64,000 bases of DNA, from contig CASGDR010000008.1 of the NCBI GenBank assembly GCA_949300345.1, positions 62,001 through 126,000 on the forward strand. Direction: 5' to 3'. The position numbers and the translations under genes were made by a program. Source of the DNA: an uncultured bacterium. Its GTDB lineage: Bacteria > Bacillota_I > Bacilli_A > RFN20 > CAG-826. The notes beneath the pieces are model-generated. The model was not told the origin of the DNA. It saw nothing but the letters and a program-made list of their open reading frames with translations, and did no database searches. Below are positions 1 to 64,000 of this stretch, piece after piece (the stretch's first letter is position 1; each line of letters opens with the position of its first letter).

Positions 1-542
1 GGATCAAGGCCCGAGGTCGGCTCGTCGAAGACCAATATATCGGAGTCCATGGCCAAAATCCCCGCAATCGCGGCGCGCCTTTTCTCCCCACCCGATAGAT
101 CGAAGGGGGACCTTTCATAGAAGGACTCATCCAGTCCCACCATGGCCAGGGCCTGCTTGGCCGCCTTGGTGGCCTCTTCCTTATTCATCCCGAAGTTCCT
201 TGGGCCAAAAGAGACATCATCGATGACCTTGTCTTCGAAGAGCTGGTATTCGGAGAATTGGAAGACCAATCCGACCTTCTTCCTCAAAGGACCTAGTTTC
301 TTTGTCCTTCTTTTCTTATCCGAGGAGTTAATGAATTCAGCGACCCTCACTTCCCCCTTGGTGGGCCTAAGCAAGGCATTGAGGTGTTCGATTATGGTAG
401 ATTTTCCTGAGCCGGTGCGGCCCACGAGGGCCACGAAATCACTAGAGTCAAAGGAAAAGGAAATGTCCTTGAGGGCCTCGGTGGAAAAAGGCGACTTCGG
501 GGAATAGGTATAGAAAACCGAATCGAAGACTACTTCCGACAT
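1..542 (-). CDS. ecfA2: ECF transporter ATPase EcfA2 (partial, C-terminus beyond window)
   Basis: One of the two ATPases that power energy-coupling-factor vitamin uptake at the inner face of the membrane. The gene starts at the ATG complementary to 540-542 and runs off the left edge, so only about 180 N-terminal residues are visible. They contain a Walker A motif GRTGSGKST (about residues 41-49), a Q-loop VFQFSEYQ, the ABC signature LSGGEKRR and a Walker B/D-loop ending LVFDEPTSGLDP. The start lies 13 nt inside the end of ecfA1, so the two are translationally coupled. The transmembrane partner ecfT would be expected just left of the window. Substrate choice depends on S components such as the folT gene nearby. 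Confidence 0.93.
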   Translation of the reverse strand, partial: MSEVVFDSVFYTYSPKSPFSTEALKDISFSFDSSDFVALVGRTGSGKSTIIEHLNALLRPTKGEVRVAEFINSSDKKRRTKKLGPLRKKVGLVFQFSEYQLFEDKVIDDVSFGPRNFGMNKEEATKAAKQALAMVGLDESFYERSPFDLSGGEKRRAAIAGILAMDSDILVFDEPTSGLD

Positions 543-1360
543 AGTTCCTCCGCGATCTCTTCAAGGGAATAATGGGGACAATCAAGCTTGATTCCCTCTT
601 TCTTGAGGGCTTGCTTGAACTCATAGGCAAAGGGAGCCTCAAGGGAACACTCTTGCAAAAGGGCGGTGTCGGAGAATATCTCTTCGGGCTTGCCGATTCG
701 GACGATCTGACCTTGCTTGAGGACGATGATCTTATCGGCGCTCAACGCCTCTTCCACATCGTGGGTTATCGATAGCAAAGTGAGCTTTCCCTCGCTTCTT
801 TTACGTAGGGCATGGAGGGTTTTGTAGATGTCCCTTTTGCCCTTGGGGTCGACCATCGAGGTGGCCTCATCGAGAATAAGCAGGCTCGGGGACATGGCCA
901 TGACCCCGGCTAGGGCCACTCTCTGCTTTTGCCCGCCCGAAAGGTTTTCGGGGGCTTTTTCGCGGTTGTCCCACATCCCCACTTCTTCGAGGGCTTCTTG
1001 GACCTTGGCCTTCATTTCTTCTAGAGGGACTTGCCTATTTTCCAGCCCAAAAGCCACATCGTCTTCGACGGTGGAGCCCACGAATTGGTTGTCGGGGTTT
1101 TGGAAGACCATCCCGATTTGGGAATTGATTTGGGAATTTTCTTCCCTTGTGGGGTTTTCCTTTCCAAAGAGGATGACCTTACCTTCGTAGTCGTCAAGAA
1201 GGCCGCGGATGATCCTTGCAAGGGTCGACTTGCCCGAGCCGTTATGCCCGAGTATGACCGCATATTCTCCTTCCTCGATGTCAAAAGAGACATCTTGGAG
1301 AACCAAGACGCCTTTATGGTATGAGAAGAATATGTTCTTAGCCTCGATTGCCTTTGCCAT
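530..1360 (-). CDS. ecfA1: ECF transporter ATPase EcfA1
   Basis: Second ATPase of the shared ECF energising module, 276 residues, normal for the family. Walker A GHNGSGKST at residues 38-46, Q-loop near residue 87, signature LSGGQKQR at 140-147, Walker B LLILDEA at about 160-166 and the H-loop His at 200 (ITHDVEEA). It forms with EcfA2 the heterodimer that drives EcfT and exchangeable S components. The 5' end overlaps the dCMP deaminase gene by 23 nt and its 3' end overlaps ecfA2 by 13 nt, so the three are one leftward transcription unit. Confidence 0.95.
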   Translation of the reverse strand: MAKAIEAKNIFFSYHKGVLVLQDVSFDIEEGEYAVILGHNGSGKSTLARIIRGLLDDYEGKVILFGKENPTREENSQINSQIGMVFQNPDNQFVGSTVEDDVAFGLENRQVPLEEMKAKVQEALEEVGMWDNREKAPENLSGGQKQRVALAGVMAMSPSLLILDEATSMVDPKGKRDIYKTLHALRKRSEGKLTLLSITHDVEEALSADKIIVLKQGQIVRIGKPEEIFSDTALLQECSLEAPFAYEFKQALKKEGIKLDCPHYSLEEIAEELCRK

Positions 1361-1847
1361 CTACGCTAATGGAAAGATGCCTTCCCCCATAGGGGCGTAG
1401 CCTCACTCCGGCCATGGTAAGCAATCTTTCGGAGGCTTCGAAGATTTCCTGCTCTTCCCGCTTGGGGGCAAGATAGACCACTTCCTCTATGCCGGTCTGG
1501 ATGATGGCCTTCGCGCATTCGTTGCAGGGGAAAAGGGTGACATACAATGTGCAGCCCTTCAGCCCTTCGCCGGCCCTGGTATTGAGGATGGCGTTGAATT
1601 CGGCGTGGCAGACATAGAGGTACTTGCTATCAAGGCCCTCGCCGTGTCCCCAAGGGATCTTGTCGTCATCGATGCCGCGGGGCATGCCGTTATAGCCGAT
1701 CGAAACCACCTTGTGATCCTTATCGACGATGCAGGCCCCAACCTGGGTGGAGGGATCCTTCGACCTCATGGCCGACATGGAGGCAATCCCCATGAAATAT
1801 TCGTCCCAGGAAAGAAAATCTTCGCGGTGTTTGTCCATAACGCGCAT
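1338..1847 (-). CDS. dCMP deaminase (ComEB-like)
   Basis: Zinc-dependent deaminase converting dCMP to dUMP for thymidylate synthesis. The zinc and catalytic motifs are HAEFNAI (His81, Glu83) and PCNECA (Cys108, Cys111), and the substrate-loop GYNGMPRG is typical of the deoxycytidylate deaminase/ComE operon protein 2 family. It is 169 residues from the first ATG; a second ATG three codons later (1838) is equally plausible because neither has a clear Shine-Dalgarno sequence. It is first in a unit with ecfA1 and ecfA2, with overlapping ends. The linkage to a vitamin transporter is probably shared housekeeping expression rather than a functional pair. Confidence 0.92.
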   Translation of the reverse strand: MRVMDKHREDFLSWDEYFMGIASMSAMRSKDPSTQVGACIVDKDHKVVSIGYNGMPRGIDDDKIPWGHGEGLDSKYLYVCHAEFNAILNTRAGEGLKGCTLYVTLFPCNECAKAIIQTGIEEVVYLAPKREEQEIFEASERLLTMAGVRLRPYGGRHLSISVDGKGNRG

Positions 1848-1881
1848 AGTCTAACCCCTAAAGGGTTAATTGGGAAAGAAA

Positions 1882-1908
1882 AACCCCGGGGTTTTGTTGA
1901 CCCCGGGG
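1882..1908 (-). terminator. Intrinsic terminator after the 43-aa ORF
   Basis: Two copies of CCCCGGGG (1884-1891 and 1901-1908) form a GC hairpin with a 9-nt loop, followed on the minus strand by TTTTTCTTT. It separates the small ORF at 1917-2048 from the dCMP deaminase gene. Confidence 0.75.
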
Positions 1909-1916
1909 AGATAGTT

Positions 1917-2048
1917 CTAGCGAAGGGCGCTTTGTTCTATCGCTTCCATGACCGATTCGTCATCGCTGGATTCGGCATAGTCGAGGAAGGAATAAAAGTC
2001 GAGGAGTTCCCCGTTCAATAGGTTTTCGGGCTCCAGGAGTTCCTTCAT
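1917..2048 (-). CDS. Small acidic ORF, 43 aa, function unknown
   Basis: A short minus-strand frame starts MKELLEPENLLNG and ends EQSALR before a TAG. It is rich in Glu, Asp and Leu (predicted acidic, helical) and has no membrane or known motif. It sits directly in front of a strong intrinsic terminator, which suggests that something is transcribed here. There is no convincing Shine-Dalgarno sequence. It lies between the winged-helix gene and the dCMP deaminase gene. I do not recognise a family; it could be a genuine micro-protein or a chance frame. Confidence 0.4.
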   Translation of the reverse strand: MKELLEPENLLNGELLDFYSFLDYAESSDDESVMEAIEQSALR

Positions 2049-2119
2049 GGTTCAAATTAAACCCCAAGCCGCCGACCCTAGGCAAGAGCCGGGGATGGAC
2101 ACTGTCCAAGATTTTGCCC

Positions 2120-2422
2120 TTAAGCTTCGGAGCCGTCTTCCTTATATATCATCATGTATCCGGAGCGGTAGACGGAGATGATGAGAAGGTCGCCCCAAAT
2201 GGCGATTTTCTTCCTCAAAGTGGAGATATGGACATCGACCGTCCTGGTCTTGATGGGAACGGTGGTCCCGGTCATTGCCTTCAGCAGCTGCTGGCGGCTC
2301 ACGGTCTTTCCAAATGAGAGGTACAAGGCCTGGAAGATGGCTAGCTCGGACTTGGTGAGGACAATGCTTTGATTCCCGTGGAAGACCGAGAGTTTTGCTT
2401 GATCGATGACAAACTCCAACAT
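2120..2422 (-). CDS. Stand-alone OmpR/PhoB-type winged-helix DNA-binding protein
   Basis: A 100-residue protein that consists only of the C-terminal effector domain found in OmpR-family response regulators. The pattern LTKSELAIFQALYLSFGKTV followed by SRQQLLKAM and the recognition-helix stretch TRTVDVHISTLRKKI (about 59-73), ending in the wing RSGYMMIY, is characteristic. No receiver domain is encoded upstream: the sequence before the ATG at 2422 is a non-coding AT-rich stretch and then the folT stop. A TAAAAT hexamer ends 9 nt before the ATG and there is no Shine-Dalgarno sequence. It probably binds DNA without phosphorelay control; its targets are unknown. Confidence 0.8.
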   Translation of the reverse strand: MLEFVIDQAKLSVFHGNQSIVLTKSELAIFQALYLSFGKTVSRQQLLKAMTGTTVPIKTRTVDVHISTLRKKIAIWGDLLIISVYRSGYMMIYKEDGSEA

Positions 2423-2485
2423 CAGTCCAATATTTTAGCCAAAAAATCCCGATTTTGACGAAGTTAATCAAAGTTTTACAACTTA

Positions 2486-3373
2486 CTAAAGAGCGAAGAT
2501 CACGATGAGGCAGGTCACCATGGCCAAAACCGTGACTGCGAAGAAGATGGTCCAACCCCAAGGAAAGGACTTCTTTTCCGGCTCTTCTTCGAGCAGGTCT
2601 TCGATATCCTGCTCCGTCTCTTTCTTCTCGTTTCCTTCCATTTTGCCTTTCAATCTTAGCAAGATGGGCAAAAGGAAGGTAGCAAGGACTACATCAAATG
2701 GGGCCACAAGAAGCAAAGAGAAGAGAAGATAGCCGTATCCGATGGGACTAGAACCAAGATAGGCGTAGAAGAAGTAGAAGGCGATGGACTTGGCGATGAC
2801 CATGTAGAGGGTCTCTGAGGCCAAGACGATGGACAAAACCGGCAAAAAGAAGCGGTTTTTGTGGGCTTTGTACAAAAATATCAGCAAAAGTGCCCCCACT
2901 ATGTACAAAAGGGAGAGGACTATGACCAAGGTCGGCTTGATCCAAAGGGGAATGTCCTCAGGAACGATGCCCCCTAGATAGATGACAAGGCAGAAGGCCA
3001 AGGCCAAAAGAAAGGCAAAGGCCATAAGGACGACGGGGTTGGCCAAGACTTTCCTATAACGGATCGATATCCGATAGAAGAAATAAGGGAAGATGCCAAG
3101 CAAGGCATAGACCAAGGTGATGAAGGGATTGATGTTGCCCGCATCGCCCCTAAGCAAGATGGCTAGTATATCCCCAAGTCCCCCTACCAAGGCCCCATAG
3201 AAGGGCCCGGTGGCGATCGAGGCGAACATCACGATGCTAGGCCCTAAGCCAAGGCGACAGAAAGGAAGGCCGGAAGGAATGAAAAGGCTGGAAAGGTTGA
3301 TAAAGATGATGTTCGTGGCCAAAAGCAGGGCCGCTAGGGTAAGCCTTCGTAGGTTAAGTAGATTAGCCTTCAT
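2486..3373 (-). CDS. folT: Folate-type ECF transporter S component (FolT-like)
   Basis: A 295-residue membrane protein with about six hydrophobic segments in the N-terminal 230 residues and a charged tail plus one more segment at the C-terminus. The opening (RRLTLAALLLATNIIF) and the loop GPFYGALVGGLGDILAILL with GNINPFITLVYALLGIFPYF match the folate-family S components that bind substrate and dock on EcfT. It overlaps folC by 11 nt, a gene pairing known in Lactobacillales and relatives, which supports folate as substrate. The extra C-terminal acidic region and last TM are longer than usual for S components. Uptake would use EcfA1/A2 encoded nearby. Confidence 0.82.
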   Translation of the reverse strand: MKANLLNLRRLTLAALLLATNIIFINLSSLFIPSGLPFCRLGLGPSIVMFASIATGPFYGALVGGLGDILAILLRGDAGNINPFITLVYALLGIFPYFFYRISIRYRKVLANPVVLMAFAFLLALAFCLVIYLGGIVPEDIPLWIKPTLVIVLSLLYIVGALLLIFLYKAHKNRFFLPVLSIVLASETLYMVIAKSIAFYFFYAYLGSSPIGYGYLLFSLLLVAPFDVVLATFLLPILLRLKGKMEGNEKKETEQDIEDLLEEEPEKKSFPWGWTIFFAVTVLAMVTCLIVIFAL

Positions 3374-4574
3374 ACTCCATCAGGTAGGCAAATGCCAGGC
3401 TCCCGGTCACCACGATATAGTCCTCGGGATGCTCTTCGGAAATCTTCTTCAGGGCCTCGAAGGGATCCTCGATGAAAGGATAGTCTTCGATGAAGAGGAA
3501 ATAGTCATCCTCCTTTTTGGCCCTAGGATGATCGAAGGTCGTTAGGGTAAGTGAAGCGGCATCCTTACCCAAAATCGGTAGCATCGCCGGGATGTTCTTG
3601 TCGCTAAAGGCCGCGAAAAGGACATGGTAAGGGGCGGGTAGGTTCAGCTTTTGAAGCGACTCGGCCAAAAAAGTAATGGCCCCGACGTTATGGGCCCCAT
3701 CATAGATGAGGTGCCCTTCCACCTGCATCCGGCAGGAAATGTGGGTCGTCTTAAGTCCGGTGCGGATGGCTTGCTCATTTACTGGGAACGCTCCGCCTAG
3801 TATCTTGGTGGCCTCAATGGCGATGCAGGCATCCTGGATCAGCCCAAGGCTCGGAGCCTGTATTTCCAAAGCCTTGTAGGGCCTAAGGTCGAAGGTGGCT
3901 CCGTCTAGGGTCAAAGCTTCGTTATGGTAATCGTCACTTCGATGGTAGGGCGCATTGAGGCTATTGGAACGCTCGATGATGACCGAATCGGCCTCCTCGG
4001 GGAGTTTGCCGACCAAAACGGGGACGAGCCTTCTCATGATCCCCGACTTATTCAGGGCGATTTCCCCTAGGGTAGAACCAAGGAAGGAAGTATGTTCCAA
4101 GGATATTGAGGTTATGATCGACAAAATCGGGTCATAGATATTGGTCGCGTCTATCTCCCCGCCCATCCCGGCTTCGATGATGGCAAGGTCCACCCCTTGC
4201 TCCATAAACCACTTGAAGGCGATATAGACCTCGATTTCGAAACGGGTAAGGCCATACTTCTCGATGAGCTTCAAATCCTCTTGGAGAAGCTTATAAAATT
4301 CTTCCTCGGATATCGGCAGCATATCCACGCAGATCCCCGATAGATCGGTTCTGGATGGTTTGATGAAAGAGGCGACGCGGTAGCCATTAGAGATGTAAAT
4401 CCCCCTTAGGTAGGCGGCCACGGACGATTTCCCGTTGGAGCCGGTTATCTCGATCGAGGGAACCTTATAGGAAAAGCCGACCTTCTTCAAAAAGGCCAAA
4501 AAGGACTCGTTGTCATAATCGACCATCGTGCGGTCCTTTGATTGGAGATACTCCCTAAGATGTTCTTTATCCAT
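3363..4574 (-). CDS. folC: Folylpolyglutamate synthase / dihydrofolate synthase
   Basis: Mur-ligase-type enzyme that adds glutamates to folate so that it is retained in the cell. The P-loop is TGSNGKSSV (about residues 44-52), followed by the substrate region IKPSRTDLSGICVD and the central-domain motif EAGMGGEIDATN. The C-terminal domain has VEGHLIYDGAHNVGAI. Length 403 residues is slightly short but complete. It is embedded between smpB (8-nt overlap) and folT (11-nt overlap). With FolT it forms an import-and-trap route, consistent with a folate auxotroph, although the absence of a folate biosynthesis pathway cannot be seen from this window. Confidence 0.93.
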   Translation of the reverse strand: MDKEHLREYLQSKDRTMVDYDNESFLAFLKKVGFSYKVPSIEITGSNGKSSVAAYLRGIYISNGYRVASFIKPSRTDLSGICVDMLPISEEEFYKLLQEDLKLIEKYGLTRFEIEVYIAFKWFMEQGVDLAIIEAGMGGEIDATNIYDPILSIITSISLEHTSFLGSTLGEIALNKSGIMRRLVPVLVGKLPEEADSVIIERSNSLNAPYHRSDDYHNEALTLDGATFDLRPYKALEIQAPSLGLIQDACIAIEATKILGGAFPVNEQAIRTGLKTTHISCRMQVEGHLIYDGAHNVGAITFLAESLQKLNLPAPYHVLFAAFSDKNIPAMLPILGKDAASLTLTTFDHPRAKKEDDYFLFIEDYPFIEDPFEALKKISEEHPEDYIVVTGSLAFAYLMEYEG

Positions 4575-5022
4575 TTTCCTTCTCCATTTCCCGCCTTAGG
4601 TCCTTTTCTTTGATGCTCTCCCTCTTATCGTGGAGGTTCTTGCCTTTGGCCAAGGCGATTTCGATCTTGGCCCTACCATGTAGCAAAAAGACCTTGGTCG
4701 GCACGATGGTCATCGATTTGCCCTTGGTCTTGTTCTCGAGCTTGCGGATTTCCGCCTTGTTGAGCAAGAGTTTCCGGTCCCTGAGGTGATCGACATTGTT
4801 GAGGTTGCCCTCCTTATAGGGGGCAATGTGCATGTTGGCAATGTAGGCCTCGCCGTTTTTGATATAGACGTAGGAATCGCTCAAAGAGGCATTCCTAGCC
4901 CTAAGGGACTTGATTTCGGTGCCGGTAAGAACCAGGCCGGCCGTGAGGAAATCGCTCAGGAAATATTCGTGGTAGGCCCGCCTATTTTCCAGCAAGACCC
5001 CGCTTTCCTTTTTCCTAGGCAT
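4567..5022 (-). CDS. smpB: SsrA-binding protein SmpB
   Basis: Partner of tmRNA in trans-translation, which rescues stalled ribosomes. The protein is 151 residues, with the family hallmarks LLENRRAYHEYF near the N-terminus, GTEIKSLR (tmRNA-binding region), YIANMHIAPYKEGN and the basic C-terminal tail KGKNLHDKRESIKEKD that inserts in the mRNA channel. It overlaps folC at its 3' end and the M6 protease gene at its 5' end by 8 nt each, so it is translated as part of the RDD-M6-smpB-folC-folT run. The tmRNA gene itself is not in the window. Confidence 0.96.
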   Translation of the reverse strand: MPRKKESGVLLENRRAYHEYFLSDFLTAGLVLTGTEIKSLRARNASLSDSYVYIKNGEAYIANMHIAPYKEGNLNNVDHLRDRKLLLNKAEIRKLENKTKGKSMTIVPTKVFLLHGRAKIEIALAKGKNLHDKRESIKEKDLRREMEKENG

Positions 5023-6622
5023 CGTCTTCCTCCAAGGTAATCGAGGCCGATACTACTCCGTTTTCGTCGGTTGTAAAGCCGTTGACGGTGATCTTATAGC
5101 CGAATTCCTTCCCCGAATTGAAAAGGTCCCCGTTTACGAAGAAGGAGCGGAACTTTTCCATATCGAAGACATTGTGGCCCTCTAGCCCGGAGAACATCGT
5201 GGAATTGGAGGCCGTCGCATAATCGGTTAACGTGCCCTTATCGAAGGTGAGCACCCCGTTTGATTCCATCAGATGGATTTCGAAGCACCCCTGGGCCAAT
5301 CCGTAGGCGCTGACCTCGCTGGGGGTATTGCTGGCCCCGATCGTATAGTAGGAGCCGATCCCGGTCGTATATTCCCTTTCTAGTTCCTCAAGGGTGATGG
5401 GTCCGCTGACGGGGCTAGCCGAGGAAGAGACCCTTTTGAATAGCCGGGCATCGACATGGTAGATCTTCACGCCAGGGATCGAAAAACCCAAGGGATGGGA
5501 GCAATAGTTGATGTAGGAATCCTGGAAGTTGAGGCCCTCGGGCTGATAGGTTTCGACGATGATGTATTCGTCAAAGGGCGAACCTAGATAATCGGAGCTG
5601 CGGCTGGGTATGGCCAAGAAGGAGCCGCTCAGATAGCTGGCCTCAAGGGAGATGGTCAGGGGCAATTCCACGTTGTGGTCCAAGACATAGGGGGTGTTCC
5701 AGCCAAGCAGCCATTTGGAATAGACATTGTGGTCGAGGATATTGAAATCCATCATGTCGAAGCCACCGACGGGACAAAAACCGCGGTATTTCTCAGCGAC
5801 TAGCTGGTTATCCTCGATGAGGTCATAGTTGTAATAGTCATTAAGGCCAAGCAGATGCCCGGTCTCATGGATATAGGTATGGGCATCGACGCCATCGCGA
5901 CTCCCCTGAGACATGAAATCCACGGAGGCAAAGACAAAGGCGTCGCCCAAAGCGTAGCCATAGCTCTCCGGGGTTCCATGGCTCCCCTTCCTATCCCAAT
6001 AGGTATAGGCCCAGAAGTCATCGTCGAGGTTATTGCGCACCCCTTCATCGGAAGAATAATAAGGGGCCGAATAGATGAGGTAGACGGCGTCGATATAGCC
6101 ATCCCCGTCATTGTCGAAGATGTCGGGATCCCCGCCTAGCCTCTTGTAGTTGGCCACGGCCTCGCGGAGTAGATTCACCCCCATGGTCGAGCCGTAATCG
6201 CGGATGTATTCATCGGTGGTCCCGGCCTCAAAGATGGGGGCGATCGTTGCCTCAAGGCTTAGTTTCCCGAAGGAGGATTTGTAATAGAAGGAAGATACCG
6301 ATTCCCAATAACGGGTATCTTCGGAAGTGCCGTTGAAGGCGATTTCCAGATCGTCGAGTTCGCCCTCTTGGAACGGAAAGTCGGAAAACTGGACGGGAAT
6401 TACGAGGGTTTTGATATCCCCTTGGGAAGGAATGGCGCTTCTTTTGCGAGTCAGGGCCAAATTATAGGCCCCGACCTCGCTATAGGGGGAAAGATGCAGT
6501 TCCCCATCGGGAGGAATGTAGGTATCCCCGCCTTTTTCGGGAAATAGGCCGAAAAGGTTGCAGGAAGATAGGCTTAAAAGTCCAAGCAGGGCCAGAGGGA
6601 AAACCGCTTTGGACCTAGGCAT
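5015..6622 (-). CDS. M6-family metalloprotease lipoprotein
   Basis: A 535-residue secreted protein. The signal peptide ends in a lipobox LSSC (Cys21), so it is membrane-anchored outside the cell. The zinc site HETGH (252-256) followed by LLGLNDYY (third ligand Asp262) is the signature of M6 (immune inhibitor A-like) peptidases. A calcium-loop-like segment DNDGDGYIDAV precedes it at 170-180, and FYYKSSFGKL near 112-121 is also typical of the family. It starts 1 nt after the stop of the RDD gene and overlaps smpB by 8 nt. The likely role is degradation of extracellular protein; the substrate is not predictable. Confidence 0.88.
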   Translation of the reverse strand: MPRSKAVFPLALLGLLSLSSCNLFGLFPEKGGDTYIPPDGELHLSPYSEVGAYNLALTRKRSAIPSQGDIKTLVIPVQFSDFPFQEGELDDLEIAFNGTSEDTRYWESVSSFYYKSSFGKLSLEATIAPIFEAGTTDEYIRDYGSTMGVNLLREAVANYKRLGGDPDIFDNDGDGYIDAVYLIYSAPYYSSDEGVRNNLDDDFWAYTYWDRKGSHGTPESYGYALGDAFVFASVDFMSQGSRDGVDAHTYIHETGHLLGLNDYYNYDLIEDNQLVAEKYRGFCPVGGFDMMDFNILDHNVYSKWLLGWNTPYVLDHNVELPLTISLEASYLSGSFLAIPSRSSDYLGSPFDEYIIVETYQPEGLNFQDSYINYCSHPLGFSIPGVKIYHVDARLFKRVSSSASPVSGPITLEELEREYTTGIGSYYTIGASNTPSEVSAYGLAQGCFEIHLMESNGVLTFDKGTLTDYATASNSTMFSGLEGHNVFDMEKFRSFFVNGDLFNSGKEFGYKITVNGFTTDENGVVSASITLEEDDA

Positions 6623-6623
6623 T

Positions 6624-8093
6624 TCATTCCCCTTGGCCTTTGGAGTGCTTTTTCTTGGCCTCCTCGGCCTGTTTTTCGGTTTCTTCTAATAGGCCTTCCT
6701 TGACCTCGACCCCTTGGCTTTCGAATTCGTCGAAGGAGGTTATGGCGGCCGCTTCCTTGCGGTTCTTGTCGATGGTGGAAAGATCAAGGATCGAATCCAT
6801 CAAAGCATAATGGGCGTTTTCCTCAGGCGATATCTCATCGAAGAAGCCAGACTTGGGACGCAAGGTGCTATGGGAGGATTCATATTCCTCTTCCACTTCC
6901 TTGGAAGCGAACCAGATGGAACTCTTTGCGTCGATGACATAGGTGCCGGCAATCCTATCGTCCAGCATCTTGTTGGTGCCCTTGGAAAGGAAGCCGAACA
7001 TGTAGCAGATGATGCATAGGACCATGAACATCAATATGCCGATATAAGGCATCATGTAATTCCAAGGAATCATCACCGAGGTGCAGACGATGATGGTGAC
7101 CACCAGAGGATGCAGGATATGCTCCACCCAGTTGATCGCATAGCCGTTCTTGCCGATGAGGCAGATGCCCAGTAGCTTCTTGCCCAAAGTCTGCCCGTCT
7201 TTGAAGCAGATGGGGATCAGGAAGAAAAATATGAAGGACAAAGGGAGATAGAAAACCGCCAAAGAGAGCCAGTTATGCAGGTTATAGGTATTGTTCCTGG
7301 TCGCATAGTACTCCTGCCCGATGATGTTGGTGTACATATCGTAATAGATGCCCGAATAGGAATTTCCTTCCACTAGGAAGACGGCCTTCATCTGGCTAAG
7401 GATTTCCTCGCTATAGGGTTTCCCGTTAGGGAAGGCCTTCTCGGTCACGATGGGCTTTTGGCTAACATCAGGCAAACCATCATTGCCTAGCACCCATTTG
7501 AAGAAATGGGATTCATCGTCAAGGGCGTCCTCGCCCTTTTCCTGGATATCGGCCAGGGTGATGAGGCTAGGATCGGGAAGGCCCAGTAGCTTTACCCCGA
7601 AATTGAGGGGGGTGTAGTACTCGCTTTGGCTATAGGTAACATCTTCGCCGTTTTCACTAACCGTAACGGTGGATTCGACCCTAGTATCGTCATGGAAGAA
7701 GCCGGTAAAGGAATCCCAGCACATGTCCAGATACAAGATCGCGCCATAGCCGAGCTCCTCTTTTTGCTCATCATTGGTCGAGGAAGTATCGCTCTTTTTG
7801 TAATTCATGCCCGAATCATAGGCATATTCGCCGGTGTAGAAGGCCGCGTTGGTGATATAGCCCTCCTCGTCGGTGGAATAGCTGATCAGGCCCGAATCGG
7901 CCACGAAGACGAGCTCTTCCTGCACCACTTCCTGGGTCCCGAAGGCCTTGAGCAGGTAATTGCCCCCGACCGTGGTCCAAAGCACGGCCGAGAGGATGGC
8001 CACGATGGCGATATCGAATAGAAAGGCCAAAAGCCGGCGGCCCATCCCGGCGATGCGAATGCGTTTGTTTTCTTTTATTTCTTTGTCGCTCAT
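6624..8093 (-). CDS. RDD-family membrane protein
   Basis: A 489-residue integral membrane protein with an RDD-type first segment (RIAGMGRRLLAFLFDIAIVAIL), a large polar extracellular insertion of about 230 residues, then three to four further membrane segments with DGQTLGKKLLGICLIGKNG, typical of RDD proteins, and an acidic/basic cytoplasmic tail ending KKKHSKGQ. The family contains transport-related and poorly defined proteins. The start at the ATG complementary to 8091-8093 was chosen because the protein then begins MSDKEIKENKR, directly before the first TM; the longer frame has a non-coding-looking N-terminus. The large extracytoplasmic insert is unusual. First gene of the run leading to folT. 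Confidence 0.75.
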   Translation of the reverse strand: MSDKEIKENKRIRIAGMGRRLLAFLFDIAIVAILSAVLWTTVGGNYLLKAFGTQEVVQEELVFVADSGLISYSTDEEGYITNAAFYTGEYAYDSGMNYKKSDTSSTNDEQKEELGYGAILYLDMCWDSFTGFFHDDTRVESTVTVSENGEDVTYSQSEYYTPLNFGVKLLGLPDPSLITLADIQEKGEDALDDESHFFKWVLGNDGLPDVSQKPIVTEKAFPNGKPYSEEILSQMKAVFLVEGNSYSGIYYDMYTNIIGQEYYATRNNTYNLHNWLSLAVFYLPLSFIFFFLIPICFKDGQTLGKKLLGICLIGKNGYAINWVEHILHPLVVTIIVCTSVMIPWNYMMPYIGILMFMVLCIICYMFGFLSKGTNKMLDDRIAGTYVIDAKSSIWFASKEVEEEYESSHSTLRPKSGFFDEISPEENAHYALMDSILDLSTIDKNRKEAAAITSFDEFESQGVEVKEGLLEETEKQAEEAKKKHSKGQGE

Positions 8094-8100
8094 GGAAGAT

Positions 8101-8109
8101 ACTTTACCA
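8101..8109 (-). promoter_or_regulatory. Extended -10 element immediately before the RDD gene
   Basis: On the minus strand the sequence TGGTAAAGT fits an extended -10 (TGn plus hexamer). The hexamer ends 7 nt before the RDD ATG, and no Shine-Dalgarno sequence lies between. The transcript would start at or next to the ATG. The -35 region is poor. The position just downstream of the tuf terminator fits a new transcription unit. Confidence 0.4.
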
Positions 8110-8157
8110 CAATATGCCCAATAAGGAACTAGCCCCTTAAGGGGCTTTAAGATAAGC

Positions 8158-8184
8158 AAAAGGGGCACCCTTCCGGGTACCCCC
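8158..8184 (-). terminator. Intrinsic terminator of the str operon (after tuf)
   Basis: On the minus strand GGGGTACCC-GGAA-GGGTGCCCC (8175-8183 with 8162-8170, one G-U pair) is followed by TTTTGCTTATC. It lies 23 nt past the tuf stop. Confidence 0.85.
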
Positions 8185-8206
8185 TTTTTAGCGAACAGGA
8201 ACGAGA

Positions 8207-9400
8207 TTACTTGATGATCTCGCTGACGGTACCGGCACCGACGGTCTTGCCGCCTTCGCGGATGGAGAACTTGGTTCCCTTTTCAAGAGCGATCGGGTGG
8301 ATCAGTTCGACGGTGATGGTGACATTGTCGCCCGGCATGACCATGTCGGTGCCAGCAGGCAGGGAGATGGAACCGGTGATGTCGGTGGTACGGATGAAGA
8401 ACTGGGGACGATAGCCGTTGAGGAAGGCAGTGTGACGGCCGCCTTCTTCCTTGGTAAGGACGTAGATGGCAGCAGTGAACTTCTGGTGCGGGACGATGCT
8501 ACCGGGCTTGGCGAGGACCTGGCCGCGTTCGACCTGGTCGTGGGTGATGCCACGGAGCAAAGCGCCGACGTTATCGCCGCCAACGGCGTAATCAAGGGTC
8601 TTGCGGAACATCTCAAGGCCGGTGATGACGGTCTTCTGGGTCGGACGGATACCGACGATTTCGACTTCTTCGTTGAGCTTGACCATGCCACGCTCGACAC
8701 GGCCGGTAACGACGGTGCCACGGCCGGAGATGGTCATGACGTCCTCGATCGGCATGAGGAAGGGCTTGTCGTCCTCACGGGCGGGATCGGGGATGTAGGT
8801 ATCAAGGGCATTGAGGAGTTCGTCGATGCACTTGACGTTGGGATCGTTGAGGTCCTTGGCTTCGCCGGCAGCGCGGGCAGAACCGCGGATGACGGGGACT
8901 TCGTCGCCCGGGAACTCATACTTGCTGAGGAGGTCGCGGACGTCCATTTCGACGAGGTCGATCAATTCGGGATCGTCGACGAGGTCGGTCTTGTTGATGA
9001 AGACGACGATGTGGGGAACACCGACCTGACGGGCAAGCAGGATGTGCTCGCGGGTCTGGGGCATGACGCCGTCGGTAGCGGCGACGACGAGGATGGCTCC
9101 GTCCATCTGGGCGGCACCGGTGATCATGTTCTTGATGTAGTCAGCGTGCCCCGGGCAGTCGACGTGGGCATAGTGCCTCTTGTCGGTTTCGTATTCGATG
9201 TGGGCGGTGTTGATCGTGATGCCACGGGCCTTTTCTTCAGGGGTGGCGTCGATCTTGTCGTAGGCCATGTCCTTGGCGAGGCCCTTCATGGCCAGCACGT
9301 GGGTGATGGCGGCGGTCAAGGTAGTCTTGCCGTGGTCGACGTGGCCGATGGTCCCGACGTTGACGTGGACGTGGTCACGGTTGAATTTCTCTTTTGCCAT
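8207..9400 (-). CDS. tuf: Elongation factor Tu
   Basis: GTPase that delivers aminoacyl-tRNA to the ribosome; 397 residues, full length. G1 is GHVDHGKT (19-26), G3 [13 protein letters not shown]4 NKTD, G5 GSARAAGE. Domain 2 and 3 hallmarks ([25 protein letters not shown]) are intact. A strong Shine-Dalgarno sequence (GGAGGAAATC) precedes the ATG. It is the last gene of the str operon and also has a likely promoter of its own in the 90-nt gap after fusA, as in many Bacilli. Codon use is strongly biased (GGC, ATC, AAG), as expected for a highly expressed gene. Confidence 0.99.
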
Positions 9401-9440
9401 TGTTAGTGATTTCCTCCGATTCTTGGATTAAGGCTAGATA

Positions 9441-9469
9441 ATGATAAGGTAGGTTGCCCGCTTAATCAA
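9441..9469 (-). promoter_or_regulatory. Candidate promoter for tuf in the fusA-tuf gap
   Basis: Minus-strand TTGATT (9464-9469), a 17-nt spacer and TATCAT (9441-9446) give a good sigma-A type promoter about 40 nt before the tuf ATG. A small hairpin CCTTAC-TTTA-GTAAGG lies just upstream at about 9472-9487, at the end of fusA. Confidence 0.5.
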
Positions 9470-9490
9470 TGCCTTACTAAAGTAAGGTAT

Positions 9491-11590
9491 TTAGCGGCCC
9501 GAGGCCTTCTTGACGATGGCTTCGGCAATGTAGCGCGGGCATTCGCCATAGTGGTCGAAGCTCATGGTGAAGTTGCCGCGGCCCTGGGTCAAGGACCTAA
9601 GGTCGGTGACATAGCCGAACATTTCGGCCAGAGGCACTTCGCAGTCGACCTGCTTGGCGTTGCCGCGTTGGGTTTCGCCGGTGAGCTGTCCCCTTCTGCG
9701 GGAGATATCGCCGATGACGTCGCCATAGTATTGCTCCGGCACGGTGATTTCCACCTTCATGATGGGCTCAAGCAACACCGGGTCGCACTTGGCGGCCGCG
9801 GCCTTGAGGGCCAAGGAGGCAGCGACTTTGTAGGCGGCTTCGCTGGAGTCGACATCGTGGTAGCTACCGTCGAAGAGGGTGGCTTTGATGTCGATGGCCG
9901 GATAGCCGGCGATAAGGCCGCGGGTAAGGGCATCTTCAAGGCCCATCTGGGTCGGCTTGATGAATTCCTTCGGAACGGCGCCGCCGACGATGGCATCGAC
10001 GAACTCGAAGCCTTTGCCCGGATTGGGTTCGAACCTGATCCAGACGTGGCCGTATTGGCCGTGTCCGCCGGTCTGCTTGACATAGCGTCCTTCGCATTCA
10101 CCGCTCTTGCGGATGGTTTCGCGGTAGTTGACCTGCGGGGCGCCGACATTGACGTCGACCCCGAATTCGCGCCTCATGCGCTCGACGAGGACGTCAAGCT
10201 GCAGTTCGCCGACGCCGGCGATGATTGTCTGTCCGGTTTCGGGGTTGTTGCGGATGCGGAAGGTCGGGTCTTCCTCAGCCAGTTTGGTCAAGGCGACCGA
10301 CATCTTTTCCTGGTCGGCCTTGGTCTTGGGCTCGACGGCCTCTTCCAGAACGGGGTCCGGGAAGACGAGGTTTTCGAGCACGACCGGGCAGGAGCTATCG
10401 GTCAAAGTGTCGCCGGTGGTGGTCGACTTGAGTCCCACGACCGCGCCGATTTCGCCGGCCTTGAGGCTTTCGACCTCCTGGCGGTGGTTGGCGTGCATTA
10501 GGACCAAGCGGGCGATGCGTTCCTGGTTGCCATGGCTGGAGTTCAGGACGTAGGTGCCGCTCTTTAGCGTACCCTGATAGACGCGGACATAGGCCAGACG
10601 CCCGATGAAGGGATCGGTCGCGATCTTGAAGGCTAGGCCCACGAAGGGCTTCTTGTCATCGGGGGTGCAGACGTATTCTTCGCCCTCGAGTTCGCCCTTT
10701 TCGCCCGGGATATCAAGTGGCGAGGGCAGATAGTCGATGACCCCGTCAAGCAAAGGCTGGACGCCCTTGTTCTTGTAGGCGGTGCCGCAGAAGACCGGGA
10801 AGAAGGTGCCGGTAAGGACGGCCTTGCGGATGGTGGACTTGATGAGTTCCACCGGGACTTCCTGTCCGTCTAGGACCAGCATCATGAGTTCCTCGTCGTA
10901 GTCGGCGAGCTTTTCAAGGAGGATCATGCGGTACTCTTCGGTCTTGTCCTTGAGTTCGGCCGGGATCTCGGTGGGAGCCGGCATTTCGTTATTCTGGTCG
11001 TCGGAGGCCCAGATGTAGGCCTTGCGCTCGATGATGTCGACCACGCCCTTGAAGCCGTTTTCCCTTCCGATCGGAAGCTGGACGGCCGGGGCGTTGGCGG
11101 CTAGTTTCTCCTTAAGGGAGTCAAGGCACATGTAGAAGTCGGCCCCGATGGCGTCCATCTTGTTGCAGAAGACGATGCGGGGGACATTGTACTTGGTGCC
11201 CTGGCGCCAGACGGTTTCGGTCTGCGGCTCGACCCCGTTTTTGGAGTCAAGGACGGTGACCGCGCCGTCAAGGACGCGGAGGGAACGCTCGACCTCGACG
11301 GTGAAGTCGACGTGCCCCGGGGTGTCGATGATATTGATGCGGTTGCCCTTCCAGAAGCAGGTGGTGGCGCTGCTGGTGATGGTGATGCCGCGCTCCTGTT
11401 CCTCTTCCATCCAGTCCATGACGGCGGTGCCTTCGTGGACCTCGCCGATCTTGTGGGTACGGCCGGTGTAATAGAGGATGCGTTCGCTAGTCGTGGTCTT
11501 GCCGGCATCGATGTGGGCCATGATGCCGATGTTGCGGGTATGGGCTAGATCGAAGGACTCGGTGTCCTTGATGGTGTTTTCGTTGGCCAT
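9491..11590 (-). CDS. fusA: Elongation factor G
   Basis: Translocation GTPase, 699 residues. G1 AHIDAGKTT, switch region [13 protein letters not shown]3 [15 protein letters not shown] and G4 NKMD are all present, and domains IV-V ([20 protein letters not shown]) are complete. The start is preceded by AAGGAG at good spacing. Located 9 nt after rpsG in the usual rpsL-rpsG-fusA-tuf order. Confidence 0.99.
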
Positions 11591-11599
11591 AAATACTCC

Positions 11600-12070
11600 T
11601 TACCAGCGATAGTGGGCGTAGGCCTTGTTGGCCTCGGCCATCTTGTGGACGTCTTCCTTCTTCTTGATGGAAGCCCCGGTGCCGTTGGCGGCATCGATGA
11701 TCTCAGCGGCCAGCTTCTCTTCCATGGTCTTTTCATGGCGGAGCCTGGCGTAGGTGACCAGCCACCTAAGGCCTAGGGTCTGCTTCCTTTCGGGGGAAAC
11801 CTCGACTGGGACCTGGTAGTTGGCGGCGCCGATGCGGCGGACTTTGAGTTCGACTTCCGGCATGATGTTGTTGATGGCGGTAGCGAACACGTCGATGGCC
11901 GGCTGCTGGGTCTTCTCTTCGATGTTCTTGAAGGCTTTGTAGATGATGGTCTGGGCAGTGCCCCTCTTCCCGTCATACATGACGCGGTTGATGAGGCGGG
12001 TGACCAGCTTGGAATTGTATACGGGGTCGGGAAGGACGTCCCGCTTGATGTTCTTTCCTTTGCGTGACAT
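11600..12070 (-). CDS. rpsG: 30S ribosomal protein S7
   Basis: Primary 16S rRNA-binding protein that nucleates assembly of the 30S head. The 156-residue length and the segments [40 protein letters not shown] and YAHYRW at the very end are diagnostic. Strong Shine-Dalgarno AAGGAGG. It lies 12 nt downstream of rpsL. S7 commonly acts as translational repressor of str operons; no clear S7-binding structure can be pointed to here. Confidence 0.98.
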
Positions 12071-12082
12071 GGTTCTTCCTCC

Positions 12083-12505
12083 TTAGTTCTTGGCCTCTTT
12101 GGGCTTCTTGGTGCCATAGAGGCTGCGGCCCTGGCGCCTGGCTTCGATGCCGGCGCAGTCGAGGCATCCGCGGATGATGTGGTAACGGACGCCAGGGAGG
12201 TCCTTGACGCGGCCGCCGCGGATCATGACGGTGGAGTGGTCCTGAAGGTTATGGCCTTCCCCTCCGATGTAGGCGGTGACTTCATAGCCGTTGCTCAGCT
12301 TCACACGGGCGTATTTCCTAAGGGCCGAGTTCGGCTTCTTGGGGGTCATGACGCCGACACGGGTGCAGACTCCCCTCTTCTGGGCCGAGGGCTGGTTGGA
12401 AGTCCTCTTGGTGAGGCTATTGAAGCGCTTGCCTAGGGCCGGGGACTTGGACTTGGCTTTGGCGCTAGTCCTGCCGGAACGGACCAATTGGTTGATAGTT
12501 GGCAT
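12083..12505 (-). CDS. rpsL: 30S ribosomal protein S12
   Basis: Decoding-centre protein, 140 residues. The streptomycin-determining loops are wild-type-like: [11 protein letters not shown] and [13 protein letters not shown] both keep their Lys residues. Start preceded by GAGGAG. First gene of the leftward str operon, with a candidate promoter 25-54 nt upstream. Confidence 0.98.
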
Positions 12506-12529
12506 GTTTGCTCCTCTTCTTTCTTATCT

Positions 12530-12559
12530 ACTTTATTCACACATTTCCCGGTGTGTCAG
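12530..12559 (-). promoter_or_regulatory. Candidate promoter of the str operon
   Basis: Minus-strand CTGACA (12554-12559), an 18-nt spacer and TAAAGT (12530-12535), with transcription expected near 12523. The spacer and flank contain an ACAC...GTGT inverted repeat that could be an operator. Further upstream (about 12580-12592) lies a small GCCC-loop-GGGC hairpin. Confidence 0.45.
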
Positions 12560-12721
12560 GGGTTGCCCCTTTCAAAAGCCCCTATAGGGCAATCGCGGCA
12601 ACGGACAAATGATAATGCCCTAGGCTACTCTAAGCAATAGAAATCGTCCAATTGATGTGCGCGCATGCATATGGGCGTTTCCTCTCTACGAGACGGGGGC
12701 GGGATGGTCTATGATACAGGC

Positions 12722-13402
12722 ATGAAAAAGTTGGCCCCCCTGCATCTATTTGCCTTGCTTCCCCTGCTTGTTGGATGTGCGACCGGGGAGATTTCCTTCA
12801 GCGAGGGAATGGCAGAACTCAAATCCATCTATGAGGCGGCCCAAGGGGGATCGACCATTATCCCCGAGGCCTATACCTATGAAGGCGAGGTGGAGATAGA
12901 GGATTGCTATTATAAGGAAACCACGAGGATCTCCCTGAATGAGTCCTACTATTTCCACCGCTTGGAAAAAGAGGTCGGCGGAATCACCTATTACCAGAAC
13001 CAATACGCCTATGTCGGGGTCGAAAACGCCACGACCTATTTCTATAGGGCCGCCGTCTACAATACCGCCGACTTCACCGTCCTTATGGATACGGTCAAGT
13101 CCTTCAGCAAGCGCGAGGTAGCCGACGAGGCCCCCTTCATCGAGCAGTACTATGACGAATTCTATTACCCCTTGCTCGAACTGCCCAAGGAGCTATACCT
13201 GCTGCTTGAGCAATTCCCCGAAGGCACCGTATTCCATAAGGGGCTAGGCTATCTAAACGTCCATACCCTAGATGGGGACTATTACTTCAATAGCGGGCTC
13301 ATCAGCGAGCTATCCACCGTCACCGAAAGCGGCCGCTTCTATTATGGCCTCGCGGTCATGGAAATCCCCCATTACGATTCGACCTGGAACGAGCTTTCCT
13401 AA
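12722..13402 (+). CDS. Lipoprotein of unknown function
   Basis: A 226-residue exported lipoprotein: MKK start, hydrophobic core and lipobox LVGC with acceptor Cys19. The mature part is rich in Tyr, Glu and Phe with alternating aromatic residues (YYKETTRISLNESYYF), suggesting a beta-rich fold. It resembles no family I can name. The ATG at 12722 was chosen because it starts the signal peptide exactly; a TATGAT hexamer ends 6 nt before it and there is no Shine-Dalgarno sequence, so it may be leaderless. It is divergent from the str operon and monocistronic, with a terminator right after the stop. Confidence 0.75.
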   Translation: MKKLAPLHLFALLPLLVGCATGEISFSEGMAELKSIYEAAQGGSTIIPEAYTYEGEVEIEDCYYKETTRISLNESYYFHRLEKEVGGITYYQNQYAYVGVENATTYFYRAAVYNTADFTVLMDTVKSFSKREVADEAPFIEQYYDEFYYPLLELPKELYLLLEQFPEGTVFHKGLGYLNVHTLDGDYYFNSGLISELSTVTESGRFYYGLAVMEIPHYDSTWNELS

Positions 13403-13407
13403 TAAAA

Positions 13408-13424
13408 AGGCGGCTAAGCCGCCT
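13408..13424. terminator. Bidirectional intrinsic terminator
   Basis: Perfect 7-bp stem AGGCGGC/GCCGCCT with a TAA loop. T-rich tails occur on both sides (ATTTTCC on plus, TTTTTATT on minus). It serves the plus-strand lipoprotein and the convergent aquaporin gene. Confidence 0.85.
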
Positions 13425-13430
13425 ATTTTC

Positions 13431-14189
13431 CTATTTCCTCAAGGACCTGATGTGCCTGAGCTTATTGAAGGTGTGGTTCCATAAGACGAAGAGCCCCGAA
13501 CCGAAGCTCGCGCCCAAGAAGGGTATAACCACGAAGAGCCAGGATACCGACCAGCTTTCCATCGCGTCCGGGTTCCCGCTTAATAGATAAGCCATGTCCG
13601 CGCCGAGGGTCAAAAAGGGATTTAGGGCCGGCGGCATGCCGGAGCTGAACATCCCTAGGAACATGGAAATCGAGGCTAGGCCCACGCCCAATACCAAACC
13701 GGCCCGGCCATTGTTTTCCTTTCTGGAGATGACCTGCAGATAGAAGAAGTAATAGATGGTGGTTACAAAGGCGATCAGAAGCAGGAAATAGATGTAGTAC
13801 ATCCCCTCGAAGCCATCCAAGGCGATGTTTTCGGTGGGAAGATAGGGAAGATTGCCCCCGTTGATGAGCATGATGGAACCCGCGGCCGCGTAGGCCCCGA
13901 CCACCGCGCCGAGGAACTGGCCGAGGAAATACAATAGGCATTCCACCAGCCCGATCTTGCGGCAAAGCAAAGCCGCAAAGGTCACCGCCGGGTTGAAATG
14001 CCCCCGCCCATAAGGGGCGAAGCAGTAATAGGAGATGATGAGACTTACGCCTACCATCACGGATTTGAAGACATAGGCGATGGAAGATTCCATCCCCGAA
14101 TAGAAGGCGACGTATACGCTCATGATGGTCAGGAAGACCAAGACCATCGTGCCGATGAATTCGCCAAGGGAATCTCTAAGGTAATTCAT
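13431..14189 (-). CDS. MIP-family channel (aquaporin/glycerol facilitator-like) with atypical second NPA box
   Basis: A 252-residue protein with six membrane segments arranged as in aquaporins. The first pore loop is canonical (GHFNPAVT, NPA at 66-68). The second reads PPALNPFLTLG (190-193), so NPA has become NPF and the Arg that normally follows it, part of the selectivity filter, is Leu. The N-terminus DSLGEFIGTMVLVFL is classic for the family. It should still form a channel but with altered selectivity; water/glycerol transport should not be assumed. It lies between two lipoprotein genes, 15 nt after a terminator. Confidence 0.82.
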   Translation of the reverse strand: MNYLRDSLGEFIGTMVLVFLTIMSVYVAFYSGMESSIAYVFKSVMVGVSLIISYYCFAPYGRGHFNPAVTFAALLCRKIGLVECLLYFLGQFLGAVVGAYAAAGSIMLINGGNLPYLPTENIALDGFEGMYYIYFLLLIAFVTTIYYFFYLQVISRKENNGRAGLVLGVGLASISMFLGMFSSGMPPALNPFLTLGADMAYLLSGNPDAMESWSVSWLFVVIPFLGASFGSGLFVLWNHTFNKLRHIRSLRK

Positions 14190-14206
14190 AGAACCTAATC
14201 AAACAA

Positions 14207-14224
14207 AAGGGGCCGAAGCCCCTT
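14207..14224 (-). terminator. Intrinsic terminator after the 14.2-15.3 kb lipoprotein gene
   Basis: Stem AAGGGGC/GCCCCTT (14207-14213 with 14218-14224) with loop CGAA, followed on the minus strand by TTTGTTTGATT. Confidence 0.8.
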
Positions 14225-14239
14225 AATTATAATGTCGTC

Positions 14240-15310
14240 TTAACCGACGTAGCTATTCAAATCGGGAAGGACTACCGCATCGGCGTTCTCGCCGTACTTG
14301 TAGGAACCGCTGCTTTCAAGGACGAAGTCGATGTGGTCGGTGGTCAGGCTATCCTCTCCGACGGTCTCATAGTCGAGGTCGATATCGATGTCGGTCGTGA
14401 ATCCGGTGAAGGTCAGATGGTCGAAGCTTAGGCTCACCACGAAGGAGTTGATGGTGAGGTAGCTATACTCCTGCTCCCCCATCGCATTGATCTCTTCGTC
14501 GCTCAGGGCGCTATCGCGGTGCTGCAGCTTATAGAATTCGCGGTAGACATTGATGAGGTCTTGCTTATCCAGATCCAGCTTCAGGGTATAGACATTGTCC
14601 CAGCCTTCGACCTGGATGAGCGAGCCGATGGCGTCGATGACGTCGTTGGCCTCTGAGATAAAGTTGACGAGTTTACCAAGGACATTGTCCCCGCAGATGG
14701 GCTCGGTCTTATCCTTGAAGAGGTTGGAAGAGACGATCCTCTTGGGATTGTTCACGAAATCGGTGAGGTTGAGATTATCCAAGGCCGTCTGCAGTTCGGG
14801 ATCGGTGAGGTCGGCATAAAGCTTCCCGGAATCGACGTAGAGGGCGATGTCGAGACCTTCGTACTTGAGCAAGGAAGCGGTGATATCGAGATAGTAATCG
14901 TTATCGAGCTTCAGCTCATGGGAGTCGAAATGGCCCTTGATGGCAAAGTTGGACTCAGTAGGAGCCTTATCGAGGTTATCGCCTCCGATTAAGAGGGTGC
15001 CCCCAACCAAAGTGTGGGACGCCGCAAACGAATTGGTGGCAACGGCAGAGGAAGCATCCGTCTCATATTCGGTGCGATCATAGGTAGAACGGTTATAGCC
15101 GAACTGGAAGTTATCGGTAGCAAGCTCGGCGGAGAAGGCCGAGGCTGAAGCGGCTTCCTCGGCGGAGGGAAGCACGGCATTTAGGACCTTGTTGACGATT
15201 TGGGATTCGCTGGTGGGTTCCTGGTCGGCGGGCAGTCCGTGTTCGATGGAGCAGGAAGCTAGGCCAAGGGGAATCAGGGCAGCGCTTAATAGCAATAGGT
15301 TTTTCTTCAT
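14240..15310 (-). CDS. Lipoprotein of unknown function
   Basis: A 356-residue exported protein with signal peptide MKKNLLLLSAALIPLG and lipobox LASC (Cys20). The mature chain is acidic, rich in Asp, Ser, Asn and Leu, with many short beta-strand-like segments (LKLDNDYYLDITASLL, YLTINSFVVSLSFDHL). No recognised domain. The ATG at 15310 is preferred over the in-frame TTG four codons upstream, because GGA lies just before it and the signal peptide then starts with MKK. Monocistronic on the minus strand with its own terminator. Confidence 0.75.
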   Translation of the reverse strand: MKKNLLLLSAALIPLGLASCSIEHGLPADQEPTSESQIVNKVLNAVLPSAEEAASASAFSAELATDNFQFGYNRSTYDRTEYETDASSAVATNSFAASHTLVGGTLLIGGDNLDKAPTESNFAIKGHFDSHELKLDNDYYLDITASLLKYEGLDIALYVDSGKLYADLTDPELQTALDNLNLTDFVNNPKRIVSSNLFKDKTEPICGDNVLGKLVNFISEANDVIDAIGSLIQVEGWDNVYTLKLDLDKQDLINVYREFYKLQHRDSALSDEEINAMGEQEYSYLTINSFVVSLSFDHLTFTGFTTDIDIDLDYETVGEDSLTTDHIDFVLESSGSYKYGENADAVVLPDLNSYVG

Positions 15311-15494
15311 AATTTTTTCCAAAGGGCCCTTTTAGGGCAAGACGGAATATAAACCAAGGTTCGATTAATGAAAAGCGCAAGTTTTCAGAAGTTAATAGAC
15401 AAATGGCTATATGTTTGTCGATTAATTAGCAATGGTCGGCAAAACCTAGTTTTTAGACAAAATTAAAAAATTGTCCAAAAATGGCAAAAACAAA

Positions 15495-15522
15495 AGCCCG
15501 GAGCGCTTCTAAGCCCCGGGCT
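15495..15522 (-). terminator. Intrinsic terminator after rpoC
   Basis: Minus-strand stem AGCCCGG/CCGGGCT (15516-15522 with 15495-15501), followed by TTTTGTTTTTGCC. It ends the rplK-to-rpoC region 13 nt past the rpoC stop. Confidence 0.85.
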
Positions 15523-15534
15523 AATGCGGATGGT

Positions 15535-18500
15535 TTAGTTCTCGAAGGGACGGTCGTGGGCCTCGATGTAGGAGTCTTTGACCTCCTTCATGCGGCTAAC
15601 GACGGTGAAGTCCTTGAGCAGTTCGGCTTCCTCTTCGCGGCTGAGCAGTCCGGTACCGGCCGGGATGAGTTTGCCGGTGATGACGTTCTCCTTCAGGCCG
15701 TGGAGCGGATCGGTCTTGGCCTTGATGGCCGCGTCCGTGAGCACCCTGGTGGTTTCCTGGAAGGAAGCCGCCGAGAGGAAGGAGTTGGTGGCTAGGGCCG
15801 CCTTGGTGATGCCAAGGATCCTCGGAGAAGCCAAAGCCGGACGCTTGCCCTCAAGCAAGGCCTTCTTGTTGGCCTCGGTGAAGACATCGCGGTCGACATG
15901 CTGTCCGGGGAAGAGGTTGGTGTCCCCGCCGTCGATGATCATGACCTTGCGGAGCATCTGGCGCAGGATGACTTCGATGTGCTTGTCGGAAATGCCGATG
16001 CCCTGGGCTTGGTATACCTTCTGGATTTCCTTGATGATGTAGACCTGGACCTTTTCGGTGTCGGCCACAAGTAGTAGTTCCTTGGGGTTGACCGCGCCTT
16101 CGGTGATCTTGCCGCCGGCTTCGACGACATCGCCCTCCTTGACGCGGAGCCTGGCTCCGTAAGGGATGTCATAGACTTCCACTTCCGGTTCGGAAGCTTC
16201 GGCAGTCGCCTTGGAGGTGGAGACCACGGTCACCTGGCGGAGTCCGTTTCCGGTATCTTCGATCTTCTCGACCACGCCTTCGAACTTGGCGATCTTGGCC
16301 TCGCCCTTAGGGGCACGGGCCTCGACGAGTTCCTGGACACGGGGCAGACCTTGGGTGATGTCCGAGCCGGCGACGCCGCCGGTATGGAAGACCCGCATGG
16401 TGAGCTGGGTACCCGGTTCGCCGATGCTTTGGGCGGCCATGATGCCGACGGCTTCTCCGAGTTCGACCAGCTTGCCGGTGGCCATGTTGCGGCCATAGCA
16501 GTGGCGGCAGACCCCGTCATGGGTCTGGCAGGTAAGGATGGACCTGATTTCGACTTCGGTGATGCCGCAATCGACGATCTTCTTGGCCGCATCCTCGTCG
16601 ATCATGGTGTCCCCGGCGACTAGGACTTCCCCAGTCTGAGGATTGACCACGTCATGCATGGCGAAGCGGCCGACCAGACGGTCATATAGGGGCACGATGT
16701 CCTTTTCGCGTCCGGTGTCGCGGATGACCCTGACCTTGAAGCCATGGTCGCAGTGGCAGTTTTCTTCCCTGACGATGACGTCTTGGGAAACGTCGACCAG
16801 CTTACGGGTGAGATAACCCGAGTCGGCGGTCTTAAGGGCGGTGTCGGCACCGCCTTTGCGGGCGCCGTGGGTGGCGATGAAGAACTCGGCCACCTTCATG
16901 CCCTCGCGGAAGCAGGTGGTAATGGGCAGCTCGATGGTTTCGTTCTTGGGGTTGGACATCAGGCCGCGCATGCCGATCAGCTGACGGAAGTTATCTAGAC
17001 TTCCGCGGGCGCCGGAGTCGGACATGATGACCAAGGGGTTCTTCTTGTCCTTTTCCAGGACCTTGGCCACGTCTTCGCGGACGGAGTTGGAAACCCCTTC
17101 CCAGACGCGGCAGACGGTGCGGTGCCTCTCTTCGTCGGAGAGTAGGCCCCTCCTATATAGGGCAGCGATCCTATCGACCTTCTTCTGCCCTAGGGCCACC
17201 TTCTCGTCCTTGCCCTTGATGGTGTTCATGTCGGAGATGGCGATGGTAACCGAGGAGTGGGTGGAATATTCGAAGCCCTGGTCCTTGATCTTGTCGAGCA
17301 CGGCCGAGGTTTTGGCGGTTCCGTACTTGTGGAAGATCATGTCGATGATGGTACCTAGGTCCTTCTTCTTGACCGGGCTACGCAGGGGCAGGTCGGCCAG
17401 ATAGCGGCGCAAAACGTCCTCTTCTTCGATGGTAATGGAGAAATCGCTTCCTTCTTCCTTGAAGGTCTTGCTCCCCTTGCCCTTAGTGGCCTTGGCCAGT
17501 TCGCTAGGCGAAACGAACCAGGACTCGATGGCCTCTTTGGAGGCATTGGGCTTATCGCCGTTGATGTAGACGAAATCGTCGGGGAAGATGTCGTTGAAGA
17601 TGATCTTGCCGACCGTGGTGATGAGGTATTTGCCCTTCACCGATTCGGGCAAGGAGCATTCGTGGAGGTCCTCGCCGAAGTTCTTGTGGAGGGAACAGGC
17701 GCGCAGGGCGATGCGGTTATGTAGGCTCACCGAGCCGATCTCATAGGCATCGCGGATCTCTTCGATGGAGGCGAAGACCTTGCCTTCGCTTCTAGCGAAG
17801 CGTTCGAACTTCTCGGCTTCCTCGTCGTCTTTGAGGCGGCGGGCTTTGGCGGCCCTTTCAAGGAAGTCGTCGATCCCCTCTTCGATGGTGAGGTAGTAGT
17901 TTCCAAGCACCATGTCCTGGGAAGGAACGACGATGGGTTTGCCGTCCTTGGGACCGAGGATGTTGTTGGAGGCTAGCATCAGGTTGAGGGCTTCGGCCTG
18001 GGCCTCTTTGGACAAGGGCACGTGGACGGCCATTTGGTCGCCGTCGAAGTCGGCGTTGAAGCCGGTGCAGACCAAGGGGTGCAGACGGATGGCCCTTCCA
18101 TCGACCAACTTGGGCTGGAAGGCCTGGATGCCCAGACGGTGGAGGGTCGGAGCGCGGTTTAGCAAGACAGGATGGTCGGAGATGATGGATTCGACGATGT
18201 CGAAGACCACCGATTCGTAGCGGTCGATGAACTTGTCGGCCTGCTTGTGGGCGGTGACATAGCCATCGCGGATCAAGATCGCCGCAATGAAGGGACGAAG
18301 CAGCTGGATGGCCATTTCACGGGGCAATCCGCACTGGTACATCTTGAGGTCGGGTCCGACGGCAATGACCGAACGGCCGGAGTAATCGACGCGCTTTCCA
18401 AGCAGGTTCTGCCTGAAGCGGCCCTGCTTGCCTTTGAGTCCGCTGGATAAGGATTTCAAGGCCCTACCGGAGGTGCCGGTGACCGGCTTGGCCCTACGGC

Positions 18501-19536
18501 CATTGTCAAATAGGGCGTCGACGGCTTCCTGAAGCATGCGCTTTTCGTTCATCAAGATGACGTAGGGAGCGTTCATGTCAATCAGCTTCTTCATGCGGTT
18601 GTTGCGGGAAATGACGCGGCGGTAGAGATCGTTGAGATCGGAGGCCGCGAAACGTCCGCCGTCAAGGGGAAGCATGGGGCGCAGGTCGGGCGGGATGACC
18701 GGGATGACGTCTAGGACCATCCATTCGGGCTTCTGCTTGGAATTGCGGAAGGCCTCGACGGCGTCCAGCCTCTTGGCCAATTTCGCCCTCTTTTCGGAGG
18801 TGTTGGCCTGGCGGATTTCCTCGATGATGGACTTGTATTGCTCATCGAGGTCGACTTCCTTTAGTAGCCTCTTGATGGCCGCGGCACCCTCGCCGAATTC
18901 GGCGCCGGTGTACTTGGAAATGAAGGCGGCATTGGAGGAAAAATCAAAGGTTTCGTTGGGGTTTTGCATCTTATCGATGAGCTCGGAGGCCTTGAGGTCG
19001 TCGGCCGAGCCCGGTTCGATTTCCGCGCGGAAGTCCTCGATGGCCTGCACCATGACGATGCGGGCGGTCTTCTCGTCGAGGAACTGCTTGTACTTGAGGA
19101 CGCGCGATTCGCCCTCGCTCAAGCAGATGTGGGCATTGAAGTAGATGATTTCTTCAAGCTGCTTGGGCGGCATGTCGAGCACTAGGCCCATGCGGGAGGG
19201 GATGCCCTTGAGGTACCAGATGTGGGAGCAGGGCGAGACGAGCTCGATGTGGCCCATCCTCTCGCGCCTGAATTCCTTGGAGATGACCTCGACGCCGCAC
19301 TTTTCGCAGGTGATGCCCTGGAAGCGGATCTTCTTGTACTTGCCGCAGTGGCATTCGTAGTCCTTGCTAGGACCGAAGATCTTTTCGCAGAAAAGTCCCC
19401 CCATTTCGGGTTTCTGGGACCTGTAGTTGATGGTTTCGGCCCTGGTGACTTCCCCGTGGGACCAGCCACGGATGTCATCGGGGGAGGCAAGCCCGACTTG
19501 GACGGACTTGAGTTGTTCGATGCTGAAGGTGTCCAT
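15535..19536 (-). CDS. rpoC: RNA polymerase beta' subunit
   Basis: Catalytic subunit of RNA polymerase, 1333 residues, at the long end for Bacilli and closer to Mollicutes-type proteins. The N-terminal zinc ribbon uses CHCG and CEKC (Cys62, 64, 77, 80). The magnesium triad is in NADFDGDQM (494-502). The second zinc site has CHCDHGF and later [11 protein letters not shown]. Trigger-loop and bridge-helix regions ([37 protein letters not shown]) are intact. It starts 11 nt after rpoB with GGAGGAAT as Shine-Dalgarno. Confidence 0.99.
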
Positions 19537-19547
19537 GTTATTCCTCC

Positions 19548-22500
19548 TTATTCGGCCTCAGAGGGCAATTTGCTGTTGACGCTTAGTCCCTCTTCTAGGA
19601 CCGCTTCCTCGTCGACGGGAGCTTCCACCTCGATGGTGTCGGGGGCTTCTTCCTCCTTGGGCGAGGTCAGGTTGCGGATGGCGGAGTTGACCTTGCGTTC
19701 GGCGATCATGGCCTGCTTGGCAAGGGTATCCATGTCGATGATTTCCCCTTCCTGGTCATAGAGCTTCACGTTGAGGCCGAGACCCCGGATTTCCTTGGTG
19801 AAGACCTTGAAGGCCTCAGGCATCCCGGGTTCGGGTAGGTCGTGGCGTTTGATGATGGCTTCATAGGCCTTGCGGCGTCCCACCCTATCGTCGGACTTGA
19901 TGGTCATCATTTCCTGCAGGGTGTGGGCGGCGCCGTAGGCCTCGAGGGCCCAGACTTCCATTTCCCCGAAGCGTTGGCCGCCGTTTTGGGCCTTGCCGCC
20001 AAGGGGCTGCTGGGTGACTAGGGTATAGGGTCCGGTCGCGCGGGCATGCAGCTTGTCGTCGACCATGTGGACGAGCTTGATCATGTACATGATGCCGACG
20101 GAGATGCGCTCATCGAACCTCTCGCCGGTGCGGCCGTCGTAAAGCACGGTCTTGCCGTCTTCGGAGATGCCGGCCTGCTTCATGAGGTCATAGATCTCGT
20201 CGTTGGAGATGCCGTCGAAGACCGGGGTCGCGACCTTGATCCCGAGCTTATGGCAGGCCAGTCCCAGATGGATTTCCAGGATTTGGCCGATGTTCATACG
20301 GCTAGGGACGCCCATGGGGCTAAGCATGATGTCGATCGGGGTGCCATCGGGAAGGAAAGGCATATCCTGGATCGGCAGGATCTTGGAGATGACGCCTTTG
20401 TTTCCGTGGCGGCCGGACATCTTGTCGCCTTCGGAGATCTTCCTCTTCTGGACGATGTAGACGCTCACGGACATGATGACGCCCGGGGGCAAGGGATCTT
20501 TGTTCTTGCGGCTATGGACATGGACGGAATGGACGATGCCGGCCCCGCCGTGGGGAACCCTCATCGAGGAGTCCTTGCCGTCCTTGGTCTTCTCGGCGAA
20601 GATGGCCATGAGCAGCTTCTCTTCGGGAGTGGGCTCGGTCTGGCCTTTCGGGGTGATCTTGCCGACCAGGATGTCGCCTTCTTTTACTTCGGCGCCCTGA
20701 ATGATGATGCCCCTTTCGTCGAGGAAGGCTTTGGCTTCTTCGCTGACGTTGGGGATATCGCGGGTGATTTCTTCGTTGCCGAGTTTGGTCTCGCGGCATT
20801 CGATGTCATAGCGTTCGATGTGGATCGAGGTATAGACGTCTTCCTTCACCAGCCTTTCGGACATGATGATGGCGTCTTCATAGTTGTAGCCGTTCCAGGT
20901 CATGTAGGCGACCAGGACGTTTTGGCCTAAGGCCAATTCGCCCGATTTCATGGCCGGTCCGTCGGCGATGACCTGTCCGGCGCGGATGGTGTCGCCGACC
21001 TTGACGATGGGGTTCTGGTTGATGCAGGTCCCCTGGTTGGAACGGTCGAATTTCTGCAGGGTGTAGGTGTATTGGTCCTTGCCGGTTCCGACCTTGATGG
21101 TGCTCGAATCGGTATAGGTGACCACCCCATCCCCTTTGGCGATGACCGCCATGCCGGAGTCCTTGGCGATGTACTTCTCCAGTCCGGTTCCGACATAGGG
21201 AAGGCTAGGACGAAGAAGCGGCAGGGCCTGACGTTGCATGTTGGCACCCATGAGGGCACGGGTGGTATCGTCGTTTTCCAAAAAGGGAATGCAGGCAGCG
21301 GCGATGGAGACGATCTGCTTGGGGCTGACGTCGACATAGTCGATCAAGGAGGCATCGGCCACTTCGTTTTCCCCGTCGTGGCGGCAGACCACTTCCTTAT
21401 CGAGGATTTCCTTGACCCTGTTATCCCCTACCAGTTCGTCTTCTCCTAAGCGGATGTTGGCTTCGGCGATGTAATAGCCCCTCTCGTCATCGGCGGAGAG
21501 GTATTCGGTCTGCTCGCTTACATAGGTCTTGCCGTTTTGGTGCAGGACATGGCGGTAAGGAGTGCGGATGAAGCCGAGCTCATCGACCTTGGCGTAGGTG
21601 GAAAGGTTGTTGATAAGGCCGATGTTCTGGCCTTCGGGGGTTTCGATGGGGCAGATGCGGCCGTAGTGGGTAAAGTGGACGTCGCGGACCTCCATGGAGG
21701 CGCGGTCGCGGGTGATGCCGCCGGGGCCTAGGGCCGAGATGCGGCGCTTGTTGGTCAAACCCGAAAGCGGGTTGGTCTGGTCCATGAAGGAAGAGAGCTG
21801 GTTGCCGCTATAGAACTCGCGGATGGAGGAGGTCAAGGGACGGATGTTGATCAATTCCTTGGGTTTGGCCGACTCCACATCGGTGATGGACATCTTCTGC
21901 TGGACGGTCTTTTCCATCTTGGAAAGGCCGATCCTGACTTGGTTTTGGAGCAGTTCGCCGACGCAGCGGACGCGCCTATTGCCAAGGTGGTCGATGTCAT
22001 CGAGGGCTCCGATCCCGTATTGGATGTTCATGAAGTAGTTGAAGCAGGCCACCATGTCGGAGATGGCGATGCGCTGCAAGCCAAAGAGGTTCATGTCGGT
22101 ACCCACGATGGAGATGACCTCGCCATCGGGCTTATCGAAGGCGTGGACCTTGACGACGTTGACCCTGGCATGCCCGGGGTCGATGCGATCGCTTTCCTTG
22201 TTGGAAAGGTCCTTGGTGTGGGCGCCTTTTTGGAAGACTTCCTCATTCATCAGTCCGATGACTTCTTCCTTGGTGAGCTTATGGCCCTTCTCAAAGAGGA
22301 TTTCCCCGTCGCTATTGACGAGGTTCTCGGCCAAGATGCGGCCGGGAAGCCGATCGTAGATGCCGAGTTTGCGGGTATATTTGAAACGTCCGGCCTTTCC
22401 TAGGTCATAGCGCTTCTCGTCGAAGAACTTCTGGCGCAGGAAGTTGGCGACCCCTTCGCGGGTGATGGGCTCGCCGGGCTTGAGGGAGCGGAAGATGTCA

Positions 22501-23246
22501 ATCAAGGCATCGTCGGCGGTGCGGTTGTCCTTGTCCTTTTCGATGGTGGCGAGGATGGAATCGCCCTTGCCGAAGAGATCGTAGATGGTCTTCTCGGAGA
22601 ATCCGAGGGCCTTGAACAAGACCACGGCCGGCATCTTGCGCTGGCGGTCGATCCTGACCCAAAGCACGCCCTTGGCGTCGCTTTCGAACTGCAGCCAAGT
22701 GCCGCGGCTGGGAATGATTTCCCCGTTATAGATATAGACGTTGTTCTTCTCTAGGGTCTTCTGGAAGTAGGCACCGGGCGAACGGACGATCTGGCTGACG
22801 ATGACGCGCTCGGCCCCATTGACGATGAAGGTGCCCGATTCGGTCATCATCGGGACTTCGCCCATGAAGACTTCGTTTACTTCCTTGATGGATCCATCCG
22901 GAAGCCTCAGGGCAAGGTTAACCTTGAGCTTGGACGAATAATCGAGGCCGTTTTTCTTGCAGTCGAGGGGTCCGTATTGGGGTTCTTCGAAATGGGAGTT
23001 GAGGTAATCGATGAAGACGGTTCCCGCATAGTTGGAAATCGGGAAGACCTCCTTCATGGCCTCGTCTAGGCCCTTTTCCTTGAACCACTTGAAACTCTCG
23101 GTCTGGATGGCGACCAGGTCGGGAAGCGGAAAGGAACCGGAGATCTTCGAGAAGTCGATCCTTCCGTTTTCCTTGGCTTCATAGACGTGCCCGGTCTTGG
23201 GATCGACGTAGGCCGCGATCCCGTCCTTGGATTTCTTGATTGGCAT
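19548..23246 (-). CDS. rpoB: RNA polymerase beta subunit (rifampicin-site variant)
   Basis: Beta subunit, 1232 residues, complete. The rifampicin pocket (about residues 480-510) reads [20 protein letters not shown]: Ser486 replaces the E. coli Gln513 equivalent and Asn499 replaces His526, while Ser531 and the later IETPEG region are kept. Asn at 526 is the residue associated with natural rifampicin insensitivity in Mollicutes, so intrinsic insensitivity is likely. C-terminal [19 protein letters not shown] is standard. It lies 9 nt after the ybxB-like methyltransferase gene. Confidence 0.99.
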
Positions 23247-23255
23247 GCTTTCTCC

Positions 23256-23852
23256 TTATTTGGTGCTGGATATGACCTTGTAGCCCTTCTTGGAGGCAAT
23301 CACCTCCACCTTGGGAAAAAGGGTCTTCAGGTAAGCTAGGGCGCTTTCGGCACCCTGCTGTTTCCTGATCACGATGATGAGCCGTCCCCCTTCTTTTAGG
23401 TGGCTGGGGGCACCTTCATACATCGCGTACGTTACCTTTTTCCCCGCGCGTATGGGGGGATTGGAGGCTATGAGGTCAAAGTCGGTGGTCTCGATGTTGG
23501 AGTAAACGTCGCTATTGACCGTCTCGACTCTGGAAGAAAGACCCAGCGATTCTAGGTTTTTCTTGCAAAGTCCGAGGGCCCTTTCGTTGACGTCGGAACA
23601 TACGACATGCAAGGAAGGGTCAGAGGAGGCTAGGATTAGTCCGATGGGCCCTAGCCCCGCCCCTAGGTCGAGGACCTTGCCCTTCACGCCGAGATCCAAG
23701 AGGGTCTCGATGAGCAGGCGGGTCCCGTAGTCGAGGGATCTATTGGAGAAGACCCCCCTATCGCTATATAGGCAGTACCTTTTCCCCCGCAACTCGAACT
23801 GCACGCGAAGATCTTCGTGTGGAAGGTCTACGTTATCGAAGTACTGGGGCAT
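23256..23852 (-). CDS. ybxB: RsmC-like class I methyltransferase (YbxB)
   Basis: SAM-dependent methyltransferase of 198 residues. Motif I is VLDLGAGLGPIGL and the catalytic motif for base amino-group methylation is SNPPIRAGK. This matches the single-domain RsmC-like protein that Bacillus encodes at exactly this place between rplL and rpoB, which strongly supports the assignment. The likely target is a guanine in rRNA, but this is inferred from RsmC. Co-transcription with rpoB is suggested by the 9-nt gap. Confidence 0.9.
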   Translation of the reverse strand: MPQYFDNVDLPHEDLRVQFELRGKRYCLYSDRGVFSNRSLDYGTRLLIETLLDLGVKGKVLDLGAGLGPIGLILASSDPSLHVVCSDVNERALGLCKKNLESLGLSSRVETVNSDVYSNIETTDFDLIASNPPIRAGKKVTYAMYEGAPSHLKEGGRLIIVIRKQQGAESALAYLKTLFPKVEVIASKKGYKVISSTK

Positions 23853-23878
23853 GTCCGACTACCTTAAGCGAGCAAAAC

Positions 23879-23910
23879 CCCCTTCCCCGGCAACGCGGTC
23901 GAGGAAGGGG
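23879..23910 (-). terminator. Terminator/attenuator between rplL and ybxB-rpoB
   Basis: Minus-strand stem CCCCTTCC/GGAAGGGG (23903-23910 with 23879-23886), 16-nt loop, then GTTTTGC. In many bacteria partial termination here lowers rpoBC relative to L7/L12; the same role is inferred. Confidence 0.65.
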
Positions 23911-23925
23911 ATCGAATGATGAAGC

Positions 23926-24309
23926 TTACTTGATTTCGACTTCGGCACCGGTATCGGTGAGGGTCTTCTTGTGGGCTTCGGCCTCAACGGGAGAGATCTT
24001 CTCCTTGATGGGGCTAGGAGCGGCGTCAACGAGCTTCTTGGCGTCCATCAGGCCCAGACCGGTGATGGCCTGGACGGCCTTGATGACGGCGACCTTGGAG
24101 CCGGTTCCAAGGCCCTTGAGGATCAGCGAGACCTCGCTGGGTCCGGCCTTGGCCGGTCCTTCTTCCTCGGCAGGGGCGGCAGGTCCGCCGGCGGCAACAG
24201 CCGCGACGACGCCGAATTCTTCTTCAACGGCCTTGACGAGGTCGTTGAGTTCGACGATGGTCATCTCCTTCAAAGAGGCGATGATGTCTTCTTTGGTTAA
24301 CTTAGCCAT
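23926..24309 (-). CDS. rplL: 50S ribosomal protein L7/L12
   Basis: Stalk protein, 127 residues. The N-terminal dimerisation helix ([20 protein letters not shown]), Ala/Pro/Gly-rich hinge ([14 protein letters not shown]) and C-terminal factor-binding domain ([21 protein letters not shown]) appear in order. It recruits translation GTPases. Located 18 nt after rplJ with AGGAGG upstream. Confidence 0.98.
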
Positions 24310-24327
24310 TTTCTTTTCCTCCTTGGC

Positions 24328-24831
24328 TTAGGCTCCGGCGGATTCTTTCTTTTCCGCTAGAGACTTGATGGTGGCTGCGAATTTCACAACCGGGGCGTTC
24401 AGGCACGATAGGAACATCGCGATGAGGGAGTTCTTTCCGTCGGGCAACTTGGCCAACTCGAGCAGGGTCTCGCCTTCCACGGCGGTACCGGAGATGAGTC
24501 CGCCCTTGACTTTGAGGGCTTCGTGCATCCTGGAATACTTCCTGAGGATGGCTAGGGCGTCGGTTTCCCCGGCGCTATAGACCAAGGCATTGGGTCCTTC
24601 GAGCAAGTGATCGAGGCTGCTGATGCCTTCGGCTTCGAGGGCACGCTTGATCATGGTGTTCTTGTAGACCGCGATCGAGGCGTTCTTGTCGGCCAGTTTG
24701 CGCCTGAGTTCGGATAGATCCTTGACGGTGAAGCCCTGGTAGGACACCACGATGGCAGACTTGTTGGCCTTCAGCCCTTCGCGGATTTCTTCTACCGTGG
24801 CTTTCTTCTTCTCAAGCACGTTTTTGTTCAT
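24328..24831 (-). CDS. rplJ: 50S ribosomal protein L10
   Basis: Base of the ribosomal stalk, 167 residues, with the usual start (KKKATVEEIREGLKANKSAIVVSYQGFTVKDL) and C-terminal helix that binds L7/L12 dimers. GGAAAGGAGGAAC precedes the ATG. The 160-nt upstream gap holds a structured leader that L10(L12)4 is expected to bind for autoregulation. Confidence 0.97.
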   Translation of the reverse strand: MNKNVLEKKKATVEEIREGLKANKSAIVVSYQGFTVKDLSELRRKLADKNASIAVYKNTMIKRALEAEGISSLDHLLEGPNALVYSAGETDALAILRKYSRMHEALKVKGGLISGTAVEGETLLELAKLPDGKNSLIAMFLSCLNAPVVKFAATIKSLAEKKESAGA

Positions 24832-24859
24832 GTCCCGTTCCTCCTTTCCTTAGTGATAT

Positions 24860-24985
24860 ATGTGATGCCCCATATAGCTAATGGTCGATGTATTACCTCC
24901 GCAACGTGTGATTATTAAGGCCCGTGCCCGTTGCTCTCTTAGGTATACGAAGCGATTCACCTATTTTGGCGGGGATGTGCTCCCC
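24860..24985 (-). promoter_or_regulatory. Ribosomal protein L10 leader (autoregulatory RNA)
   Basis: The leader contains a long-range stem GCAACG/CGTTGC (24929-24934 with 24901-24906) immediately followed by GGAGGTAAT, the arrangement of the Firmicutes L10 leader, where a stem is followed by a conserved purine-rich GAGGU element. L10 binding here is known to repress rplJL. Boundaries are approximate; a covariance search with the L10_leader model would settle it. Confidence 0.55.
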
Positions 24986-24991
24986 TATTGA

Positions 24992-25684
24992 TTAGGACCT
25001 ACCTTCGTAGGTGATCTTGACGGAGGGACCCATGGTGGTGTGGACTGCGACGGTCTTCACATAGGTACCCTTGACGGTGGCCGGACGGGCTTTCTGGATG
25101 TGCTCGGTGACGGCCTTGATGTTGTCGACTAGGAAGTCGTCGGAGAAGGAGACGCGCCCCACGGATAGGTGGAGGTTGCCGTCCTTATCGACGCGGTAGG
25201 CCAGCTTGCCGGCCTTGATTTCGGTGACGGCCTGGGCCAGGTTGGGGCTGACGGTGCCGGACTTGGGGTTGGGCATTAGGCCCTTGGGACCCAATAGACG
25301 GCCCATCTTGCCGAGTTCTCCCATCATGTCGGGAGTGGCCACGATGACGTCGAAGTCGAACCAGTTTTCGTTTTGGATCTTTTCAAGCAGTTCCTTGCCA
25401 CCGACGTATTCGGCACCGGCCGCCTTGGCTTCCTCGGTCTTGCCGTGGGTAAGGGCCAGGACGCGCTTGGTCTTGCCGTTTCCGTGGGGAAGAGTGATGG
25501 TCCCACGGATCAGTTGGTCGGCGTGGGTGGGGTTGACGTTGAGGGCGAAGCTGACATCCACGGTGGAGTCAAACTTGGTGACGGCGGTCTTCTTGAGGAC
25601 CGGAACGGCCTCCTCGATGGTGTAGACCTTGGAGGCGTCGACGTTTTTGAGGGCCGCAACGTATTTCTTGCTGTGTTTCTTCAT
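24992..25684 (-). CDS. rplA: 50S ribosomal protein L1
   Basis: L1-stalk protein, 230 residues, with [15 protein letters not shown] start, [29 protein letters not shown] and the C-terminal GPSVKI region all typical. It controls E-site tRNA release and often represses its own operon. Eleven nt downstream of rplK. Confidence 0.98.
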
Positions 25685-25695
25685 GGCTGGACTCC

Positions 25696-26106
25696 TTATT
25701 CGACGACGATGCCCATCTGGCGGGCGGAGCCTTCGATGATCTTCTCGGCGGCTTCGATGTCGTTGGCGTTGAGGTCGGGCATCTTGTATTCGGCGATTTC
25801 CCTAAGCTGGGCTTTGGTGATCTTGCCGACGACCGACTTCTTGGGGGTTCCCGAACCCTTGTCGAGTCCGGCGGCCTTCAGGATGAGGCCGGCCACGGGC
25901 GAGGTCTTGATCTCAAAGTCGTAGGTCTTGTCCTCGTAGGCGGTGATGATGACGGGTACGATCTGCCCCTTCCTATCAGCGGTCTTGGCGTTGAAGTCGG
26001 TGCAGAACTTGTTCATGACCACGCCGGCGGAAGCCAGCTTAGGTCCGGGATGGGCATCCCCGCCGGGAAGCTCCATCTTCACTACTTTGACGATTCTCTT
26101 CTTCAT
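25696..26106 (-). CDS. rplK: 50S ribosomal protein L11
   Basis: GTPase-centre protein, 136 residues. The N-terminal region contains [18 protein letters not shown]; the C-terminal rRNA-binding domain has [20 protein letters not shown] and [23 protein letters not shown]. The residue before PGPKL is usually part of AxPAPPVGPALG; here it is a slightly divergent [10 protein letters not shown]. Shine-Dalgarno GAAAGGAAAAA. First gene of the rplKA unit. Confidence 0.97.
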
Positions 26107-26128
26107 GCTTTTTCCTTTCTTGCATTTA

Positions 26129-26157
26129 GTGGTCGCGGGTTTCGTCTACCCTCCCAC
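26129..26157 (-). promoter_or_regulatory. Leader hairpin upstream of rplK
   Basis: On the minus strand GTGGGAGGGT...ACCCGCGACCAC can fold into a hairpin with GTGG/CCAC and GGGT/ACCC pairs, 22 nt before the rplK start codon. A GTGGGAGG hairpin is commonly seen in front of Bacilli rplK and may take part in L1/L11 feedback. The exact ligand is not known from this sequence. Confidence 0.45.
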
Positions 26158-26693
26158 AGGCGTGTGTTATTTGCGACACGCTCGCATATGTTACGCATGT
26201 GGCAGGCAAATTGGAAGCAAATTTTTCGCGGGTTGGGCAATTGCTCCCCTTTAAGGGGATGGGTGCAAACAAGGGATATTGCCGTAGTTTGGCGATATAT
26301 GTCCGCAAAAGCCCCTTATATTTGGCAAAAACAAAGTCGGGCCGTCTTTGAAAACTTTACAATTCTGATTTCTTTATAGGCCTTCGATCTGGATGAGATT
26401 CTTCCTCTAAGATCCCTTCTAGGACAGGTACTCTTCAAAGCCTTCTTGGCCGAAGCTGACCTCCTTAATTAACTACCCTTATCAATGAGGCGATTATGTC
26501 CTTCGAATGTCTGGGATCCTTTATGTCTCAAGACCCATAGCGAAGGCCATCAATCAAGGGAAATGACGGCATAAATTAATCTAAGCGCCATCATTTCGTG
26601 GATATAGGCCGTTTAGAGACCGTTTTTTTAAAATTAAGTTGAAAATCCCATAAATGGGATATATTTATCGGTGCTAGAAAGGAAAGCTCCCCT
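26158..26693. other. Non-coding gap between rplK and the 5'-nucleotidase
   Basis: No convincing gene. On the minus strand the rplK leader continues with two more hairpins, one around GCGTGT/ACACGC (26160-26182) and CCCCTTAAAGGGG (26241-26253). Between about 26440 and 26590 both minus-strand frames give short protein-like pieces (for example DPRHSKDIIASLIRVVN) interrupted by stops, possibly the remains of a gene. The plus-strand promoter of the nucleotidase should lie in the AT-rich stretch 26610-26670, but no clear hexamers stand out. Confidence 0.5.
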
Positions 26694-28421
26694 ATGGAAC
26701 ATAGACTTCGCACGGCCACCCTGCTCGTAGGAGTCCTCTGCACCCTACCGCTAAGCTCCTGCACCATATATTCCTCATCGACTGCCTCGTCCAGCTCTTC
26801 CAGCCAAGAACCGCTAAAGGATTTGCACATCCTTTTTACCAATGACGTCCACTGCTATGAGAACGTGAAGACCGAGGATGGCAAAACCGTGGCCGACGGG
26901 CTTAGCCACGCTAGCCTGCTCGCCTATAAAAACGAGGTCATCGCCCAAGGAAACGAGGTATTGACCATCGATCTAGGCGATTCGATCCAAGGCAACGCCT
27001 ACGGCTCGGTCACCCAAGGCAAATACGGGACCGACAACATGAATATCGCCCACTATGACTATGCGATCTTCGGGAACCATGAATTCGACTATGGGATGGA
27101 CCGTTTGGAGGAACTGGTGAACCTCAACGAGGCCAGCTATCTAAACGGCAACATCCATTACACTGGCTCGGGCAGCTCTTTCCTCAACGATCTGGCCGCG
27201 ACGGCTACCTATGAATTCGACGGGGGCAAGGTCGGCTTCTTTGCCCTTACCACCCCGGATACCCTAACCAGTTCCACCCCTTCCTATTTCATGGAAAACG
27301 GGGAGTTCGTCTTTGACTTCTTCAACGGCGAAAACGGGGATAGGTTCTACGCTAGGGCGCAGGCCCTCATCGATGCCCTTCTGACAGATAGCTGCGACTA
27401 TGTCATCGCCCTCACCCATATCGGCGATTTAACCAGCAGCCTCTACAATTCCCGCGACCTCATCGCCAAAACCTCTGGGTTGGACGCGGTCCTTGATGGG
27501 CATGCCCACAATGTCATAAGCGGGGAGGTCTTGAAGGATAAGGACGGAAATAGCGTCTATCTTACCTCCACCGGCTGCTACTTCCAGAACATCGGGGAAC
27601 TCACCATCTCGGTCAATGGCTCGATCAGGCCCACCCTCATCTCCGACTGCGAATCCGACGAAAGCGCCCTTGAGGCCATCGGACGCCTCAACGAAGACGC
27701 CGACCAGGAACTCAATGACAACATCGGCCAAACCGAGGTCAAGCTCACCCAGTATGACGCTGACGGAAACTGGGTCGTCAGGGCCAGGGAAACCAACCTC
27801 GGCAACTTCGTAAGCGATGCCTATAGGTATGTGGCCGACACCGATATCGCCTTCATAAACGGAGGGGGACTTAGGGCTGACGTCGAAGTCGGAGAAGTGA
27901 CCTTCCGCGACATTCTTTCGGTCAACCCCTTCTACAACACCATCGCGGCCTGCTACGCCACCGGGGAAGAAATCGCCAACGCCATAGAGTGGGGCGCTAG
28001 ATACGCCTCCGACGACCTAACTAGCGACGCCGGAAGGACCGGAGGCTTCCTGCACGGCTCGGGCATCAGGTGGTCCATCGATATCTCCATCCCCTCCTCC
28101 GTAACCCAGGACGAAGATGGGATGTTCATCGATGTGGCCGGCGAAAGGCGGGTCAAGGACATCGAGATCCTCCAAGACGGGGAATACGTGGCCCTGGATA
28201 TGGAGAAGACCTACTCCGTTGCCTCAATCACCTATCTGATGATGGAGCAGGGCGATGGCTTTACCATGTTCCTCGATAACGAATACATCATTACTGCGGG
28301 CATATATGACTACGAAGCCCTGACCCGTTATATCCAGGAAGACATTTCCCTAGGTGGTTTGGGTGGCACCATCATCGCGGAGAAATACGGAAGCCTTGAG
28401 GGTAGGATCAACATAATCTAA
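26694..28421 (+). CDS. Bifunctional metallophosphoesterase/5'-nucleotidase lipoprotein
   Basis: A 575-residue surface protein with signal peptide and lipobox LSSC (Cys23) followed by a Ser-rich linker. The N-terminal metallophosphoesterase domain has TNDVH (Asp51, His53), DLGDSIQG, GNHEFDYG (128-134) and later GHAHN. The C-terminal 5'-nucleotidase domain has ETNLGNFVSDAYR and INGGGLRADVEVGEVTFRDILSVNPF. Together these define UshA-type enzymes that dephosphorylate extracellular nucleotides for nucleoside uptake. A Shine-Dalgarno AAAGGAA lies upstream. Monocistronic, opposite in direction to rplK. It probably complements nucleotide salvage. Confidence 0.92.
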   Translation: MEHRLRTATLLVGVLCTLPLSSCTIYSSSTASSSSSSQEPLKDLHILFTNDVHCYENVKTEDGKTVADGLSHASLLAYKNEVIAQGNEVLTIDLGDSIQGNAYGSVTQGKYGTDNMNIAHYDYAIFGNHEFDYGMDRLEELVNLNEASYLNGNIHYTGSGSSFLNDLAATATYEFDGGKVGFFALTTPDTLTSSTPSYFMENGEFVFDFFNGENGDRFYARAQALIDALLTDSCDYVIALTHIGDLTSSLYNSRDLIAKTSGLDAVLDGHAHNVISGEVLKDKDGNSVYLTSTGCYFQNIGELTISVNGSIRPTLISDCESDESALEAIGRLNEDADQELNDNIGQTEVKLTQYDADGNWVVRARETNLGNFVSDAYRYVADTDIAFINGGGLRADVEVGEVTFRDILSVNPFYNTIAACYATGEEIANAIEWGARYASDDLTSDAGRTGGFLHGSGIRWSIDISIPSSVTQDEDGMFIDVAGERRVKDIEILQDGEYVALDMEKTYSVASITYLMMEQGDGFTMFLDNEYIITAGIYDYEALTRYIQEDISLGGLGGTIIAEKYGSLEGRINII

Positions 28422-28449
28422 CCCGCCAAAGCGGCTCTTCAATGCAGAA

Positions 28450-28474
28450 AACCCGGGATATCGAGTCCTGGGTT
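28450..28474 (+). terminator. Probable terminator after the 5'-nucleotidase
   Basis: Nine-bp stem AACCCGGGA/TCCTGGGTT (one G-U) with a 7-nt loop, then CTTATA. The U-tail is weak. Confidence 0.5.
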
Positions 28475-28664
28475 CTTATACGGAAACTGTTTTGGAAATC
28501 AGGAAACGGAACGGACTGATCCAAGCGTTTTTCCATACGCGATAGGCCCATGAGTTCGTTTTCAAACAAAACCATTTCCAATCCCATTTACAGAATCCAA
28601 ACCCGTACTAGGATAAGCATATAAACTCCCATCCTATATCCATATAAAAGAGCTTAATCAGAGA

Positions 28665-29419
28665 ATGGGCAAAAACTACAAAATCGGCACCGAGGAATCC
28701 CAAGCCTATTTGCGCGACTACACTTTCGCGCCGAAGGGATATGGTTTCCTCGAACCCGGGGTCGTTTCGACAGATAGCAACGACTTCGTGGCCTACAACA
28801 TCGCCAAGTCCTTCTATCAGGTACACCCCGAGGTCTTCAATCTGGGCTACGTGGAAAAGGTCACCGGCATCAAGAAGGAAGAGGTGGCCAAGCGCCTATT
28901 GATGATGTACCGGGAACACCAGATCGTGCTGGTCTTCAACCCGGCCGTCTCCATCATGGGCTGGAGCCTCTACTACTGGATCGTCCGCCTCAAGAAAACC
29001 GCCACCAAGGCCGAGAGAGAAGAGCTGACCAAGTGGTTTCAGGAAAACGATCAGGTCTGCACCGTCTACATGATGAAAGAAGGCGGGGACTTCGACTATT
29101 ACAACGGCAACCACATGCGCAACATCGATAATCTGGTGGCGGGATCATCGATAAGTTCAAGAACAGGGACTTCATCGATTATGTCCACATCTGCCCCACG
29201 GCCGTCATCGATGTATTGGGAACCGCCAAGGCTGCCATCGAGGTATATGAGTCATGCAAGGAACTAGGCAAACCCTTCATGATGATCTGCCAAGACGGGG
29301 CCGAATGCCATGAGGCCATCATACTCTTGCGCGACCATGGCATACCGGCTTACTCCACTATCGAACAAGCGGTCGACGCCATGATTGCCCTGCATAAATA
29401 CGGGCAACTGAAAAAGTAA
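28665..29419 (+). pseudogene. Frameshifted gene: Lrp-like N-terminal part plus acyl-CoA-synthetase-like C-terminal tail
   Basis: The frame starting at 28665 (MGKNYKIGTEESQ) makes sense to about NIDNLVAG near 29139, then the protein-like sequence continues in another frame (IIDKFKNRDFIDYVHICP) to 29419. One base is missing at GTGGCGGGATCATC. The joined product would be about 250 residues. Residues 50-160 look like an Lrp/AsnC-type regulator (a short helix-turn-helix and an alpha/beta domain). The last 60 residues (DHGIPAYSTIEQAVDAMIAL) resemble the end of the alpha part of NDP-forming acyl-CoA synthetases. This chimeric architecture is unfamiliar to me. The frameshift may be real decay or an assembly error. 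Confidence 0.6.
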
Positions 29420-29437
29420 TATCCCCATCATGATCAA

Positions 29438-29460
29438 AAGCACCCTGGTGGTGCTTTTTT
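29438..29460 (+). terminator. Intrinsic terminator after the frameshifted gene
   Basis: Stem AAGCACC/GGTGCTT with a 5-nt loop, followed by a run of T. A well-formed terminator 18 nt past the stop argues that the broken gene was recently functional. Confidence 0.8.
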
Positions 29461-30149
29461 GTTAATTTATCGGCATTTTGCAAAGATTGGACAAAAATCT
29501 GCAGGGTTTTAGAGATTACTAGCAAGCGTCATTCCAAAGACATCGCCTACCTCTTTGGGGCTATATTCCTTGCCTTGGAGACAAGGCCATTCAAGGACCG
29601 AAAAGATAACAAAGGGCGTAGCACCTAAGTAGCGTTCCCAACTTGAATTAGGAATAAGATGGTGGCCACTTGTTCTTTTCAAAGAGGCAAGCGACCTACC
29701 TGGGGTTAGGGGCCTGCCTTAGACACCGAAAAGAATAAGCACCATTGGTATTGTGCTATGCGACTTTATGGATGTAGGCATCCCTCTAATAGAGGTGTTT
29801 CTTGGGATGGGGTCCACCTGGGTTGATCCCTGGTGAGGATGTTGGGGGAGCAACTATGAATAACGAGAGGTCAAACTGAACATCAAAGTTTTTGTGGAAT
29901 GTGTTTCTTGAATACCCTGCATTAGGGCCAGTTTTGGTTGAGCACAATGTCTTCGAGGGGCTTATGGCCAAGGAAGCGGTACGGGCGATGCTAATAGACG
30001 TCAGGGTTCTAAGGGCATGGAGGGGCTTCTTTACTCTGCTCCCTTTATGGGCCCAAGACATAGGAAATTGGCATTTCAGGAATAACCATATAAGGACATA
30101 ACCTTTTTAGCGATTGACATATCCCCTCCCCGACTTACCATGGGCTGAC
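29461..30149. other. 689-nt stretch without an intact gene
   Basis: At 29519-29621 the plus strand reads a protein-like piece (KRHSKDIAYLFGAIFLALET) that soon stops. The rest, 29650-30110, has open frames of 70-90 codons on both strands (for instance 29892-30101 plus and 29786-30061 minus), but their amino-acid composition is not protein-like and I do not accept them. The stretch is probably degraded sequence. A TTGACA at 30114-30119 belongs to the following MarR gene. Confidence 0.5.
30114..30141 (+). promoter_or_regulatory. Candidate promoter of the MarR-family gene
   Basis: Consensus -35 TTGACA (30114-30119), 16-nt spacer, weak -10 TACCAT (30136-30141) ending 8 nt before the ATG at 30150. 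No Shine-Dalgarno sequence fits in between, so the mRNA may be leaderless. Confidence 0.4.
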
Positions 30150-30569
30150 ATGGTTAACTATCAAGACATTGCCGAGAGGCTCAAGTTATTGGAAAAACTC
30201 AGCCAAGAGAGAAGAAACCGTCTTTTGGAAGAGTGCGACTTTACCAACCAACAGATTAGGACCTTGATGCTTCTTAGGGAAGCCGGCGGCTCAATGACCC
30301 AAAAACTCGTGGAAGAGAACATCTCCCTTAGCCATGCGACCATCCATGGCATTGCCTCGCGTCTAGAGAAGAAAGGCATGATAATCCGCAAGGCAGATCC
30401 GAGCGATTACCGCCAGGTAGTCTTGGAGATAACCGAAGAAGGGCTTTCCATCACCGATAGAGTTCTTGCCGCTAACGAGAAAGAAAACAATTCAAACAAA
30501 CTCTCCCAGCAAGAAATGGAAGAACTAGCTAGATTGCTTGATAAACTAATCAGTGATTCCGAAGTTTGA
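30150..30569 (+). CDS. MarR-family transcriptional regulator
   Basis: A 139-residue winged-helix protein. The DNA-binding part has NQQIRTLMLLREAGGSMTQKLVEENISLSHATIHGIASRLEKKGMI followed by the wing RKADPSDYRQVVLEITEEG, the DxRxxxLxLT-like signature of MarR proteins. N- and C-terminal helices would form the dimer interface. The start at ATG 30150 (MVNYQDIAERL) was chosen; a longer frame begins at a TTG that is actually the promoter -35. No obvious target gene is adjacent: the next gene is the broken GNAT on the opposite strand and upstream lies degraded sequence, so its regulon may have been lost. Confidence 0.85.
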   Translation: MVNYQDIAERLKLLEKLSQERRNRLLEECDFTNQQIRTLMLLREAGGSMTQKLVEENISLSHATIHGIASRLEKKGMIIRKADPSDYRQVVLEITEEGLSITDRVLAANEKENNSNKLSQQEMEELARLLDKLISDSEV

Positions 30570-30606
30570 AATTAATTAATTATATTTGTTTTTAACCTTG
30601 TTATCT

Positions 30607-31131
30607 TTATTTCGCCAAATCAAGAAATTCAAACTTCACAAGCTTCTTGGCACCGGGAACGGATTTATAAAACGCTTTGGCGAAGAAACGGGGATTGAAA
30701 TCCGGCACAGTGGAGGCCACTTCATAATCGTGTCCTAGATACTTTAGGACGCAGTTGGTGGGCCAAAAACCATTCTTTATATAGAAGCGCCTTCTAGCCT
30801 CCTGCTTTTCATATGATTCCCCACCCGGAACGGGTTATTCGTAATCCAAAACAATTGGCATTCCTTCGAAGATTGTCTTGAATCTACCAATGGTTTTCGA
30901 CCCATATCCCTGTCTTCTATACTTCTTTGGTATGGCAATGAGGAATAGATAAACCAGGCCACAAAATTCCCTGATAACCACGTAGCCGACAGGCTCCCCT
31001 TCATTTAGGAGGGAAAAGACCATAAAGCCGGAAATCTCAAAAACCTCAGACAAAGACATCCTCTGATATTCTTCAAAAGATTCATTCGCGTTTTTTCCGG
31101 ATCCGATAAGCGGGAATAGTCCTTGGTTCTC
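30607..31131 (-). pseudogene. GNAT N-acetyltransferase, interrupted by a nonsense codon
   Basis: Minus-strand frame with the GNAT core EPVGYVVIREF...LFLIAIPKKYRRQGYGSKTI (motif A, acetyl-CoA binding R/QxxGxG). It is interrupted by TAA at 30835-30837 after PIVLDYE, then continues in the same frame as PVPGGESYEKQEARRRFYIKNGFWP to a stop at 30607-30609. GAA to TAA is the simplest explanation. The N-terminal part appears shifted into another frame near 31090 (SDPEKTR), so a second lesion is likely. Acceptor unknown. Confidence 0.7.
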
Positions 31132-31506
31132 TCAATCAGACAAAAAGTGTTATCTATCTGTTTCAAATTTAGCAATTAAAGGGATTTAGTGTGGATACAT
31201 AAACAACCATGTTTCCATAAAGGCGGTAAACAAAGAAAGCAAATTGAACTGCCGATTAGACTTCTCGTCCGAACTTTTTCGAACTGGAACAATATTAACC
31301 TCCATCACCTCGGAAAGTGAGCATGGCCCAATCACCGAATCGATGCGAAATTTTGTTATTAGTGATGCCCGTGAAACATAAAAATATTTGGTATTGTCTT
31401 AGGTTTTTGAAACCGAAGTGTCCATAGATTTGGCTATTTGCGAACGATGGAAAATATATGGTTTCTCTCCATTAGGTTGTGTTTTATCATATTTATTGGA
31501 GTATCC
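31132..31506. other. 375-nt gap before the AbiE-like pair
   Basis: AT-rich, with no acceptable gene on either strand. The left end may hold the out-of-frame start of the broken GNAT gene. It must contain the promoter of the toxin-antitoxin pair; an AAAATATTTGG and several AT-rich hexamers occur at 31378-31395, but no clear -35/-10 pair is visible. No inverted repeat typical of an AbiEi operator could be identified by eye. Confidence 0.4.
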
Positions 31507-32094
31507 ATGATTAAATACACTCATGAGCTCATAGAGGAGTACAAAGACTTCGTAGATCCCAAAGGAAAGATCCGTAGAGAGGTAGAAAACGGCCGTTTCT
31601 ACCCCATTATCCGGGGCCTATACGAAACAGACCCAAATGTAACCCCATTGCGGCTTGCCCAATACATCTATGGACCTTCCTATATCTCTTTTGAAACGGC
31701 CTTGGGCTACCACGGCCTTATCAAAATGAATGTCTATACCGTCCTTTCTTCTACCTTCAATAAAAGGAAAAGGAAGGAGTATAAGACCTTCTTTGGCCTA
31801 TATGCCTATAGAGATGTGCCAATGGAGGTCTTTCCTCTGGCCGTTGAGCCAATCCAAATCGATGGCTATTCATACATAATCGCCACTAAGGAAAAGGCCC
31901 TATGCGACAAACTATATACGATGGCCCCTTTTGGGGGACAAAAAGCCCTTAAATCCTATCTTTTCGAGGATTTGAAGATAAATCGTGACCGTTTCAAAAA
32001 ACTAGATAAGGCCTTGATCGAAGAACTCGCACCGAAATATAGGAGCCATAACCTGATGCTTCTATCTAAGCTCATCGAAGGAGAATCCATATGA
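31507..32094 (+). CDS. AbiEi-like antitoxin/regulator (type IV toxin-antitoxin)
   Basis: A 195-residue protein of the AbiEi antitoxin family: a helical N-terminal part, then the conserved stretch REVENGRFYPIIRGLYETDP, YGPSYISFETALGYHGLI (the ISFETALxYHGL block is diagnostic), a beta-rich middle and the C-terminal ATKEKALCDKLYTMAP. Such proteins repress their operon and counter the AbiEii nucleotidyltransferase. The ATG at 31507 has GGAG 6 nt upstream; longer in-frame starts encode an implausible hydrophobic stretch. It ends in ATGA shared with the next gene, so translation is coupled. Confidence 0.85.
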   Translation: MIKYTHELIEEYKDFVDPKGKIRREVENGRFYPIIRGLYETDPNVTPLRLAQYIYGPSYISFETALGYHGLIKMNVYTVLSSTFNKRKRKEYKTFFGLYAYRDVPMEVFPLAVEPIQIDGYSYIIATKEKALCDKLYTMAPFGGQKALKSYLFEDLKINRDRFKKLDKALIEELAPKYRSHNLMLLSKLIEGESI

Positions 32095-32957
32095 ATAGAC
32101 TCTTAACCAGGATGCTGGAGTCCCAACTAAAGGGAAATCTTCTCCAAAAAAAGCATGCGATCGCTTTTCTCATCCAAGAAACCACCCTTTCGGGACTATA
32201 TAGAGGCGGCTTTTTCAACCATGCCGCTTTAAGAGGGGCATGTGCCCTATCCCTTTTCCATCTATTCGACCGCCATCAGGAAACAGTGGAGTTTTCCCTA
32301 ACCAAGGAAGAAACCAGCTTCCAAATCGCCCACTACTTTCCTTACATACAAAACGAATATGCATCCTTGGGACTAAACTTGAGCATCAAGGAAGAGCCTA
32401 CCATCCAAAACTCCCCTTTGAGGGAATTCACCATTACGGGGAATACCCAAGATCTTTTTGCCCTATGCTTTGGCGAAAACGCCATCTCGCAAGAGCTAAG
32501 CAAGGATGATGAAATCAGAGTCGGCGCAATCCTAGACACGCACCCCCAGGAAAAAGCCACCTATGAAACCAAGTACGGCTTATTGCCTTATCCCTATCGG
32601 GCCAAGGTATTCACGCTGGATTGCATATTCGCCAACAACATAGAAGACATCCTTTATAAAGGTTGGAGGCATGGGCATAACGGAACCAACCTTTATGATT
32701 TCGTCTTCTTACTTAGCAAGAAAGCTAAGGCCAACATTGTTTGTTTGGAATCAAACCTTATATATTCCGGCCATATCCGCCCAGGTTCCCATATAAGCCT
32801 AGATAGCCTAAAGACCATGCTTTTGAAACGCTTCCAAAGAACCGATTTCAAAGAGGCTAGAATCGAAGCCTTGGGTTATATCGATGATCCTAGGGCGGTT
32901 GATATTTGGAATGAAGCCTTCTTCATAAGCCTTCTAGATGCTCTAGAAGCCATATAA
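32091..32957 (+). CDS. AbiEii/AbiGii-like nucleotidyltransferase with altered active site
   Basis: A 288-residue protein fitting the AbiEii/AbiGii toxin family over its whole length: a GGTAL-like box (GACAL, 49-53), HYFPYIQNEYASLGL, VFTLDCIFANNIEDIL and the NLYDFVFLLSKK block, ending DDPRAVDIWNEAFF. In active family members the first motif is followed by SEDLDF, whose two Asp bind metal; here the aligned residues are QETVEF (63-68), so the Asp pair is Thr65 and Glu67, and the second Gly of GGT is Ala. The fold is probably kept but catalysis may be lost or changed. It overlaps AbiEi by 4 nt and has an intact reading frame, which argues against simple decay. Confidence 0.82.
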   Translation: MNRLLTRMLESQLKGNLLQKKHAIAFLIQETTLSGLYRGGFFNHAALRGACALSLFHLFDRHQETVEFSLTKEETSFQIAHYFPYIQNEYASLGLNLSIKEEPTIQNSPLREFTITGNTQDLFALCFGENAISQELSKDDEIRVGAILDTHPQEKATYETKYGLLPYPYRAKVFTLDCIFANNIEDILYKGWRHGHNGTNLYDFVFLLSKKAKANIVCLESNLIYSGHIRPGSHISLDSLKTMLLKRFQRTDFKEARIEALGYIDDPRAVDIWNEAFFISLLDALEAI

Positions 32958-32960
32958 AAA

Positions 32961-32974
32961 GCCCCGTTCGGGGC
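32961..32974. terminator. Bidirectional terminator between the AbiE-like pair and ppa
   Basis: Stem GCCCC/GGGGC with loop GTTC; tails AATTTAT on plus and TTTTTATATGG on minus. The minus-strand tail is stronger and suits ppa. Confidence 0.75.
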
Positions 32975-32996
32975 AATTTATCCGGATACTTCCTTA

Positions 32997-33533
32997 CTAT
33001 TTCTCAGGAAAGGCCTCGTTATAGCGCCTCATCCCGTCGGCGATGACTTCCTTGGCCCTATCCTGCCCGCATAAGGGACCGACTTCGGTCACCATCCCCG
33101 GTTCAAGGTTCTTATAGACCCTGAAGAAATGGGCGATTTCATCCGAGCAGTGGGGAGGCAACTCCTTCATGCTTCTATAGGAGCCATAGACAGGGTCGTC
33201 GGGGCAAACGGCAATGATTTTTTCATCATCCTTGCCCTGGTCTTCCATCAGGATGACCCCAAGAGGTATGGCCCTGGCTAGAGCCAAGGGATGGATGGCC
33301 CTAGAAGTAACAAGCAGGACATCGAGGGGATCCCCATCGCCCCCGAGGGTACGAGGAATGAAACCGTAGTTATATGGATAGTGCGTGGCGGTAGACAAAA
33401 TCCTATCCAGTCTCAAAGCCCCGGTCTTCTTGTCGAGTTCGTATTTGGTCGAAGAATCGGCCGAAATCTCGATGCAGGCCAAAAACTCTTCGGGCTTGAT
33501 GTCTTCTTTGCTTACTGCGTGCCAGAGGTTCAT
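32997..33533 (-). CDS. ppa: Inorganic pyrophosphatase (family I)
   Basis: Soluble enzyme hydrolysing pyrophosphate to drive biosynthesis. The protein starts MNLWHAV, the usual beginning of family I enzymes, which is why the ATG complementary to 33531-33533 is preferred over an in-frame ATG 24 codons upstream. Motifs: KYELDKKTG, HYPYNYGFIPRT, the metal-binding DGDPLDVLLVT and DDEKIIAV. At 178 residues it has the normal length. An extended -10 (TGGTATCAT) ends 5 nt before the chosen ATG and there is no Shine-Dalgarno sequence. Confidence 0.93.
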   Translation of the reverse strand: MNLWHAVSKEDIKPEEFLACIEISADSSTKYELDKKTGALRLDRILSTATHYPYNYGFIPRTLGGDGDPLDVLLVTSRAIHPLALARAIPLGVILMEDQGKDDEKIIAVCPDDPVYGSYRSMKELPPHCSDEIAHFFRVYKNLEPGMVTEVGPLCGQDRAKEVIADGMRRYNEAFPEK

Positions 33534-33538
33534 GCCTA

Positions 33539-33547
33539 ATGATACCA
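33539..33547 (-). promoter_or_regulatory. Extended -10 element immediately before ppa
   Basis: Minus-strand TGGTATCAT fits TGn plus a good -10 hexamer. It ends 5 nt before the ppa ATG, so the transcript probably begins at or near the initiation codon. The presence of this element also supports the shorter ppa start. Confidence 0.45.
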
Positions 33548-33638
33548 CATACCTAGGCTCCTTATTCCCTTGAGGGAAATCAGGCTGGATTTTGGGATAA
33601 TCCATAAATCAACGTCCAAATATGCATATAAATATGGT

Positions 33639-33732
33639 TTTTGACCAAATGGAGCGCATTTTGCTTGGATAACCTTCAATACTTTATCCAAAAGGAGGGA
33701 TATTTTGACCAAATAAAATCACCGCAAAATGC
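33639..33732. repeat. Nested direct and inverted repeats in the ppa-oxidoreductase gap
   Basis: Direct repeats TTTTGACCAAAT at 33639-33650 and 33703-33714. Inverted repeat GCATTTTGC at 33656-33664 with GCAAAATGC at 33724-33732. Inside it, TTGGATAA at 33665-33672 pairs with TTATCCAA at 33684-33691. The copies are perfect. It lies between divergent genes, so an operator array is plausible; a small mobile element scar is an alternative. Confidence 0.6.
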
Positions 33733-33826
33733 AATTGACTATCAGTTCGGTAAATTTTTACTGATTTCTCTATCACCTTGTTGCGCGGAACTATAATCCC
33801 TATAAAGAAGGAGTTTTAGCTATAAA

Positions 33827-35091
33827 ATGGCTAACACCATAGAAAGAATCTGCATCATCGGCGGAGGCCCGGCTGGGCTTTCGGCTGCCATGTACCTCGA
33901 AAAGAAGGGATACACGGACTACGACATCTATGAGAATGACAACCGCGTCGGCGGCAAGTGCTGCTCCCAGCACGTCACCATGACCGAGGACGGCAAGGTC
34001 ATCTATCCCTTCGAGCCCAAGAAGAACATCCTAAACGGCAAGATCTTCGGCCTTATCAAGATGAAGAAGGCCGTCAAGAAGCTCGCCAAGCTGATGAAGA
34101 CCAAGTATGCCGGCTATGCCCTCTAAGGACACCGCGGCGTCCCCTCTGGCAAATACGAAGGCCTTGATCCCACAACCCCGGAGATGAAGCGCATCCAGGG
34201 CGAAAACCCGAATCTGAAGGATCTATGCCTCCCCTTCACCCAATTCTGCAAGCTCAACAAGATCGAAACGGTCATGCGCATCTGGATCGGCCCCTTTACC
34301 AGCTTTGGCTATGGCTACTTCGATGAGATGCCGGCCGCCTATGTCCTGAAGTACTTCGACGTGGAAACCACCCTCGAGTTCATCGCCATGAGGCTATGGA
34401 CCTGGAAGGAAGGCACCGAATACATCTGGGCCAATCTCAACGAAGCCATCAAGCATCCGGCCATCTTGAAGATCGAAGTTGTCAAGGTGGTACGTAAGAA
34501 CGGCAAGATCCATGTCACCGTGAAGGACGAAAAGGGCGAGAGGACGGAAGTCTATGACAAGCTCATCGTCACTACCCCGCTTGACCTATTCGCCCAGATC
34601 GCCGATGCGGATGAAGAAGAAAAGGACCTCTTCTTCAAGATCGTCCACGAGAAGTACATCTCGATGGCCTGCCGCCCACTCAAGGGACAGAACCCCCCAT
34701 CTACGCCTACATCTTCGACAACATGACCCCCGACCGTCTCGGACATCTCATGGTCTATTGCAAGAGGTGGCACGACATCGTCGAGCAGCCGGTCACTACC
34801 TACACCCTCCGCAACCACAAGGGCGACGAGGACGTGACCTATGAGTATGCCCGCAAGACCACTCTTGATGACATGAAGCTCTGCGGCGTCGAGGTCAAAG
34901 ACGTCATCATCGAGCAGGAATGGTACTATTGCCCCCACGTCTATGCCGAGGAATATGCTAATGGCAGGTATGACAAGGTCGAAGCCAAGCAGGGCCAGCG
35001 CGGCACCTATTATGCCGGCGAGGTCATGAGCTTCGGCGATATGGAAGAAACCGTCGAATATTCCAAGGATTTGGTTGACCGCTTCTTCTAA
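33827..35091 (+). pseudogene. FAD/NAD(P)-dependent oxidoreductase, broken by a stop and a frameshift
   Basis: The N-terminus has the dinucleotide-binding fingerprint IIGGGPAGLSAAMYLEKKG and DIYENDNRVGGKC, as in flavin amine-oxidase-like enzymes. TAA at 34124-34126 interrupts the frame after YAGYAL, yet the same frame continues as protein-like sequence (GHRGVPSGKYEGLDP) to about 34700. There a run of six C (AACCCCCCATC) has lost one base and the sequence continues in another frame (IYAYIFDNMTPDRLGHLM) to 35091. Two independent lesions make this a pseudogene unless both are sequencing errors. The intact protein would be about 420 residues. Substrate unknown. Confidence 0.8.
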
Positions 35092-35147
35092 TTGAAATAA
35101 CCAATGGGACAGGGTCAGCCTCTGGCCCTTTTCTTATATTTGAAGGA

Positions 35148-35153
35148 TATAAT
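35148..35153 (+). promoter_or_regulatory. Consensus -10 hexamer before the LD-carboxypeptidase gene
   Basis: A perfect TATAAT ends 6 nt before the ATG. It lies inside the hairpin AAGGAT-ATA-ATCCTT (35143-35157). The only Shine-Dalgarno-like bases overlap the hexamer at 12 nt from the ATG. The -35 is poor. Confidence 0.4.
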
Positions 35154-35159
35154 CCTTTT

Positions 35160-36173
35160 ATGATCATCACTCCGCCTTATCTAGATAAAAAGCATCCTAC
35201 GATGGCCTTGGTGGCACCTTCATTCGGGGTCAATGCCGAGCCTTATTTCTCAAGCTTGGAAAAAACCATCAAGAACCTGGTTAGATCCGGCTTCAACATC
35301 AAAGTGGGCCCCAATGTCTATCTTGCTGATGGGGTGGTGGCCAGCAATACCCCTGAGGCTAGGGCCAGGGAATTCATGGATGCCTATGAGGATGAGGATG
35401 TCGACCTTATTGTCTCCGTCGGCGGGGGCGAGACCATGTGCGAGATTCTGCCTTATATCGGTTTTGAAAAGCTAAAGTCCTTGCCGCCGAAATGGTTCAT
35501 GGGTTTTAGCGACAACACCAACCTGGTCTATACCCTGACTACCTTATCCGGGATCAAGGCCATATACGGTCCCTGCGCCCCCTCTTTCTTTGACTATCCC
35601 TACAGGTATGATTTGCTTGATGCATTAAGGCTACTAAGGGGCGAAAAGGAGTTTGTTTCCTATCCTAAGTGGACCATGGGCAAAAGTGAGGAGGATAAAC
35701 CCCTAGCCAAACCACAATATAGGAAGTTGGCTAAGCCCAAAGCCTATGGCTACAACAAGCCTATAGAAGGCACTTTACTAGGCGGCTGCCTTGATTGCAT
35801 CTCTAACCTCATGGGCACTCCCTACATGAGGTTTACTCCCTTCATCGAAGAAAACGCGCCCACCATCCTTTTCTTAGAATGCTGCGACCTGAACCCACTG
35901 TCCTTCCGAAGGGCTTTGTTCCAGCTGCGTGAAGCTGGGTATTTCCAAGGTTGTGCCCTCTTGCTACTCGGCCGCCCTTTCCATTATGGGGAGAAGATAT
36001 TCGGGGTGAGCTTCGAGTCCGCCGCCTTGGACATGCTCGGAAACCTAGGCTTCCCCATCGTCTTTGACTTTTCCCTTGGGCATCTACCTCCCTCCATGCC
36101 CCTCATCAATGGGGCCAAGGCCAGGGTTGAAGTGCTAGAAAGCGGCCAAATCAAACTCACCTACCTAGACTAA
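35160..36173 (+). CDS. LD-carboxypeptidase/MccF-like peptidase (S66)
   Basis: A 337-residue serine peptidase of family S66. The nucleophile is Ser117 in GFSDNT, the Glu is 240 in LFLECCD and the His is 308 in LGHLPPSMP, giving the Ser-Glu-His triad. VSVGGGETMCEILPYI is also typical. Family members trim D-Ala from L,D-tetrapeptides in peptidoglycan recycling or, in MccF, detoxify microcin C-type peptides; the sequence cannot decide between them. No signal peptide, so cytoplasmic. Stands alone between a pseudogene and an XRE regulator. Confidence 0.9.
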   Translation: MIITPPYLDKKHPTMALVAPSFGVNAEPYFSSLEKTIKNLVRSGFNIKVGPNVYLADGVVASNTPEARAREFMDAYEDEDVDLIVSVGGGETMCEILPYIGFEKLKSLPPKWFMGFSDNTNLVYTLTTLSGIKAIYGPCAPSFFDYPYRYDLLDALRLLRGEKEFVSYPKWTMGKSEEDKPLAKPQYRKLAKPKAYGYNKPIEGTLLGGCLDCISNLMGTPYMRFTPFIEENAPTILFLECCDLNPLSFRRALFQLREAGYFQGCALLLLGRPFHYGEKIFGVSFESAALDMLGNLGFPIVFDFSLGHLPPSMPLINGAKARVEVLESGQIKLTYLD

Positions 36174-36322
36174 GAAAGAATGCTCCATCATCCTAAATTG
36201 CGGGGATTTTGGAAGAATATGGATACATTAGCAACCCAAAGTTGCGGAATTTATAACCAGAATCGCTAGTCTAGCCCTAACGGAAAACCCAATAATAAAG
36301 CCGCAAAAAGGAGGCAATCGCC

Positions 36323-37261
36323 ATGGATGTAGAAACCGGAAATAGACTCGCCGAATACCGTAAGAAGTTCGGCCTCTCCCAAGAAGAACTCGCCGATAGG
36401 CTAGGCGTATCGCGCCAGGCCGTCAGCAAATGGGAAAGGTGCGAATCCTCTCCCGATACCGATAACCTCATCGCCCTTAGCAAGCTCTACGGCATTACTT
36501 TGGATGAATTGCTCAATAGCGATCCCAAGGAAGGCCTTAGGGAGAAGCCTGGAAAGGAAGAAGTGGGCCCCTCTATGGAGCAGCAAACCAAAGAGGAGGA
36601 AGAAACCAAAGGCAAAAAGAAGCCATCCATCAATATCAATGGGACCATCAATCTCGGATACGGGGGCGATCAGGTCCATATCGCTCCGGACGGAATCCAT
36701 ATCAAGGACGGGGAGGATGAGATCCATATCGCAAAAGACGGCATCCATATCAGTGATGAGGAGGATGATGTCCATATCCATGGAAATGGAACCATCCATT
36801 TTGAAGAAAAAGACATCCATGGCCGCCTCTTCGATTATGATGGGAAATACAACTACTATAAGCCATCGACCCTCAAGGCCATCCGGGCCATAAGGGCCAT
36901 TACCATCTCCCTTCTTGGAATCGGGGCCCTTGTCTCATATATGGTCGTCGGATCCTTGTTTCCGGAGTGCTGGTCTTATCTATGGACCCTCATCTTCATC
37001 CCCTTTGTGGTAGACTCCGTCTTCTCTTGCATCCTCAAACGCAGGGTCGAGCCCTTCAACATCGTGTTCCTGGTAGTAGGAATCTATCTCTTCCTAGGCT
37101 TATACCTAGGCCTATGGCATCCGACCTGGGTCATCTTCTTCGCCATCCCCCTCTTCTATGCGATCGCCTCGACCATAGATACATCCATATGCGGTAAGAA
37201 ATGGCATTTCCATCAAGTCATAGATAGCGATGACTATATAGGAAAAGAAGACCAAGACTAA
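36323..37261 (+). CDS. XRE regulator with 16-residue His/Asp repeats and C-terminal membrane domain
   Basis: A 312-residue composite protein. Residues 8-62 are a Cro/C1-type helix-turn-helix (LSQEELADRLGVSRQAVSKWE). A charged linker leads to three tandem 16-residue repeats at 116-163, consensus Dx(V/I)HIxx(D/N)GIHIxDxE, probably a small beta-solenoid or metal-binding comb. Residues 190-286 contain four hydrophobic segments, and the C-terminus is hydrophilic. The protein would hold its DNA-binding domain at the membrane and could respond to an envelope or ionic signal. It has a strong AAGGAGG and its own terminator. Confidence 0.8.
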   Translation: MDVETGNRLAEYRKKFGLSQEELADRLGVSRQAVSKWERCESSPDTDNLIALSKLYGITLDELLNSDPKEGLREKPGKEEVGPSMEQQTKEEEETKGKKKPSININGTINLGYGGDQVHIAPDGIHIKDGEDEIHIAKDGIHISDEEDDVHIHGNGTIHFEEKDIHGRLFDYDGKYNYYKPSTLKAIRAIRAITISLLGIGALVSYMVVGSLFPECWSYLWTLIFIPFVVDSVFSCILKRRVEPFNIVFLVVGIYLFLGLYLGLWHPTWVIFFAIPLFYAIASTIDTSICGKKWHFHQVIDSDDYIGKEDQD

Positions 37262-37281
37262 TTAGCCCATTCCTTTCTATT

Positions 37282-37312
37282 CCCCGCCTCTAGGCAAGGT
37301 AGCGAGGCGGGG
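37282..37312 (+). terminator. Intrinsic terminator after the XRE membrane regulator
   Basis: Nine-bp stem CCCCGCCTC/GAGGCGGGG with a 13-nt loop, followed by TTTTATTTTC. Confidence 0.88.
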
Positions 37313-37373
37313 TTTTATTTTCTTCGTGCGGGAATTGCAGGGTAATCAATGAAGATCTAATGCTAGTTGGAAC

Positions 37374-37443
37374 AAAAAAAGAGCCTTCCATGGAACGGCA
37401 GTGGCTAACCCCCTAAATGAGCCAGGCCATTCCATGGAAAGCC
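37374..37443 (-). terminator. Long hairpin terminator after the TIR-like gene
   Basis: Minus-strand arms 37426-37442 and 37383-37399 (17 nt each, two mismatches, each with TTCCATGGAA) enclose an inner GGCT/AGCC stem. A run of seven T (37374-37380) follows. The stop of the gene is 13 nt upstream. Confidence 0.75.
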
Positions 37444-37455
37444 CCTTGAATCGGT

Positions 37456-37962
37456 TTATATGACTGGTTCAATCAGATCGATGTCCCTCTTGTATATGGC
37501 CCTGGCGATGGCCTCGGTAGCATGCGACAAAAAGAATGCTTCCTTACAAAGGACGCAGTAATCTTCGTCATGGTCTAAAGTAGAGGGGCCGCATTTGGCT
37601 CCCCTATCAAGGGTTTTGCTTAGGTTCTTGGCGACGAGGTCAGGAAGGATTGTTTTATCTAGTTCGACACCATCCTGAAGAACGGCAACTAGAGCCTTGT
37701 GCCTATATAAAGCCCCCCCCGTCTTTTCCATCTGGGTGAGGGCCAATCTTAATTCCTCATCCATCAAGGCTTCGTTTGCCCCAGCGATGATGGCTATGAG
37801 GATATCGCAGCCGTCGATCAGTTCCTTGGCCTTTTGGCTTGAGAAAGATGGCCTATCCAGGAACTCCCCTTGCCCATTGAGCATATTTAGGACCTTGTCC
37901 CTATACGGGGCACCGCTAGATCCATATGATAGGTATGCTTTTTTGTTGCCTTGATATTTCAT
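37456..37962 (-). CDS. Possible TIR-like domain protein
   Basis: A 168-residue protein starting MKYQGNKKAYLSYGSS. The order beta-strand AYLSY, helix YRDKVLNMLN, loop, strand CDILIAII and helix MDEELRLALTQ, then strand HKALVAVLQ, resembles TIR and TIR-like (DUF1863) folds, with Glu in MDEEL in about the place of the catalytic Glu of NAD-cleaving TIRs. The C-terminal third has a CVLC pair. Similarity is structural by eye only. Alone on the minus strand, with a strong terminator; no Thoeris-type partner is adjacent. The ATG at 37962 is the first ATG; a TTG further up is possible. Confidence 0.4.
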   Translation of the reverse strand: MKYQGNKKAYLSYGSSGAPYRDKVLNMLNGQGEFLDRPSFSSQKAKELIDGCDILIAIIAGANEALMDEELRLALTQMEKTGGALYRHKALVAVLQDGVELDKTILPDLVAKNLSKTLDRGAKCGPSTLDHDEDYCVLCKEAFFLSHATEAIARAIYKRDIDLIEPVI

Positions 37963-38007
37963 CGACGATAGGTATTTGCAGGTAGTAAAAAGAAACCATA
38001 AAGGCAA

Positions 38008-38710
38008 GGGATTATCAAGGCACTTTAGGTTGTGAAAATGACTATGGAAATCAAAATGGCGACAAAACTATATAGGCCGATGATTTTAAAGCTAATTGTT
38101 CAGACACATTTTGTTATTTAACGCCTTTCAATTGGTTGTAGGGATTGATTGAAACGCATCAAGGAGTTTGGGTTGATTGGCTTGATGATCTAGAAATGAT
38201 ATGGCAATTCAATGTAACCGAATTCCGGGCCTTCAAGGATGAAAAAGAGGATTGGAGAATATGCAGCAAGGATGTAGGCGTCCTCTTAAAATACGATGAA
38301 AAGGCCCTTCATTGACAATTTGAATGGTTGATTGAGTAGGGCGCCACCCCTATCAATGAAAATACATAAGGGACGGTTAGGATTGACCCTCAACGCCTAG
38401 TCGTTCCTTGTTGAGTTTCCGAATTGCAAAAGGGTTCTGTCAATCTCTTGGCTTCTTTGTATGAAGAATAGGGCGCATATTAGAGGGAGATCAGCATATC
38501 AATCCCGTTCACGGAAAATCGCAGTAATTGAATTGCTTGCGTTCAATGCGGACTGATGCCTTCCTCTTCCCATAGTAAAAAAAGGCCTTGCCCTTTACGG
38601 CATTGAGCTCGTCGGTGATGAGGACGACGAACAAAAATCACCTAGGGCTTTTGCCCTTCATAGCAGATTTATATAGCCGTAATGCAATAGACCAAACATT
38701 CAGTATGCAA
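38008..38710. other. 703-nt gap with gene fragments
   Basis: Two protein-like pieces are visible. On the plus strand, 38145-38315 encodes 56 residues from a TTG (VWVDWLDDLEMIWQFN ... CSKDVGVLLKYDEKALH), acidic and with a natural ending, perhaps the C-terminus of a lost gene. On the minus strand, 38509-38637 encodes VVLITDELNAVKGKAFFYYG and RKASVRIERKQFNYCDFP without a start codon and with an in-frame TGA upstream. Neither has a recognised family. The rest is AT-rich with nothing identifiable. Confidence 0.45.
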
Positions 38711-39919
38711 TTACCCTTTTCGCTCTTTGTCACTAGAAACGTCCGAGGGGCTCTGAGAATCGTCGGGTTTACCTTTTCCAATCGCGGCACGTAGTTGCGT
38801 GCTGCTAGTTTGGACCGTGTACGGGAGATATATCACTTTGCCCCCGCGTTCACCCAGAAATTTCTCATACCTTGCAAACCTCTCCGTTCCTTTGTAGTCG
38901 GATCCCACGAATAGGTAGTCGAAGCGAATATCATCCCAAGCGTCGGTATCTTCGTTGGTGCACACAATGACGTCATCCACATATCTGATTCCCCTAAGGA
39001 TTTCCATTCTTTCATCCAAGGGAATAAACACTTCCTTGCCTTTATGGCTACCGTCGGGGTGAACGCCTACGACCAGCACATCACAATGCTTCTTGGCATT
39101 GCGCAACAAATTGAGATGGCCGATGTGGAACAAATCGAAAGTACCTGTCAAATATCCGACTTTTATTTTTGGCTTGTTCTGCAGATGGGAGCCCTTGAGT
39201 TTGTATCCAAGACTTGATTTGCCAAAACCTATGGGGTCTTGGTTATACGAAGCGAGAACCCCTTTGTAGGTCTGCTCCCAATTCGGGGTATAAAATTCGT
39301 CCCTATTTTCCATATGCAGGAGCATCTCTTCTGCAATCGCCCGAATCTCTTCCTTCTGTTCCTTGGAAGGCTCATCGACATCGTGGAACGCCGTTCCGGG
39401 GATTTTGCCTGGAGCCACATCAAGAATCCTATTCTTTGTGTCTTTGGCAGACAGTTCGGCATTGGCCGCTTCTATGAACTTGGCCAAAGCGGCTTTTGAT
39501 GCTGAGTAGACGGCATAAAGCGGGGAAGAAATAAATCCGGCGATGCTTGTTACAACGGCACAATGGAATGTTTCTGTGCTGGCAATCTTAGGATAATAAT
39601 GAGCCAAGATCTGAATGATGGACTCAGAGTTCACCTTTAGGGTTTTGGAAATCTCGGCACTAGCAAAGGTTTCCAACCAGCAAAGCCTGCCGATGCCCGC
39701 GGTAATGACCAACGTGTCGATATCCAATCCCAATAGTTCCTTGTATGACTGGGTTAAGTCTTCCTGGATAAACGTGGCATTCGAATCGCCATCGATTATT
39801 TGCGGTTTGGAATAATCAGATACATATATGTGTTTTGCGGGGTATTTCTTTCGAATTGCCCGATAAAGCTCGCTACCGAGTCCCCCGCAACCAACCAAAA
39901 GAACGCTTCTGTGTTTCAT
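38711..39919 (-). CDS. Fusion of short-chain dehydrogenase and TagD-type cytidylyltransferase
   Basis: A 402-residue two-domain protein. Residues 1-235 are an SDR: nucleotide-binding VGCGGLGSEL (9-18), active-site Ser125 in VVTSIAG and YSASK (Tyr138, Lys142). Residues 252-385 are a glycerol-3-phosphate cytidylyltransferase-like domain: LTGTFDLFHIGH (258-268, HxGH), RYVDDVI and TVQTSSTQLR. Bacterial Bcs1/Acs1 proteins join an SDR to an IspD-type cytidylyltransferase to make CDP-ribitol; here the cytidylyltransferase is of a different superfamily and the domain order is reversed. Probable role: reduce a ketose phosphate and activate the alditol phosphate with CTP. A TAAAAT ends 6 nt before the ATG. 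Confidence 0.82.
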   Translation of the reverse strand: MKHRSVLLVGCGGLGSELYRAIRKKYPAKHIYVSDYSKPQIIDGDSNATFIQEDLTQSYKELLGLDIDTLVITAGIGRLCWLETFASAEISKTLKVNSESIIQILAHYYPKIASTETFHCAVVTSIAGFISSPLYAVYSASKAALAKFIEAANAELSAKDTKNRILDVAPGKIPGTAFHDVDEPSKEQKEEIRAIAEEMLLHMENRDEFYTPNWEQTYKGVLASYNQDPIGFGKSSLGYKLKGSHLQNKPKIKVGYLTGTFDLFHIGHLNLLRNAKKHCDVLVVGVHPDGSHKGKEVFIPLDERMEILRGIRYVDDVIVCTNEDTDAWDDIRFDYLFVGSDYKGTERFARYEKFLGERGGKVIYLPYTVQTSSTQLRAAIGKGKPDDSQSPSDVSSDKERKG

Positions 39920-39996
39920 TGCATTATTTTATTACACTCGACATGTTTATGAAATTGATTACGTGAAATATGGTCTATGTCTTGTAGATTCATAAG

Positions 39997-40281
39997 ATGA
40001 ACATGGATACTGCGATCATTTTGGCTGGGGAGTTGGGAGTCGGATGCAACAGAACATCCTAAGATAAGTTCTTACCTTCAAAGGCAATCCCATTCTTGTC
40101 TATATCCTTGAAGCCTTTCAAAAACACCCTAACGTCGAGAGCAAAGTTCTGAAGGTTGGCAGGAGCCGCGGCCCTTGGTTTAGGCATCCTCACCATCGAG
40201 TTGGGAGGAACGACATATTTCTCTTTGGGAACTGAAAAGAACATCAAAGCGTATGAAGACATCTTGTGTTATGTAAACTCG
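39997..40281 (+). pseudogene. Remnant of an IspD/TarI-type cytidylyltransferase
   Basis: The plus strand starts MNMDTAIILAG, then one base is missing and the next frame gives GVGSRMQQNI, a stop, and LTFKGNPILVYILEAFQKHP. This is the N-terminus of IspD-family cytidylyltransferases (AIILAGGxGxRM...PKQFL...KPIL...). A third frame gives TTYFSLGTEKNIKAYEDIL, the end of the family (xxEKNIKITTxEDI). The middle 400 or so bases are gone. The order, spacing and direction fit a collapsed gene of about 235 codons, divergent from the SDR-cytidylyltransferase gene. TarI (CDP-ribitol) is more likely than IspD itself because of this context. Confidence 0.75.
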
Positions 40282-40418
40282 ACTGCTGAAAAGCTTCGAC
40301 TCTTCTTCCTTTTGATTACGGGAGGAAAAGGTACTCTGCTTTCCTTAATGGTGGGTTTGTTTCTCTCAAGAAACAGCGGGCGAGGGCTACACCCGGCTAT
40401 TTCATGTACACAAGATCC

Positions 40419-41573
40419 CTAATGGTCCTGAGACAACTGGTTATAAATCGAAACAAGCCGTTGGCCCATAATCGACCATTGGAATTCGTCTTGGAAAAGA
40501 TTTATGAGTTCTTGGCTAAAGCCATCGTTTGATGTAAATGATTTGACTAGGGTCTCCACGCCTTGCCCAAAGGATTCTTCGGTCGGATCTATGAGAACGC
40601 CCATATTGTGTTCTTGGAAATACAAATCGGAACCGGTGTTTCGAACCATAATGAGTTTTTTGCCCAAAGACATCGCTTCATAAAACTTGTTGGAAGAAAC
40701 ATAGCGGTGGTTTTGGATGGAAGGATCGTATAAAGCGACGAAAGCAAAACAATCCTTTTCCAATGAAAGAACCGAATTGTAATCCAACTTCCCATAAAAA
40801 GTTATGTTGTCGGATTTTTTGGCATATTCTTCTGCCAAGGCTGCAAGGGGCCCGACTCCTCCGATATGAAGCTCGACCGAATCATTTTTGGCAAAATAAT
40901 CCAAAACCATCGGCAGCAACCTTTCCTCACAAAGATTTCCGACATATACGAACCTGGGACGGTTCTTTGTATTCTTCAAAACACGCCGGTAGTCAAAGGC
41001 ATCGGAAAGCGGGGCGTTGTTGATGATTGCGATTTGTTTGGGATGGCACATCGATATCTGTTTCCGCCTTCCTTCATCGCAAATGATCGTAACTGCGCTG
41101 GCTTTGGTAACCTTCTTCTCCATCGACACAAAGAGCTTCCTCAAGAGAGTATTGGTTTTTCTCAGATCGGGAAAGAAATCAAAAATGTCGTAAACAAACG
41201 GTATTTTTTTCCTTTTTAGGATTTTGAATACCGGGTAGGCGCCGGGGAGGTCCACCAAGTGGGCAAAGTCAAACCGGTTCGAATTAGATTTGATCCATTT
41301 TTTCAAATTTTTAAAGAAGGACAAAATCGGCCTGGCGTTTTTTCTAGGGCCGGCACCCCACGGACCATAAACATTGATGAGGATCCGATTGACGTTTAGG
41401 CCATATACCGGGAATTCGTCTTCCGTGATGATCGGAGAACCTTTTTCCGGGGTTCGGTTCCATCCCAAAAAAAGGACATTGTATTGCCGGGAGCTCAGAA
41501 GAGAGTAAATTTCCTTCTGCGCCCTTGGATCGAACGATAAGTCATTGGTTCTTACATACAAGATGGTCTTCAT
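40419..41573 (-). CDS. Glycosyltransferase family 4
   Basis: A 384-residue GT-B enzyme. It starts with MKTILYVRTNDLSFDPRAQKEI, has a donor-binding C-terminal half with RPRFVYVGNLCEERLLPMVL, HIGGVGPLAALAEEYAK and the E(x)7E-type segment KFYEAMSLGKKLIM. It transfers a nucleotide-activated sugar to a lipid-linked glycan at the inner face of the membrane. The order next to mnaA suggests that UDP-ManNAc or UDP-GlcNAc could be the donor, but that is inference. Good Shine-Dalgarno GGAGGGG. Last gene of the leftward rhamnose/mnaA set. Confidence 0.85.
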   Translation of the reverse strand: MKTILYVRTNDLSFDPRAQKEIYSLLSSRQYNVLFLGWNRTPEKGSPIITEDEFPVYGLNVNRILINVYGPWGAGPRKNARPILSFFKNLKKWIKSNSNRFDFAHLVDLPGAYPVFKILKRKKIPFVYDIFDFFPDLRKTNTLLRKLFVSMEKKVTKASAVTIICDEGRRKQISMCHPKQIAIINNAPLSDAFDYRRVLKNTKNRPRFVYVGNLCEERLLPMVLDYFAKNDSVELHIGGVGPLAALAEEYAKKSDNITFYGKLDYNSVLSLEKDCFAFVALYDPSIQNHRYVSSNKFYEAMSLGKKLIMVRNTGSDLYFQEHNMGVLIDPTEESFGQGVETLVKSFTSNDGFSQELINLFQDEFQWSIMGQRLVSIYNQLSQDH

Positions 41574-41629
41574 CGATATACCCCTCCAAACGATTTGCGT
41601 TTCAATCGTGCCCTTACTGCCAGCAGGGA

Positions 41630-42721
41630 TTAGCCAACCAATACATCGGCTATCCTGCGTGAGGCAAAACCATCGCCATATGGATTGCTGGCATTGCTCA
41701 TCTTCGCATAGGCCTTCTTATCTTCCAGCAGGGTTTTGAATTCCCTATATATGGTCTCTTCTTGGGTTCCAACCAACTTCAGGGTACCGGCAGAAATCCC
41801 TTCGGGTCGTTCTGTCGTATCCCTCATTACCAAGACGGGTTTGCCCAAAGAAGGCGCCTCCTCTTGAATGCCTCCGGAATCCGTAAGAATCAAATAGCTC
41901 CTGGCCATGAAGTTATGGAAATCCAAAACATCCAAGGGATCGATTAGATGGATTCGATCGTCATCCCCAAAAATCTCGCGGGCCGTTTGGCGAACGACAG
42001 GATTCAGATGGATAGGATAGATCGCCTTGACATCCGGGTGCTCATCCAAGCAGCGTCGGATGGCCCTAAACATATTTTCCATTGGCTTTCCTAGGTTTTC
42101 CCTACGATGGGCCGTTATCAGAATCAGCTTGTTGCCGGAGGCCCATTCCAACTCAGGATTCGAATAATCTTCCCTAACCGTGGTTTTCAAGGCATCGATG
42201 GCAGTGTTTCCGGTAACGAAAATCGTATCGGCCAATTTCCCTTCCCTAAGCAGGTTCTGTTTCGCAAGTTCGGTTGGGGCGAAATTGAATTTGCTGATGA
42301 TGCTGACCGCTTGGCGGTTAAATTCCTCGGGATAAGGCGAATAAATGTTGTATGTTCTTAGACCGGCTTCGACATGCCCGACCGGAATTTGCTTATAAAA
42401 GCACGCAAGGGCGGTAACGAATGTAGTAGACGTGTCTCCGTGGACAAGCACGACGTCGGGAGAGACTTCTTCCAGTACCGATTTTATTTTTTCAAGAATG
42501 CTCGTCGTAATGTCGAACAAGGACTGCTTTTCCTTCATGATCGAGAGATCGAAATCCGGGGAAACAGAAAAAGCATCGAGTACTTGGTCGAGCATCTGGC
42601 GATGCTGGCCGGTGACGCAAACTATGGTCTTGATCGAATCCCTGGTTTTCAATTCATTCACCAGAGGACACATCTTGATTGCCTCTGGCCTTGTTCCGAA
42701 CACAAGCATTACTTTCTTCAT
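41630..42721 (-). CDS. mnaA: UDP-N-acetylglucosamine 2-epimerase (non-hydrolysing)
   Basis: Interconverts UDP-GlcNAc and UDP-ManNAc. The 363-residue protein has GTRPEAIKMCPLV at the start, HVEAGLRTYNIYSPYPEEFNR (the allosteric/active-site block), TAHRRENLG and LTDSGGIQEEAPSLGKP, all typical of WecB/MnaA. It lies in the polysaccharide region between a GT4 and licD genes; UDP-ManNAc is a precursor of teichoic-acid linkage units as well as capsule. A distinct CapG-type epimerase occurs at 53.2-54.3 kb, so this is not a duplicate of the same activity. Confidence 0.93.
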   Translation of the reverse strand: MKKVMLVFGTRPEAIKMCPLVNELKTRDSIKTIVCVTGQHRQMLDQVLDAFSVSPDFDLSIMKEKQSLFDITTSILEKIKSVLEEVSPDVVLVHGDTSTTFVTALACFYKQIPVGHVEAGLRTYNIYSPYPEEFNRQAVSIISKFNFAPTELAKQNLLREGKLADTIFVTGNTAIDALKTTVREDYSNPELEWASGNKLILITAHRRENLGKPMENMFRAIRRCLDEHPDVKAIYPIHLNPVVRQTAREIFGDDDRIHLIDPLDVLDFHNFMARSYLILTDSGGIQEEAPSLGKPVLVMRDTTERPEGISAGTLKLVGTQEETIYREFKTLLEDKKAYAKMSNASNPYGDGFASRRIADVLVG

Positions 42722-42791
42722 AATTTGTCAGTCCTTTCCGTCCGTATCTATATTAAAACCAAAATACGGTTTGGAACCTTCGAAAAGGGTC

Positions 42792-43607
42792 TCATTTCCG
42801 ATTATCGGAAACCCTTTCATAGAAGTGGTGGCCGACGCGTTGCTCTGGTGGGGGCAACTCCATATAATTCCCGTACTCCGTGGTAAGAATGTAATCATAG
42901 TTGGCAGGAACATTGCAGAAAGTTCCGCTGAAGGGTTTTCTCAGCAATTTTTGGAAAGGGTCTTCGTGAAAAACCATGGGCCGCGGATAGACATAGATAT
43001 CCAGCCAATAATTGCCCCTCCCTTTCAATGCCGTGCTCTCGATTTTATTCAGCTTGTGTTCGATCAAGCTACCTGGAATCATTTTGGAAACAATGGACCG
43101 AACAAAGGGCAGGAATCCCTTTTTGAACAATGGATTATTGATTTTCAGATAGTGCTTCTGCTTTATGGAAAGCCAACGCAAGGCTTTGCGGTTAGTGGCA
43201 ATTGCCGTTTTTTCGTCATTGAAGGGATAGATCGGATAAATGTCTATATAGATGCAATGCGGAACCGATAGTTCTTTATCCCAAGGCAGAATCGCTTCGG
43301 TGCCTTTCATCATCAGCTGCGCATGCGGAATCGGTGCGTTTTTGTAAAATGACCGATGAAGCAACTCCATTTCCGGTGGCAGATGCGAGGAACAATAAGA
43401 CAAAAAAGCCTCATAATCCTTGCTAGGCATCATGACATCCAAATCATCGTCCCATGGGATGAAGCCTTCGTGTCTGATCGCTCCAAGGAGCGTTCCATAA
43501 TTCATTGAATAGGAAAAATTATTTTCCAAGCAAACTTTGTCGAAATAAGCAAACAGCTCAAGTTGAACGTTTCTTAGAATGTTTTTGATTTTGTTTTCGT
43601 CGCACAT
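42792..43607 (-). CDS. LicD-family phosphotransferase
   Basis: A 271-residue protein of the LicD/nucleotidyltransferase-like superfamily. The family core is YSMNYGTLLGAIRHEGFIPWDDDLDVMM, where the DDDLD metal-binding acidic cluster is intact. LicD proteins transfer phosphocholine or related phospho-ligands from CDP-activated donors onto glycans; the eukaryotic relatives FKTN and FKRP transfer ribitol-phosphate from CDP-ribitol. The start at ATG 43607 has TTGGAGAA 6 nt upstream. The nearby SDR-cytidylyltransferase fusion is a candidate donor source. Confidence 0.88.
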   Translation of the reverse strand: MCDENKIKNILRNVQLELFAYFDKVCLENNFSYSMNYGTLLGAIRHEGFIPWDDDLDVMMPSKDYEAFLSYCSSHLPPEMELLHRSFYKNAPIPHAQLMMKGTEAILPWDKELSVPHCIYIDIYPIYPFNDEKTAIATNRKALRWLSIKQKHYLKINNPLFKKGFLPFVRSIVSKMIPGSLIEHKLNKIESTALKGRGNYWLDIYVYPRPMVFHEDPFQKLLRKPFSGTFCNVPANYDYILTTEYGNYMELPPPEQRVGHHFYERVSDNRK

Positions 43608-43649
43608 ATCGGTTCTCCAAATAACTGGGTCTAAGTAGAAAGGCCCCAA

Positions 43650-44507
43650 TCAATCAGTGGCTTCCCTTTCTTGGAGATAGCGGGCCAGGGCGTCATCCCA
43701 ATCAGGCATTTTCGTGAACCCGCTGCGCTCCATCTTGTCCTTTGACAATCTTGAATTCAAAGGGCGTTTGGCGGCTGTGACATAATCGGAGGTAGGAATG
43801 TCTTTGACCACGACATCCATATCTGACAATTCAAAAATCTTTCTGGCAAATCCGGCCCAAGAGACAAAACCATTGTTGGTACAGTGATATATCCCGTATT
43901 TATTCGAATGCACCAGTTCGATCAAAAACAAGGCAAGGTCATGCGCGAATGTCGGCGATCCAATCTGATCGGACACTACGGAAATTTCGGATTTGGAAGC
44001 GCCGAGCCTAAGCATCGTTTCGATGAAATTGTGCCCGCCGATTCCAAAAACCCAAGAAGTCCTAACAATGAACGACTTGCTGTGTTGCAATGCCAAATGC
44101 TCTGCCACTGCTTTCGAATAGCCATACTGACCCAAAGGATTCACAGGATCGGATTCAAGATACAAGCCGTTTTTCCTACCGTCGAAAACATAATCTGTGG
44201 AAACGAGAACGAAGGGAGTTTCAGGCGTTATCGAGGACAAAAGATTCTTGGTTGCAAGAACATTGGCTGCATAGCAGATTTGGGGTTCGGATTCGGCCTT
44301 ATCGACCTGGGTATAAGCGGCGCAATGAATCACACAATCGAATTTGGTTTTGGAAAACAAAGCGGCAACAGCCCCCTCATCGGTCAAGTCCAAATCATTT
44401 ATATCGGTGCCAATCACATTGTATGAAGGATATTTTTCCTTCAGAAGCCGGCACAGGACCGAACCTAATTGCCCTTTGACACCGGTAACCAAAATGTTTT
44501 TATTCAT
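43650..44507 (-). CDS. rfbD: dTDP-4-dehydrorhamnose reductase
   Basis: Last step of dTDP-L-rhamnose synthesis. The 285-residue SDR has VTGVKGQLGSVL, HCAAYTQVDKAES, LVSTDYVFDG and the active-site YGYSKAVAEH (YxxxK). It overlaps rfbC by 8 nt, and the licD gene begins 43 nt after its stop. The four rfb genes are together, with a glycosyltransferase between B and C. Confidence 0.95.
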   Translation of the reverse strand: MNKNILVTGVKGQLGSVLCRLLKEKYPSYNVIGTDINDLDLTDEGAVAALFSKTKFDCVIHCAAYTQVDKAESEPQICYAANVLATKNLLSSITPETPFVLVSTDYVFDGRKNGLYLESDPVNPLGQYGYSKAVAEHLALQHSKSFIVRTSWVFGIGGHNFIETMLRLGASKSEISVVSDQIGSPTFAHDLALFLIELVHSNKYGIYHCTNNGFVSWAGFARKIFELSDMDVVVKDIPTSDYVTAAKRPLNSRLSKDKMERSGFTKMPDWDDALARYLQEREATD

Positions 44508-45048
44508 ACTTAAAATCTATGTCGCTGTCTTTATAAAGAGGAGCTTGGCGGTCCTTGTCTGAAAGGTTGTGGGGCAATTCCCCCCAATCGACTCCAAAGA
44601 TAGGATCGTCAAACCTAATGCTCCTGTCCGACTCCTTGTTGTAATACTCATCCACCTTATATTGGACCATGCAATCGTCAACCAATGTAACAAAGCCGTG
44701 CAAACAGCCTTTCGGAATCAATACCTGGTGGAAATTGGATTCTGACAATTCAAAGGTCAGGTGCTTGAGGTAGGTCGGGGAAGATTTCCTGACGTCAACC
44801 ACCACATCAAGGATCGCTCCTTTGGTGCATCTGATCAATTTGAGCTGAGCATGCGGATTCTTTTGGCAGTGCAGGCCGCGGATCGTACCCTTTTGGACAG
44901 TAAATGACTGATTGTCTTGGACAAACTGGATTTCCTTTAGCGGTTCCCAATGCTTGCTGTAGCTTTCGAAAAAGAAGCCCCTGCCGTCTTTAAATACATC
45001 CGGCTTTATCAGCCAGCATCCAGGGATAGTGGTTTCCTTGCATTCCAT
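44500..45048 (-). CDS. rfbC: dTDP-4-dehydrorhamnose 3,5-epimerase
   Basis: Cupin-fold epimerase of 182 residues, with GRGFFFESYSK, RGLHCQKNPHAQLKLIRCTKG (catalytic His) and PKGCLHGFVTL. The chosen ATG (45048) gives MECKETTIPG; a TTG four codons upstream is part of the Shine-Dalgarno TTGGAG. It provides the substrate for RfbD. Confidence 0.95.
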   Translation of the reverse strand: MECKETTIPGCWLIKPDVFKDGRGFFFESYSKHWEPLKEIQFVQDNQSFTVQKGTIRGLHCQKNPHAQLKLIRCTKGAILDVVVDVRKSSPTYLKHLTFELSESNFHQVLIPKGCLHGFVTLVDDCMVQYKVDEYYNKESDRSIRFDDPIFGVDWGELPHNLSDKDRQAPLYKDSDIDFKYE

Positions 45049-45080
45049 ATGATTCTCCAAAAGGCATTAAGCCATCTTGG

Positions 45081-45980
45081 TTATTTTAAGTCAAAGAAGC
45101 ATTCTCTAACAGAAGACTTGAAAGAGAAAAAATAACCGTTCTTGAATAAAAACAGCGGTATGCCTTTAGCCAGCGAGTGATTCTTTATATTTTCCAAACG
45201 CGATTGGACGAATTTCCTATATTTATCCAGAAGCGCATAATCCAAACGGCTTGAAAGGGTTTCGTGAGCTCTGATTGCGTCAAGGCAACAGAGGATGTCT
45301 TCGCAATCCTCAACCTTCTTTTCATATAGAGGCTTTCCGTGCCTGGAAGATGCGCTGCTGTCGTATACCCGATGAAATACAAGATCATCGGAGAGCCAAA
45401 ATAGGGAATTGGTCAGCAAGGCCGCAAGCCAAAAATATAGATCGTGGGGTACATTATTGGCATTTATCAAACCGATGCTTTCTTTGCGGATGGCCATCAC
45501 GCATCCGGGAAAACGAATGGTGTAATTCCGCCTTTTTCTAGGACTGATTTTGTTCAGAAGTTGTCCCTTTTGGGAAAAAACAGGAGACCCACCGGTGGAA
45601 AAATTGCAACATAAAACCGAGATTTCCGGATTCTCGTCTAAGGCGCATGCCATCTTCTCAATTTTTGTCTTTTCCCACACATCATCCTGATCGGAAAGGA
45701 AGACATACTTCGCAGATGATTTGTTGAATGAGTCAATGAAGTTGTTTTTCCAGCCTAAATTCCGCTTGTTCTTTTCTATCTGAAAATCAGAAAATCCTTT
45801 GGACAAAAGGAAGTCCGAGGCATCGGAAATAGTATTGTCGGTAGAACAATCGTCCCTAATAAAGAGGGAGTCCGGCTTTCTTGTCTGGGACAAAATGGAC
45901 TCTAATTGGCTTTTGATGTATTCAGATCCATTAAAGGTGCAAAGAATAACCTGGGTGGTTATTTTTTCATCGTTTTCCAT
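45081..45980 (-). CDS. Glycosyltransferase family 2 (rhamnosyltransferase-type)
   Basis: A 299-residue GT-A enzyme. VILCTFNGSEYIKSQLESILSQT at the N-terminus, RDDCSTDNT and the DXD-like SDQDDVWEKTKIEKM are as in rhamnan/capsule rhamnosyltransferases of Firmicutes (RgpF/WbbL-like). Its position inside the rfb genes (14-nt overlap with rfbB) supports dTDP-rhamnose as donor. The end lies 32 nt before rfbC. Confidence 0.85.
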   Translation of the reverse strand: MENDEKITTQVILCTFNGSEYIKSQLESILSQTRKPDSLFIRDDCSTDNTISDASDFLLSKGFSDFQIEKNKRNLGWKNNFIDSFNKSSAKYVFLSDQDDVWEKTKIEKMACALDENPEISVLCCNFSTGGSPVFSQKGQLLNKISPRKRRNYTIRFPGCVMAIRKESIGLINANNVPHDLYFWLAALLTNSLFWLSDDLVFHRVYDSSASSRHGKPLYEKKVEDCEDILCCLDAIRAHETLSSRLDYALLDKYRKFVQSRLENIKNHSLAKGIPLFLFKNGYFFSFKSSVRECFFDLK

Positions 45981-46983
45981 AATGATCTTGGAGATAGTTC
46001 AAATATTCCCCAGTTTCAACCGCGCGAAGCCATTCCTTGTTATCGATATTCCAGCGGATCGTTTTTTCGATACCCTTCTCAAACGGGAATTCCGGCACCC
46101 AGCCCAATTGGCGGATTTTCGAAGCATCGATGGCATACCGCAAATCATGTCCTGGCCTATCTTTGACAAAAGAAATCAAATCTTCGCCTTTCCCCAAGGC
46201 CTTGAGAATCGTCTTAACAATATATAGGTTTGTTTTTTCGTTATTGCCTCCAACGTTATAAACATTTCCTATTTTTCCTTTTTTGATAATGAGGTCTATG
46301 GCGGAGCAATGGTCGTCAACGTAAAGCCAGTCTCTGACGTTTTGACCATTCCCATAGACGGGAAGGGGCTTGTCTTCCGTTGCCATCTTTATCATGAGGG
46401 GGATTAGTTTCTCGGGAAATTGATACGGGCCATAGTTGTTGGAACAACGGCTGATCGTTACCGGAAGGCCATAGGTTCTGTAATAGGATAGAACCAACAT
46501 ATCGGCAGATGCCTTTGAGGCGGAATACGGACTTGAGGGTTTGATGGGATTGCTTTCGGTGAATAGGAGATCGGGCCTATCGAGCGGCAAGTCGCCATAA
46601 ACCTCATCCGTCGACACTTGATGGAACCTGATGCCTCCGAAATGGCGGCAGGCCTCAAGGAGGACGAAAGTTCCAAAAATATTCGATCTTACAAAGTCTT
46701 CGGGAAAGTCAACGCTCCTGTCGACATGGGTCTCGGCAGCGAAATTGATAACACAATCGAATTTTTCGTTTTCAAATAGCTTAAAAATGAAATCTTTGTC
46801 TGCGATGTCCCCTTTGACAAAGGAAAAATGAGGATCCCCTTCCAATCCTTTTAAAGTCAGCAAATTGCCGGCATAGGTCAGCAAATCAAGGCAAACGATA
46901 TCCCAGTCAGGGTTTGCTTTCCTCATAAAATAGCAAAAATTGCTACCAATGAACCCCGCACCGCCAGTGACCAATATTTTCAT
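45967..46983 (-). CDS. rfbB: dTDP-glucose 4,6-dehydratase
   Basis: SDR enzyme of 338 residues for the second step of dTDP-L-rhamnose synthesis. VTGGAGFIGSNFCYF binds NAD; catalysis uses STDEVYGDL (Thr-Asp-Glu) and YSASKASADM (YxxxK). DRPGHDLRYAID is family-specific. It lies 27 nt after rfbA. Confidence 0.97.
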   Translation of the reverse strand: MKILVTGGAGFIGSNFCYFMRKANPDWDIVCLDLLTYAGNLLTLKGLEGDPHFSFVKGDIADKDFIFKLFENEKFDCVINFAAETHVDRSVDFPEDFVRSNIFGTFVLLEACRHFGGIRFHQVSTDEVYGDLPLDRPDLLFTESNPIKPSSPYSASKASADMLVLSYYRTYGLPVTISRCSNNYGPYQFPEKLIPLMIKMATEDKPLPVYGNGQNVRDWLYVDDHCSAIDLIIKKGKIGNVYNVGGNNEKTNLYIVKTILKALGKGEDLISFVKDRPGHDLRYAIDASKIRQLGWVPEFPFEKGIEKTIRWNIDNKEWLRAVETGEYLNYLQDHYGKR

Positions 46984-47010
46984 CTTTATTCTCCTTTTTA
47001 TGATGGTGTT

Positions 47011-47898
47011 TCAGTAAAGAATCTTATTTTCGGCAACATTCCTCAAATGCTTGCCATAAGGACTGTTGCCCATGGCTTCGGAAGCCTTGATAAGCACATC
47101 CTTTTCAATCCACCCATTGATATAGGCAATTTCTTCCAAACAGCTGATCTGTATTCCTTGCCTTTGTTGGAGCATCGCTACAAATTCCCCTGCCTTGAGC
47201 AATGAATCGTGGGTACCGGTATCCAACCAGGTAAAGCCCCTGCCCATTAAGTCGACGTCTAGGTCGCCGGCCTCAAGATACATCTGGTTTATGGAGGTGA
47301 TTTCCAATTCGCCGCGGGCGGAAGGCTTGACTGATTTCGCAAAGGAAACGACCCGGTTGTCGTAAAAATACAAACCCGTGGCGGCATAATTGCTTTTGGG
47401 CTTTTTGGGCTTTTCCTCAATCGATAGGACCTTCCCGTTTTTGCCTATTTCGATAATTCCGAAATTTTCGGGATCCGAAACGAAATATCCGAAGATGGTA
47501 GCGCGATTATGAACTTCGGCATTTGTTTTTGCCGATTGAAGCTTCTTCCTTATCCCAGACCCATAGAAGATGTTGTCGCCAAGGATCAGAGCGACATTGT
47601 CTGAGCCAATGAAGGATTCCCCTATCAAAAAGGCTTCTGCCAAACCTCTTGGATATTCCTGTACCGCATAGGAGAATGTAACTCCGAATTGGGACCCGTC
47701 CTTAAGCAACTTTTGGAAGTTGGGCAAATCGTGCGGCGTGGAAATGATCAAAATATCATTGATCCCCGCCAGCATTAGGGTCGAAATCGGATAGTAAATC
47801 ATCGGTTTGTCGAAAACCGGTAGAAGCTGTTTGCTAACAGAAATGGTTAGCGGATAAAGCCTGGTTCCACTACCCCCAGCGAGAATGATTCCCTTCAT
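47011..47898 (-). CDS. rfbA: Glucose-1-phosphate thymidylyltransferase
   Basis: Forms dTDP-glucose from dTTP and glucose 1-phosphate; 295 residues with [34 protein letters not shown] and [20 protein letters not shown]. First gene of the leftward cluster rfbA-rfbB-GT2-rfbC-rfbD-licD-mnaA-GT4. A strong AAGGAGGGG and a good promoter lie upstream. Confidence 0.97.
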
Positions 47899-47916
47899 AA
47901 TGCCCCTCCTTTATAT

Positions 47917-47945
47917 ATTCTATTGCTTTGGAGTTATCCAACCAA
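47917..47945 (-). promoter_or_regulatory. Candidate promoter of the rfb cluster
   Basis: Minus-strand TTGGTT (47940-47945), a 17-nt spacer and TAGAAT (47917-47922). Transcription would begin near 47910, next to the Shine-Dalgarno of rfbA. Confidence 0.5.
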
Positions 47946-48034
47946 AAAACTACAATGATTGCGCCTAATTTTATTAAGCGAACATTGCCAAGTCTATCCC
48001 AAGACTACAACCAAAACGTTTTTTGGCTAGACTC

Positions 48035-48063
48035 ATTCCTGCCAAAGGCAAAATTGCAGGAAT
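48035..48063. repeat. 8-bp inverted repeat in the divergent rfbA/rhamnosyltransferase gap
   Basis: ATTCCTGC (48035-48042) and GCAGGAAT (48056-48063) with a 13-nt loop. It lies centrally between divergent clusters, so it could be an operator for both or part of a leader hairpin of the rfb transcript's upstream region. Confidence 0.45.
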
Positions 48064-48105
48064 TATACATACAAATAAGCAGAATTAAGGTATATAAATA
48101 TCGGT

Positions 48106-49281
48106 ATGATTAATGTGTTTATTGTTGGTTCCAAAGGAATTCCCGCAAGGTATGGTGGTTTTGAAACTTTCGTAGAAGATCTGGTTTCCCACCAAAAAAA
48201 TAACAACATTAAATATTACGTAAGTTGCGTGGGCGACGGCAAAGACTATGACTTCAAGGGAGCGACCTGTTTCAATGTTCCGATAAAAAAAGACAGCGCC
48301 AAGAACAGGATGTTCAATGTATTTGCCGCCTTGAAAAGAACAAAAGCGATCATCAAAGGGATAAAGAAGGACAAAAACCGCAAAGACGACAAATTCATCG
48401 TATATATCCTCGGGTGCCGGGTTGGAGTGCTATTCCCACTAATAAGAAGATGGTTTAGGAAGAACCATGTCATCATCGCCTTCAATCCCGATGGCATGGA
48501 ATGGATGAGAACGAAATGGAATTTTTGGCAAACCAAGATCGTCGAATACTCCGAAAGCCAACTCATCAAATCTTCCAATTACCTTGTCTGCGATTCGCAA
48601 GCAATAAGGGAATACATCAAAAGCGAATACGGAAAAGATGACAGCCAGTGTGCCTTCATTGCTTATGGGGTAGAGAAGGACCCGGAGGTAGCCTCCCCTG
48701 CCGAATTCGATGCGTGGGCAAAGGGCTTCCAAATCGAAAAAGGCAATTATTATCTTGTCGTCGGACGTTTTGTTCCCGAAAACAATTACGAATTGATAAT
48801 AAGCGAGTTCATGAAATCAAAGACATCCAAACCGCTTGTAATCATAACCAACCATGAGGGAAACAATTTTTACAATGTCTTGAAAACCAATCTGAAGTTT
48901 GAAAATGACAAAAGGATCAAGTTCGTCGGAACCGTATATGACCACAAATTGCTCGCGGCGATAAGGGCAAACGCCTTTGCCTATATACACGGCCATTCCG
49001 TCGGCGGAACCAACCCCTCATTGCTGGAGGCGCTTTCGTTGACGAAAATCAACCTTCTGTTTGATGTGGTCTTCAATCGCGAGGTCGGAGAAGAAGAGTG
49101 CATGTATTTTTCAAAAGATGACGGAAGCCTCTCTTCCTTGATTGATAACACCGATGCCAACCACGAAGATTTGACTTCGAAACTGCACCCTAAATCGAGA
49201 ATTGAAAAGTGCTATGGATCGGAATACATTGCAGGCAAGTACGAGCGTTTCTTTGAAGAGATAACAAGCGGGGTAAAATGA
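48106..49281 (+). CDS. DUF1972-type rhamnosyltransferase (WchF-like)
   Basis: A 391-residue GT-B enzyme that begins MINVFIVGSKGIPARYGGFETFVEDL, the DUF1972 signature of capsule beta-1,4-rhamnosyltransferases such as pneumococcal WchF. The C-terminal half has YLVVGRFVPENNYELIISEF and HGHSVGGTNPSLLEAL, typical GT4 donor-site features. It would use dTDP-rhamnose from the divergent rfb genes. A TATAAA ends 7 nt before the ATG without a Shine-Dalgarno sequence. It overlaps the Wzz gene by 4 nt (ATGA). Confidence 0.88.
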   Translation: MINVFIVGSKGIPARYGGFETFVEDLVSHQKNNNIKYYVSCVGDGKDYDFKGATCFNVPIKKDSAKNRMFNVFAALKRTKAIIKGIKKDKNRKDDKFIVYILGCRVGVLFPLIRRWFRKNHVIIAFNPDGMEWMRTKWNFWQTKIVEYSESQLIKSSNYLVCDSQAIREYIKSEYGKDDSQCAFIAYGVEKDPEVASPAEFDAWAKGFQIEKGNYYLVVGRFVPENNYELIISEFMKSKTSKPLVIITNHEGNNFYNVLKTNLKFENDKRIKFVGTVYDHKLLAAIRANAFAYIHGHSVGGTNPSLLEALSLTKINLLFDVVFNREVGEEECMYFSKDDGSLSSLIDNTDANHEDLTSKLHPKSRIEKCYGSEYIAGKYERFFEEITSGVK

Positions 49282-50285
49282 AAAAGGCCAAGTTCCAAAA
49301 CAAAGATTACTCGATTCCTTCGTTTTGCAAGGTCATTTTGCGTTACCTTTCCTTTATAGTCGTGCTTACATGCGTGGGGCTTTCCGTGGGTTTTGGCTGT
49401 TACCACGGACTTAAATATGACTATTATTCGGTTGGAAATTCGATTGAAAGCAACCTGTTTCTGACCGAAGCGAATACCGAAACGGAAAAGGTCGTTCAGT
49501 TTTTGACTTCCAACCAAAGCATGAGAGAATTCGCAGCTGGTTTGGAGCAATCCGGAATCTCAGTCGGCGGAAGGGCTCTCGAAGAGGAGGAAATCTCCGA
49601 TGGCCTATCCGTAACTGGCCTGGCTGAAATCGGAACATACTTCCAATTGGAAATCGTCTATGCCAGCAAGACTTCGGAAAACATCGTATCAGTATCCAAT
49701 TGTTTGACCGAGACCGCGCTTGCCATGCTGAATGAGGCCAAATATCCGGACATGGCCTTCGCGATCTCGTCTCCTTTGGCCTCCGAATACGAAGTGACCA
49801 CCATCACTTCTTCCTCTTATTTGGTTTTGCCTACCATAACATTTTGCTTCCTGTCTTTTATTCTTGCCTTTTTCCTGGATCTCACCGATGACACCGTTTA
49901 CGACCTGGAAGATGTATCGGCTTCGTTTTTGACAGAACAGATATCAGTTCTATCTTTTGATAAGATTTCAAAAGCACGGATCCAAAATCAATTTCCCCAC
50001 CAAACTCTACTGGTAGAGAGTGAGGTCAAAAAATTATTGGTCGCCAACGGAATCTCTATTCCGGTTTATTCCATTGATGAAATTGAAAGCAATGGTGCGA
50101 TTCCCGTTCCCGTGACTACGATATTGATTCTGCAGGGAGTCTCAACCCATACATTCCTGAATGATGTGACCAATTCTCCTTCTTTGGCCTCATTCGACAG
50201 CGTCGTTTTTGTTAAGAACAAGAAACTATCCCTTATGTTCCCGGTTTCCAGGAGACTCCAATCATGGTTTGCGTCCAGAAAATAA
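49278..50285 (+). CDS. Wzz/CpsC-like chain-length regulator
   Basis: A 335-residue protein with one TM near residues 22-44, an extracytoplasmic region of about 130 residues and a second TM near 180-202, the Wzz topology. Proline-containing LVLPTITFCFLSFILAFFLDL marks the second TM. It has an extra 120-residue cytoplasmic tail (STHTFLNDVTNSPSLASFDSV) that looks like a degenerate BY-kinase-type region without a Walker A motif, so it probably lacks kinase activity. It controls glycan chain length. It overlaps the next gene by 22 nt. Confidence 0.7.
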   Translation: MKKAKFQNKDYSIPSFCKVILRYLSFIVVLTCVGLSVGFGCYHGLKYDYYSVGNSIESNLFLTEANTETEKVVQFLTSNQSMREFAAGLEQSGISVGGRALEEEEISDGLSVTGLAEIGTYFQLEIVYASKTSENIVSVSNCLTETALAMLNEAKYPDMAFAISSPLASEYEVTTITSSSYLVLPTITFCFLSFILAFFLDLTDDTVYDLEDVSASFLTEQISVLSFDKISKARIQNQFPHQTLLVESEVKKLLVANGISIPVYSIDEIESNGAIPVPVTTILILQGVSTHTFLNDVTNSPSLASFDSVVFVKNKKLSLMFPVSRRLQSWFASRK

Positions 50286-51622
50286 AAAACGCGATCCATG
50301 ATAACCTCTTGGCTGTCTTAGAAGCCCTCAAACATGGGTCTATTTCTGAAATTTTCTTTTATGTTTTCGTAGCGATCTATCCGATACTGCCTGCTTATTT
50401 CGTGCTATTGAATCTCAGGGTTTCTTCAATGGTCGCCCTTTTGATGTTCTTCTTCCTGCTGATATCAAAACATCTGCGGAATTTCAAAGGCAAAGGAAGG
50501 CATATGTTGGCAGCTATGATCATTATAGCCATGGTTGCTACATCGTTTTTTGTGAACGGCATCGTTTTTTCCACCCAATTCGTAACAGCCCTTCTCTCAT
50601 ATATCGTTGTCCCCTTATCGGTCATTTGTTTTGTCGACTCACGGGAAAAATTGGAGCGATGCATTTCAATCCTTCTCACCACAGGCTTTGTTCTATGCCT
50701 GCTTAGCACAACCGAACTTTTCGGCTTCAACATCTTTTCATTGATCGAAACGGTTGACCTGGGCGCAATAGGAAGCGGAACCAAGCCAAGATTCGGAATA
50801 ATGAGGGTTGAGTCTTCCTTTGGGCAAGCCATAGCATTCGCGATTTATATTTCCTTCCTTATCTGTCTTACCTTCTATCGCCTGTTTTCTTTCCAAAACA
50901 AGGATCAAAAAAAGGCCATGTTGTATTTTGGCCTGCTTTTCGTGTTCCATGTCTATCTGGTTTTAACCGTTTCCAGATTTCCCCTACTGATCATAATGAT
51001 CGTCGATGTTTTGGCGTTTTTCTTTTTGAACAAACGAATGAAATTGGTTTCCATCTCCGCCGTATTGGCAATCGTTATATTTACGCTAATACTGAGTTGG
51101 GCTTTGGGATCCTCGCTAATTACTTCGATCATTGAGAACATAATCGGCATATTCACCGGCCAAGATACCGGAGACAACGCCGGCAATCCCTTTTCATACA
51201 GGCTAGACCTCTTCTCCAATTATTTCTTGATAATAGGAGACAACTACCTATTCGGATTGGGGCCCCAAGCCAATACGACTTATTGGATACCTGGCACTTA
51301 TGATGGTTTCTTCTTTATTTATTCATCGTTTGACAACGGGTATTTGTTGCTGGCGATTTACTATGGGCTGGTCGGATTGATTGGATGGTTGCTTTTTTAT
51401 GCGGCTCTGCTTTATTTGGGCACTGCCTCAATCAACAGGGGTCCATTTGAAAAAAGGCTGGGTTACATGGCAATCGGCTTGGTTGTTATAACGTTATTGA
51501 ATATGCTGTCCGTAGCGAATCTTGACGAGGTAAGGACATTCATCATCGCAGTTTCATTGTTGTTGGCGGCTAGACACTATGACTATTTCGCCACCTGTTC
51601 TCGTCATAAATTGACTGTCTGA
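50264..51622 (+). CDS. Wzy-like polysaccharide polymerase
   Basis: A 452-residue membrane protein with about 11 hydrophobic segments and a Wzy/WaaL-type polar loop before TM 9 (GDNAGNPFSYRLDLFSNYFLI, then GLGPQANTTYWIPGTYDG). It polymerises undecaprenyl-linked repeat units outside the membrane. The assignment rests on topology and on its place between Wzz and Wzx. The start within the Wzz gene is the first available ATG; a shorter form is possible. Confidence 0.75.
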   Translation: MVCVQKIKNAIHDNLLAVLEALKHGSISEIFFYVFVAIYPILPAYFVLLNLRVSSMVALLMFFFLLISKHLRNFKGKGRHMLAAMIIIAMVATSFFVNGIVFSTQFVTALLSYIVVPLSVICFVDSREKLERCISILLTTGFVLCLLSTTELFGFNIFSLIETVDLGAIGSGTKPRFGIMRVESSFGQAIAFAIYISFLICLTFYRLFSFQNKDQKKAMLYFGLLFVFHVYLVLTVSRFPLLIIMIVDVLAFFFLNKRMKLVSISAVLAIVIFTLILSWALGSSLITSIIENIIGIFTGQDTGDNAGNPFSYRLDLFSNYFLIIGDNYLFGLGPQANTTYWIPGTYDGFFFIYSSFDNGYLLLAIYYGLVGLIGWLLFYAALLYLGTASINRGPFEKRLGYMAIGLVVITLLNMLSVANLDEVRTFIIAVSLLLAARHYDYFATCSRHKLTV

Positions 51623-53127
51623 TGCACATACTGAAATCAATAAAGCAAAAATATGACGGCTTGCGCCCACGGGCTAAAGGGGCGGTTTGGTTTATTTGTG
51701 CTGTTTTTTTCCAAAATGCCCTATCGATAATCGCTACCCCGATATATTCGCGCCTATTCACCCTAGAAGAAGCGGGAAACTATAGCCTTTATTACACTTG
51801 GTACAATTTGTTTTCGATTGTCTGCACATTCAATATCACCGGGGCGGCTATAAACGCTCTTTTGCATGATTGCGAAAACGATTCGGAACAAAAAAACACA
51901 TTGGTATCTTCGATGATATTGAACCTCATCTCCACTGCGATAGTCTTCGCGGTTTTGTTTTGCCTCTTTGGTTTTGGGTTTGGGTTTTCCAACCTCTCAA
52001 TCCCTTATCTAGTGTTGATACTGATTTCGATTTTGGTGGATATTCCCGTAAAGCTTTATATCTCGTATTCCAAATACAACAATAAATACTTCAAGTGCTG
52101 CATGTTGATTTTTACGCAGGTGTTCGCTTCGTTCGCTTTGTCTTTGTTGGTCTTCTATTTGATGCCCGACAAGGTCGCAGGACGCGTAGTTGGAAAGGAA
52201 ATCGGATATCTGCTCATCTTGTTCTTTTCAATCGTGTGTATTTTCAAGGGGAGTTCCTTCAAATTCAAAAACGGCCGGTGGGGAAAAATCCTTCGGGTCA
52301 GCTTGCCTCTTGTGATTCATTATCTTGCGCAAAATGTATTCTTTCAGTCAAACAAACTCGTAATCGAACAGTTTAACGGCACAGAAGAGGTTGCGATTTT
52401 TTCCTTGGCATACAACGCCACATCGATAATGACATTGGTCATTGGCACCATTTACGAGGTTTTGACCCCGTGGATGTTCAAACAAATCGATCTAAAAAAC
52501 CGAAGCAACCTATTCTCAGTCAATAAAGTCCTAAGCGTTTTATTCATGTGGCTTATCATAATTTTCGCTTTTGGAAGCCACTTGGTAGTGCTTATTTTGG
52601 GAGGCAGCCAATATACAAGCAGCGTTCAGTTGGTTCCGATTCTTTCCATAACGCTGGTTTGCGTTTTGTTCTATACCCAAATCATCGTTTTGGAAATGCA
52701 TCAAAAGAAAACTATTTCCGTATCCATGATTACCATCATCTGCATGGCCATCAACATTGGATTGACAATCCTATTCGTACAGATGCTTTCTTCTCTTGGG
52801 GCGGCGATCGCATCTGCGATTACCTACTTCATCATGGGCTTGTTCCATGGCTTTGCCGTAATGAGACTGGAACGCAAAATAGATGGAATGAAATGGTTTT
52901 TCAGCATCAAGAAACTGTGGTTTTACTATGTTGCAGCGATTGCCTGCTGCATATTGGCTTACTTCCTGAATGAATTCACTATGGTGATGTACATATTGTT
53001 TGGCGTTGCCTTTGTAGGAGCCGGCATCCATTTGTTCCTTATTAGGAAAGACATAAAGCACTGTTTGAAGAGCCGCGAACAATCAAATAACCCTTCCTTG
53101 TCGGCTGAAAACGAAGGCAAACAATAA
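51622..53127 (+). CDS. Wzx-type flippase
   Basis: A 501-residue protein with about 12-14 membrane segments. The N-terminus (FICAVFFQNALSIIATPIYSRLFTLEEAGNYSLYYTWYNLFSI) is typical of polysaccharide exporters of the MVF/MATE-like superfamily that flip undecaprenyl-linked repeat units. Start and stop codons of the previous gene overlap (TGATG). Last gene of the rhamnose-type rightward operon; it faces the capG gene with a 26-nt gap and no clear terminator. Confidence 0.88.
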   Translation: MHILKSIKQKYDGLRPRAKGAVWFICAVFFQNALSIIATPIYSRLFTLEEAGNYSLYYTWYNLFSIVCTFNITGAAINALLHDCENDSEQKNTLVSSMILNLISTAIVFAVLFCLFGFGFGFSNLSIPYLVLILISILVDIPVKLYISYSKYNNKYFKCCMLIFTQVFASFALSLLVFYLMPDKVAGRVVGKEIGYLLILFFSIVCIFKGSSFKFKNGRWGKILRVSLPLVIHYLAQNVFFQSNKLVIEQFNGTEEVAIFSLAYNATSIMTLVIGTIYEVLTPWMFKQIDLKNRSNLFSVNKVLSVLFMWLIIIFAFGSHLVVLILGGSQYTSSVQLVPILSITLVCVLFYTQIIVLEMHQKKTISVSMITIICMAINIGLTILFVQMLSSLGAAIASAITYFIMGLFHGFAVMRLERKIDGMKWFFSIKKLWFYYVAAIACCILAYFLNEFTMVMYILFGVAFVGAGIHLFLIRKDIKHCLKSREQSNNPSLSAENEGKQ

Positions 53128-53153
53128 TTCGAATACAAGAATCTAGCGATCCC

Positions 53154-54278
53154 TCAAAAGAGATTCGGACAATCGCCAATTTCGAAATACGATTCCAATA
53201 TCTTTGAAACAGACGAAGAAACATGGGCGATCTTGTAATCTGAGACTATGTGCTTGTTAGAGCAAGTTCTTTTTGGAACCGCAGTAGAGTCATAGGTCGA
53301 GGAAATGATGGTTTGAAAATCGACACCGCCCAATTCAATGCTTCCGGCCAATAGTCCCTCCTGTCTTTCGGTGGATGTTCTGATCAATACGGCCGGGAAG
53401 CCGATGATGGCGGATTCCTCAGTCAAGGTGCCCGAGTCCGATAGCACGCAGTAGGCATGCTGCTGCAAATGGGCATAATCGATAAACCCAAGGGGCTTAT
53501 GTTCGATAATCAGCGGCGATAACCTGAATCCCCTATCATCAAGCTTTTTCCTGGTTCTGGGATGGATGCTGAATAAGGCCGGCATGCCAAGTTCATCAAC
53601 CACTTTGTTCAGGCTAGGAAAAAGCCTATCGAATTTATCATCTATATCTATGTTCTCTTCCCTATGGGCCGAGATGACCAAATACCCTTTGTCCTTAAGG
53701 TCGAGCCTTTTCAATATGTCGGATTTATCTATCTCTTCCTTATGGGCGTCAATGACCTCATACATCGGACTACCGGTCTTGATGATTGTCCCAGGATCAA
53801 GGCCTTCATCCCAAAGATTCTGCCTGGCATATTCGGTATAGGGCATGTTGATGTCGCTTATATGGTCGATCATCACCCGGTTGGTCATCTCGGGAACATT
53901 CCAGTCCCAGCACCGGTTGCCGGCTTCCATATGAAATATGGGTATATGAAGGCGCTTCGCGGAGATGGCGCATAAAGAGGAATTGGTATCGCCAAGAATC
54001 AATAAAGCGTCGGGCTTTGTCTGAAGCATCAGATCATAGGATTTGGAGATGACATTGCCGATGGTTTCACCAAGGTTCTTGCCGACGCAGTCAAGATAGT
54101 AGTCAGGCTTCCTAAGCCCCAACTCCATAAAGAAAATCTGGTTCAGCTCATAGTCATAGTTCTGTCCGGTATGGACCAAAACATGATCGAAGTCTTTGTC
54201 TAGGCGTTTGATGACCTGACTAAGACGGATGATTTCGGGGCGGGTCCCCAAGACGGTCATGATTCTCTTTTTATCCAT
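53154..54278 (-). CDS. capG: UDP-N-acetyl-L-fucosamine pathway 2-epimerase (CapG/FnlC)
   Basis: A 374-residue 2-epimerase that makes the last step to UDP-L-FucNAc. GTRPEIIRLSQVI, HMEAGNRCWDWNVPEMTNR, SAHREENI and LSDSGTLTEESAIIGFP distinguish the CapG/FnlC subfamily from WecB. The start at the ATG complementary to 54276-54278 gives MDKKRIMTVLGTRPE; a longer frame is rejected because it runs into capF. It is 1 nt after capF, so the three enzymes are co-translated. Confidence 0.92.
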   Translation of the reverse strand: MDKKRIMTVLGTRPEIIRLSQVIKRLDKDFDHVLVHTGQNYDYELNQIFFMELGLRKPDYYLDCVGKNLGETIGNVISKSYDLMLQTKPDALLILGDTNSSLCAISAKRLHIPIFHMEAGNRCWDWNVPEMTNRVMIDHISDINMPYTEYARQNLWDEGLDPGTIIKTGSPMYEVIDAHKEEIDKSDILKRLDLKDKGYLVISAHREENIDIDDKFDRLFPSLNKVVDELGMPALFSIHPRTRKKLDDRGFRLSPLIIEHKPLGFIDYAHLQQHAYCVLSDSGTLTEESAIIGFPAVLIRTSTERQEGLLAGSIELGGVDFQTIISSTYDSTAVPKRTCSNKHIVSDYKIAHVSSSVSKILESYFEIGDCPNLF

Positions 54279-54279
54279 A

Positions 54280-55389
54280 TCAGACCTTCTCGGGAAATGT
54301 ATCCGGGTTCTCCATATCGAATGGCTCATTAGCCCACATCAGCACATAGGCTTTCTCTTCGCCTACATTGGTGATGCTATGGACATATCCAGGCGGGATA
54401 TCCACGACCTTGGGAATGTTGCCTTGGACATCATACTTCAGTACTTCCTCAGTGTTGACCTTGCGGAATGAAATGAGGCATCTTCCGCTTAGGACCACGA
54501 ACTTTTCATTCTTGCTATTGTGGTAGTGATTCCCTTTTGTGATGCCGGGATTGATAACATTTAGGGACACCTGTCCATAACCAGGCATCTTGAATATCTC
54601 CGTAAAACTGCCACGGTTATCCCCGTGCGGTACCAAGTCATACCAGAAATCATCCTCTCTAAGATAACTAAGGTATGTGGCATATAGCTTCTTTTCAAAG
54701 CCGTCCTGCAAAGCGATTTGCAAATCATCCCTGCCCTTCCTGAACTTGGTAAGCAGGTCTGCGATCTTTCTCGGGGTGGATAGATATGAGGGAGTAACGG
54801 ATAGATAGGTGCCCGGTGCAGGAGACACCCCTTGTTTGATGCTTTGATAAAAGCAGCGGACTATATCGTCGATGTAGACAAACTCTATTTCAGGGGCATT
54901 TTCATTGACCTTGATGTCAGGTTGGTCCTTGCATATCTCATAGCAAAATGTAGCGACTACCGAATTGTAATAGGGGCGGCACCACTTCCCAAAGGCATTG
55001 GCGAGCCTATAGACATAAACCGGATTGCCAGTCACTCTAGCAAAGTCGAATAGAAGATCTTCTGCCTCTTTTTTGCTTTTTCCATATGGATTGTCGAAGA
55101 TAGCCTGGGTCGAACTGGAAAGCAAAATCGGAATCTTCCTGCCGGTCTTTTTGACTTCCTTGATGAGTGTTTCCAAAGAACCGACATTCCCAGCAACGAA
55201 TTCCTCATTGTCCTTGGGGCGGTTGACTCCCGCCAGATGGATTATGGCGTCGCATTCAGCGACAAAAGCGACCAAATCAGCCTCGGCGTTGTCTCTATCA
55301 AAGCCTAAGGGCTCTTCCCCGTTTTGCTTGAGATACAGGCAAAGGTTTTTGCCTATGAAACCCTCGCTGCCGGTTACAAGGATCTTCAT
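54280..55389 (-). CDS. capF: Bifunctional C-3 epimerase/C-4 reductase CapF
   Basis: A 369-residue two-domain enzyme: N-terminal SDR (VTGSEGFIGKNL, HLAGVNRPKDN, SSSTQAIFDNPYGKSKKEAE with YxxxK) and C-terminal cupin (GNHYHNSKNEKFVVLSGRC, metal-binding His). It converts the CapE product to UDP-N-acetyl-L-talosamine, the substrate of CapG. It overlaps capE by 4 nt. Confidence 0.94.
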   Translation of the reverse strand: MKILVTGSEGFIGKNLCLYLKQNGEEPLGFDRDNAEADLVAFVAECDAIIHLAGVNRPKDNEEFVAGNVGSLETLIKEVKKTGRKIPILLSSSTQAIFDNPYGKSKKEAEDLLFDFARVTGNPVYVYRLANAFGKWCRPYYNSVVATFCYEICKDQPDIKVNENAPEIEFVYIDDIVRCFYQSIKQGVSPAPGTYLSVTPSYLSTPRKIADLLTKFRKGRDDLQIALQDGFEKKLYATYLSYLREDDFWYDLVPHGDNRGSFTEIFKMPGYGQVSLNVINPGITKGNHYHNSKNEKFVVLSGRCLISFRKVNTEEVLKYDVQGNIPKVVDIPPGYVHSITNVGEEKAYVLMWANEPFDMENPDTFPEKV

Positions 55390-56387
55390 TGGAACAAATC
55401 CAACCTCAGCAGCTGCTTCTTCATTCCCTCTACATCCAACCTTTCGGTGTTGTGCGAGGTGTAAGAATCGGCAATATCGATATGTTTGTTTCCCTTTTCG
55501 ATGTACTTGTCATAGTTGAGGTCGCGATTGTCGGCGCAGATGCGGAAGAAACGCCCTTCGTCCACGGTCCTAACCATTTCTTCTTGGGTAACAAGCGTCT
55601 CATAAAGTTTTTCGCCATGCCTGGTTCCGATGTATTCAATGCCCACATCGCTTCCGGTAAGTTCCAAGATCGCCTTGGCTAAAGTATCAATCGTGGAAGC
55701 GGGGGCTTTTTGGACGAACAAATCGCCTTGGTTGCCATTTTCGAAAGCGTGCATTACCAATTCGACCGCATCGTCCAAAGTCATCATGAAACGCGTCATC
55801 TCCGGATTTGTAACCGTTAAGGAGTGCCCTAGCTCGATCTGTTCTAGGAAAAGTGGAATGACGGAGCCTCGGCTTCCCATGACATTTCCGTATCTGGTTA
55901 GACAAAGAACGGTGTCGCCTTTTGATAACTGACGCGACCTTGCAATTACATCCTTTTCCATCAAAGCCTTGGTCATGCCCATGGCATTGACTGGATAAGC
56001 CGCCTTGTCCGTTGATAGGAAAACGGCTTTCTTCACATGGTTTTTGACACAGGCGGTGATGACATTGTCCGTTCCAAGGACATTGGTCTTAACCGCTTCC
56101 ATGGGATAGAACTCGCAGGATGGCACCTGCTTCAGGGCTGCGGCATGGAAAACATAATCAACGCCCCTGAAGGCAAATTCGATCGCGGAATAATCGCGGA
56201 CATCGCCAATGTAAAACTTGAGGCGGTCGTCATTGTAGTGCTTGCGCATCTTGTCTTGCTTCAGTTCGTCCCTAGACAAGATGCGTATTTCGGCAATCTT
56301 GGTTTTCAATAATCTATCTACAACCGCATGGCCAAAGCTGCCGGTGCCCCCGGTAACGAGCAGGGTCTTGCCTCCGAACATGTCCAT
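55386..56387 (-). CDS. capE: UDP-GlcNAc 4,6-dehydratase/5-epimerase CapE
   Basis: First enzyme to UDP-L-FucNAc, 333 residues. LVTGGTGSFGHAVVDRLL binds NADP; HAAALKQVPSCEFYPMEAVKTNV is the CapE/FnlA subclass signature; LSTDKAAYPVNAMGMTKALMEK carries the MxxxK replacement of YxxxK typical of this group. It begins 7 nt after the stop of the second flippase gene. Confidence 0.95.
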   Translation of the reverse strand: MDMFGGKTLLVTGGTGSFGHAVVDRLLKTKIAEIRILSRDELKQDKMRKHYNDDRLKFYIGDVRDYSAIEFAFRGVDYVFHAAALKQVPSCEFYPMEAVKTNVLGTDNVITACVKNHVKKAVFLSTDKAAYPVNAMGMTKALMEKDVIARSRQLSKGDTVLCLTRYGNVMGSRGSVIPLFLEQIELGHSLTVTNPEMTRFMMTLDDAVELVMHAFENGNQGDLFVQKAPASTIDTLAKAILELTGSDVGIEYIGTRHGEKLYETLVTQEEMVRTVDEGRFFRICADNRDLNYDKYIEKGNKHIDIADSYTSHNTERLDVEGMKKQLLRLDLFQ

Positions 56388-56394
56388 ATGTCAG

Positions 56395-58014
56395 TTACTC
56401 CAATCCGTCAGGTTTGTCCTGGCCATCCTTGTTTTCTTGGTGTTTCTTCTTCCAGGTAAGGAAAGAGGAAAATCTCTTCCTATAAATGATAAAGGAAAGG
56501 ACTAGATAAATGATTAGGAAAAGTCCGCCTTCTATAAGAACACATACATAGATGTTGAGTTTGGATGGATCAATTACATTGAAGTAACTAAGCAACAAAG
56601 AAGGAAGGACAGAGACCGCCATGACAAGAAGGATAGGCAAAAACTGCTTATAGAACTTGCCGACAGGTAGATTGAGAACTTGCCAGTAATAGAATTGGCC
56701 CACAACGAAACTGACTATGGTGCCTATGCCGATTCCGATCAAAGGTCCGAATACTTTCAATTCGGTAGGTAGATATAAAACGCAAATCGCGGATATAGTA
56801 AGGCCGATCAGGGCCATGACGAGGGAAACAACCGCCATGAAACGATGCTTGCTATAGGACTTCTGAACCTCGTTGGCCACGCTCACGGATAAGGGCAAAA
56901 CATATAGGACCAACATGCCCAAACCTAAGTAATGGATATTTTGCAAATCCTCGGCGGTTAATGAGGAATTCTCCGCAGAAACCAGCCATGCGATTATGAA
57001 ATCGGCCCCACAGGCCATGAAGCCACCCACCACGCAAAGAAGGACCAAAGCCTGGGCCCAAGAGGCTTTTAGCCATAGATCATGGACCCTTGGTTCATCC
57101 CCTTCGACCGCTGCTCTGGATATCGATGGCGAGAAGTTGTTGCTTACGGCCTGGGAGAACAATACCTCATAGCTATAGAACTGAATGCCATAGGTAAAAA
57201 CGGTCAAGGGCACCGTCACGTCATATAGGTTACCGATGATCAGCTTGCCGCCTTGGGTATATATGGTGGTGACGGTAATGGTGATGAACACAAAGATCGA
57301 GAAAAGCCATATTTTCTTGGCTTGGATAGCGAATTCCCTAGGCTTTGGGAATATGAATCTCATCTTGGCCTTGGTGAGGGCCACCACCATGAAGGCCAGG
57401 TCCATGACGAATACCCCAAGGTATACGCAGATGGCGACCCAATAGATCCCCCTACCAAAGAACAAACATAGGGCCGCAGCCCCGGTGCCAAGGACATGTC
57501 CCAACAATACGAAAGTCTGGTTGATCACGAACTTTTCTTTGAAATAAAGATGCCAGGAAAAGATGGACATGAAGAAGTCCGCGGCCGCGAACAAGGAAAC
57601 GATCAGGACAAGAACGCCGACGGTATACGAGTCCCCTTCCTCAACCGTCATGATCCCGCTCATATATAGGGAAGAAAACGAAATCCCCAGGACGGCAATC
57701 AAGCAGGCGATGATGGCAAATAGACATAGGTAAACCCCATTCATCCGCCTCAGGGCTTCATCGCCTTGGTTTCGGGCCCCCATTGAAAACTTCACATAGG
57801 AATTCTCGATGCCGAACGAAACCAGAAGGATGAAAGACACAAAGGATACCGCGTAGTTATATAGGCCGGCATCGGCAGCCCCCACCATATCCAGCAGGTA
57901 TGGAGGGAATAACAACGAAACGACCAAATAGACCAGAAGGCGGGCATAGGTGGCCCAAATTCCCCTTTTTATGGCCTTGTTGCTGATTTGTTTCTGCTTG
58001 CTGTCTACTGGCAT
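56395..58014 (-). CDS. Second Wzx-type flippase/MVF-like exporter
   Basis: A 539-residue protein with about 14 membrane segments, beginning IKRGIWATYARLLVYLVVSLLFPPYLLDMVGAADAGLYNY, as in oligosaccharide flippases, and ending in a charged cytoplasmic tail. It differs clearly from the exporter at 51.6-53.1 kb and has a codon use like the surrounding FucNAc genes. First gene of a leftward wzx-capE-capF-capG set. No Shine-Dalgarno sequence is seen at MPVDSKQ. Confidence 0.86.
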   Translation of the reverse strand: MPVDSKQKQISNKAIKRGIWATYARLLVYLVVSLLFPPYLLDMVGAADAGLYNYAVSFVSFILLVSFGIENSYVKFSMGARNQGDEALRRMNGVYLCLFAIIACLIAVLGISFSSLYMSGIMTVEEGDSYTVGVLVLIVSLFAAADFFMSIFSWHLYFKEKFVINQTFVLLGHVLGTGAAALCLFFGRGIYWVAICVYLGVFVMDLAFMVVALTKAKMRFIFPKPREFAIQAKKIWLFSIFVFITITVTTIYTQGGKLIIGNLYDVTVPLTVFTYGIQFYSYEVLFSQAVSNNFSPSISRAAVEGDEPRVHDLWLKASWAQALVLLCVVGGFMACGADFIIAWLVSAENSSLTAEDLQNIHYLGLGMLVLYVLPLSVSVANEVQKSYSKHRFMAVVSLVMALIGLTISAICVLYLPTELKVFGPLIGIGIGTIVSFVVGQFYYWQVLNLPVGKFYKQFLPILLVMAVSVLPSLLLSYFNVIDPSKLNIYVCVLIEGGLFLIIYLVLSFIIYRKRFSSFLTWKKKHQENKDGQDKPDGLE

Positions 58015-58068
58015 GGGCGAACAATCCGCTATTGCGGACCGGAAGATATTTTAATATCTTATGGCTAG

Positions 58069-58692
58069 ATGAGTGCAGGATATAAATTAACTAAACGCCA
58101 GAAAGTTTATTTGCCCGTCAAAAGGGCAGTAGACATCTTCGGGGCTTTGCTGGCAATAGTCCTTCTCTCCTGGATTCTTCTAATTTGTGCAATTATCACC
58201 AAATGCACATCTAGGGGGCCGGTGTTATTTAAACAACCCAGAGAAGGAAAAAACCTGAAGATATTCGAATGCTACAAGTTCCGATCGATGAAAGTCGGAG
58301 TCGCCCAAAAAGGTGCCGAAGACATCAGCGAGGAAGAACGCAAAAAGATGGTCACCAAGTGGGGACACATCATGCGGAAGACCTCTTTGGACGAACTACC
58401 GCAACTATTCAACATCCTCGGCGGTTCGATGTCCTTCATTGGTCCTAGGCCGGACATGATTACCGAATCCAACAATGAGCTAAAGCAATTGCGGCTTAGC
58501 TATTCGCCGAATGCCTATGATGTCAAACCCGGTTTGTCGGGATATGCCCAGATCTATCTCAATAGGGAGCATGATCCCAAGAAAAAAGCCGAGTTTGATG
58601 CCTACTACGCCAAAAACTTCGGCATCTGGATGGACATCAAACTGTTCTTCCTAAGCTTCCTAGTCCTCTTCGGATACAAACCTGGACGGTGA
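58069..58692 (+). CDS. Initiating sugar-phosphate transferase (PglC/WbaP type)
   Basis: A 207-residue enzyme that links the first sugar-phosphate to undecaprenyl phosphate. One membrane helix (VDIFGALLAIVLLSWILLICAI), then KFRSMKVG, the catalytic block RKTSLDELPQLFNILGGSMSFIGPRPD and PGLSGYAQI. It is the only initiating transferase in the window, so it probably serves both sugar sets. An inverted repeat AGATATT-TT-AATATCT at 58044-58059 lies upstream. Its last 33 nt overlap the convergent O-antigen polymerase gene. Confidence 0.93.
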   Translation: MSAGYKLTKRQKVYLPVKRAVDIFGALLAIVLLSWILLICAIITKCTSRGPVLFKQPREGKNLKIFECYKFRSMKVGVAQKGAEDISEEERKKMVTKWGHIMRKTSLDELPQLFNILGGSMSFIGPRPDMITESNNELKQLRLSYSPNAYDVKPGLSGYAQIYLNREHDPKKKAEFDAYYAKNFGIWMDIKLFFLSFLVLFGYKPGR

Positions 58693-60843
58693 TTTGCCAG
58701 CTAGGTTACGGGCCTTCTTGGCCTTTTTCTTTTCAACGATCTTGCGTAATCCCGATTTGGGATCGATTTCCTGGGTCCTGGTTCTGATTCTGGCTTCGAG
58801 GTTCCCGGCATAGATCGGCCATCTTGGGAACATCAATCTATTCAGCGGGGTAAGCGTGCAGATGGCAAATTCGAGAATCAATAGCAACACCATCGCGGTG
58901 AGCAAGGTGTTGTCCCTGAGTTTGATCGAACCATATCCGTAATAGACCGCGAGGAAGATAAAGACAAAAAGGATTAGGAACGGGATGGACGTTTTGACCA
59001 TGGTCCAAGTCCTCTTCATATAGCCATAGCTGCCCTCGACATAGAAGCCAAACAGGAAGGTCACCAACATGGTAAGGCAGGCCACCGCGAACGGAGCGGG
59101 GCCAGGCACATAGAAGGCATATAAGCCACACAAGACGAAACAGGCAAAGAATATGAATCCGAATATGAACGCTCCCCTAGTCAAGGCACAAGGTTTGCCA
59201 AAGGACATTAAGAGCCTAGGGACAAACAACGCTAGAAGCAAGGCAGTCCAAATGCTCCAGGGATCGGTGATGATCGGTTCATAGATATCGTTCAGGAAGC
59301 CTAATCTGTAGGTTGAGAAAATAAACGAAGCGTATATGCCGGCCACCACCATCAAGGCCCTAATCCAATAATTCACGGTGAGATTGGACTTCTGGTAAAG
59401 TTCGCCGGAAACCGGCGCGATGGACTTACCACGCTTTTCGTTATCGATCATGACGAACAAAGGAAGCATGACCATCAGGATTTGGATCGCTTGTTTGGAA
59501 ATGGAGCCAAAGAAATTGCTGTTTTCGCCAAGACCCTCGATGCATATCGCAATCATCATGCAGAGAATCGAGCCCGCAAGGACCTTCTTCTGAGCCATGA
59601 ACTTGAAACACATTAGGGCGGCATAAATCAGAAAGGCCACATAAATCAAAAGCCCAATAAGACCAAACTTGCCGAACACTTCAAGGAAGCCATTATGGGT
59701 ATAAAAAATGGGTATTTCGGAAAAACCATAGGATTGGTAAAGAACACCCAGCAAATAGTTGATATTGTAACCGCCAAGTCCAAACAAAAGACTGATGGGA
59801 TCAGCGGAAACTAGCTCGATGGTTATCCTATAAATATCTCCCCTACTAGACATTGTGTCTTTCCCGACGACAGCAAAACCATCCTTCAGTTCCTTCATGA
59901 GGTAGGAAATAAAAACATTATCGTTCAATAATCCGCCGAACAAGATGAGAAGGGCGATTATGCAGAGGCTCAAAACGACAACAAGGGCGAGCATGTTCAG
60001 CCAACGATGCTTCCTAAAAGTCGCAAAGAACCGATACACCATATAGATGAAGACCGAAGATACGGCAGCAACCATGCCGGTCCGGCAAGAAATCAAAACG
60101 ATATATGCCGTCAGGAAGAACATGATGAGCACATGCCAGAAATGACCTTTGCGGCCATGCAGGAAAATTGAGGCACATACCCCCATCAATAGCACAAAGC
60201 CGAAGACGTTCTTATTCGAATAGAAAGAGGAGAAGCTGAGTTCCATCCCCTCGAGAATGCTCAGGGTAAACAGCGTTTCATAATCAAAGTAATCCGAATA
60301 CCATGACCAGAAAATCGATATGGCGCAAAGGATCAGAACCAGCCAACAGATGAAGTCAATGAACTTATATCCCCGCAAAAGCTGGGGCAAAACGGCCAAT
60401 GTAGCATACAAAAACAGCGAATCTACCAGTCCATTGAGCAGAAACTTCAATCTCCAGAAAGCATCTAGGGTGTATGTATACGTGTTTGAATCTCCGGCAT
60501 CGTTGACAAACGTGTAGCTCATCTCGTCGGGGAAACAGATTATCCCTATGGCCACGCACAAAAAGAGGATGCCTGTCCATGTGGCGACTTTCCAATTGAA
60601 CCTCGTTCTGCATAACCATTTCGCGGTTATGAAGAAACATAGGTAGCAAACCATCACAAGGGCGAAGGTAAAGGCATAGTCCTCAGGAAGGAAATGGTTC
60701 CACCAGTCATAGTTGAAGAAGGCAATGTCCTCTTGCATGTAGGCCCCGAAGACGGCACATAGGACATAGATACAGACAACCAAAAAGATGGGATAGGCCT
60801 TGGACCTGGCAATCTCTTGTCTGATCGAGGGTGCTTTGCTCAT
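58660..60843 (-). CDS. O-antigen ligase/polymerase-like membrane protein
   Basis: A 727-residue protein with about 16-18 membrane segments. The region around SILEGMELSFSSFYSNKNVFGFVLL, SCRTGMVAA and TMSSRGDIYRITIELVSADPISLLFGLG with YTHNGFLEVFGKFGLIGL is the Wzy_C/O-antigen-ligase core (Arg and His in the right places). It is larger than usual: after the core there are five additional TMs and a basic tail. Either a polymerase of the FucNAc glycan or a ligase to a cell-wall acceptor. It shares an ATGA with the downstream hydrolase gene upstream on the same strand. Confidence 0.85.
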   Translation of the reverse strand: MSKAPSIRQEIARSKAYPIFLVVCIYVLCAVFGAYMQEDIAFFNYDWWNHFLPEDYAFTFALVMVCYLCFFITAKWLCRTRFNWKVATWTGILFLCVAIGIICFPDEMSYTFVNDAGDSNTYTYTLDAFWRLKFLLNGLVDSLFLYATLAVLPQLLRGYKFIDFICWLVLILCAISIFWSWYSDYFDYETLFTLSILEGMELSFSSFYSNKNVFGFVLLMGVCASIFLHGRKGHFWHVLIMFFLTAYIVLISCRTGMVAAVSSVFIYMVYRFFATFRKHRWLNMLALVVVLSLCIIALLILFGGLLNDNVFISYLMKELKDGFAVVGKDTMSSRGDIYRITIELVSADPISLLFGLGGYNINYLLGVLYQSYGFSEIPIFYTHNGFLEVFGKFGLIGLLIYVAFLIYAALMCFKFMAQKKVLAGSILCMMIAICIEGLGENSNFFGSISKQAIQILMVMLPLFVMIDNEKRGKSIAPVSGELYQKSNLTVNYWIRALMVVAGIYASFIFSTYRLGFLNDIYEPIITDPWSIWTALLLALFVPRLLMSFGKPCALTRGAFIFGFIFFACFVLCGLYAFYVPGPAPFAVACLTMLVTFLFGFYVEGSYGYMKRTWTMVKTSIPFLILFVFIFLAVYYGYGSIKLRDNTLLTAMVLLLILEFAICTLTPLNRLMFPRWPIYAGNLEARIRTRTQEIDPKSGLRKIVEKKKAKKARNLAGKSPSRFVSEED

Positions 60844-61745
60844 GCCGAAAGCAGGAAGTCCTTGATGTCCCTATATACTTCGTCATGTTCCTTTTCGTTG
60901 AGGATTTCATGGCGCAAAGTAGGATACAGTTTCAAGGTAACGTCCTTGACCCCCCTATTCCTGTACATCTCGTACAACGCGGTGACGCCTTTGGACATAC
61001 CGCCGACGGGATCGTCGGCACCGGATACCAGAAGTATCCTGTCCTTAGGCGAAATCTTCTTGATGTTCTTTTTCTTGTAGAGTTCCTTGAGGCCCTTGAA
61101 GAAGCCCTTCCAGAAACCGTTCGTGTTCTGGGCCCCGCACATCGGGTCATCCATGTATATTTTCACGTTCTCTTCGTTTTTGGATAGCCAGTCCAATGGG
61201 GTCTTCGCATCCTTGATGGCCTTGGAATAAGGGCCTAATGCCATCTTGGAGAGCAGCTTGCTCTTCTTGTTCCAGTTGAAACGATTGACGATAAGGGATG
61301 CGAACATATAGGCAAGCCCCATGGTAAAGGCATTGCCTGGTTTGCCCGAACCCATCAATACGACCTTATCCGCCGTAGCGGGGTGCCGCTCCAGATACAT
61401 CTGGCACACGAAAGAACCGCAGCTATGCCCCATCAGGTAGACAGGGTGTTTCTTTGTAGTCTTCACCTTCCTGATCTGCTCGCGGAGCATGTCGCAGGCG
61501 ATGGTAAAGGCATCCTTGGGCCACTTCTGAAGGTCTTCAATTTTAGAAACGTTCTCGCCTTGGCCAAAATGGTCCAACACATAGACATCGATCTTGTATT
61601 GGTTGAGGTATTCGGCAAAGTCTTTGTAACGCCTTGAATGCTCCTGCATGCCAGTGATCATCACCAAAGAAGAAGTAGAGTCGCTTACTTTGCTATGTAC
61701 ACCCTTAAGGGTGATACCGTTATGGGTTATTTCGAAGGTCTTCAT
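60840..61745 (-). CDS. Alpha/beta hydrolase (monoacylglycerol-lipase-like)
   Basis: A 301-residue serine hydrolase. Nucleophile Ser108 in GHSCGS, Asp at 244/245 in SGADDPVGG, His279 in LRHEIL. TGMQEHSRRYKDFAEYL is typical of PldB/MGL-like enzymes (normally HGxxEHSxRY). No signal peptide, so it acts in the cytoplasm or on the inner leaflet. It overlaps the O-antigen polymerase gene by 4 nt, which suggests co-regulation, but a direct role in glycan assembly is not evident. Confidence 0.9.
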   Translation of the reverse strand: MKTFEITHNGITLKGVHSKVSDSTSSLVMITGMQEHSRRYKDFAEYLNQYKIDVYVLDHFGQGENVSKIEDLQKWPKDAFTIACDMLREQIRKVKTTKKHPVYLMGHSCGSFVCQMYLERHPATADKVVLMGSGKPGNAFTMGLAYMFASLIVNRFNWNKKSKLLSKMALGPYSKAIKDAKTPLDWLSKNEENVKIYMDDPMCGAQNTNGFWKGFFKGLKELYKKKNIKKISPKDRILLVSGADDPVGGMSKGVTALYEMYRNRGVKDVTLKLYPTLRHEILNEKEHDEVYRDIKDFLLSA

Positions 61746-61850
61746 GTTGGCTTAGCCAAATCTTAGTCCATTGGGCAAAATAAGAGAACACCGATATCCG
61801 ATTTTCTATATCTCGTGCTAGATTATCACTAAGAGTGCAAAGGACCAGAT

Positions 61851-63446
61851 ATGCCCCTAGACAAAGACTCACTATACAAATACCAAATCGTCTACCAGAT
61901 ATATCCCCGTTCATTCAAAGACTCCGATGGCGATGGGATTGGCGATATCAAAGGAATCATATCCAAACTCGATTACCTAGCCTCCCTTGGGATAACCGCC
62001 TTATGGCTATCCCCCATCTTCAAGTCCCCCATGAAGGACGGCGGCTATGACATAAGCGACTACTACCACGTCGATCCCATGTTCGGAAAGGACGAGGACC
62101 TCTTCGAATTGATAAAAGAGGCCAGGGATAGGGGCATCAACATCATCCTCGACCTGGTGGTCAACCATACCTCCGACCAGCACATGTGGTTCCAGGAAGC
62201 CCTAAAAGGCAAGGACAACCCCTACCACGACTACTATGTCTGGTTCGATGAGATTCCCAATGACCTAGGATCGACCTTCGGGGGATCGGCCTATGAATAT
62301 GTAGAAAGCCTGGGCCAATACTACCTGCACCTGTTCGCCAAGCAGCAGCCCGACCTGAATTGGAAAAACCCCAAGCTCCGGGAAGAAATATACAAGATGA
62401 TGGCCTATTGGCTGGATAAGGGGGTCTATGGCTTTAGGATGGACGTCATCGAAAACCTCGGGAAGATACCCGAACAAGGCATAACCGTAAACGGACCCCA
62501 TCTGCACGAATACATCCATGAGATGGCCAAACGCGTCCTTACCCCTCACAAGGCCTTCTCCGTCGGCGAGTGCTGGTGTGCCGATAACACCACCCGCACC
62601 CTATACACCGACCCTCAAAGGGAAGAGTTGAACATGGTGTTCCAATTCGGTTGGTTCAGCCAATTCAACAACACCAGGTTTCAGAAGTTCGAACCCCGCA
62701 GGTTTACCGTGAAGGAAGTCAGGCAGGTCCTATTCGATCAGCAAATAACCGAGCCTAGGAAATCCTGGAACGCCAATTTCTTTGGAAACCACGACTTGCC
62801 AAGATCGGTCATTTATTTCCAAGAGGATCCCAAGTATCGGGACGATCTTGCCAAGATGCTCATATCCATCAACCTGCTGATGGGCGGGACGCCCTACATC
62901 TACCAAGGCGAGGAAATCGCGATGGGACATCCTAAATGGAATAGCCTTGATGAACTTAGGGATGTCGAAGAACTGCAGCATTATGAAATCTTCAAGGGCA
63001 TGGGGGAAAATAGCGAAAAGGCCTTCGCTCTAGTCAGCCACGGCCGCGACAATTCCAGGACCCCCATCCTATGGAACGATCAGGATAATGCCGGATTTAC
63101 CTCCAACAAGCCCTGGATCAAGGTCAACGAGGAATACAAAACCAGGAATGTAAAAGCCCAGGAAAGTGATCCCGACTCCACCCTCAACTTCTACCGCAGC
63201 GCCATCCGCTTCCGGAAATACGGGGGGTTCTTGGAGTCCATCATCAATGGGATGTTCACCCCCTTATATGAAGAAAGCGAGACCCTCTTCGCCTTCCATA
63301 AGGACGGGGATAGCCCCTATACCTATATCGCCAACTGGTCGATAAAGGAGGTGGATAACCCCATAGTAGACAAAAGCCCCGTGTTCTCACATGGGGCTAT
63401 CGGCAATAAGCTTTTGCCTTACGGCTTTGCTCTATACAAGGACTAG
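61851..63446 (+). CDS. GH13 alpha-glucosidase (oligo-1,6-glucosidase type)
   Basis: A 531-residue cytoplasmic hydrolase. [20 protein letters not shown] at the start (calcium-binding loop), [11 protein letters not shown], nucleophile Asp198 in GFRMDVI, acid/base Glu240 in SVGECW and Asp315 in [16 protein letters not shown] suggests alpha-1,6 specificity (Val before NHT). A Shine-Dalgarno AAAGGA is present. No sugar transporter accompanies it here. The stop overlaps the convergent galE stop by 4 nt. Confidence 0.94.
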
Positions 63447-64000
63447 TCTTCTATCCCGTTGGGATTCTTCTTCTGGAAGTTGTAGCTATCCTTGCAGGCA
63501 TCCTTTATCGATAGCTTGGCCTTCCAGCCAAGCTCTTCATAGGCCTTGTCGCAATTGGCGTAGACCGCATCCACGTCCCCGGCCCTTCTAGGGGCAATCT
63601 CATAAGGGATCTTGATGCCGGTGGCCTCCTCGAAGGCCTTGACCAGTTCTAGGACCGAGGTACCCCTACCGGTACCGAGGTTATAGATATAGACGCCCGG
63701 GTCCTTGTCTAGGGCCTTTAGGGCCGCGACATGGCCCTCGGCCAAATCCAAGACATGGATATAGTCGCGCACCCCGGTGCCATCGACGGTCTTATAGTCA
63801 TCCCCGAAGACGCGTAGCTTGGGGAGCTTGCCGATGCTAACCTGGGAGATATAGGGCATGAGGTTATTGGGAATGCCGTTGGGATCTTCGCCCAGAAGTC
63901 CGGAGGGATGGGCCCCGATCGGATTGAAGTAGCGAAGCAACACGGCGTGGAAGCCCTCGTTGACCTTTGAGACATCCTCTAGGATCTTTTCGATGATGAC
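63443..64000 (-). CDS. galE: UDP-glucose 4-epimerase (partial, N-terminus beyond window)
   Basis: The C-terminal 185 residues are visible; the frame is open to the window edge ([20 protein letters not shown]). [35 protein letters not shown], the [21 protein letters not shown] block and [15 protein letters not shown] are typical of GalE. It interconverts UDP-glucose and UDP-galactose (or GlcNAc/GalNAc), so it can feed the neighbouring polysaccharide pathways. Confidence 0.94.

Follow-up and report, generated by a model that had tools for sequence, protein, structure and literature searches.

Teichoic-acid-like capsules and LicD/fukutin-type transfer draw on CDP-alditols as donors, and both LicD (PF04991) and TagF/TarL-type (PF04464) transferases use CDP-linked donors. 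Among described enzymes that combine reduction with cytidylyl transfer, Bcs1 and Acs1 are IspD-SDR CDP-ribitol synthases, in which an IspD-type cytidylyltransferase (CT, PF01128) and a reductase of the classical SDR superfamily share one chain and which use ribulose 5-phosphate, CTP, and NADPH. A PF01128 CT is paired with an extended-type reductase (PF01370) in HS5.18/HS5.17 of Campylobacter HS:5 and in the pneumococcal Mnp1/Mnp2, which make CDP-6-D-glucitol and CDP-D-mannitol, respectively; in both systems, fructose 6-phosphate is cytidylylated first and reduced second (PMC10918830). The whole stretch of DNA that was analysed here (the window, 64,000 nucleotides from an uncultured bacterium) contains a gene in which a classical SDR and a CT are again joined in one chain. 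The order of the two halves is opposite to that of Bcs1/Acs1, and the C-terminal CT belongs to the HxGH type (PF01467) rather than to IspD; neither PF01128 nor PF01370 was matched in the fusion by Pfam. As judged from its sequence and surroundings, the protein is probably a bifunctional CDP-alditol synthase that serves a surface polysaccharide.

The fusion is encoded by a 402-residue ORF on the minus strand (39919-38711), as read from the ORF list and the translation of the window, and the plus strand across 38711-39919 is riddled with stops. Residues 1-245 (39185-39919, minus strand) form the SDR domain, for which Pfam adh_short (PF00106) matches residues 54-176 (E 3e-15, 56.7 bits versus a cut-off of 26.6). 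Residues 253-380 (38780-39163, minus strand) form the CT domain, for which CTP_transf_like (PF01467) matches residues 257-378 (E 1.3e-17, 64.7 bits versus a cut-off of 21). With both Pfam domains over their cut-offs, the pairing of an N-terminal SDR with a C-terminal HxGH CT that was put forward in the first-pass annotation is borne out. The residues that it assigned to the two active sites are also correctly placed: Ser125 (39545-39547), Tyr138 (39506-39508), and Lys142 (39494-39496) in the SDR, and GTFDLFHIGH at residues 259-268 of the CT, with HIGH at 39116-39127. The SDR additionally contains N97, and the CT contains the motifs GSDYKGTERF (residues 339-348) and YTxxTSSTxLR (residues 367-377), which are invariant or nearly so among 81 aligned sequences. 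A profile score, a Gly-rich loop, and a Ser-Tyr-Lys set characteristic of classical SDRs are thus found in the first half, and a profile match over cut-off together with an HxGH motif present in all 81 sequences places the second half in the PF01467 superfamily.

In an AlphaFold2 model built from 48 relatives, both domains are well ordered (mean pLDDT 91.6, pTM 0.85) and the tail beyond approximately residue 380 is of low confidence. A fold search yielded generic SDRs and did not narrow the range of substrates. The structural relatives of the CT half include the CT domain of Fom1 (5x3d, E 3e-8), which would fit a Fom1-like activation of a phosphonate such as 2-hydroxyethylphosphonate, with the SDR reducing phosphonoacetaldehyde and the CT adding CMP. 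This chemistry is exceedingly improbable here, as the window genome lacks PEP mutase, and of 30 genomes with the fusion only 4 have one that scores over cut-off.

The SDR-then-CT architecture, which the first-pass annotation presented as a reversal of the known order, is real and is not unique to the window: when one genome of each species was scanned, the full-length fusion turned up in at least 80 species besides that of the window. The best 80 of 91 relatives, each with both domains in a single ORF and 42-58% identity, were kept and, with the window copy, make up the 81 sequences considered here. This order is standard for the whole family rather than peculiar to the window genome, and the presence of the same two-domain ORF at 80 further loci in other species excludes a frameshift or an assembly artefact. 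The fusion is carried chiefly by gut Clostridia and Bacteroidales and by a number of Bacilli (Enterococcus, Latilactobacillus, Bacillus, Streptococcus suis, and S. minor), and its range extends to Succiniclasticum, a Spirochaetales bacterium, and a Lentisphaeria bacterium. Streptococcal matches outside the fusion-bearing species were rejected as family members and are ordinary TagD instead. The fusion is absent from all 36 other genomes of the window's genus, and in a phylum sample of 392 genomes the full-length form occurs only in the window's own genome; this patchiness suggests horizontal transfer of capsule genes. Plasmid and phage collections yielded just CT or SDR pieces, no relative of full length, and a split pair from Gemmobacter, in which the same SDR and CT are encoded by two overlapping genes that are followed by LicD. 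At one locus, a 756-residue ORF joins the SDR-CT fusion to an NDP-sugar epimerase-type domain (L057:2273-4543).

Residues S125, Y138, K142, H265, G267, H268, K293, K295, and R304 are invariant in 81 of 81 sequences, as are GSDYKGTERF and R377, and position 97 is Asn in 70 sequences and Asp in 11. Because both active sites are maintained together throughout the set, both domains are likely to be functional. The window copy is atypical in its dinucleotide-binding loop, which reads GCGGLG versus GGSNGIG in the family and retains the three loop glycines, and this feature could be taken to mean that only one domain is active or that two unrelated reactions have been joined by chance. Such an explanation is quite improbable, since the catalytic residues of both domains are unchanged in 81 sequences from several phyla and in different phyla the two halves have remained joined or are encoded by overlapping genes. 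In other respects, the window copy has the features that mark the family of LicD/TagF loci: both domains lie in one ORF, both CT motifs are present, and a gene for a CDP-donor transferase lies nearby.

That transferase gene, licD, belongs to a capsule-type array on the minus strand that reads, in order, rmlA, rmlB, GT2, rmlC, rmlD, licD, wecB, and a GT4-type gene, with the fusion at the end, beyond a gap of 499 bp. The array begins with the dTDP-rhamnose genes and a glycosyltransferase (43650-47898, assigned by Pfam except for rmlA at 47011-47898, which was assigned by reading of the sequence). LicD (42792-43649; PF04991, E 5.5e-35) is followed by the UDP-GlcNAc 2-epimerase WecB (41630-42721; TIGR00236, 516 bits, over cut-off) and by the GT4-type glycosyltransferase immediately preceding the gap (40419-41573; Glyco_trans_1_4/Glycos_transf_1). 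LicD therefore lies 2.9 kb upstream of the fusion and three genes away, and the proposed link between the two is one of a shared array and a lack of alternatives rather than of adjacency, with the gap setting the fusion apart. This LicD is the only copy in the window genome, whose single IspD sits among unrelated housekeeping genes. A genome-wide profile search found no PF04464 and no TagD over cut-off, and no other CDP-alditol synthase of a known type that could supply LicD was found in this genome. It does encode a lone choline/ethanolamine-kinase-like protein (PF01633), and none of the neighbouring ORFs listed is LicC-like; there is a slight chance that CDP-choline is the donor for this LicD.

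Across the family, LicD and/or PF04464 is encoded within 5 kb of the fusion at 58 of 81 loci (LicD only at 20, PF04464 only at 27, and both at 11). The LicD of the window is additional to these 58, as it lies outside the short locus L001, and its inclusion reduces the loci at which these profiles find neither transferase within 5 kb from 23 to 22. Within approximately 1.5 kb, one or the other is found at 55 of 81 fusions versus 2 of 30 rmlA loci, the control genes being taken from 30 of the same fusion-bearing genomes (Fisher p 3e-9); with matched genomes, the values are 34 of 50 versus 2 of 30 (Fisher p 3e-8). Several of the 81 loci are closely related, and these counts are accordingly not of independent events. 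Both profiles were made from fusion neighbours and checked against Pfam representatives, and they may under-count LicD/TagF, as divergent forms occur in L025, L034, L044, L046, L050, and L059. Because LicD or TagF/TarL transferases adjoin it, the surroundings of the fusion point to a role in CDP-alditol synthesis. A neighbouring LicD is not always the partner of the fusion, since L035 and L073 encode proteins of donor systems with different head groups (a LicC-LicA-like protein and an NTP-transferase-aminotransferase protein, respectively), which the LicD of these loci may serve. At two loci, a single protein encoded next to the fusion combines LicD and PF04464 domains (L023:7524-10019 and L024:1540-4359), and at a third a TagF-type transferase fused to an HxGH CT directly precedes the fusion and a second TagF (L100:8807-10495).

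In the proposed pathway, the N-terminal SDR would use NAD(P)H to reduce a ketose phosphate (or the CDP-ketose) at its keto group, the C-terminal HxGH domain would transfer CMP from CTP onto the phosphate to give a CDP-alditol, and a LicD-type transferase, here that at 42792-43649 and elsewhere one of the TagF/TarL type, would pass the alditol phosphate to the surface polysaccharide. We infer that both domains are active and act in sequence and that the LicD of the window performs the transfer. The idea of the first-pass annotation, that a CDP-alditol arises by a route without homology to Bcs1, finds good support in these LicD or TagF/TarL neighbours and in the like position of Bcs1 beside LicD in Parabacteroides. 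The likeliest alditol would be ribitol, formed from ribulose 5-phosphate, or another pentitol, with glycerol less likely.

The case for glycerol draws in part on the relationship of the CT to TagD. The fusion shares with TagD/TarD (1coz, TIGR01518) the HxGH fold and motif and a pair of conserved lysines (K293 and K295), and with a family profile 1coz is matched at E 1e-22. The motif RTEGISTT of TagD/TarD is replaced by PYTxGTSSTQLR in the fusion CT, which is also joined to an SDR. Against TIGR01518, the window CT scores 71.2 bits, less than half the curated cut-off of 165.4, and fusions in 15 genomes searched score 59.9-87.2 bits. In a CT tree, a branch with support of 100/99 separates the fusion CTs from the TagDs, and the CT of the split Gemmobacter pair clusters with the fusion CTs; the entry labelled HldE_L091 in this tree is a GpsA-TagD fusion. 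Because its score is far below the cut-off and its clade is separate, the CT is assigned on sequence grounds to the HxGH superfamily but not to TagD; the 'TagD-type' label given to it earlier is retained only as far as the superfamily.

A CDP-glycerol synthase, in which a glycerol phosphate formed from DHAP by the SDR would be converted to CDP-glycerol by the TagD-like domain, is compatible with this distant kinship and with the PF04464 neighbours, whose family is named for CDP-glycerol transferases. It is nonetheless unlikely, as a route from DHAP to CDP-glycerol is already present at four fusion-bearing loci: L082 and L099 each encode in cis an intact canonical TagD over the curated cut-off, and GpsA (glycerol-3-phosphate dehydrogenase) is fused to a canonical TagD at L076:17241-18701 and L091:967-2556. 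The position of the CT outside the TagD clade and the altered motif weigh against it as well. Of the substrates suggested in the first-pass annotation, DHAP thus loses ground, whereas ribulose 5-phosphate, leading to CDP-ribitol, is possible and favoured, and other ketose phosphates are open too.

IspD-type genes near the fusion bear on the choice among the remaining products. In the window, a decayed IspD-type CT remnant lies on the plus strand between the glycosyltransferase gene and the fusion (40029-40263). It consists of two collinear tblastn pieces, with a broken frame and an internal deletion, and is nearest to the intact IspD-type gene that adjoins the fusion in L047 (42.0 and 32.3 bits, versus 26.6 for the best of 500 shuffles). 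Intact IspD-type CTs also adjoin the fusion in L035, L044, and L046, and decayed ones accompany it in L073 and L093. On a Parabacteroides plasmid, an IspD-SDR protein annotated as 'bifunctional cytidylyltransferase/SDR family oxidoreductase' ends 2 bp ahead of LicD; by analogy, the fusion appears to fill elsewhere the same kind of place as this Bcs1-type enzyme. Two readings of these arrangements are open. The fusion may have displaced IspD-type enzymes of like function, which would favour ribitol, or the fusion and the IspD-type CTs may coexist because their products differ. If the intact IspD-type CTs make CDP-ribitol, the fusion at those four loci may make another product. In L044 (9067-9780) and L046 (3055-3714), the IspD module immediately upstream of the fusion is Bcs1-like and has no SDR half of its own, and directly upstream of the fusion in L060 (8799-9998) is a CMP-Kdo/NeuA-type CT (PF02348) fused to a HAD phosphatase.

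The coexistence of the fusion with TagD and IspD-type CTs suggests a product of its own, which may be a CDP-hexitol or a CDP derivative of another pentitol or a tetritol (glucitol, mannitol, arabinitol, xylitol, erythritol, or threitol). Cytidylylation might then come first and reduction second, as is established on fructose 6-phosphate for HS5.18/HS5.17 and Mnp1/Mnp2 (PMC10918830). No hexitol- or tetritol-specific gene was seen among the neighbours, and the known hexitol enzymes belong to families other than those of the fusion. Taken together, these non-glycerol alternatives are a possible but rather doubtful outcome, and CDP-ribitol is tentatively favoured as the product.

No paper recognised as describing an SDR-CTP_transf_like fusion was found in the open-access literature searched, and the fusion apparently represents an uncharacterised, independently assembled family of CDP-alditol synthases. 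A broader scenario can be put forward with slightly less than even confidence: an HxGH CT and a classical SDR were joined independently of Bcs1, TarI/TarJ, and Mnp1/Mnp2 into an enzyme for a CDP-alditol other than CDP-glycerol, be it CDP-ribitol, for which this would be a third route, or an alditol new as a CDP donor, and IspD-type enzymes were repeatedly replaced in gut-bacterial capsule loci, leaving relics such as that in the window. With a synthase family so widespread among gut Clostridia and Bacteroidales and in some streptococci and enterococci, one could predict from sequence which alditol phosphates many surface polymers contain.

Several other systems combine comparable parts. An asparagine-synthase-like protein is linked or fused to an HxGH CT in several phyla (L003:400-1908, from the window's genus; L102:5995-7455; L029, 7530-9083; and L229, 1516-3008), and long ORFs on the viral contigs L170, L171, L173, and L205 appear, from their motifs, to hold a LicD-like nucleotidyltransferase fold and an HxGH CT in one chain. 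The asparagine-synthase-paired PF01467 CTs (L003, L102, Bacteroidales loci, and L229) are HxGH CTs of a sister type that lie next to LicD or TagF; they differ from the fusion in having no SDR, the motif GVYDxFHIGH, and another partner enzyme. The GpsA-TagD proteins of L076 and L091 share with the fusion an N-terminal dehydrogenase, a C-terminal HxGH CT, and capsule-type loci, but their reductase is a glycerol-3-phosphate dehydrogenase, their CT is a true TagD, and their expected product is CDP-glycerol. HS5.18/HS5.17 and Mnp1/Mnp2 likewise use a CT and an SDR-superfamily reductase to make a CDP-alditol for capsule, as separate proteins rather than in one chain. A particular kinship of the fusion SDR with Bcs1 was rejected: in blastp, the Bcs1 SDR domains score 30-43 bits versus 44-71 bits for generic SDRs, and the fusion SDR is no closer to them than generic SDRs are. 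Because its CT is not a TagD, its SDR differs from the Bcs1 type, and its families differ from those of the HS:5 and Mnp enzymes, the fusion would be another independently built combination of reduction and cytidylyl transfer, and another independent invention of a fused reductase and cytidylyltransferase.
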